Assembly (NCBI RefSeq): GCF_013385985.1
Contig: NZ_JACAOY010000034.1
Location: 1-32,157, forward strand
Length of the DNA stretch: 32,157 nucleotides
Reading direction: 5' to 3'
Source: Pseudomonas sp. B6002
Lineage (GTDB): Bacteria > Pseudomonadota > Gammaproteobacteria > Pseudomonadales > Pseudomonadaceae
The notes under the pieces were generated by a model that was given only the letters and a program-made list of their open reading frames with translations, ran no database searches and was not told where the DNA came from. The position numbers and the translations under genes were made by a program. Position 1 is the first letter of the stretch. Every line of letters starts with the position of its first letter. Shown in pieces: positions 1 to 32,157 of this stretch.

Positions 1-135
1 ATGCGAAGCTTGAACGAGTCGGCGAGTGTTGGGGCAAGAGCCCTTTGTTTACTGTGTGGCTTTTCCAAAGTGACCCGCCGTAAGGGCGGAACCCATAGCC
101 GCCGTTACCGCAGAAACGGATATGTACCCCACCCA
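1..135. repeat. 3' part of a dispersed Pseudomonas intergenic repeat
   Basis: The block contains GTGTTGGGGCAAGAGCCC, a short hairpin CCGCC-GTAAG-GGCGG (near 77-92) and CGTTACCGCAGAAACGGATA. From memory, this combination recurs many times between genes in fluorescens-group Pseudomonas genomes. It stops abruptly at about 135, where the sequence becomes AT-rich. No gene is seen in it. The matching front part of what I believe is the same repeat family occupies 32028-32157. The family assignment is recalled, not computed. Confidence 0.6.
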
Positions 136-482
136 AAAAACATTACTTATAAGAATAAATCTAACAAGCAATAATGAAATTCAAGAATATTAGCTTATGC
201 CCAAATAGCATTATATTTTCAAAACCCATTCCGTTATGTTTGAACTCAACAGCCTACCCCTGACCTCGGATGGTACCCATCGTGATTCGGATTCTGCGCC
301 CATAACCGGCTAACCACCCCGCAGCAGAATCGTTGGAAGGGAGTTCAACGTATGTTGTCGATTCAAACCCCGCACTCGCCCCACACCTAGCCCCAAATCG
401 CCGCAACACCCCCAAAAACGCCGAGCACCGCGCACGACCGCGTGCCTGCCCGACTTCGCGATTTGAACCTGCAGGAATGGAT
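136..482 (+). promoter_or_regulatory. AT-rich promoter leader of the TonB receptor operon
   Basis: Bases 140-245 are strongly AT-rich against a GC-rich background. They hold a perfect CTTATAAG palindrome (146-153), two direct copies of AAGAATA (151-157 and 183-189, 32 bases apart, about three helical turns) and a possible -10 element TATATT (212-217) without a good -35. That pattern fits an activator-dependent promoter. The ATAAGAATA-like sequence resembles CysB-controlled sulfur-starvation promoters of pseudomonads, which is only a suggestion. An open frame extends upstream to 333, but it has no ribosome site and no conserved content before 477. Bases 250-482 contain nothing else I recognise. 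Confidence 0.45.
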
Positions 483-2876
483 ATGAAGCGAGCCCTACAA
501 CCCACCGCCGTATTCGCCCTGGCTCTGCTGGCCAACCCAGCACAGGCCCAGGACGACAGCACCCTCTCCACCGTGGTGGTCACCGGCAACCGAGGCGCCG
601 AACAACGTACCGTCACCAGCAGCCCCGTGCCGATCGACGTGGTCAGCGCCAAACAACTACAGAGCACCGGCAAGCCCGGCCTGATGGAAGCCCTCAGCGC
701 TGTGATCCCCTCGCTGACGCTGCCGGAAAAAACCGGTTGGGACGCCAGCGGCATCGCCCGCGCACCCAACCTGCGCGGCCTGAGTGCCGCCGAAGTGCTG
801 GTGCTGGTCAACGGCAAGCGCCGCCACACCAGCGCCACCCTCAATATCAACGGCATCAACACCGGCGCCGCACCGGCGGATCTGGACCTGATCCCCATCA
901 GCGCCATCGACCACGTGGAAGTGCTGCGCGATGGCGCCGCTGCCCAATACGGTTCCGATGCGATCGCCGGGGTGATCAACGTGATCCTCAAGGCCGACAC
1001 CAGCGGCACCTCGGTGACCAACGTCGGCCAGGGTTACGACGGCAAGAAGCAGACCGTGCAGCAAAGCCTCAACAAGGGCTTCGAAATCGGCAACGGCGGC
1101 ATCGTGCAACTGGCCCTGGATGCACGCAGTCAGAACGACGACAACAAGGCCAGCGCCAACGGCTACACCTACGAGCAGGCGTATGGCCTGGCGGGCAAGG
1201 CGACCTATGGTGGCTACGGTACGCCCAAGACCAACTTGCTCACCCTGGGTTACAACGCCGAATTGCCGATCGATGACAGCCTGAGCCTGTACTCCTTCAC
1301 CACTTATTCACGACGCAAGGCCGAGCAGGGGCAGAACTTCCGCCTGCCGACCATCACCAACACCATCACCACCGGGCCGAACGGCTACCCGTCGGGGTAC
1401 ACGCCCACCTGGTACATCGATGAAGACGACTTCCAGGCGGCGTTCGGCGGCAAAGGCACCGTCGGCGAGTGGGCCTGGGACTTGTCCACCACCTACGGGC
1501 GCAACGCGGCAGAGCAGGGCACCACTCACAACCAGAACCCGTCGCTGGGCGAGGCCACGCCGAACAGTTTTACTTCCGGCACCTGGATCTCCACCGAGCT
1601 GACCACCAACCTGGACTTCAAGCGCGGCTTCGACATCGGCCTGCAAAAGCCCCTCGACCTGTCCTATGGCTTCGAGCATCGGCGTGACACTTATGAGGTG
1701 CAGGCCGGTGACTATGCGTCCTATGCCAACGGCGGCTACTGCGTGGCGCCGGGCAATTGCGCATCGTCGGGGGCCCAGGTCACCAACGGCATTTCGCCGG
1801 ATGAAGAAAGCAGCGCCTCGCGCAACAGCCTCGCCAGTTATGTCGACGTGGGTTTCAACCCGCTGCCGGATTGGTACGTCGGCACCGCCTTTCGGTATGA
1901 GCACTACAACGAAGGCGTGGGCGCCACCCGCAGCGGCAAGCTGACCACGCGCTACGACTTCACGCCGCAGTTCGCCGTGCGTGCCACGGTGAGCAACGGC
2001 TTCCGCGCGCCGTCCCTGGCCAATAGCCTGTTCAGCGCGCGCTCCACCACCTATGGCGTGGTGGACGGGGTGTACCAGTCGATCAACTACGGCGTGCTGC
2101 CGGTGGGTTCGGCGGCGGCCAAGGCCCTGGGCGCCCAGGACCTCAAGCCCGAGCGCTCGACCAACTTCAGCCTGGGTTTCACCCTCACGCCCACCGACCG
2201 CCTGAACTTCACCGCCGACGCTTATGTGATCAACCTGCGTGACCGCATCACCCTCACGGGCACCTTGCTTGGCCCGGAAGTCACCCAGGTGCTGCAGAAC
2301 AACGGCATCAACTCCACCTCGGGCGGCCAATACTTCATCAATGGCGCCGACACCCGCACCAAAGGCCTGGACCTGGTCAGCAACTACAACCAGGACCTCG
2401 GCGCGTTCGGCTCGCTGAAGTGGACGGCGGCGTTCAACTGGAACCAGACCAAAATCCTCAATTACAAGGAATCCACGACGATCCTGGGCACCTCGTATGA
2501 CCTGATGGACCGTCAGGCCCGGGGCCTGATCACCGACGTGCAACCGAAAACCAAGCTGATCCTGGGGGGCGACTGGAGCATCGACCGCTTCAATCTCAAC
2601 CTGGCCCTGACCCGTTATGGCGCCTACAAAGAGGTCAACGTCTCGGCCAATCGCGACCTGGACCGGGTCTACAACGCCCGCTGGATCACCGATCTCGACC
2701 TTGGCTACAACCTCACCAAAGACCTGAACATCGCCATCGGCGCCAAGAACCTGTTCGACCTGTACCCCAAGAAACAAGGCGTGCCGAGCAGCACCATGCT
2801 CGCCAGCTACGGCACCTATTCGCCCTACGGTTTTACCGGTGGGTACTACTACACCCGCTTGACCTATGCCTTCTAA
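483..2876 (+). CDS. TonB-dependent outer-membrane receptor
   Basis: Encodes 797 residues from ATG 483. That start has AGGA at 472-475, seven bases away; the ATG at 477 is too close to the same AGGA. A signal peptide (MKRALQPTAVFALALLANPAQAQ is the first region, cleaved near residue 22) precedes a plug domain carrying LRGLSAAEVLVLVNGKRRH and the plug hallmark EVLRDGAAAQYGSDAIAGV. A long beta-barrel follows and ends in aromatic Phe (LTYAF), as expected for assembly by Bam. It should import a scarce substrate across the outer membrane using TonB energy. This plug type is not a classic siderophore receptor. Only 15 bases separate it from an amino-acid-type ABC permease, so the ligand is probably the substrate of that transporter and of the oxidase downstream. 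The ligand itself is unknown. Confidence 0.93.
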   Translation: MKRALQPTAVFALALLANPAQAQDDSTLSTVVVTGNRGAEQRTVTSSPVPIDVVSAKQLQSTGKPGLMEALSAVIPSLTLPEKTGWDASGIARAPNLRGLSAAEVLVLVNGKRRHTSATLNINGINTGAAPADLDLIPISAIDHVEVLRDGAAAQYGSDAIAGVINVILKADTSGTSVTNVGQGYDGKKQTVQQSLNKGFEIGNGGIVQLALDARSQNDDNKASANGYTYEQAYGLAGKATYGGYGTPKTNLLTLGYNAELPIDDSLSLYSFTTYSRRKAEQGQNFRLPTITNTITTGPNGYPSGYTPTWYIDEDDFQAAFGGKGTVGEWAWDLSTTYGRNAAEQGTTHNQNPSLGEATPNSFTSGTWISTELTTNLDFKRGFDIGLQKPLDLSYGFEHRRDTYEVQAGDYASYANGGYCVAPGNCASSGAQVTNGISPDEESSASRNSLASYVDVGFNPLPDWYVGTAFRYEHYNEGVGATRSGKLTTRYDFTPQFAVRATVSNGFRAPSLANSLFSARSTTYGVVDGVYQSINYGVLPVGSAAAKALGAQDLKPERSTNFSLGFTLTPTDRLNFTADAYVINLRDRITLTGTLLGPEVTQVLQNNGINSTSGGQYFINGADTRTKGLDLVSNYNQDLGAFGSLKWTAAFNWNQTKILNYKESTTILGTSYDLMDRQARGLITDVQPKTKLILGGDWSIDRFNLNLALTRYGAYKEVNVSANRDLDRVYNARWITDLDLGYNLTKDLNIAIGAKNLFDLYPKKQGVPSSTMLASYGTYSPYGFTGGYYYTRLTYAF

Positions 2877-2891
2877 GGCGGAGGAACAAAC

Positions 2892-3857
2892 ATGCCCATT
2901 GTCGCCAAAACCTATGACCTGATCGAAGACGTGCGTCCGGTTCGCCAGGCGCGTGTCGCCACGCCCATCAAGGCCCTGCAAGTGGTGCCAGCGCGGCACC
3001 CGTGGCGCTGGGCGGGGTCGATCTTCGCCGCGCTGGTGCTGCTGGCCATCGCGCATTCCCTGGCCACCAACCCGCGTTGGGAGTGGGGCGTGTTCGGCCA
3101 GTGGTTCTTCTCGCCGTCGGTGTTGCGCGGCCTTGGCCAGACACTGTTGCTGACCCTGCTCAGCACGGTGTTCAGCGTGATCCTCGGCACGGCGTTAGCG
3201 CTGGCGCGGTTGTCGGGTTCGCCGCTGCTGGCGGCGCTGGCCTGGGGCTACATCTGGTTCTTCCGCTCGATGCCGGCGTTGCTGGTGCTGATCATCCTCT
3301 ACAACTTCGCCTACCTGTATGACCACATCGTGCTCGGCGTGCCGTTCACCGAGGTGGTGTTCGCCGAGTGGTCGACGGTGGATGTACTCAGCCAGTTCAC
3401 CGTGGCCGTGCTCGGCCTGAGCCTGATGCAGGCGGCCTACGCGGCAGAGATCATCCGTGGTGGCCTGATCGGCGTGGATGCCGGCCAGCATGAAGCGGCG
3501 GCGGCCCTGGGTTTACCGGCGTCGCGACGGATCTTCCGGATCATCCTGCCCCAGGCGCTGCGCTCGATTTTGCCGTCGGGGTTCAACGAGATCATCGGCC
3601 TGGTCAAGGGCACCTCCATCGTCTACGTGCTGGCCCTGCCGGAGCTGTTCTACACCGTGCAGGTCATCTACAACCGCACCCAGGCGGTGATCCCGCTGCT
3701 GATCGTGGCGACGGTGTGGTACCTGATCATCACCACCGTGCTGACCAGCGCCCAGTACTACGTCGAACGCTACTTTGCGCGCGGCACGGCGCGGGTGCTG
3801 CCACCGACGCCGCTGCAGCGCATCCGTGGCTGGCTCAAGGAGAAAACCCATGGCTGA
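2892..3857 (+). CDS. Amino-acid ABC transporter permease (HisM/GlnP type)
   Basis: A 321-residue inner-membrane permease. After a cytoplasmic N-terminal tail of about 38 residues comes one hydrophobic segment (about 39-58), then the transport domain with about five more membrane segments. The coupling (EAA) loop is clear: EAAAALGLPASRRIFRIILP, followed by QALRSILP, as in polar-amino-acid permeases. The long N-terminal extension is typical of single-permease members that work as homodimers, and no second permease gene is present here. A strong GGAGGA lies ahead of the ATG. The leader reads AACAAACA, one base short of a Crc/Hfq motif, which may be chance. The last codons overlap the ATPase gene by 8 bases, implying coupled translation. 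Confidence 0.93.
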   Translation: MPIVAKTYDLIEDVRPVRQARVATPIKALQVVPARHPWRWAGSIFAALVLLAIAHSLATNPRWEWGVFGQWFFSPSVLRGLGQTLLLTLLSTVFSVILGTALALARLSGSPLLAALAWGYIWFFRSMPALLVLIILYNFAYLYDHIVLGVPFTEVVFAEWSTVDVLSQFTVAVLGLSLMQAAYAAEIIRGGLIGVDAGQHEAAAALGLPASRRIFRIILPQALRSILPSGFNEIIGLVKGTSIVYVLALPELFYTVQVIYNRTQAVIPLLIVATVWYLIITTVLTSAQYYVERYFARGTARVLPPTPLQRIRGWLKEKTHG

Positions 3858-4623
3858 AGCACGCGCCGGGCGCATTCAGATCCAGGGCGTGGGCAAGCGC
3901 TTTGGCAACCAGCAGGTGTTGCAGGACATCGACCTGACCATCGACCCGGGCAAGGTCACGGTGATTCTCGGGCCGTCGGGCTCGGGCAAGTCCACCTTGC
4001 TGCGCACCATCAACCACCTGGAGAAGATCGACAGCGGCCACATCACCATTGACGGTGAATACGTCGGCTACCGCCGCAAGGGTGACCTGCTGTACGAATT
4101 GAAAGAACGCGAAATCCTCAAGCGCCGCATCGATGTGGGCTTCGTGTTCCAGAACTTCAACCTGTTCCCGCACCTCACCGCCTGGGAAAACATCGCCGAA
4201 GCGCCCCTGGCCCACAAACGCTGGCGCAAGTCCGAGGCGCGGGCCAAGGCGTCCGAATTGCTGGCCAAGGTCGGCCTGGCCGACAAAATTGATGCTTATC
4301 CCCGGCAGCTTTCCGGTGGACAGCAGCAGCGTGTTGCGATTGCACGAGCCTTGGCACTGGACCCCAAGGTGCTGCTGTTTGATGAACCCACCTCGGCCCT
4401 CGACCCGGAATTGGTCGGCGAGGTGCTCGACGTGATCAAGGGCTTGACCCAACTGGGCGTGACCCTGGTGATCGTCACCCACGAAATCGGTTTTGCCCGC
4501 GAGGTGGCCGACCACGTGGTGTTCCTCTGCGACGGCCAGTTGATCGAAGAAGGCCCGCCCGAACAGATCTTCCGCCAACCCCGACATCCCCGCACTGTGG
4601 CCTTTCTCGGCAAGGTGCTTTAG
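3850..4623 (+). CDS. Amino-acid ABC transporter ATP-binding protein
   Basis: A 257-residue ATPase that powers the permease encoded just upstream. The ATG at 3850 overlaps the permease stop and starts MAEARAGRIQIQGVGKRF; the frame stays open further upstream only because it shadows the permease gene. Visible motifs are Walker A GPSGSGKST (residues 41-49), the Q-loop FVFQNFNLFPHLT, signature LSGGQQQR, Walker B VLLFDEPTSALD and the H-loop His in VIVTHE. This is the GlnQ/HisP subfamily, which handles polar amino acids and opines. An insert of about 15 residues around GYRRKGDLLYELKERE, between Walker A and the Q-loop, occurs in some members of that subfamily. Confidence 0.95.
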   Translation: MAEARAGRIQIQGVGKRFGNQQVLQDIDLTIDPGKVTVILGPSGSGKSTLLRTINHLEKIDSGHITIDGEYVGYRRKGDLLYELKEREILKRRIDVGFVFQNFNLFPHLTAWENIAEAPLAHKRWRKSEARAKASELLAKVGLADKIDAYPRQLSGGQQQRVAIARALALDPKVLLFDEPTSALDPELVGEVLDVIKGLTQLGVTLVIVTHEIGFAREVADHVVFLCDGQLIEEGPPEQIFRQPRHPRTVAFLGKVL

Positions 4624-4641
4624 TTCAAGGAGTGACTGCCC

Positions 4642-5565
4642 ATGTTCATTCATACCGCTCGTGTGGCCTTGCTGGCGCTTGCCGTCAGTGCGGCGCAAAC
4701 CGCCTTGGCCGTGCAACAGGTCGACCTCAGCCCCGACCGCCCGCGTATCCACGTGCCGCGCAACGAAGCCGCCATCGCGCAGATCCCGCCAGGCTTCAAG
4801 TTCGCCCAGCCGGGCAAGTTCACCGTGGCCGTGTCCGGCGTGGCCGGGCCGCCCCTGGCGCTGCTGGCCAATGACGACAAGACCACCATCGGCAGCGAGG
4901 CCGACACTGCGCAGCTGGTCGCCGACAGCCTGGGCCTGCAACTCAACGTGGTACAGACCAGCTGGGAAGACTGGCCCCTGGGCGTCAGCTCGGGTAAATA
5001 CGACGCGGTGATCAGCAACGTCACGGTGACCGAGGCGCGCAAGAAGCGCTTCGACTTCGCCACGTATCGACAGGACGTCCTGGGGTTCTATGTGAAGAGC
5101 ACCAGCAAAATCAGCGAGATCAAGCAGGCTTCCGACATCGCCGGGTTGAAGATCATCGTCGGTTCTGGCACCAACCAGGAAAAGGTTCTGCTGGCCTGGA
5201 ACGAAGCCAATGAAAAAGCTGGCATCAAGCCGGCCCTGTTGCAGTACTTCGACGACCAGGCCGCCGCGCAACTGGCGGTGCAGTCCGGGCGCAGCGACGC
5301 ACTGTTCGGGCCCAACTCGGTGTACGCCTATTCGGCGGCCATCACCGGAGGCATCAAGCTCGTCGGCACGGTCAACGGTGGCTGGCCGTTGAAAGCCGAT
5401 ATCGCGGTGACCACGCGCAAGGACAACGGCCTGGTCAAGCCGATCCACACGGCCCTGGAAGGCGCGATTGCCGGCGGCCAATACGAACAGGTGCTGCAAC
5501 GCTGGGGCCTGGATATCGAGCGCGTCGACACGTCGCTGATCAACCCACCGGGCCTGCCGGATTAA
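4642..5565 (+). CDS. Periplasmic amino-acid-type substrate-binding protein
   Basis: A 307-residue family 3 solute-binding protein. The signal peptide is about residues 1-23 (MFIHTARVALLALAVSAAQT, then ALA before the cut). The mature part has the SBP_bac_3 features: a GKYDAVISNVTVTEARKKRF segment equivalent to the DxxxxxxxxTxxR substrate-clamp region, where Arg usually binds the ligand carboxylate, and GLKIIVGSGTNQEK in the second lobe. It should capture the ligand released by the TonB receptor and deliver it to the permease. It starts 18 bases after the ATPase stop, behind AAGGAG, and lies 12 bases ahead of the oxidase. A residue of 40-50 amino acids between signal peptide and first lobe (QQVDLSPDRPRIHVPRN) is longer than usual. 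Confidence 0.92.
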   Translation: MFIHTARVALLALAVSAAQTALAVQQVDLSPDRPRIHVPRNEAAIAQIPPGFKFAQPGKFTVAVSGVAGPPLALLANDDKTTIGSEADTAQLVADSLGLQLNVVQTSWEDWPLGVSSGKYDAVISNVTVTEARKKRFDFATYRQDVLGFYVKSTSKISEIKQASDIAGLKIIVGSGTNQEKVLLAWNEANEKAGIKPALLQYFDDQAAAQLAVQSGRSDALFGPNSVYAYSAAITGGIKLVGTVNGGWPLKADIAVTTRKDNGLVKPIHTALEGAIAGGQYEQVLQRWGLDIERVDTSLINPPGLPD

Positions 5566-5577
5566 GGAGTATCGAGC

Positions 5578-7161
5578 ATGGGACTGACACGACGTGAAGC
5601 GCTGTCGAGTATCGCTGCGGTAGGCGGCGACAAGGCGGTCAAGGATGCATTGGCGGCATTGGGCCTGGGGCCATCTTCGCACCGCCGTCCGCAGCCGCTG
5701 AAACTCAAGGAAGGCCTGGGGCAGGGCACCCGCGTGCTGGTACTGGGCGCCGGGATTGCCGGGCTGGTCACGGCCCTGGAACTCACCCGCGCCGGGTTCG
5801 ACGTGCAGGTGCTGGAAGCACGTGATCGGGCGGGCGGCCGCACCTGGACGATCCGCCACGGCGACCGCGTGGACTACAAGGACGGCCGCACCCAGACCGC
5901 CGCGTTCGACCCAGGGCATTACTTCAACGCAGGCCCGGCCAGGATCCCCAGCCAACACCGCACGATTCTCGACTATTGCAGCGAGCTGGGGGTGCCGCTG
6001 GAAGTGCTGGTCAACAGCAGCCATGGCGCCCAGGTGCGGCCGGATGTGAGCAAGCCGGCGTTCACCGTCGGCCAGGCGATCAACGATGCGCGCGGTCACG
6101 TGTCTGGCTTGCTGGCCAAGGCGGTGCAGCGTGACGCACTGGATGATGTGTTGAGTCACGAGGAGCGCACGCGTTTGCTGGCGTTCCTGCAGGTGTATGG
6201 CGACCTGTCACAGGAGCTGGCCTTCGAGGGCACGCTGCGCTCTGGGCATTTGGAATCGCCCACGCATCCGGGCGCCTTGCCCGCCAGTCGCCGCCCGTTG
6301 GCGCTGGATCAACTGCTGCACCCGGAGCTGTGGGGGGCGTTGCTGCACACCGAGTTCCCGGAGTTTTCCGCCACCATGTTCCAACCGGTCGGCGGCATGG
6401 ACCGTATCACCGATGCGTTCTACCAACGGGTGCGCGACCACGTGCAGCTCGGCGCCCAGGTACGCCAGATCCGTCAGTTGGAGGACGGTGTGGCCGTGAC
6501 CTATCACGACAAACACAGCGGTCGTGAACAGGTAGTGCGCGCCGATTACCTGATTTCGACCTTGCCGCTGCCCTTGCTGGCCAGGCTCGACACCGACTTC
6601 AGCGACCCGATCAAGGCCGCGCTGCTCAGCACCCGCAGCGACCAGGCGACCAAGGTGGCGTGGCAGTCGCCGCGCTTCTGGGAAACCGACTACCGCACCT
6701 ACGGCGGCCTGTCCTGGATCGAACACCCGGCGCGCCTGTTGTGGTACCCGAGCAACGACCTCAATACCCGCGAAGGTTTGCTGGTGGCCGGTTACGTGAC
6801 CGGGGAGGGCGCCGATGTGTTTGGCGCGCAACCGTTCGAGAAGCAGTACGCCACGTCCAAGGAGGCAGTGGAGCTGCTGCACCCCGGCTATTCCAAACAC
6901 CTGCGCGACCCGTTGGCCGTGTCGTGGGAGCAGATCCCCTACAGCGAAGGCCCGTGGCTGCAACGCGAGCACTTCCCGGCCGACGCCAGCGCGTTGCTCG
7001 AAGCCGGCCACGGCCGCGTGTACTTCGCCGGCGACGGCCTGGTGCAAAGCGGCGTGGGTATCTGGCAGGAATCGGCGGCCAACTCGGCGCGCCATGTGGT
7101 CGGGCAACTGGCCGAACGCGTGACTCAACAACGACAGATCGCGGCCCTTGCCGCCTCCTAA
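5578..7161 (+). CDS. FAD-dependent L-amino-acid-oxidase-like enzyme
   Basis: A 527-residue flavoenzyme of the amine-oxidase fold (PF01593). The dinucleotide-binding GAGIAG is at residues 57-62, followed by Glu80 (VLEARDRAGGRTW), which binds the FAD ribose. The C-terminal FAD motif is YFAGDGLVQSGVGIWQESAA. Residues 119-124 read GPARIP. In snake-venom and bacterial L-amino-acid oxidases the equivalent GPMR(I/L)P Arg binds the substrate carboxylate, so Arg122 points to an amino-acid substrate rather than a simple amine. Oxidation would give an imino acid and H2O2, unless it acts as a monooxygenase like some lysine and tryptophan enzymes of this fold. The N-terminus MGLTRREALSSIAAVGG resembles a Tat signal but lacks a clean hydrophobic core. 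The RidA gene follows directly. Confidence 0.88.
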   Translation: MGLTRREALSSIAAVGGDKAVKDALAALGLGPSSHRRPQPLKLKEGLGQGTRVLVLGAGIAGLVTALELTRAGFDVQVLEARDRAGGRTWTIRHGDRVDYKDGRTQTAAFDPGHYFNAGPARIPSQHRTILDYCSELGVPLEVLVNSSHGAQVRPDVSKPAFTVGQAINDARGHVSGLLAKAVQRDALDDVLSHEERTRLLAFLQVYGDLSQELAFEGTLRSGHLESPTHPGALPASRRPLALDQLLHPELWGALLHTEFPEFSATMFQPVGGMDRITDAFYQRVRDHVQLGAQVRQIRQLEDGVAVTYHDKHSGREQVVRADYLISTLPLPLLARLDTDFSDPIKAALLSTRSDQATKVAWQSPRFWETDYRTYGGLSWIEHPARLLWYPSNDLNTREGLLVAGYVTGEGADVFGAQPFEKQYATSKEAVELLHPGYSKHLRDPLAVSWEQIPYSEGPWLQREHFPADASALLEAGHGRVYFAGDGLVQSGVGIWQESAANSARHVVGQLAERVTQQRQIAALAAS

Positions 7162-7172
7162 GGAGCTTCATC

Positions 7173-7607
7173 ATGAGCGACAGCATTCAACGTACCAGCG
7201 TCGGCGATTTTCCGATCTCGCAAACCGTCACCGTCCCGGCCTCTGCCAGCCTGATCTTCGTCAGCGGCACCTTGCCCGACCTGCATGACGCCAACGCCCC
7301 GGCCGGCACCCCGGCAGCCTATGGCAACACCGAAGTGCAGACGGTGTCGGTGTTCAACAAACTGCGCAAGATCCTGCGCCAGCAAGACCTGGACCTCGGC
7401 GATATCGTGCAGTTGCGCGTGTTCCTGGTGGGCGCTGAAGAAACCGGCGGCAAGCTGGACTTTGCCGGGTTGCAGGCCGGCTATACGCAGTTCTTTGGCA
7501 CACCGGAGCAACCGAACAAACCGGCGCGCACCGCGTTGCAAGTGGTGGCATTGCCGTTGCCGGGGGCTTTGGTCGAAGTCGAAGCCATCGCCGCCAGAAC
7601 CTCCTGA
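7173..7607 (+). CDS. RidA/YjgF family imine deaminase
   Basis: A 144-residue RidA-family protein starting at ATG 7173, behind AAGGAG and 11 bases after the oxidase stop. The hallmark PARTALQVVALPLPGALVEVE is present. Arg119 matches the conserved Arg that holds the carboxylate of the imino or keto acid in RidA enzymes, and a Glu-rich end strand follows. RidA proteins hydrolyse reactive enamine/imine intermediates to keto acids and ammonia. Placed right after an amino-acid-oxidase-like gene, it most likely hydrolyses the imino acid that enzyme forms. An insert DLHDANAPAGTPAAYG near residues 36-51 and a total length above the usual 125-130 suggest a subfamily other than archetypal RidA. The same frame stays open upstream to 6660, inside the oxidase gene; that part is not real. 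Confidence 0.92.
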   Translation: MSDSIQRTSVGDFPISQTVTVPASASLIFVSGTLPDLHDANAPAGTPAAYGNTEVQTVSVFNKLRKILRQQDLDLGDIVQLRVFLVGAEETGGKLDFAGLQAGYTQFFGTPEQPNKPARTALQVVALPLPGALVEVEAIAARTS

Positions 7608-7634
7608 ACCACCCCTTTATTTCACACCCCGACT

Positions 7635-7765
7635 TGTAGTGAGCGGGCTTGCCCCGCGCGGCGGCGTGTCTGCCACCTAAAATTTACCTGACACACCACA
7701 GCGGTGTGTCAGGCGGCTCAAGCTTATCTGACACACCGCTGCGCGGGGCAAGCCCGCTCACTACA
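7635..7765. repeat. Composite REPIN (REP family A)
   Basis: Two 36-base arms (7635-7670 and 7730-7765) are inverted copies matching at 34 of 36 positions. The outer end is TGTAGTGAGCGGGCTTGCCC. Between them sits a perfect 11-base inverted repeat, CCTGACACACC/GGTGTGTCAGG (7687-7697 and 7703-7713). Its sequence also recurs at the inner edges of the large arms, so three hairpins can compete. It follows the RidA stop and probably ends or stabilises that transcript. Together with 7838-7908 it fills the 301-base gap between RidA and the lipoprotein gene. Such elements are mobilised by RAYT transposases elsewhere in the genome; none is encoded here. Confidence 0.88.
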
Positions 7766-7836
7766 GGGTCTTTGTTTTTGTTGAGAAAATTCCTACATTG
7801 CGGCCGGAGATTTCATCATTCCTGCCCGACCTTTAC

Positions 7837-7901
7837 CTCCTAGGATGGCCCCCTCGCTTGACCCCAAGCGAGAGGGCATCAGGCCCGCAAATGCCTAGGA
7901 G
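7837..7901 (+). promoter_or_regulatory. Leader hairpin that can mask a ribosome binding site
   Basis: CTCCTAGG (7837-7844) is perfectly complementary to CCTAGGAG (7894-7901), and the latter contains the AGGAG ribosome site (7897-7901) of the lipoprotein gene starting at 7909. The loop between them holds a strong inner hairpin: 7850-7859 pairs with 7866-7876 with one bulged A, around the loop GACCCC. If folded, the messenger would hide its own ribosome site. Complementarity is seen directly; a regulatory role such as temperature or protein-controlled opening is inference. Confidence 0.5.
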
Positions 7902-7908
7902 TCAAACC

Positions 7909-8301
7909 ATGAAAATGACCTGTGTGAGCAAACGCCTGCGCCGCTCGGCCTGGGCCGTGATCGTCGCGGGAGTGCTGGCAGGCTGTGCCGCGACCCCGCC
8001 ATCCGAGCAAAAAACCACCCTGGCGCGTGATTCGGTCGGGCGTGCCCTGGCGGCGCAAGCCACCCAATTCGCACCGCTTGAGATGAAAACCGCACAGGAC
8101 AAGCTGGCCCGTATGGAGCAAGCCATCGGCGAAAAAAATTACGTCCTGGTCGACAGCCTGGCCGAGCAGATCGAAGTCGACGCCAACCTGGCCGAAGTCA
8201 AAGCCACTGCCGTGCGTAAACAACAGGTTTTGAACCAGGCGCGCGAGGGCATCCAGGTGCTCAAGCAGGAAATGCTCAACGCCCCCGCGACCACCCACTG
8301 A
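7909..8301 (+). CDS. DUF4398 outer-membrane lipoprotein
   Basis: A 130-residue small lipoprotein. The start at 7909 is chosen because AGGAG sits seven bases upstream and the product then begins with a proper lipoprotein signal: basic KRLRR, a hydrophobic stretch, and lipobox LAGC with Cys26. Ala follows the Cys, so Lol sorting should send it to the outer membrane. The mature part is a charged, mostly helical DUF4398 domain (EMKTAQDKLARMEQAIGEKN region, then KQQVLNQAREGIQVLKQEM). Only 10 bases separate it from an OmpA-domain lipoprotein that begins with a related helical segment, so the two likely form one envelope complex. The role of DUF4398 is not known to me; peptidoglycan or envelope anchoring is a guess from the partner. 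Confidence 0.88.
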   Translation: MKMTCVSKRLRRSAWAVIVAGVLAGCAATPPSEQKTTLARDSVGRALAAQATQFAPLEMKTAQDKLARMEQAIGEKNYVLVDSLAEQIEVDANLAEVKATAVRKQQVLNQAREGIQVLKQEMLNAPATTH

Positions 8302-8311
8302 GGAGCCTCCC

Positions 8312-9085
8312 ATGCGTGCCACTCTCGTCATACCTGTCCTGTCGGCCCTGACCCTGGCCCTGGTCGGGTGCGCCACCCCACCGGAAAACCCGCAACTGCT
8401 GCAAGCGCGCAGCCAGTTCTCCACCCTGCAGCAGAACCCTGCGTCCAACACCCTGGCGGCGGTTGAAACCCGCATTGCGTCCAACGCGCTGGACCGCGCC
8501 AACCAACTGTCCCTGCACAGCCGTACCGACCCGAAGATCGACCAGCTGGCGTACCTGGCGACCCAGAGAATCGCGGTGGCCGAGCAAACCATCATCAGCC
8601 GGCAAACCGATGCCCAGCTCGACAATATCGCAGTTGACCGCACCCAGGTGCAGCTCGACGTGCGCACCGCGCAACTCAAGGCGTTGCAGGCAATGAAGGC
8701 CCAGCCAACCGAGCGCGGCCAGGTGGTCACCTTTGGTGATGTGCTGTTCGATACTGGCAGGGCCGACTTGAAGCCGGGCAGCCAGCGCGACTTTCAGGCA
8801 CTGGCGGATTTCCTTTTGCAAAACCCGGAGCGCCAGCTGCGTGTCGAGGGTTTCACCGACAGCACCGGCAGCGATACCTTCAACCAGAGCCTGTCCGAGC
8901 GTCGTGCCCAGGCCGTCGCCCGTGGCCTGCAACGGCTTGGCGTGGGGATCGAGCGCATGGCCGTCATCGGCTACGGCAAGCAGTTTCCGGTGGCCGATAA
9001 CCTCAGTGCGCAGTCACGCCAGTTGAACCGTCGCGTGGAAGTGATCGTGTCCAATGATGGGTCGGCGGTCAGCGCACGTCGCTGA
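8312..9085 (+). CDS. OmpA-domain lipoprotein with DUF4398-like N-terminus
   Basis: A 257-residue outer-membrane lipoprotein: signal peptide with lipobox LVGC (Cys20, followed by Ala), a helical DUF4398-like region (about 30-125), then a C-terminal OmpA peptidoglycan-binding domain (about 140-250). The OmpA domain shows FDTGRADLKPGS, RVEGFTDSTGSDTFNQSLSE followed by RRAQAV, and NRRVEV. The conserved Asp and Arg that hold diaminopimelate in this family are both present. It should tether the outer membrane to the cell wall. GAGGAG precedes the ATG. It forms a two-gene unit with the small lipoprotein, under the leader described at 7837-7901. A 10-base palindrome TGATCGATCA (9124-9133) lies after its stop; I see no clear terminator. 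Confidence 0.92.
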   Translation: MRATLVIPVLSALTLALVGCATPPENPQLLQARSQFSTLQQNPASNTLAAVETRIASNALDRANQLSLHSRTDPKIDQLAYLATQRIAVAEQTIISRQTDAQLDNIAVDRTQVQLDVRTAQLKALQAMKAQPTERGQVVTFGDVLFDTGRADLKPGSQRDFQALADFLLQNPERQLRVEGFTDSTGSDTFNQSLSERRAQAVARGLQRLGVGIERMAVIGYGKQFPVADNLSAQSRQLNRRVEVIVSNDGSAVSARR

Positions 9086-9534
9086 GAAGAGTTGATGCGA
9101 TTACGCGAGAGGTGGGTGTGGGGTGATCGATCAGCAAAGTCTTTTACTCGGCCTTGGCGATAAGTGTAATTACCACACTCGTCCCGACGGAAAATGGCAT
9201 CAACATCACTCCACTGATTGATGAATACCCCGCCACGAATCCGGCGTTTGATGGAACGGTGGTGTGATTCATGCCGAGGGGTTGGCACAACGGCGGGAGG
9301 GCAGGCCTGCATCATTGCTGATGATGGGCGGTGAAGAAGAGCCGGCCCACCCCGTCGTGCTGACGCAATCCCGGAGGGGATAGGATGGGGGAACAAAAAA
9401 CACTTGGCCAAGTTGCAACGAGTCGAAGGGCTAAAGTTTGTGTGCCAGGTGTTTCCCGATTTAAATCATGGGCCGATGTTGCCCGCCTCCTTGCGTTACC
9501 TGTTGGAAAAAAACTGCGCAATCCTAGAAGGCTT
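9086..9534. other. 449-base gap between OmpA gene and STAND gene
   Basis: No gene I can support. Minus-strand bases 9135-9240 encode a protein-like fragment (FINQWSDVDAIFRRDECGNY then TYRQGRVKDF) inside an open frame that also runs antisense into the OmpA gene. It may be the remnant of a broken gene. A plus-strand frame opens at 9385 but runs antisense into the STAND gene and has no recognisable content. The minus-strand run TTTTTTT near 9507-9513 lies just past the STAND stop but has no convincing stem in front of it. GC is lower here than in the OmpA gene, so the left edge of the accessory segment probably lies close to 9086. Confidence 0.5.
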
Positions 9535-12500
9535 TCAGACCGTCGCCGGTTGCGGTATCCAACGAAACTGCCGGTAATCATGGACGATTGTGCGCAATGC
9601 CGAGTCAATGTCTTTATCTTCGGTGAGCTGCCGCGCCAATGCATCTCTATGGGGGCTGCTGGACTTGCACAGTGCAATAACGATGACTCTCCCCAGCATT
9701 GGATCAATACGGTACAACTCTTCCAGATGCAGCCTGAGTTCGTGCTCAGTCAGTTGGCTATAAAGGCGCTGGAAAGGCTTATCCAAGCGATGGCAAATCT
9801 TGCGATTCTGCATTTGGCTCAGTTGATCGATGGAGTGGCTACGCAAGACCGTTAATGCTGCGTTGTTTGCGTCTGGAAGGTCGCCTCGCACCAAGTAGAT
9901 ATCCACTACCCAGCCGGCAAGGCTAATCAGTGAAGGCCCTGCACCGGGTCGCAGGGCAAAGGTGACAAGCCTGTCAAGAGTAGCCTTTCCTAGAGACTGT
10001 CCATAGCTGCAAAGGATGTGTTGCAGCGAAGGGGCGATATGGTCTTTCACGTTCACGCAATCATCTGGAACACTGTCGAGCAACTCACAGAGCGTGCGTT
10101 CTGCATGGCTGGCAGTGGTGCAACTGACAAGGAGTTTTTGCGCCGCCGTGTGCGCGCGCGTCTGGCGCTCCGTTGCTTCTCTTTGCACCCAACTCAGGGC
10201 CTGGATAGGGTCGACTCGTTCAATCAGTTGGTAAGTGATCAGTTGATCGAGCAGCAGGTAGGCCGAATATTGATGCCTTGAGGCATGAGCAAAGCAAAAG
10301 CTCTGAAGTGCGGGGGCATGTTGCTTGGCTATGCGATACAGGGCGTCTTGTCGTTGAGTGCCAAGCGTCTTCACCAAGGCGGCATTCGCCAGTTGACTGG
10401 ATTGGGCCTTGATGGCCAGGTTCAGCGCCATGTCCAGATGGTCTGGTGTTCGCAAAAGGCCAGGCAGTGCCGCGCAGAGTATTTCGAGATGATGAGTGTA
10501 TGGCTGCGGCGTCTTCGAAATGATTGCCAGGGCCGCTGTTGCATTTTCCACCTGTTCAACCACTGCCATTGGCAGGAGGTGTCGCAGAAATGCGCTATCA
10601 AGCCACTGATGGGTCGGGATTGTCGTGATGAAACGTTGCAGCGAAGGAGGGCAGGCGCCGTTCTGCTTAAGTTCGCGGATGAAGTCGAAAATAACCTGCG
10701 CCTTGGCCTTTTCTTTTTGTGGGCATTGGTCTGTTGGAATGCTTAGATCAGCCAGTAACCGTTCACATTGTTGCACCGCAAGCGCTCGCGCAGGATCAGA
10801 GGAGTGCTGCGGCGCCTTCAAGAGCGGAGCCACCAGGTGATGAAGCACTATTCGCAGGGCCTCGGCGTCTAGGTCGATATTCAAGCGCCCGATGAACCCT
10901 ATGTATACCGCTTCAAGCGCGGCGTGGTGGGTGAGCGAGAGCGCGTTGATCGACAGTCGAAGCGCGGTACTGTCTACCAATGCGGTACGTTCGCCCTGCA
11001 GCGGGCATAGAGCAGGGAGGTGAAGCCATAGACTGCTCAGGCAGCGTGCAGCCGGTTCCCGTAATGTGCGAAGTGCACGTTCTGACTTTTGATCCATCCA
11101 CGCGGTTAATTCCGCTCCCAAAAATTGCCCTTGAGCCGACGTGACAGAGTGAGCACACAGCTCTAGGAAATTGATGAACGTGGCTTTTTCACGGAACAGA
11201 TCAAGGCACTTTATTGCTGTCTCCAGCACGAACGTCATGTCATGGTTGATTCCTGCGCGCAAGATGTCCGCTACGCTTTTCGCGACGTTTGTACCTTGTT
11301 GTCCTGCTGCACACAGGTCGTCGATCAGGTTGTTGTGCGTGATAAGTTGTTTGCAGGCCAACCAATCGAAAGGCGCCAGCCAAATGATCATCTGGGATGT
11401 GGACTGCAGCAGTCTCCAGAAACGATGGGGAAGGCACGCTTGAATCACACTACGAACTTCTTGGGTACGCACGGGTTGAAGGTGATAAATGAACTGGGCA
11501 TAGCGTTTCATTGCGAAGGCGTTACCTGCTGAGGCTTCTCTTAGCATGTAGGCTCGCCCACTGTCGTAACCGATCCTGTCCATCATGTGCAGTCGTAACG
11601 CCGCGCCTGAAGGTCCCGGGTGTGTGAGGGTAAGGAGATCACCCACGGTTGAGTTGATCAGCTCGTTGTCTCGTTTCAGCGAATTTGCACAGTGCCAGAG
11701 TTGGTGCTCTCGGATCGGGAACTCGAAGCGATCGTTTGCGTGATCAATCAGGGCTGTCTTGCAGGCTGTGGCGCAGAATTGGCTGTTCTCGGCCATTACC
11801 AGACCTGCGATGTATTCGAAGAACGTCTGGTGAAAAAACTCTACTCTTCCACCGGAGCGCCTTAAAAGGTGGCGGCTGACCAACGCGTTCAGTTCATCCT
11901 GATCAACGTCCATCTCTATTCCAAGTTGAACGAATTGCTCATCCGTCAACGCGGGGACTTTCAAGGTGAACATTGCGCCTGCGACCTGTTTGGCGGCGGG
12001 CAGAAGGTTCTGGCCACGGGCGGTGGCAAGAGGTGCGCCGGCTCGCACGTCTGCCTTGACGCGGTCTACCAAGTAACGGCGATACAGATCATGTGCGTTG
12101 ATGTCTTCAGGGACTTCGGCGGGAGCATAGAGCTCAAACAGCATGCGTAGGGCCAGGGGATTCAGGCACACACCACGTGCAGGCCGACCCGAGGCGACCA
12201 GGGCTATCAATCGGTCTGCGTACAAAGATGCTTGCGCGTCGGCATTTGCCCCGCAATAAAACGCTGCGCAGTAGGATCTCAGCGCCAGGGCAAACTCTTC
12301 AGTGCTGTATTCACGTAAATGCAGCGCAACCGACTGTGGTACGAGTTGGTCCAGCTTTATATCGGCCACTTCTTCAGGGCGGGTGGAAAAGACGAGGGAT
12401 GCGCCTGACTGCACTAGCTCATGAATGAGCTTCAGCGCTGGTGCAGCCAGTTGTTCGCTGTGCATCAACACGTCGAAAGTATCGACGCCGACCACGAACC

Positions 12501-13665
12501 GAACGCCACCATCACGCAGAGTGGCGGCATGGTTGAGCAGAGCGGTGCGGACTTTCACGAATTGCTCGCTGGGGATCAGTGTCGCCAGTTGCGTGGCAGT
12601 CAACGCCAGGGTTACCGTGTTGCCTTTCTCGCGCCAACGGCGCAGGCACCCCCATAGGAGGCTGGTCTTCCCGAAACCTGCGGGTGCAATGACGGCAATC
12701 AGAACTCCTTCGCCGGTAGAGTAATCGGCGTCTTCGATTTTCTGGTCAATTTCGGCTTCTAGTGTGCGTTGGATGTATACCTCATTGATCGTGATCAGTC
12801 GGTCACATCCGTCCTGCCCTTGGGTGCGGGCAATAGCCAATGCCGAGGTTTCCTGTGACTGGTCGAGAGACTGGATCGGAAACTTGCCCTCCAATGCGTT
12901 TTTGATTTCCTCCAGCTGTCGCAGTACGTCCTCTTTTTCCACGACAAACCGAGTCTGGAAAAAGGTGGAAAACACGGCGTCGCGGTGTTGAAGCCAGATG
13001 GCCAAATCTATGCCTTGCACCAGTTTGAGTTTGATTTTGCCCAAGATGTCCTTTACATAGGCCAGTGACTCGCGCTGACCCAGTATCTGCAGTTTTTTGA
13101 ACTCTTCGCGCGCATCGCTCACCGCGTTGGGCAGCAGCGTTGGTTCCTTTTTCAGTACCGTTGCTGTCTCATGAAACAACGACACGGTTTTATTGTTGGC
13201 CGACCGGGAGAGCATTAGGACATAAGTGAAGTCCTGTGGATTGGGCATCAGCTCGGGATTCTGCTTGGCCGCAAGAATGAACCTGCAGATCTGTCTCAGT
13301 GCGTCCGGTTGCTCGAAAGGCTTTGCATAATGTTTGCATTGCACCGCGCCTACTGCGACACCATTTCGATAGAGTGCAACATCGCGACCCAGGTCGCCGG
13401 TGCCTTGCATCAAGGCCGTGTCATCGTGATCAATTTCCAGGCTGCACTGGGTCTTTGCGTAAGAGCCTTGGCCGTCCTGGAATAGGCGATAAACCAGCAA
13501 CTCAAACTCTCGGTCGCCGAGGACTTCAACTGGCACCCTCAACGGCGCAATGTCCTGTGAAGCTTTTGCTTCCAGTTTTTCCAATTCGCGCTTGAGTTTC
13601 GTATCAGGCACCCGGATGGGTGCATCGTCGATCTCGGTGGGTTGGCCCTGGTCCAGGTTGGGCAT
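9535..13665 (-). CDS. Mrr-nuclease/STAND NTPase, putative Avs-like antiphage protein
   Basis: A 1376-residue multidomain protein. The start at 13665 has GGAG seven bases upstream. Residues 47-170 look like an Mrr/PD-(D/E)xK nuclease: Glu55 in REFELLVYRLF, then GTGDLGRDVALYR with Asp95, then QCKHY with Gln109 and Lys111. Residues 290-630 form a P-loop ATPase: Walker A APAGFGKTS (327-335), Walker B VVGVDTFD (391-398), a sensor-like LVFSTRP (424-430), NPLALRML (502-509), and FHQTFFEYIA (611-620), the motif that typically ends STAND/NACHT modules. Residues 630-1376 are helical and repeat-like with no motif I know; in Avs proteins this part senses phage terminase or portal. It is a lone gene in lower-GC DNA. 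It is probably an abortive-infection defence protein; whether it belongs to a named Avs or bNACHT family cannot be told by eye. Confidence 0.82.
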   Translation of the reverse strand: MPNLDQGQPTEIDDAPIRVPDTKLKRELEKLEAKASQDIAPLRVPVEVLGDREFELLVYRLFQDGQGSYAKTQCSLEIDHDDTALMQGTGDLGRDVALYRNGVAVGAVQCKHYAKPFEQPDALRQICRFILAAKQNPELMPNPQDFTYVLMLSRSANNKTVSLFHETATVLKKEPTLLPNAVSDAREEFKKLQILGQRESLAYVKDILGKIKLKLVQGIDLAIWLQHRDAVFSTFFQTRFVVEKEDVLRQLEEIKNALEGKFPIQSLDQSQETSALAIARTQGQDGCDRLITINEVYIQRTLEAEIDQKIEDADYSTGEGVLIAVIAPAGFGKTSLLWGCLRRWREKGNTVTLALTATQLATLIPSEQFVKVRTALLNHAATLRDGGVRFVVGVDTFDVLMHSEQLAAPALKLIHELVQSGASLVFSTRPEEVADIKLDQLVPQSVALHLREYSTEEFALALRSYCAAFYCGANADAQASLYADRLIALVASGRPARGVCLNPLALRMLFELYAPAEVPEDINAHDLYRRYLVDRVKADVRAGAPLATARGQNLLPAAKQVAGAMFTLKVPALTDEQFVQLGIEMDVDQDELNALVSRHLLRRSGGRVEFFHQTFFEYIAGLVMAENSQFCATACKTALIDHANDRFEFPIREHQLWHCANSLKRDNELINSTVGDLLTLTHPGPSGAALRLHMMDRIGYDSGRAYMLREASAGNAFAMKRYAQFIYHLQPVRTQEVRSVIQACLPHRFWRLLQSTSQMIIWLAPFDWLACKQLITHNNLIDDLCAAGQQGTNVAKSVADILRAGINHDMTFVLETAIKCLDLFREKATFINFLELCAHSVTSAQGQFLGAELTAWMDQKSERALRTLREPAARCLSSLWLHLPALCPLQGERTALVDSTALRLSINALSLTHHAALEAVYIGFIGRLNIDLDAEALRIVLHHLVAPLLKAPQHSSDPARALAVQQCERLLADLSIPTDQCPQKEKAKAQVIFDFIRELKQNGACPPSLQRFITTIPTHQWLDSAFLRHLLPMAVVEQVENATAALAIISKTPQPYTHHLEILCAALPGLLRTPDHLDMALNLAIKAQSSQLANAALVKTLGTQRQDALYRIAKQHAPALQSFCFAHASRHQYSAYLLLDQLITYQLIERVDPIQALSWVQREATERQTRAHTAAQKLLVSCTTASHAERTLCELLDSVPDDCVNVKDHIAPSLQHILCSYGQSLGKATLDRLVTFALRPGAGPSLISLAGWVVDIYLVRGDLPDANNAALTVLRSHSIDQLSQMQNRKICHRLDKPFQRLYSQLTEHELRLHLEELYRIDPMLGRVIVIALCKSSSPHRDALARQLTEDKDIDSALRTIVHDYRQFRWIPQPATV

Positions 13666-13764
13666 GGAGCTGCTCCGTAGTCAGTGTGGCAATGGCGATC
13701 GAAAGAGGCGAGAAAGCATACGCGATTTACTCGGCGTTCAGACTCAGCGGATGTTTGTTTCGGG

Positions 13765-13785
13765 CTTATAGTCTCGCCGCGGCGA
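13765..13785 (-). promoter_or_regulatory. Possible promoter/operator of the STAND gene
   Basis: On the minus strand a -10-like TATAAG (plus 13765-13770) lies about 100 bases ahead of the start codon. Three bases upstream of it is a perfect 12-base palindrome TCGCCGCGGCGA (13774-13785), in the position of the -35/-10 spacer. No good -35 hexamer is visible. The palindrome could be a repressor site or simply a GC-rich chance palindrome. The rest of 13666-13904 shows nothing further. Confidence 0.3.
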
Positions 13786-13904
13786 CAGAGTATCCATCAG
13801 CCGCTCCAGTGGGCATGGCCTCATCGGTCTGCGGTGGTGTATGACAATGGGCTTTCCTGAAACATCATTTTACATCCGCATCGCGCCTCTCTATGATCGG
13901 TCGC

Positions 13905-13966
13905 CTGGAGATGGCATTCCTCCTTGACCCAACCGCTGCGTTCCGCAGCTGATGATGCCTACAGAC
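13905..13966 (+). promoter_or_regulatory. Fluoride riboswitch (crcB motif)
   Basis: The sequence follows the crcB-motif consensus: GGAGATGGCATTCCTCC (13907-13923) as the first stem-loop with the conserved GATGGCATTCC segment, AACCGC (13931-13936), a second stem GCTGCG-TTC-CGCAGC (13935-13949), then TGATGATGCCTAC (13950-13962), which closes the pseudoknotted core. This RNA class binds fluoride through magnesium ions and turns on fluoride-resistance genes. It sits about 85 bases ahead of a CLC-F gene, a classic arrangement in Pseudomonas. Confidence 0.93.
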
Positions 13967-13971
13967 ACCTG

Positions 13972-14017
13972 GTCAACTCAGGGCTGTAGGCGTTCGCGCA
14001 TAAACTCCCTCGTTGAT
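13972..14017 (+). promoter_or_regulatory. Possible expression platform of the fluoride riboswitch
   Basis: GTCAAC...AGGG (13972-13983) can pair with CCCT...GTTGAT (14007-14017), about ten pairs with a small internal loop. A T6 run follows at 14031-14036. The T run is too far from the stem for a textbook terminator, so either a different fold is the terminator or control is at translation. Weakly supported. Confidence 0.35.
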
Positions 14018-14048
14018 CCGGCCCCTTTGGTTTTTTGTGGCTGATTCC

Positions 14049-15296
14049 ATGTTCCCGATCAAGCGCCCTGAACAACTCGACCTTATCCCGTACCTGATCA
14101 AATGGTTGCTGCTCGCCAGCCTGGTGGCCGTGCTCGCCGGCAGTGCGTCGGCGCTGTTCCTGTTCTCGCTGGACAACGCCACCGCGTGGCGCGAAGCCCA
14201 TCGCTGGATCATCTGGCTGTTGCCCTTGGCGGGGTTTGCAGTAGGGTTGGTGTACCACTGGGTGGGCAAGCCGGTGGATGGCGGCAATAACCTGTTGATC
14301 GACGAAATCCACGATCCCAAAAAAGTAGTGCCGTTGCGCATGGTGCCGCTGGTGCTGGGCGGCACGCTGGTCTCTCACCTGTTTGGTGCCTCGGTCGGCC
14401 GTGAAGGCACCGCCGTACAGATGGGCGGGGCGCTGGCAGACCAGCTGACCCGGGTGTTCCGCCTGCGGCGTGAAGATCGGCGCATCGTGTTGATGGCGGG
14501 CATCAGTGCCGGCTTTGCGTCGGTCTTCGGCACACCGCTGGCGGGGGCCTTGTTCGGCCTGGAGGTGCTGGCCATCGGGCGCATGCGCTATGACGCGCTG
14601 TTCCCCTGTGTCGTCGCTGCCATCGTGGCCGACCAGGTCGGCCTGGCCTGGGGCGTGGTGCACACCCATTACCCCATTGGCGAAGTGGTGCCGGTGTCAC
14701 TGTGGAGTGTGTTGGCGGTGGCTGCGGCGGGCGTGGTGTTTGGGTTAGTGGGGATGCTGTTTGCCACCGCGGCCCACCGTCTGGGTGCGTGGGTCAAGCG
14801 CATGATTCCCTACGGGCCGCTGCGGCCGTTGCTCGGCGGCGTGGTCATCGCCGTGGCGGTGTGGGCCCTGGACGCCTACGCCTACATCGGCCTGGGTATT
14901 CCGAGTATCGTGCAATCCTTCAATGTGCCGATGGCGCCGTGGGATTGGCTGGGCAAGCTGGTGTTCACCGTGGTTTCCCTGGGCAGCGGTTTCAAGGGCG
15001 GGGAGGTCACACCGTTGTTCTATATCGGCGCTACCCTGGGCAATGCCTTGGCACCGTTGCTGCACCTGCCCTTTGCGATGCTCGCGGGCATCGGTTTTGT
15101 GGCGGTGTTTGCCGGTGCGGCGAACACGCCGCTGGCGACTATCGTGATGGCCATGGAACTGTTCGGCCCGGACATTGCGCCCTTGGCCGCCATCGCCTGC
15201 ATCGCCAGTTACCTGGTCTCCGGGCACACTGGCATTTATCACGCCCAGCGCATCGGCCATGCCAAGCATGAGCGTTTCAAACAGGAGCCCAAGTGA
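14049..15296 (+). CDS. eriC: CLC-F type fluoride/proton antiporter
   Basis: A 415-residue CLC-family membrane protein of about ten or more helices. The start is taken as ATG 14049; a TTG at 14013 lies inside the riboswitch leader, and no strong ribosome site marks either. GREGTAVQM (from residue 117, gating Glu119) carries Thr where chloride CLCs have Pro. The anion-selectivity segment is GGNNLL rather than the GSGIP of chloride members, and the later motif is GSGFKGGEVTPLF. All three point to the fluoride subclass, which exports F- in exchange for protons. The fluoride riboswitch upstream independently supports this. The next gene begins four bases after its stop, so export and the FetAB pair share a transcript. 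The symbol is used in the eriC-F sense. Confidence 0.93.
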   Translation: MFPIKRPEQLDLIPYLIKWLLLASLVAVLAGSASALFLFSLDNATAWREAHRWIIWLLPLAGFAVGLVYHWVGKPVDGGNNLLIDEIHDPKKVVPLRMVPLVLGGTLVSHLFGASVGREGTAVQMGGALADQLTRVFRLRREDRRIVLMAGISAGFASVFGTPLAGALFGLEVLAIGRMRYDALFPCVVAAIVADQVGLAWGVVHTHYPIGEVVPVSLWSVLAVAAAGVVFGLVGMLFATAAHRLGAWVKRMIPYGPLRPLLGGVVIAVAVWALDAYAYIGLGIPSIVQSFNVPMAPWDWLGKLVFTVVSLGSGFKGGEVTPLFYIGATLGNALAPLLHLPFAMLAGIGFVAVFAGAANTPLATIVMAMELFGPDIAPLAAIACIASYLVSGHTGIYHAQRIGHAKHERFKQEPK

Positions 15297-15300
15297 GTCT

Positions 15301-15978
15301 ATGAATGCATTGCTGGAAACCCGCGCCCTTACGCGCCTGGATGAACGCCGAGGCGTGGCATTGTTGCAGCCGACCCATTTCACCTTGAACGCCGCCGACC
15401 GCGTGTCGATCACCGGCGCGTCCGGCTCTGGTAAAAGTGTGTTCCTGCGCGCACTGGCCTTGCTGGATGCGCCCAGCTCCGGGCAGATCCTGTGGAACGG
15501 CCAGCCGATCAGCAACGCGCAGATTCCCCATTACCGGTGCCACATCAGCTACCTGTCCCAGCGCCCGGCGCTGCTGGAGGGCACGGTGGAAGACAACCTG
15601 CGTTTCCCTTTCAGCCTCAAGACCTCGCGCAACCGCAGTTTCAACCTGGCCACGGTCACCACCTTGCTGGAGCACGCCGGCAAGGCGCCGGACTTCCTGG
15701 TCAAGCGTGCCGCCGACCTATCGGGCGGTGAGTCCCAGGTGGTCTCGCTGATCCGCACCCTGCAACTCAATCCTGAAGTGCTGTTGCTCGACGAACCCAC
15801 CGCGGCCCTCGACCCTGCGTCGTCCCGTGAGGTAGAAGCGCTGATCGATGCCTGGTTTGCCGCAGACCGCTCTCGCGCCTGTATTTGGGTCTCCCACGAC
15901 CTGGACCAGGCCCGGCGCATGAGCGACATCCATTTGCAGATGAGTGCCGGCGTGCTGGGCACGGCGGTGCAGCCATGA
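15301..15978 (+). CDS. fetA: FetA-like ABC transporter ATPase (YbbL)
   Basis: A 225-residue short ABC ATPase starting MNALLETRALTRLDERRG. Walker A is GASGSGKS (39-46), the signature LSGGESQVV, Walker B VLLLDEPTAALD, and the H-loop IWVSHDLDQA. The compact size and the partner gene fit FetA/YbbL, the ATPase of the FetAB exporter linked in E. coli to iron homeostasis and peroxide tolerance. It begins four bases after the CLC-F stop; the nearest ribosome-like AGGAG is about 14 bases upstream, so translation may depend on the preceding gene. It overlaps fetB by four bases (ATGA). Sharing a transcript with a fluoride exporter under a fluoride riboswitch is unexpected for this family, as far as I know. 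Confidence 0.88.
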   Translation: MNALLETRALTRLDERRGVALLQPTHFTLNAADRVSITGASGSGKSVFLRALALLDAPSSGQILWNGQPISNAQIPHYRCHISYLSQRPALLEGTVEDNLRFPFSLKTSRNRSFNLATVTTLLEHAGKAPDFLVKRAADLSGGESQVVSLIRTLQLNPEVLLLDEPTAALDPASSREVEALIDAWFAADRSRACIWVSHDLDQARRMSDIHLQMSAGVLGTAVQP

Positions 15979-16766
15979 ACTATCACAACCTCACCGCGCT
16001 GGACATGGGCATTGCTGCCTCGCTGATCCTGATTAACGGCGCGCTGTCGCTGCTGCTGCGATTGGGCCTGGAGCGCCAGTTGCTATGGGCGGCAGTGCGC
16101 ACCGTGGTGCAACTGCTGGCGATTGGTTACCTGTTGGGCTGGGTGTTCGAGTTTGCCTATTGGTATGTGGTGCTGCCGTTGATGTGCGCGATGACCTTGA
16201 TTGCCGGTGTCTCGGCGGCGGGCCGGGGGCGGCGCACGTACAAGGGCCAGCGGGTCGACAGCATTGTGTCGGTGTGGGGCAGCTCGTGGCTGGTCACGGC
16301 GGTGGGGCTGTTTGCGGTGATCCGCATTCACCCGTGGTATGAGCCGCAGTACGCAATCCCGATTCTTGGCATGATTTTGGGCAATACCCTGACCGGTGTG
16401 TCCCTGGGCATAGAGCGCATGACCCAGGAACTCACCTCGGGGCGCAACACCATCGAGATGATCCTGGCCTTGGGTGGTTCACGCTGGGAGGCCGCCCAGG
16501 AAGCCATCCGCCAGGCCGTGCGTGCCGGGATGATCCCAACGCTGAACCAGATGACCGTGGTGGGCATCGTCAGCCTGCCGGGCATGATGACCGGCCAGGT
16601 GCTGGCCGGGGAAAGCCCGGTGGACGCGGTGCGTTATCAGATCGTGATCATGTTCCTGATCGCCGCCTCGTCGGCGTTGGGCACGGTGGGTGCGGTGCTG
16701 CTCACCTACCGCCGGTTGTTCTCCACCAGCCACCGCTTTTTGCGCGACCGCCTGCAAGAGCGCTGA
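15975..16766 (+). CDS. fetB: FetB-like metal-export ABC permease (YbbM, UPF0014)
   Basis: A 263-residue inner-membrane protein with about seven hydrophobic segments. Family hallmarks are GMILGNTLTGVSLGIERM, LALGGSRWEAAQEAIRQA, and MIPTLNQMTVVGIVSLPGMM followed by TGQVLAGESP. These identify UPF0014/FetB, the permease partner of FetA. The start ATG 15975 lies within the fetA stop (ATGA overlap), a tight coupling signal. In E. coli FetAB exports iron; the metal here is not shown by the sequence. It is the last gene of the riboswitch-led unit and is followed by a REPIN that may end transcription from both sides. Confidence 0.9.
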   Translation: MNYHNLTALDMGIAASLILINGALSLLLRLGLERQLLWAAVRTVVQLLAIGYLLGWVFEFAYWYVVLPLMCAMTLIAGVSAAGRGRRTYKGQRVDSIVSVWGSSWLVTAVGLFAVIRIHPWYEPQYAIPILGMILGNTLTGVSLGIERMTQELTSGRNTIEMILALGGSRWEAAQEAIRQAVRAGMIPTLNQMTVVGIVSLPGMMTGQVLAGESPVDAVRYQIVIMFLIAASSALGTVGAVLLTYRRLFSTSHRFLRDRLQER

Positions 16767-16804
16767 CCCCTGCAGGAGCCAGGCCCCACAGGGGATGGTA
16801 AACC

Positions 16805-16894
16805 TGTAGGAGCCGGCTTGCCGGCGATGGCGGCCTGCCGGGTGGCATCTGTGTTGGTTGAACTACCGCGATCGCTGGCAAGCCAGCTCCTACA
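16805..16894. repeat. REPIN (REP family B) between convergent genes
   Basis: Inverted 29-base arms at 16805-16833 and 16866-16894 match at 26 of 29 positions. Each carries the common Pseudomonas REP sequence GTAGGAGCCGGCTTGCCGGC or its close variant, with its own internal hairpin. It lies between the convergent ends of fetB and the idonate dehydrogenase gene, a usual REPIN position, and could act as a two-way transcript end. Confidence 0.9.
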
Positions 16895-16913
16895 CAAGCC
16901 AGCGCCCGCTGGG

Positions 16914-17960
16914 CTAGTCCGGCACGCCGAAGTCCAGCACCACTTTCATCGCCTGGGTCTTGTCCGCTGCCAGCTCGAACGCCTGCACGGCATCGCCGAA
17001 CGGCACGGTGTGGGAGATCACCGGGCGTACGTCGATGATGCGGCGGTTGAGCAAATCCACGGCCTGGGCGAATTCCGGGTGGAAGCGGAAGGTGCCACGC
17101 AGGTCGATCTCGCGGCTCACCAGCAGGTTGAGCGGCAGCGACACATCGCCGCCGAGGCCGACGGTGACCAGCACGCCACGCGGGGCGATGCATTCCAGGC
17201 CGTTGCGCAGGGCCTGGGCACTGCCGGATACCTCGAACATCACGTCGAAGTAACCCTTCTCTGCGGTATAGCGCTTAAGTGCGTCGGCGCCATCGGCCAG
17301 GTTGTGGGTGCGCGTGGCGCCCATTTTTTCGGCGCAGGCGAGGGCGCTGGCGGACAGGTCCACGGCAACGATCTCACCGGCGCCCGCCGCGCGCAGGCTG
17401 CCGATCAGCAGGTTGCCGATGGGCCCGCAGCCGGTCACCAGCACCCGCTTGCCAAACACCGCGCCAGCGCGCTGGATCGCGTGCAAGCCCACCGACAACG
17501 GCTCGGCCAATGCCCCTTCGGCGAGGCTGACTTCATCGGCCAGCACGTGGGCCTGATGGGTCTCTATCACCAGGCTCTGGCGAAACGCACCCTGGATATG
17601 CGGGTAGGGCATTGCGCTGCCGTAGAAGCGCATGTTCAGGCAATGGTTGGGCAAGCCTTGGTGACAATAACGGCAGCCGCCGCAAGGGCGCGAAGGCGAC
17701 ACCGCAATACGCTGGCCGACCTTGAACGCGTCGGCGTCACGGCCCACCGCGTCGATCACCGCCGACACTTCATGGCCGAGCACCATCGGCTCGCGCAGGC
17801 GCACAGTGCCGAAACCGCCGTGCTGGTAGTAATGCAGGTCCGAGCCGCAGATGCCGCCCCGGGCAATGCGCACGCGCAGTTGGTCGGGGGCGAGGGTTTG
17901 CGGGTCATCCTGGGGATCGACCCGCAGGTCTTTCGAGGCGTGGCAGACAATGGCGTGCAT
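16914..17960 (-). CDS. idnD: L-idonate 5-dehydrogenase (zinc alcohol dehydrogenase family)
   Basis: A 348-residue medium-chain dehydrogenase. Catalytic zinc ligands are Cys38 (GICGSDLHY) and His63-Glu64 (VLGHEV). The structural zinc cysteines are 93, 96, 99 and 107 (CGGCRYCHQGLPNHC). The nucleotide-binding loop is VTGCGPIGNLL. The family includes sorbitol, threonine and idonate dehydrogenases. The neighbouring gluconate 5-dehydrogenase and gluconate-type permease favour L-idonate to 5-ketogluconate. The start at 17960 has GGAG six bases upstream. It is the last gene of a minus-strand operon, 14 bases after the SDR gene, and a REPIN follows. Substrate is assigned by context. Confidence 0.85.
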   Translation of the reverse strand: MHAIVCHASKDLRVDPQDDPQTLAPDQLRVRIARGGICGSDLHYYQHGGFGTVRLREPMVLGHEVSAVIDAVGRDADAFKVGQRIAVSPSRPCGGCRYCHQGLPNHCLNMRFYGSAMPYPHIQGAFRQSLVIETHQAHVLADEVSLAEGALAEPLSVGLHAIQRAGAVFGKRVLVTGCGPIGNLLIGSLRAAGAGEIVAVDLSASALACAEKMGATRTHNLADGADALKRYTAEKGYFDVMFEVSGSAQALRNGLECIAPRGVLVTVGLGGDVSLPLNLLVSREIDLRGTFRFHPEFAQAVDLLNRRIIDVRPVISHTVPFGDAVQAFELAADKTQAMKVVLDFGVPD

Positions 17961-17974
17961 AAGGTTCTCCAGGA

Positions 17975-18748
17975 TTACAGCGACGCGGTGATGCCACCGT
18001 CGACGTACAGAATATGACCGTTAACGAAGCTCGCCGCATCGCTGGCAAGAAACACCGCTGCGCCCGCCAGCTCCTCGACATCGCCCCACCGCCGGCTTGG
18101 GGTGCGTTGCACCAGCCAGTCGCTGAACTCGGGGTTGGCCACCAGGTTGGCGTTAAGCTCGGTCTTGAAGTAGCCCGGGCCGATACCGTTGACCGTCAAA
18201 CCGTGCGGGCCCCAGTCGATGGCCATGCCCTTGGTGAGCATTTTCAGCGCGCCCTTGCTCGCGGCATACGGCGCGATGCCCGGGCGGCCCAGTTCGCTTT
18301 GCACCGAGCAGATGTTGATGATGCGCCCGCGTTTGCGCGGGATCATCGCCCGTGCCACCGCCTGGCCCACCAGGAACGCACTGTCGAGGTTGGTGCTGAT
18401 CAGCTCGCGCCAGTGCTGCTCGCTGTAGTCTTCCAGCGGGCCGCGGCGTTGCATGCCGGCGTTGTTCACCAGGATCTCCAGCGGGCCCAGGCGTTCTTCG
18501 ATGTCGGCCACGGCGGCCTGGATTGCCGCGCTGTCGGTCACGTCGAATGCCTGGGTGTGTACCTGCAGGCCTTCGGCAGTGAGCAGGGCCGCCGCGTCGC
18601 GCAAGGTGCTGCGGTTGCGCCCGTTGAGCACCACCTGCGCGCCGGCCTGGGCCAGGCCACGGGCAATCGCCAGGCCGATCCCGGCGCTGGAACCGGTGAC
18701 CAGCGCGAGCCGGCCATCGAGGCGGAAATTGTCTAAAACGCTTCTCAT
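17975..18748 (-). CDS. idnO: Gluconate 5-dehydrogenase (SDR family)
   Basis: A 257-residue short-chain dehydrogenase. The cofactor motif is TGSSAGIG (18-25), NNAG is at 95-98, and the catalytic triad is Ser148, Tyr161 and Lys165 (YAASK). IdnO/Gno enzymes reduce 5-ketogluconate to D-gluconate, which would pass the idonate dehydrogenase product to gluconate. The opening FRLDGRLALVTGSSAGIGLA and the ending HILYVDGGITASL match that group well. TAGGAGAGG lies ahead of the ATG. It is 20 bases downstream of the permease and 14 upstream of idnD. No gluconate kinase is encoded in this window, so phosphorylation must happen through a gene elsewhere. Confidence 0.88.
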   Translation of the reverse strand: MRSVLDNFRLDGRLALVTGSSAGIGLAIARGLAQAGAQVVLNGRNRSTLRDAAALLTAEGLQVHTQAFDVTDSAAIQAAVADIEERLGPLEILVNNAGMQRRGPLEDYSEQHWRELISTNLDSAFLVGQAVARAMIPRKRGRIINICSVQSELGRPGIAPYAASKGALKMLTKGMAIDWGPHGLTVNGIGPGYFKTELNANLVANPEFSDWLVQRTPSRRWGDVEELAGAAVFLASDAASFVNGHILYVDGGITASL

Positions 18749-18768
18749 GGGTTACCTCTCCTAACGCT

Positions 18769-20121
18769 TCACACCACCAACGACAGCAGCATGATGAACC
18801 CCAGGGCGGCGAAGGAGAGCACGGTCTCCATCAGCGTCCAGGTCTTGAAAGTCTCGACGACGGTCATGTTGAAGTACTGCTTGACCAGCCAGAAACCGGC
18901 GTCGTTGACGTGGGACAGCACCAGGGAACCGGCGCCCGTGGCGAGCACCAGCAGCTCGCGGTTCACCCCCGGCATCAGGCCGATGACCGGTGCAACAATG
19001 CCCGCGCCGGTGATGGTCGCAACCGTTGCCGAGCCGGTCGCCACGCGAATCACTGCCGCCACCAGCCATGCCAGCAGGATCGGCGAAATCTCGGCACGCA
19101 CCGCCATATGCCCGATCACATCACCGACGCCGCTGGCCACCAGCATCTGCTTGAAGCCACCGCCCGCGCCGACGATCATCACAATCGCGGCGGTGGGGGC
19201 CAGGCTCGAATCCAGCAGTTTGCTCAGTTGCTCCCGCGAGAACCCGCGCGCCGCCCCAAAGGTATAGAACGCCAGCAACAAGGCCGCGAGCAGGGCGGTG
19301 ATGGGGTGGCCGATAAAATCCATCCACACCCGGAAGGTGGCGTCGGCGGCGAAGGCCACGTCGGCGAAGGTCTTGAGCAACATCAGCACCACGGGCAGCA
19401 GGATGGTGATGACGGTAATCCCGAAGCCCGGCAGGTTGTCACCCGAGGACTCCTTGGCCAGTTGCTCCATCAGTTCATCCGAGGCCTTGCCCGGCACATA
19501 GCGCGAAATCAGGTTGCCAAACAACGGCCCGGCAATCACCGCCGTGGGCAGCCCGACGACCAGCCCGTAGAAAATTGTCTTGCCGATATCGGCGCCGAAG
19601 ATGCCGATGGCCAGCAACGGCCCCGGGTGCGGCGGCACCAGCCCGTGCACCACCGACAGGCCGGCGAGCAGCGGCATGCCGACCTTGATCAGCGACAGCC
19701 CGGTGCGCCGCGCCACGATGAACACCAAGGGAATCAGCAACACGAAGCCGATTTCAAAAAACAGCGGAATGCCCACCAGGAACGCCGAAAACATCATCGC
19801 CCAGTGCACACGCTGTTTGCCGAAGGCGCGGATCAGGGTGCGGGCGATTTGGTCGGCACCGCCGGAGTCGGCCATCAACTTGCCGAGCATGGTGCCCAGG
19901 CCGAGGATGATGCCGACGAAGCCCAGTACACCGCCAAAACCGTCCTGGAACGACTTCATGACCTTATCCACCGGCATGCCGGAAGTCAGGCCGAGGAAGC
20001 CTGCGGCCACGGTCAGGGCGACAAAGGGGTGGACCTTGAGGTGGGTGATCAACAATATCAATCCGATAATCGTGACCAGCGCATCGAGCAGCAGATAAGT
20101 GTCGTTAGCCATGCCGAGCAT
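18769..20121 (-). CDS. idnT: Gluconate/idonate permease (GntP family)
   Basis: A 450-residue inner-membrane protein with about twelve hydrophobic segments, of the GntP/GntT/IdnT family. Hallmarks are the N-terminal HPFVALTVAAGFLGLTSGMP, the central VHGLVPPHPGPLLA (about residues 159-172), VGAGGGFKQMLVASGVGDVI, and RVATGSATVATITGAGIV. It imports a sugar acid with protons. The start ATG 20121 is preferred over the one three codons later because AAGGAGG lies six bases upstream. The leader contains AACAAGGA and AACAATGA, each one base short of the AAnAAnAA Crc/Hfq motif, which would be sensible for a sugar-acid transporter. It is the first gene of the minus-strand operon, divergent from a LysR gene. 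Confidence 0.92.
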   Translation of the reverse strand: MLGMANDTYLLLDALVTIIGLILLITHLKVHPFVALTVAAGFLGLTSGMPVDKVMKSFQDGFGGVLGFVGIILGLGTMLGKLMADSGGADQIARTLIRAFGKQRVHWAMMFSAFLVGIPLFFEIGFVLLIPLVFIVARRTGLSLIKVGMPLLAGLSVVHGLVPPHPGPLLAIGIFGADIGKTIFYGLVVGLPTAVIAGPLFGNLISRYVPGKASDELMEQLAKESSGDNLPGFGITVITILLPVVLMLLKTFADVAFAADATFRVWMDFIGHPITALLAALLLAFYTFGAARGFSREQLSKLLDSSLAPTAAIVMIVGAGGGFKQMLVASGVGDVIGHMAVRAEISPILLAWLVAAVIRVATGSATVATITGAGIVAPVIGLMPGVNRELLVLATGAGSLVLSHVNDAGFWLVKQYFNMTVVETFKTWTLMETVLSFAALGFIMLLSLVV

Positions 20122-20154
20122 GGTGCCTCCTTGTTCTCATTGTTATAGGCCAGG

Positions 20155-20179
20155 CCCTGTCATATCGTGTATGACAGGG
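20155..20179. promoter_or_regulatory. Perfect 25-base palindromic operator candidate
   Basis: CCCTGTCATA (20155-20164), a TCGTG spacer and TATGACAGGG (20170-20179) form perfect 10-base arms between idnT and the divergent LysR gene, 34 bases ahead of the idnT start codon. Such symmetry suggests a dimeric regulator. The inner CATA-N5-TATG does not fit the LysR T-N11-A rule exactly, so a GntR- or LacI-type protein encoded elsewhere is also possible. Confidence 0.55.
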
Positions 20180-20219
20180 TGTTACTTCACCGCAGGCGCA
20201 GGCGAGCGTCCAATTTTCA

Positions 20220-20248
20220 TTTGTGATCGGGTGATCAATGTTTGTGAT
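20220..20248 (+). promoter_or_regulatory. 21-base-phased direct repeats ahead of LysR gene
   Basis: TTTGTGAT occurs at 20220-20227 and again at 20241-20248, exactly 21 bases apart (two helical turns). They end 15 bases before the LysR start. A TGATC/GATCA pair also lies between them. This could be an autoregulatory site or chance. Confidence 0.3.
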
Positions 20249-20263
20249 AAGCAGGCTGAATTG

Positions 20264-21136
20264 ATGGAGCTCAAGCACTTGCGCGCCTTTGTGGTGCTGG
20301 CCCAGGAACTGCATTTCGGCCGGGCGGCGGCGCAGCTTTCGATCGTGCAACCGGCGTTGAGCATGCAGATCAAATTGCTGGAGAGTGGCCTGGGCGTGCG
20401 CTTGCTGGACCGCAACCGCCACTCGGTAACCCTGACCGATGCAGGCCGGGCGTTTCTGCCCGAGGCCCAGGCCACCTTGCACCAGGCGGCGCGTGCGGCG
20501 GACGCGGCGCGGGCGTCCAACCGTGGCGAAATCGGTCGGGTGCGTTTGGGGTTTGTGTCGTCGGTGCTGCCGCAACTATTGCCCGAATTGATCCGCGCCG
20601 TGCACCAGCGCTACCCGCGCATCGAGCTGGAACTCAAGGACATGCCCGGGCCGGACCAGGCGGCCGCGCTGAAGAACGGCCTGCTGGACTTCGGCCTGAT
20701 GCGCCTGCCCGCCAGCCACCCCGGCGTGCAGACCCGCGCGGTGCTGCACGAGCACTTCTGCGTGGCGTTGCCGGTGGATCACCCGCTGGCGTCCAAGGCC
20801 TGCCTGCATCCCGCCGACCTGCTCCAGGTGCCGGTGTACATCCTGGCGCGTCGCTATGCGCCGGGTTTTTACGACGAATTCATCCAGGCGGTGGGCCTGC
20901 CCCTGGCGATCGCCTCCGAGTTGGGCGAGTTCACTACCATGCTTGCGCTGGTGTCTGCCGGGTTGGGCGTGGGTGTGTTGCCTCAGCAGGCGGCACGGGC
21001 ACTGCCGGCCAATTGCGTGTCGCGGCCCTTGGAGCTGGGCGCGTTCCAGGCTTGCACCGGCCTGGCCTGGACCGAGCTGGACAGCGCGGTGAAGACCACC
21101 GTGTTCAACCTGATCGTGGAATTGTTTGGCGAGTAA
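20264..21136 (+). CDS. LysR-family regulator, likely of the idn operon
   Basis: A 290-residue LysR-type regulator. The N-terminal winged helix-turn-helix reads MELKHLRAFVVLAQELHFGR, then AAAQLSIVQPALSMQIKLLE and RNRHSVTLTDAGR. The C-terminal two-lobed effector domain runs from about residue 90 (VRLGFVSSVLPQLLPELI onward). ATG 20264 is used because the LysR domain begins there; upstream codons are leader sequence. It is transcribed away from idnT across 142 bases, the usual LysR layout, so it probably controls the permease and dehydrogenase genes, perhaps with a sugar acid as inducer. E. coli uses the LacI-type IdnR for the same genes. The domain looks closest to CatM/BenM-like members by eye. 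Confidence 0.88.
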   Translation: MELKHLRAFVVLAQELHFGRAAAQLSIVQPALSMQIKLLESGLGVRLLDRNRHSVTLTDAGRAFLPEAQATLHQAARAADAARASNRGEIGRVRLGFVSSVLPQLLPELIRAVHQRYPRIELELKDMPGPDQAAALKNGLLDFGLMRLPASHPGVQTRAVLHEHFCVALPVDHPLASKACLHPADLLQVPVYILARRYAPGFYDEFIQAVGLPLAIASELGEFTTMLALVSAGLGVGVLPQQAARALPANCVSRPLELGAFQACTGLAWTELDSAVKTTVFNLIVELFGE

Positions 21137-21242
21137 TTGTTTCGCCCGATGAAATGCTGGATTGTAAATCCTGGTGATTCCAACGGCCGAGGCAGCGGTA
21201 GACGATGCGAGGCGTCGATCACCCACGCTTTTGGAGCTTTTC

Positions 21243-21863
21243 ATGATCAAGCTTTATGGTTTCCCGTTGTCCGGTCATTCCCACCGGGTCGAGCTGATGT
21301 TGTCCCTGCTGGGCCTGCCCACCGAATTTGTGCTGGTGGACCTCAAGGTCGGCGCGCAAAAAGCCCCGGACTATATCGCCACGATCAACAGTTTTGGCCA
21401 GGTGCCGGCGATTGATGACAACGGTGTGGTACTGGCCGACTCCAACGCGATCCTGGTGTACCTCGCAAACACCTACGGCAAGGGCCAATGGTTGCCGAGC
21501 GACGCGGCGGGGCAAGCGCGGGTGCAGCGCTGGTTGTCGGCGGCAGCGGGCCAACTGAGCGCCGGGCCTGCGGCGGCGCGGTTGGCCACAGTGTTTGGTG
21601 CCGAGGTCGACACCGTCGCCACCATTGCCCGGTCCCATGCCTTGCTGACACTGGTGGAAGCACAGCTGAGCCAGAGCCGCTTCCTGGCCAGTGAGCAACC
21701 CACGATTGCCGATATCGCGTTCTACACCTACGTGGCCCATGCGCCGGAAGGCAATGTGTCGTTGGCCGACTACCCTCATGTACGCGCCTGGCTCGCCAAC
21801 ATCGAAGCGCTGCCTGGGTTTGTCGGCATGCCGCGCACGGCGGTGGGTTTGCAGGCGCAATAG
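21243..21863 (+). CDS. Glutathione S-transferase
   Basis: A 206-residue GST. The N-terminal thioredoxin-fold domain shows [20 protein letters not shown], with the Ser/Tyr activation region near residues 5-13, then [20 protein letters not shown], which contains the cis-Pro after Val and the DSNAI gamma-glutamyl-binding motif. The helical C-terminal domain carries [17 protein letters not shown] with the N-capping TIAD motif. It should conjugate or reduce an electrophile with glutathione in the cytosol. GGAG precedes ATG 21243 by five bases. Two LysR genes and a PNPOx-like flavoprotein follow on the same strand, 24 bases on. The substrate is unknown. Confidence 0.92.
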
Positions 21864-21887
21864 CGAGTTGTTTGATAAGGGGAACCG

Positions 21888-22808
21888 ATGGACCGATTTC
21901 ACGAAATGCAGGTGTTCCTGGCGGTGGCCGAGGAGGAGGGCTTTGCCGCGGCGGCGCGTCGCCTGAAAACCTCGCCGCCCAGCGTGACCCGCGCCATCGC
22001 CGCCATGGAAGAGCGCATCGGCACCCAACTGCTGGCGCGCACCACCCGCAGTCTGCACCTCACCGAAGCCGGCCAGCGTTATCTGGAAGATTGCCGACGC
22101 ATCCTGGCGGAACTCGATGAGGCCGAGGAAGCGGCGGCGGGTAGTTATTCCATCCCCTGTGGCCACCTGACCGTGACCGCGCCGGTGCTGTTTGGCGAGC
22201 TGTATGTGGCGCCGGTCTTGGGGGATTACCTGGACCGGTTTCCCTTGGTCAACATCAACGCCTTGCTGGTCGACCGTGTGGTCAACATGACCGACGAAGG
22301 TGTGGATGTGGCGGTGCGCATCGGCCATCTGCACGAGCCCGGGCAGCAGGCGATCAAGGTGGGCGAAGTGCGCCGAGTGGTGTGCGCCTCGCCGGCTTAT
22401 CTGCAACAGCACGGGCGACCCAGCCATCCGTCGCAGTTGCGTGAGGCCAAGATCGCCACGTCGTCGTCCAGCCAGTTGGTCAGCGAGTGGGGATTTATCG
22501 AGGCGGGCCAGCCGTTGACGGTGCCCATCGAGCCGCGCCTGGTGGTCACGGCGAACAACGCGGCGATCAACCTGGCACGGTTGGGCTGGGGCATGACGCG
22601 CGTGTTGTCCTATCAGGTGGCGGCCGCCGTGGCAGTCGGTGAGCTGGAAGTGGTGCTCGAAGCCTTCGAACCGCCGCCGCTGCCGATCCAGGTGGTGTTC
22701 CAGAAGAGCGGCCGCGTGCCGGCCAAGATCAACACCTTTGTCGATTTCCTCAGCCATCGCCTGGGCCAGGACGCTGCCCTGAACCCGGCGATGAAACGGC
22801 GCAGTTGA
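21888..22808 (+). CDS. LysR-family regulator (first of a tandem pair)
   Basis: A 306-residue LysR-type regulator. The DNA-binding domain is MDRFHEMQVFLAVAEEEGFA, AAARRLKTSPPSVTRAIAAM, EERIGTQLLARTTRSLHLTE; the effector domain begins at about residue 90. AAGGGGA lies five bases upstream of ATG 21888. The stop overlaps the next LysR start by one base (TGATG). The two proteins share motifs along their whole length, including the start (M-D/E-R), PVLxxYLDR(F/Y)PxVN, EEGxDVA and CASPxYL, so they are paralogues from a tandem duplication. It probably controls the GST and the flavoprotein gene. Confidence 0.92.
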   Translation: MDRFHEMQVFLAVAEEEGFAAAARRLKTSPPSVTRAIAAMEERIGTQLLARTTRSLHLTEAGQRYLEDCRRILAELDEAEEAAAGSYSIPCGHLTVTAPVLFGELYVAPVLGDYLDRFPLVNINALLVDRVVNMTDEGVDVAVRIGHLHEPGQQAIKVGEVRRVVCASPAYLQQHGRPSHPSQLREAKIATSSSSQLVSEWGFIEAGQPLTVPIEPRLVVTANNAAINLARLGWGMTRVLSYQVAAAVAVGELEVVLEAFEPPPLPIQVVFQKSGRVPAKINTFVDFLSHRLGQDAALNPAMKRRS

Positions 22809-23692
22809 TGGAGCGCTATCGCGACATGCAGCTGTTCGGCGCCCTGGCCGGGCAACCGAGCCTGGCGTCGGCGGCGCGTTGCGCGCAGGTGTCGGGCCCG
22901 ACCCTGGTCCGCGCGGTGGCCCGCCTGGAAGCGCGTTTGCGCGTGCCGTTGCTGGCCCGCAGCACCCGTGGCGTGAGCCTCACCGACGCCGGCAGTGCCT
23001 ACCTGGCCGACTGCGTGCGCCTGCTTGCGGCCGTGGACGCCGCCGAAGCCTCGGCCAAAGGCTTGCATGTGCAGGCCCAGGGCAACCTGCGGGTGTTCTT
23101 GCCGTTTTTGTTCAGCCGCTATGTGATGGCGCCGGTGTTGGCCAGTTACCTGGATCGCTATCCCGAGGTAAACCTGGTCGCTCACTACCATGACTATTAC
23201 CCGAACCTGCACGAAGAAGGGCTCGACGTGGCCATCCTCGTCGGCGAGCTGCCCGACTCGGCGTTGATTGCCCGGCCGGTGGGGCGGGTGCGGCCTATCC
23301 TCTGCGCCAGCCCCGATTACCTCGCGGCTCACGGCGAGCCCCAACGCCCGGACGACCTCAAGCGGCATCGGCTGATTGCCGGTGCCGATCAAGTGCACTG
23401 GGATTTCCAGGGCTATCAACTCAAGGCCCGCGCCCGCCTGGGCTGTGCCACGGTGCAAGGCGCAATCAACGCGGCTGTGCATGGCGCGGGGTTGATTCGT
23501 TGCCTGAGCTATCCGGTTCACGAACACCTGCAGAGTGGGCAGTTACGCCGTGTCTTGCCGGACTTTGAGCTGCCACCCCTGCCTGTGAATGTGGTGTACC
23601 GCGAAGGCCGTAACGCCCCCATGCGCGTGCGCAGCTTTGTCGACCACTGCGTGGCAGCGTTGCGCGAGCATCCGGCATTTCAGCTGGCGTAA
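22808..23692 (+). CDS. LysR-family regulator (second of a tandem pair)
   Basis: A 294-residue LysR-type regulator from ATG 22808, overlapping the stop of the previous regulator gene by one base and so translationally coupled to it. The DNA-binding domain is MERYRDMQLFGALAGQPSLA, SAARCAQVSGPTLVRAVARL, EARLRVPLLARSTRGVSLTD. The recognition-helix segment (SGPTLVRAV) differs from that of its neighbour (SPPSVTRAI), and the effector domain differs clearly while keeping DYYPNLHEEGLDVAILVGEL and CASPDYL. The pair may read different operators or ligands, or form heteromers. Target genes are not evident beyond the immediate neighbours. Confidence 0.9.
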   Translation: MERYRDMQLFGALAGQPSLASAARCAQVSGPTLVRAVARLEARLRVPLLARSTRGVSLTDAGSAYLADCVRLLAAVDAAEASAKGLHVQAQGNLRVFLPFLFSRYVMAPVLASYLDRYPEVNLVAHYHDYYPNLHEEGLDVAILVGELPDSALIARPVGRVRPILCASPDYLAAHGEPQRPDDLKRHRLIAGADQVHWDFQGYQLKARARLGCATVQGAINAAVHGAGLIRCLSYPVHEHLQSGQLRRVLPDFELPPLPVNVVYREGRNAPMRVRSFVDHCVAALREHPAFQLA

Positions 23693-23771
23693 TAGTGGAT
23701 TGCCTGGCGTGGTGATTCTCACGCCGGCTGGCAGGGCGCAGCATTGCGGTATCTACTCGGAGGTGCTCGCC

Positions 23772-24704
23772 ATGAACCTGATCGAACAATCGCCCTGGCA
23801 TGCCGGCGAACGGCAGATTCAAGAAGCCGTGGGTGTGGCTGACCGCATGGCGGTGGTCGGGCCCAAGGTGATCCGCGATCACCTGCCGGAACAGCATCGC
23901 GACTTCTACCCGTTGTTGCCCTACCTGCTGCTCGGCGTGGTAGACGAGCAGGGCATTCCCTGGGCGACGATGGTGGAAGGTGCGCCGGGGTTTGCCCATT
24001 CGCCGGACCCTTACACCTTGCAGGTCGACAGCCTGCCGTCGATGAGCGACCCAGCCCGCACCGCGTTTCGCCCGGGCGCTGCGGTGGGCTTGTTGGGCAT
24101 CGACCTCAACACCCGTCGCCGCAACCGCATGAACGGCCGGATTGGCGCCCTTGATCACGACGGCTTTTCAATCGACGTGGTGCAGACCTACGGCAACTGC
24201 CCCAAATACATCCAACTGCGCCCGGTCGACGCGATCGCCCGCAAGCCCGGCAGCGTGGTGGAGCGCATCGATGGGCTGGACGATACAGCCCGCGCCATGA
24301 TCCGCGACGCGGATACATTCTTCGTCGCCAGCTACGTGGACGTGCAAGGCGAACGCTCGGTGGATGTGTCTCATCGAGGCGGCAATACCGGCTTTGTGCG
24401 CGTCGACGGCAACGTCCTGACCATCCCCGACTTTGCCGGCAACCAGTTCTTCAACACCCTGGGCAACTTGCAGGCCAACCCGGTGGCGGGGTTGTTGTTC
24501 ATCGACTTTGAGTCGGGCGATGTATTGCAGCTAACCGGGCGTACCGCGTTGATCCTCGAAGGCCCTGAAGTGGCGCAGTTTGAAGGGGCACAACGGCTGT
24601 GGACTGTGACCGTGGAACACATGATCCGACGTCCCGGAGCATTGGCGTTGCGCTGGCAGTTTGCCGAGTTTTCACCGTTCAGCCTGGCCATGGGGCCCTG
24701 GTAA
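23772..24704 (+). CDS. PNPOx-like FMN-binding flavoprotein, stand-alone form
   Basis: A 310-residue protein of the pyridoxamine-5'-phosphate-oxidase-like split-barrel group. GGAGG lies eight bases ahead of ATG 23772. Recognisable segments are SPWHAGERQIQEAVGVADRM near the N-terminus, LLPYLLLGVVDEQGIPWATM, VGLLGIDLNTRRRNRMNGRI, VVQTYGNCPKYIQLR, and RGGNTGFVRVDGNVLTIPDF. I recall the same opening in larger proteins that continue into a ferredoxin-reductase/2Fe-2S module; here the protein ends at LAMGPW without it, with an ordinary stop and no further homologous coding sequence. It is likely an FMN- or F420-independent redox protein in detoxification together with the GST. Exact chemistry is unknown. 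Confidence 0.85.
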   Translation: MNLIEQSPWHAGERQIQEAVGVADRMAVVGPKVIRDHLPEQHRDFYPLLPYLLLGVVDEQGIPWATMVEGAPGFAHSPDPYTLQVDSLPSMSDPARTAFRPGAAVGLLGIDLNTRRRNRMNGRIGALDHDGFSIDVVQTYGNCPKYIQLRPVDAIARKPGSVVERIDGLDDTARAMIRDADTFFVASYVDVQGERSVDVSHRGGNTGFVRVDGNVLTIPDFAGNQFFNTLGNLQANPVAGLLFIDFESGDVLQLTGRTALILEGPEVAQFEGAQRLWTVTVEHMIRRPGALALRWQFAEFSPFSLAMGPW

Positions 24705-24721
24705 CCTGACTAAAGATGACC

Positions 24722-24812
24722 TGTAGTGAGCGAGCTTGTCTCGCGCGGCGGCGTATCAGGCCCCTTATTTACACCTGACACACCGCCGCGCGAGGCAAGC
24801 TCGCTCACTACA
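24722..24812. repeat. REPIN (REP family A) between convergent genes
   Basis: Inverted 39-base arms at 24722-24760 and 24774-24812 match at 36 of 39 positions. The outer sequence TGTAGTGAGCGAGCTTG and the inner CCTGACACACCGCCGCGCG show it is the same family as the element at 7635-7765. It lies between the convergent ends of the flavoprotein and aldehyde dehydrogenase genes. Confidence 0.9.
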
Positions 24813-24927
24813 AGTGTGGCGGGATATTGAACCGGCAGAGTGCGTGAGGCCGATGGGGTAGCCTTGTTTGCCTACCGACAACAGCGGGCGGCGATGAGGC
24901 CCCTGAAATCAACGTTGCTCTCACGGG

Positions 24928-24957
24928 CGACATCGCCGGCAAGCCGGCTCCTACAGG
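24928..24957. repeat. Solo REP (REP family B)
   Basis: A single REP with the hairpin GCCGGC-AA-GCCGGC (24935-24948) followed by TCCTACAGG, the same family as 16805-16894. No second arm is nearby, only a short fragment TTGCCGGCAAG at 24967. It lies 27 bases past the end of the aldehyde dehydrogenase gene. Confidence 0.8.
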
Positions 24958-24983
24958 GGTTGGTCATTGCCGGCAAGGTGCGG

Positions 24984-26471
24984 TCAATAGCGGATCATCA
25001 CCGACTTCAGCTCGGTGTAGTCCTCGATGAACGCGCCCCCAAATTCCCGCCCAACCCCCGAAGACCGGTTGCCACCAAACGGCACGGCCGGGTCGAGCAG
25101 GGTGTGCATGTTCACCCACAGGGTGCCGGCGTTGATGGCCGGCACCATGCGCAGGGCCTTGCCCAAATCGTTGGTCCACAGGCTGGCGCTGAGGCCGTAG
25201 GGGCTGTTGTTCATCAGCGCGAGCAGTTCGTCTTCGCTGTCGTAGGCCAGGAAGGTGGCGATGGGGCCGAAGGTTTCCTCGTTGAGCAAGGTGTCGGCGG
25301 CGCTGTTGGCGAGGATCACCGTGGGTTCGATGTAGCAGCCGGGGCGGTCGATGAGGGTGCCGCCGTGGATGATCGTGTTGTGCTCGGCGCGCGCCCGGTC
25401 GATGTAGCCGAGCAGTTTCATCTGGTGCTGCTGGTGGGTGACCGGGCCGAACTCGGTGCGTTCATCCAGGGGCGAGCCGATGGTCAGGCGGCTGAGGCGC
25501 TGGCTCAGGGTGCCCAGCACTGCGTCGATCTGCGAGCGGTGCACGTAGAAGCGCTCGGCCGCCGCGCAGATTTGCCCCGAGTGCAAGAAGCCCGCCTCAA
25601 GGATGCCGTCCACCGCCTTGTCCACGTCCACGTCGCGCAGGAACCCCGCTGCATTCTTGCCGCCCAGTTCCAGGGTCGCACGGGTGAGGCCGGCGCCCAT
25701 GGCGCTGCGGCCCACGGCAATGCCGGTGGGCACCGAGCCGGTGAAAGACACCTTGTGCGTGCCCGGATGTTCCACCAGGCCTTTGCCGACGTGGCCGCTG
25801 CCGGTCAACACATTGAGTACACCAGCCGGCAGCCCGGCTTCGATGGCCAGTTCGGCAATGCGCAAGATCGTCAGCGGCGTGAACTCGCTGGGCTTGATGA
25901 TGATGCTGCAGCCGGTCACCAGCGCCGAGGCGAGTTTCCAGATGGCGATCATGGTCGAGAAATTCCACGGCACGATGCCCACCACCACGCCCACCGGCTC
26001 GCGCAGGGTGAATGCGGTGTAGCGCTCGCCGTTGAAGGAGGGCAGCGACGGGGTGATCGTCTGGCCGCTGAGCTTGGTAGCCCAGCCGGCGTAATAACGC
26101 AGGAAGTGCGCCGCCTGGTCGACTTCGAAGGCTCGGGAAATCTGGATGATCTTGCCCGACTGGCACGTCTCGATCTGGGCCAGTTCCTCGCGGTTGCGCT
26201 CGAGCAAATCCGCCAGCTTGAGCAACACGTTGCCACGGGTTGCCGGTGCAGCCTGTGACCACAACTTGAAGCCGCGGTTGGCGGAGTCTACCGCCGCATC
26301 GATATCTGCCAGGTCTGCATCGGCCACTTGGGCGATGACTTGCCCAGTGGCCGGGTTGGTCACGGCCAGCGTCTGGCTGGAATGGCTGCGCACATTGGCG
26401 CCGTCGATGAACAGCCCGTGGGGCCGGCGCAAAAAGGCTTCGACGTGAGGCAGCAGCGGGATATCGCTCAT
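24984..26471 (-). CDS. Phenylacetaldehyde-dehydrogenase-like NAD aldehyde dehydrogenase
   Basis: A 495-residue aldehyde dehydrogenase with all key residues at standard places: Asn170 (PWN), Lys193 (KPSE), general base Glu268 (LELGGK), nucleophile Cys302 (GQICAAAER), and the FTGSVPTG cofactor loop (243-250). The N-terminus FLRRPHGLFIDGANVRS, the middle SGKIIQISRAFEV and the end GTLWVNMHTLLDPAVPFGG with TELKSVMIRY closely follow the FeaB/StyD phenylacetaldehyde dehydrogenases. It should oxidise an arylacetaldehyde to the acid. It is divergent from the monooxygenase gene across 238 bases that also hold the promoters of both. The start at 26471 has CAGGAAA upstream. Physiological substrate is inferred. 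Confidence 0.88.
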   Translation of the reverse strand: MSDIPLLPHVEAFLRRPHGLFIDGANVRSHSSQTLAVTNPATGQVIAQVADADLADIDAAVDSANRGFKLWSQAAPATRGNVLLKLADLLERNREELAQIETCQSGKIIQISRAFEVDQAAHFLRYYAGWATKLSGQTITPSLPSFNGERYTAFTLREPVGVVVGIVPWNFSTMIAIWKLASALVTGCSIIIKPSEFTPLTILRIAELAIEAGLPAGVLNVLTGSGHVGKGLVEHPGTHKVSFTGSVPTGIAVGRSAMGAGLTRATLELGGKNAAGFLRDVDVDKAVDGILEAGFLHSGQICAAAERFYVHRSQIDAVLGTLSQRLSRLTIGSPLDERTEFGPVTHQQHQMKLLGYIDRARAEHNTIIHGGTLIDRPGCYIEPTVILANSAADTLLNEETFGPIATFLAYDSEDELLALMNNSPYGLSASLWTNDLGKALRMVPAINAGTLWVNMHTLLDPAVPFGGNRSSGVGREFGGAFIEDYTELKSVMIRY

Positions 26472-26689
26472 GGCAGGTTTCCTGGCAGTTCACAAAAGAA
26501 AACCCGAGGGTAACCAGCGGGCGGCCCGGCGAGCTTGTCTGTGCCTGCCGCGTCCCATGTCTGTGGCTGCCAGCGCCATGGAAAGTACAACCTCTCCTGT
26601 GGAACGTGCATTTTCCGGGCGCGCGGTCCCCTCGATACTGGCTCTGCATCAGGCGTCGTTCCGCGACTCGGAGCGTCTGCCCGACTTCC

Positions 26690-26697
26690 AATAATAA
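26690..26697 (+). promoter_or_regulatory. Crc/Hfq catabolite-repression motif
   Basis: AATAATAA is an exact match to AAnAAnAA, the Hfq/Crc target in Pseudomonas messengers. It lies two bases before the ribosome site AGGG (26700-26703) of the monooxygenase gene. Binding would block translation while preferred carbon sources are present. Confidence 0.6.
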
Positions 26698-26709
26698 GCA
26701 GGGCCGTCC

Positions 26710-27879
26710 ATGAAAAAGCCAAACCCGCTCCTTGAAGACCTCAAGCCACTCCTGCCCCTGATTGCGGCGAATGCCAGCCGTGCCGAACAACAGCGCCAGG
26801 TGCCGGATGAAAACATCGCACGGCTCAAAAGCATCGGCCTGCACCGTGCCTTCCAGCCCAAGGCCTTTGGTGGCCTGGAACTCTCGCTGCCCGAGTTTGC
26901 CGAGTGCATCGCCGCGCTTGCCGGCAGTTGCGCCAGCACCGCCTGGGCCATGAGTTTGCTGTGTACCCACAGCCATCAATTGGCGCTGTTTTCGGCGCAG
27001 TTGCAGCAAGAAATCTGGGGCGAAAACCCCGACGCCACGGCCAGCAGCAGTATTGCGCCGTTCGGCCGGGTGGTGGAGGGCGAGGGCGGTGTGCATTTCA
27101 GCGGTGAAATGGGCTGGAGCAGCGGCTGTGACCATGGCGAGTGGGCGATTGTCGGCTGCCGTCGGCAGAACACCGAGGGCGGCCAGGATTACTGCTTTGC
27201 CGTGCTGCCACGCAGCGACTACCAGATTCGTGACGACTGGTACGCGGCCGGCATGAAAGGCAGCGGCACCAAGACCCTGGTCATCGACAACGCCTGGGTG
27301 CCCGAGCATCGCATCCAGAAGGCCAAGGACATGATGGAGGGTAAGTCCGCAGGTTTTGGCCTGTATCCCGACAGCCCGATTTTCTACGCGCCGTACCGCC
27401 CGTATTTCGCCAGTGGGTTCTCCACCGTGAGCCTGGGCATCGCCGAGCGCATGCTGGAAGTGTTCCGCGAAAAAACCAGCAACCGTGTGCGTGCCTACAC
27501 CGGCGCTGCCGTCGGAGCGGCAACCCCAGCGTTGATGCGCCTCGCCGAGTCCACCCACCAGGTGGCTGCTGCCCGGGCGTTCCTGGAAAAAACCTGGCAG
27601 GACCACGCCGAACACAGCGCCGCCCACCGTTACCCCAGCCGCGAAACCCTGGCGTTCTGGCGCACCAACCAGGCCTACGCGACCAAGATGTGCATCGAGG
27701 CCGTGGACCGCCTGTTCGCCGCCGCAGGGGGCAACGCCTGGTTCGACCACAACGAAATGCAGCGCCTGTTCCGCGATTCCCACATGACCGGCGCCCATGC
27801 CTACACCGACTACGACGTCTGCGCGCAAATCCTCGGCCGTGAGCTGATGGGGCTGGAGCCCGACCCGAGCATGGTGTGA
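26710..27879 (+). CDS. Group D flavin monooxygenase (acyl-CoA dehydrogenase fold)
   Basis: A 389-residue protein with the acyl-CoA dehydrogenase fold but of the flavin-dependent monooxygenase branch (two-component HpaB/HsaA/IacA-like). The N-terminal helical part contains RLKSIGLHRAFQPKAFGGLE and AALAGSCASTAWAMSLLCTH, the Ser/Thr-Ala-W pattern usual in this branch; the middle barrel has GEMGWSSGCDHGEWAIVGCR and the C-terminal helices AAGGNAWFDHNEMQRLFRDS. No catalytic Glu of acyl-CoA dehydrogenases is evident. The flavin reductase gene 57 bases downstream should supply reduced flavin. Likely action is hydroxylation of an aromatic or indolic ring; candidates are phenylacetate- or indole-acetate-type compounds, given the aldehyde dehydrogenase. 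The leader has a Crc/Hfq motif. Confidence 0.85.
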   Translation: MKKPNPLLEDLKPLLPLIAANASRAEQQRQVPDENIARLKSIGLHRAFQPKAFGGLELSLPEFAECIAALAGSCASTAWAMSLLCTHSHQLALFSAQLQQEIWGENPDATASSSIAPFGRVVEGEGGVHFSGEMGWSSGCDHGEWAIVGCRRQNTEGGQDYCFAVLPRSDYQIRDDWYAAGMKGSGTKTLVIDNAWVPEHRIQKAKDMMEGKSAGFGLYPDSPIFYAPYRPYFASGFSTVSLGIAERMLEVFREKTSNRVRAYTGAAVGAATPALMRLAESTHQVAAARAFLEKTWQDHAEHSAAHRYPSRETLAFWRTNQAYATKMCIEAVDRLFAAAGGNAWFDHNEMQRLFRDSHMTGAHAYTDYDVCAQILGRELMGLEPDPSMV

Positions 27880-27903
27880 CGGGTTCTTTCACTACAACAA
27901 TGA

Positions 27904-29770
<1,867 letters not shown>

Positions 29771-29771
<1 letters not shown>

Positions 29772-29778
29772 TGTTATT
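29771..29778 (-). promoter_or_regulatory. Crc/Hfq motif overlapping the porin start codon
   Basis: On the minus strand AATAACAA runs into the A of the porin ATG, an exact AAnAAnAA match. GGGGA lies just upstream as a modest ribosome site. Hfq/Crc bound here would cover the start codon. Confidence 0.6.
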
Positions 29779-29988
29779 GTCCCCAGCTTGGTTAAGAGTG
29801 AGGGCGCATTAGGGCGAGCGGTGGGAGGCCAAGTCTTTCATTTGCGTGCCAGGGAATTGACCCAGGCCGCCACGCTGCACGCCGTGGCAGGGAGCAACAA
29901 AAGCGCCGGCAGACAGGGGCAAGACGATCAACTCGAGTGGGGCGCAGAGTGATTGCACATTAAAAAAACCGTCTACGAGGACCCCACC

Positions 29989-31488
29989 ATGTCGATCAAC
30001 GACCGACTCACCGCGCACCTCAACCGGGGCACGGTCGGTTTCCCCACCGCGCTGGCCAGCACCATTGGCCTGATCATGGCCAGCCCGGTGATTCTTACCG
30101 CCACCATGGGCTTCGGCATCGGCGGCAGCGCGTTCGCCCTGGCGATGCTGATCGCCGTGGTGATGATGCTGGCCCAGGCCACCACCTTCGCCGAGGCGGC
30201 GTCGATCCTGCCCACCACCGGTTCGGTGTACGACTACATCAACTGCGGCATGGGGCGGTTCTTTGCGATCACCGGCACCTTGTCGGCGTACCTGATCGTG
30301 CATGTGTTCGCCGGCACCGCCGAGACCATCCTGTCCGGCGTCATGGCCCTGGTGAACTTCGAACACCTCAACACCCTGGCAGAATCGGCCGGTGGTTCAT
30401 GGCTGCTGGGCGTGGGCTTCGTGATCGTCTTTGGTGTGCTGAACGCCTTCGGCGTGAGCGCGTTTGGCCGCGCGGAAATCATCCTCACTTTCGGCATGTG
30501 GACCACCCTCATGGTGTTCGGCGTGCTCGGCCTGATCGCCGCGCCTGCCGTGCAGTTGGAGGGCTGGTTCGGCGAGTCGCTGGTGGGCACCGACCTGGTC
30601 ACCGTGCTGTCGCTGGTGGGCATGGCGATGTTCATGTTTGTCGGCTGCGAGTTCGTCACCCCTCTGGCACCGGACCTGCGCCAATCGGCCAAGGTCATGC
30701 CGCGCGCGATGATGCTGGGGCTGATGGGCGTGGCCACGTGCATGTTCATCTACGGCGCCGCGATGAAACGCCAGGTGGAAAACGTGGTGCTCGACGCTGC
30801 CAGTGGCGTACACCTGCTGGACACGCCGATGGCCATCCCCAAATTCGCCGAGCAAGTGATGGGCCAAATCGGCCCACTGTGGTTGGGCATCGGCTTCCTG
30901 TTTGCCGGTGCGGCCACCATCAACACCTTGATGGCCGGCGTGCCGCGCATCCTCTACGGCATGGCGGTGGACGGCGCGTTGCCCAAGGTCTTCACCTACC
31001 TGCACCCGCGCTTCAAGACACCGCTGCTGTGCATCCTCGTGGCGATGCTGATTCCCTGCCTGCACGCCCTGTACCTGGGCGGCAACACTGACAACATCAT
31101 GCACCTGGTGCTGGCGGCGGTGTGCGCCTGGAGCTTTGCCTACCTGCTGGTGACAGTGTCAGTGGTGAGCCTGCGCATCCGCCGGCCAGACCTGCCACGG
31201 GCCTACCGTTCGCCGTGGTTCCCGTTGCCGCAGATCGTGTCGAGCATCGGCATCCTGCTCGGCATGTGGTTCATCACCCCACCCGGCATGAACCCTGCCG
31301 ACATCTACATCCCCTTCGGCGTCATGCTCGCCGGCACGGCGGCCTACGCCTTGTTTTGGACCCTCGTGGTGCACAAGGTCAACCCCTTCAAGCCCGCCTC
31401 CGTCGAGGACGTATTGGCCAAGGAATTCAGCAACGAACCGGAGCAGCCCCATGATGGTTACAACGACTTTGCGGCAAAGACTGTCTGA
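29989..31488 (+). CDS. APC-family amino acid/amine permease
   Basis: A 499-residue inner-membrane transporter of the amino acid-polyamine-organocation superfamily with about twelve helices. The first helix carries VGFPTALASTIGLIMASPVI and GFGIGGSAFALAML, matching the unwound substrate-binding helix of APC proteins; EAASILPTTGSVYDYINCGM is the helix 2 region. It should import an amino acid or an aromatic amine by proton symport. ATG 29989 has GAGG nine bases upstream. A TTG frame extension to 29953 is not needed. The leader holds a run of seven A (29962-29968), one base short of a Crc/Hfq motif. It overlaps the DUF3156 gene by 38 bases. Confidence 0.9.
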   Translation: MSINDRLTAHLNRGTVGFPTALASTIGLIMASPVILTATMGFGIGGSAFALAMLIAVVMMLAQATTFAEAASILPTTGSVYDYINCGMGRFFAITGTLSAYLIVHVFAGTAETILSGVMALVNFEHLNTLAESAGGSWLLGVGFVIVFGVLNAFGVSAFGRAEIILTFGMWTTLMVFGVLGLIAAPAVQLEGWFGESLVGTDLVTVLSLVGMAMFMFVGCEFVTPLAPDLRQSAKVMPRAMMLGLMGVATCMFIYGAAMKRQVENVVLDAASGVHLLDTPMAIPKFAEQVMGQIGPLWLGIGFLFAGAATINTLMAGVPRILYGMAVDGALPKVFTYLHPRFKTPLLCILVAMLIPCLHALYLGGNTDNIMHLVLAAVCAWSFAYLLVTVSVVSLRIRRPDLPRAYRSPWFPLPQIVSSIGILLGMWFITPPGMNPADIYIPFGVMLAGTAAYALFWTLVVHKVNPFKPASVEDVLAKEFSNEPEQPHDGYNDFAAKTV

Positions 31489-32017
31489 CCTGCTCCGCGC
31501 CGACCGCGCCCCCGCCGGCTACCGCCCCGGCGTGACCCTGGCGCACCTGCGCCGCAACCTCGGGCTGGCCACACTGGAAGTGGACGGCGTGGCGTTCGAG
31601 ATCATCGAACGCACCGAATCCCAACTGTTGATGCACCTGGTGCTGACCGAATTCGTGCTGCGCCTACCTGCTGCCACAGAGGGCAGCGCACGCTACGAGG
31701 TGCACCACCGCGGCGCGATTCGACGAAGTGGCCTGCACGTGCGCCACCGCAGCGGCAACCAGGCCCTGGCGGGTGAACTGCAGGCGCGACTGTTGGCAGA
31801 CACCGCACTGTTCCAGGCCCTGATGCCACTGGACTTCAAACGCCTGCGCATCGACCTGAACAACCAGCAATGGTGCGTACGCCTTGAACACATGGGCGGC
31901 AGCGAAGTCGTCAATCGCCTGCCAGCGTTTCGGCGTTACATCACCCTGAGCCCACCACAGCGCACCCACCTCCTAACCACCCTGGCAGGCCTCCAAAGAC
32001 TGCTGTCAAGCTTCTAA
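31451..32017 (+). CDS. DUF3156 family protein
   Basis: A 188-residue soluble protein I recognise as DUF3156, with no known function. It is rich in Leu and Arg, has no signal peptide or membrane segment, and shows RPGVTLAHLRRNLGLATLEV near the N-terminus, EFVLRLPAATEGSARYEVHH in the middle and RLRIDLNNQQWCVRLEHMGG near the end. The ATG at 31451 has GGAG seven bases upstream and lies 38 bases inside the end of the APC permease gene, so translation is probably coupled and the protein may act with the transporter or its substrate. No catalytic motif stands out. Confidence 0.8.
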   Translation: MMVTTTLRQRLSDLLRADRAPAGYRPGVTLAHLRRNLGLATLEVDGVAFEIIERTESQLLMHLVLTEFVLRLPAATEGSARYEVHHRGAIRRSGLHVRHRSGNQALAGELQARLLADTALFQALMPLDFKRLRIDLNNQQWCVRLEHMGGSEVVNRLPAFRRYITLSPPQRTHLLTTLAGLQRLLSSF

Positions 32018-32027
32018 AACCACTCCC

Positions 32028-32157
32028 GATGCGAAGCGAGCGCCTTTGATCTTGCTCTTGATCTTGATCTTAGGCGCCCCGTCAAACACGCTGGCCGTAA
32101 GCCGACATGGATTTGGGGGGTAAACCGGCAAGGATGCCGGTTTAGCCGCCCCGCGCC
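32028..32157. repeat. 5' part of a dispersed Pseudomonas intergenic repeat, cut by the window end
   Basis: Begins near CGATGCGAAGCGAGCG. It contains four hexamer units of GATCTT type (32048-32071, the second reading GCTCTT) bracketed by inverted GCGCCT/AGGCGC (32040-32045 and 32072-32077), then CGTCAAACACGCTGGCCG and CCGACATGGATTTGGGGGG. From memory this is the front of a repeat whose rear half ends in the GTTACCGCAGAAA block seen at 1-135. No gene is seen here. Family assignment is recalled, not computed. Confidence 0.6.
32121..32144. repeat. Perfect 10-base inverted repeat within the terminal repeat
   Basis: TAAACCGGCA, loop AGGA, TGCCGGTTTA: ten perfect pairs with a four-base loop. It is part of the dispersed repeat and may also end transcription of the permease/DUF3156 unit, although no T run follows. 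Confidence 0.7.

Follow-up and report, generated by a model that had tools for sequence, protein, structure and literature searches.

A rare nuclease-NACHT-like protein of Pseudomonas sp. B6002 as a probable one-gene, NLR-like antiphage receptor

The gene at positions 9535..13665 (minus strand) of the window, the 32,157-nucleotide stretch of Pseudomonas sp. B6002 DNA analysed here, encodes a protein of 1376 residues (P0001) with the order nuclease, STAND switch, helical sensor. It is probably an NLR-like antiphage receptor encoded by a single, horizontally acquired gene; detection of a phage would fire its DNA-cutting head. This reading rests on the domain order, the conserved catalytic and nucleotide-binding residues, the NLR-like predicted fold, and purifying selection, and also on foreign composition, the absence of the gene at the matching site, the defence-type neighbours of its relatives, and the presence of other effectors on related switches.

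The reading frame, in a genome of 6.68 Mb, opens with ATG and has no internal stop. A probable ribosome-binding site, GGAG, lies shortly 5′ of the gene (13673..13676, minus strand); it is also found directly 5′ of the gene in Pseudomonas sp. GM48 and is missing in the one Paraburkholderia copy inspected. The GM48 protein (NZ_AKJM01000182.1; same genus) is 55% identical to that of the window, and because the two align over residues 1–1375 with gaps at 12 positions, the frame is not a product of chance. The two other full-length members, from Paraburkholderia panacisoli and Paraburkholderia silvatlantica, are 31% identical each, and all four proteins align end to end. Between the window and GM48 genes, pS is 0.746 (synonymous sites being near saturation) and pN 0.283. 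The two Paraburkholderia copies, compared with each other, give a dN/dS of 0.22 for the whole gene and, from few changes, 0.05 for the NACHT core, 0.12 for the nuclease, and 0.32 for the sensor. Judged by these substitutions, the gene is under purifying selection. Compared with its GM48 counterpart, the window protein is best conserved in the NACHT core (71% identity), followed by the nuclease (64%), the winged-helix region (59%), and the sensor (47%). All four full-length members share E55, D95, Q109, C110, and K111 in the nuclease; A327, P328, G330, G332, K333, T334, and S335 in Walker A; V392, D395, T396, F397, and D398 in Walker B; and E609–E617 and A620 in the winged-helix signature, with A329, F331, V391, G393, V394, Y618, and I619 variable. 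The EFFHQTF of the Paraburkholderia proteins is not independent evidence, because the scan patterns that found both were EFFHQTF and EHQLWHC. The translation places D95, Q109-C110-K111, A327–S335 (APAGFGKTS), V391–D398 (VVGVDTFD), and F611–A620 (FHQTFFEYIA) exactly where the original prediction had put them; it had named no strand for the frame, which lies on the minus strand.

The head (residues ~41–240; 12946..13545, minus strand) had been proposed to be an Mrr-type nuclease, and the alignment and profile matches agree. Catalytic-type Asp95 (13381..13383) and Gln109-Cys110-Lys111 (13333..13341; both minus strand) were located by translation and alignments. Of 20 distinct loci with the nuclease, 15 were aligned (L032, L007, L011, L012, and L041 omitted); M1, F54, E55, G93, D95, L98, Q109, C110, K111, and F236 are invariant in all 15. 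At a limit of E 1, Pfam Mrr_cat matches 14 of these 15, with 1.1e-5 as the best value; the window protein itself scores E 0.0081 and 16.7 bits, under the cutoff of 21. At E up to 0.01, the PADLOC LmuA model matches 10 of the 15, among them the window protein (4.3e-9). The order E...D...QxK, together with the Mrr profile matches, is thus that expected of a PD-(D/E)xK nuclease of Mrr type. A PDB profile search with the nuclease found no nuclease, and VIA-align on residues 1–690 gave the head no separate structural match, because that comparison covered mainly 237–690. A match of the nuclease profile to a 'putative monooxygenase' (0.0016) was discarded, as it involves profile positions 151–224, away from the catalytic residues.

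The nuclease is not confined to this family. The profile of the four full-length members finds its N-terminal 18–260 stretch in other proteins. The nuclease is present in Pseudomonas frames of 1549–1591 codons in seven of 399 genus genomes, in proteins of 485–501 residues from genomes and two plasmids, and in one ABC-3C CTD3 fusion (L021). The long proteins scanned (two of the seven) show AAA_16, at 36.8 (L016) and 31.5 bits (L017) against a cutoff of 32.6. In the long Pseudomonas nuclease-AAA proteins of ~1550–1590 residues (PADLOC PDC-M54A), the nuclease is 27–28% identical to that of the window protein (five proteins), but the ATPase differs; in L021 it is 21% identical, and the partner is ABC-3C CTD3, not a STAND switch. 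Lamassu is a multi-gene SMC system, whereas the LmuA-like nuclease is here fused to a STAND switch. The Mrr type of the nuclease, its match to LmuA, and its relatives on plasmids would also suit an enzyme that acts against plasmids, or resembles type IV restriction, and recognises foreign DNA directly. We hold this to be quite unlikely, since no DNA-binding or methyl-DNA domain is matched and a STAND switch and a helical repeat make up the remainder of the protein; the PADLOC matches of residues 240–1376 (GajB 0.0017, mad8 0.013, HamB 0.021) are weak, extend over 35–72 residues only, and lend it no support.

The switch comprises a NACHT-like NTPase core (residues ~290–520; 12106..12798) and a winged-helix and helical region (residues ~521–690; 11596..12105). 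It contains Walker A (residues 327–335; 12661..12687), a Walker B with the aspartate (residues 391–398; 12472..12495), and a conserved histidine motif in the EFFHQTFFEY signature (residues 609–618; 11812..11841; all on the minus strand), the set that marks STAND NTPases. We take H612 to be the likely winged-helix histidine of NLR type, the FFHQT motif presumably having a winged-helix role. With Pfam NACHT, the window protein scores 19.5 bits, under the cutoff of 26.7, which two switch relatives exceed (L034 with 39.7 and L036 with 31.3 bits); Pfam finds nothing in the GM48 protein at E 0.1. The AlphaFold models (residues 1–690 and 600–1376) are of medium confidence (pLDDT 75–77, pTM 0.49–0.55). 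Among the VIA-align matches listed, the nearest switch folds are the NACHT domains of NLRC4, NLRP3, and NOD2, and the modelled switch appears to be a NACHT fold with a winged-helix end. The STAND ATPase of the original prediction is therefore supported, with a predicted fold of NLR type.

Residues 700–1376 (9538..11568, minus strand) form a putative sensor of 677 residues, the most divergent part of the protein, which model and structural matches depict as all-helical and loosely HEAT/ARM-like. The model of residues 600–1376 is entirely helix, with pLDDT <50 in its first 33 residues, and the structural matches are, weakly, HEAT/ARM rather than TPR proteins. No sequence relatives of the sensor were found beyond the four-member family in the collections searched, and its stretch of the family profile is unmatched in all 11 further loci that share the switch. 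The long helical sensor anticipated from the sequence is borne out by both the all-helix model and this lack of relatives outside the family in the data searched. Pfam gives no NCH1 or SNaCT match in the window protein, though the library may lack these domains.

Full-length members are rare. At a match threshold of E 1e-10, 13 of the 399 genus genomes have matches, full-length in two (the own genome and GM48). The order and phylum samples give two matches each (in 390 and 398 genomes), the own genome included, and in both cases the second is to the nuclease only. An alignment scan of a genome collection of 84,980 species, limited to sites with EFFHQTF or EHQLWHC, yielded 11 related loci, of which three are full-length; the same collection scanned with the single protein as query gave no relative. 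None was found in the viral contigs and phage records searched, nor by megablast in E. coli genomes. Against PDB, phmmer (E up to 10) gave three weak matches, the best to a PLS9-PPR chain (2.2e-4, single stretches non-significant), and a profile search (E up to 1) three more weak ones, the best at 0.099; NCBIfam had no match at E up to 1.

The GC content of the gene is 0.548, versus 0.638 in the remainder of the window. The low-GC stretch 9087..13887 contains only this gene, and its flanks are conserved in two different relatives. In one genome (G122), the match to the window runs to 9086 and resumes at 21136, 2.6 kb replacing 12 kb, and the gene is absent; in a second (G059), the match within 18 kb is limited to 7889–9081; in a third (G023), the ClC channel DNA at 13888–15259 is kept at 76% and the gene is absent. 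From these comparisons, ~4.8 kb with only this gene was therefore probably inserted beside the ClC gene. The two bounds of the insertion come from different genomes, and G122 has a wider variable region. The scanned genes around it in the window serve metabolism, transport, and the envelope and do not make up a defence island. A reading frame at 13959–14669 (minus strand) was rejected as a partner gene: it lies mostly antisense within the ClC channel gene and matches no family. Promoter-like sites number two, versus 2.3 in shuffles, both on the opposite strand, and terminator-like sites seven, versus 4.8 (sd 2.3).

The relatives have other surroundings. Close to the GM48 copy are an ABC-3C MC3 gene, a DUF3732 ATPase gene, and a piece of an integrase (under the Pfam cutoff). 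The Paraburkholderia copies have a neighbouring four-gene cluster in common, with Abi_C and SIR2_2 proteins in L031; an integrase (Arm-DNA-bind_3) lies near the L031 gene and AbiTii near that of L032. By tblastx (E 1e-8) over ~8 kb around the genes, no neighbour is common to window and GM48, window and Paraburkholderia, or GM48 and Paraburkholderia, and hence there is no conserved partner gene. This supports the original prediction of a lone gene. A MalT-like STAND transcription factor, that is, a cellular regulator without a role in defence, is a very improbable reading: a nuclease head with an intact motif stands where the DNA-binding domain would be expected, and the full-length gene in only two of 399 genus genomes, the foreign composition, and the neighbours of the relatives also argue against it.

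The switch extends well beyond the four full-length members. The family profile finds it in 11 further loci, five of which (L036–L040) match only over the 465–634 part. Three of the 11 (L025, L028, L029) came from tblastn on plasmids and eight from the pattern scan; the motif in these eight proves nothing, because the scan pattern is the motif itself. The unbiased set is that of six plasmid proteins found by tblastn (five from Streptomyces, one from a cyanobacterium), all of which have FFHQT[FL], EY at most four residues on, and a Walker A; one of them (L088) fails the family profile at E 1e-3, and the annotated gene of L090 has only 557 residues. The heads differ: trypsin+TIR by Pfam in L025, SEFIR/TIR in L039 (whose switch overlap is only the 497–629 part), and an Mrr-like nuclease in Fluviicola (Bacteroidota). 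No Pfam head was found in L028, L029, L035, L036, and L040; the head scan covered L033 and L034 in part and left out L038, L088, L089, and L090. FFHQT[FL] switches occur in Proteobacteria, Bacteroidota, Actinomycetota, one cyanobacterium, an Omnitrophota MAG, and archaeal MAGs. We tentatively suggest, as a possibility somewhat short of even, that they are a class of their own among prokaryotic NLR-like receptors, distinct from the Avs and NCH1/SNaCT bNACHT groups already named, and that their heads (Mrr nuclease, trypsin+TIR, SEFIR/TIR) have been swapped; the HEAT-like sensor of the window protein would then recognise a phage ligand new for bacterial NLRs.

The architecture of the window protein (N-terminal effector, central STAND NTPase, C-terminal repeat sensor) is the general one of Avs proteins. 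Avs4 has an Mrr nuclease and senses the portal, Avs3 has a Cap4 nuclease and senses the terminase. Both have the same nuclease-STAND-repeat order and take the top two Foldseek ranks against PDB for residues 1–690 (Avs3 first, Avs4 second), at low TM-scores of 0.21–0.27. They are not among the 50 VIA-align matches listed, which does not count against them. However, the window protein is shorter, as had been supposed (1376 residues versus PDB chains of 2028 for Avs3 and 1541 for Avs4), the structural matches of its sensor are, weakly, HEAT/ARM rather than TPR proteins, and it has no sequence match to them: the PDB chains of Avs3, Avs4, and Avs5, present in the library, were matched neither by phmmer (E up to 10) nor by profile (E up to 1). 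PADLOC, which has an Avs4 model, gives no Avs match for the window protein, GM48, or their pieces, and none to Avs1 or Avs2, whose models it may lack. A true but divergent member of Avs1–4, which would recognise terminase or portal by a TPR-type repeat and assemble into Avs-like tetramers, would fit the three-part order, the Foldseek ranks, and the match of a switch relative (L025) to PADLOC Avs4 at E 0.064, but we think it unlikely. Of the label 'Avs-like', the likeness in order and fold stands and the membership does not; 'nuclease-NACHT NLR-like protein' serves no less well as a name, because the nearest switch folds among the VIA-align matches listed are the NACHT domains of NLRC4, NLRP3, and NOD2.

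The clade 6 proteins bNACHT25 and bNACHT32, compared here by their published description (PMC12169576), also have an N-terminal PD-(D/E)XK DNase, a central NACHT, and a C-terminal helical sensing part, but carry NCH1, whereas the window protein has its 677-residue helical part and a NACHT under the Pfam cutoff. According to the same text, their nuclease is needed for protection, and DNA is degraded on MS2 infection (PMC12169576). They are described there as protecting via DnaJ, and with a like architecture the window protein could be a guard-type receptor, whose sensor watches a host component, as bNACHT25 does, and not a phage protein. This seems to us rather unlikely, as so long and divergent a sensor suits, if weakly, direct contact with a changing ligand. 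Avs1–4, for their part, are reported in PMC12931631 to cut phage and host genomes upon recognising terminase, portal, or another phage protein. In its sensing, the window protein may resemble either group. It would work like the Avs and bNACHT systems, yet it shows no sequence match to Avs3–5 and scores under the Pfam NACHT cutoff. A literature search, the main Avs and bNACHT papers being outside its reach, found no recognisable description of it.

As an NLR-like antiphage receptor, the protein would work by analogy with these systems as regards oligomerisation, nuclease activity, phage trigger, and cell death. At rest, the NACHT-like switch would hold ADP, clamped by H612, and the C-terminal superhelix would keep it closed. 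A ligand from the phage would open the switch, most likely through the binding of a phage protein to the helical sensor; ATP would bind at K333/D395, and the proteins would assemble. The clustered Mrr-type nucleases (E55, D95, Q109/K111) would then cleave DNA, which would stop the phage and probably also the infected cell. The sub-cutoff NACHT and Mrr_cat scores, the absence of Pfam matches in GM48, a head with no fold match, the medium-confidence models, the low Avs TM-scores, and the ordinary neighbours in the window count against this reading.

To our knowledge, the phage features sensed by bacterial NLR-like proteins are known for only a handful. The protein described here unites a common effector, the Mrr nuclease, with a switch of NLR type and a large helical sensor found here in only four genomes, and finding its trigger should be straightforward, because it is a single gene with obvious loss-of-function residues. 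It is most likely a rare variant of known bacterial immunity, with the build of the immune receptors of animals and plants, and the switch clade with its different heads offers a natural set for studying the exchange of NLR modules between effectors.

The variable region of the window extends beyond the gene of the window protein, as the 12 kb at positions 9086-21136 are replaced by 2.6 kb in the related genome G122, which lacks the gene, with conserved flanks on both sides. Elsewhere in the window's own genome there is a further NACHT match (L084, contig C21, 43913-44242), scoring 34 bits, above the Pfam cutoff, and lying within an open frame of 483 codons.

The FFHQT switch is also found on plasmids. 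In a Streptomyces plasmid (locus L025, 4450-9327), a single chain carries trypsin, TIR, and the FFHQTF switch, and a separate serine protease gene lies immediately upstream and overlaps it. In a cyanobacterial plasmid (locus L088, 3290-6904), the gene with the switch is the next annotated gene after cas1. The two Paraburkholderia copies of the window-protein family (L031 and L032) adjoin a minus-strand cluster of four genes (12232-16825 in both), coding for an Abi_C protein, a SIR2_2 protein, and two unknowns; it is possibly a defence operon in its own right.

The nuclease head recurs in other proteins. Five of them have 485-501 aa (L019, 5052-6509; L022, 5178-6635; L024, 4608-6104; L026, 5917-7383; L027, 5905-7410), with same-strand neighbour genes beside L019 and L024. 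Two of the five are plasmid-borne and annotated there as hypothetical; the Escherichia coli plasmid copy has phage tail genes and a recombinase a few kb away. Proteins of ~1550-1590 aa sharing this Mrr-type head occur in 7 of 399 Pseudomonas genomes (L016, L017, L018, L020, L023, and also L007 and L011). Both of those scanned, L016 and L017, have an AAA_16-type ATPase (36.8 and 31.5 bits, cutoff 32.6) and match PADLOC PDC-M54A (6.7e-9 and 1.2e-8, ~80 residues each). These long Mrr-type nuclease proteins of Pseudomonas are a candidate defence family of their own.
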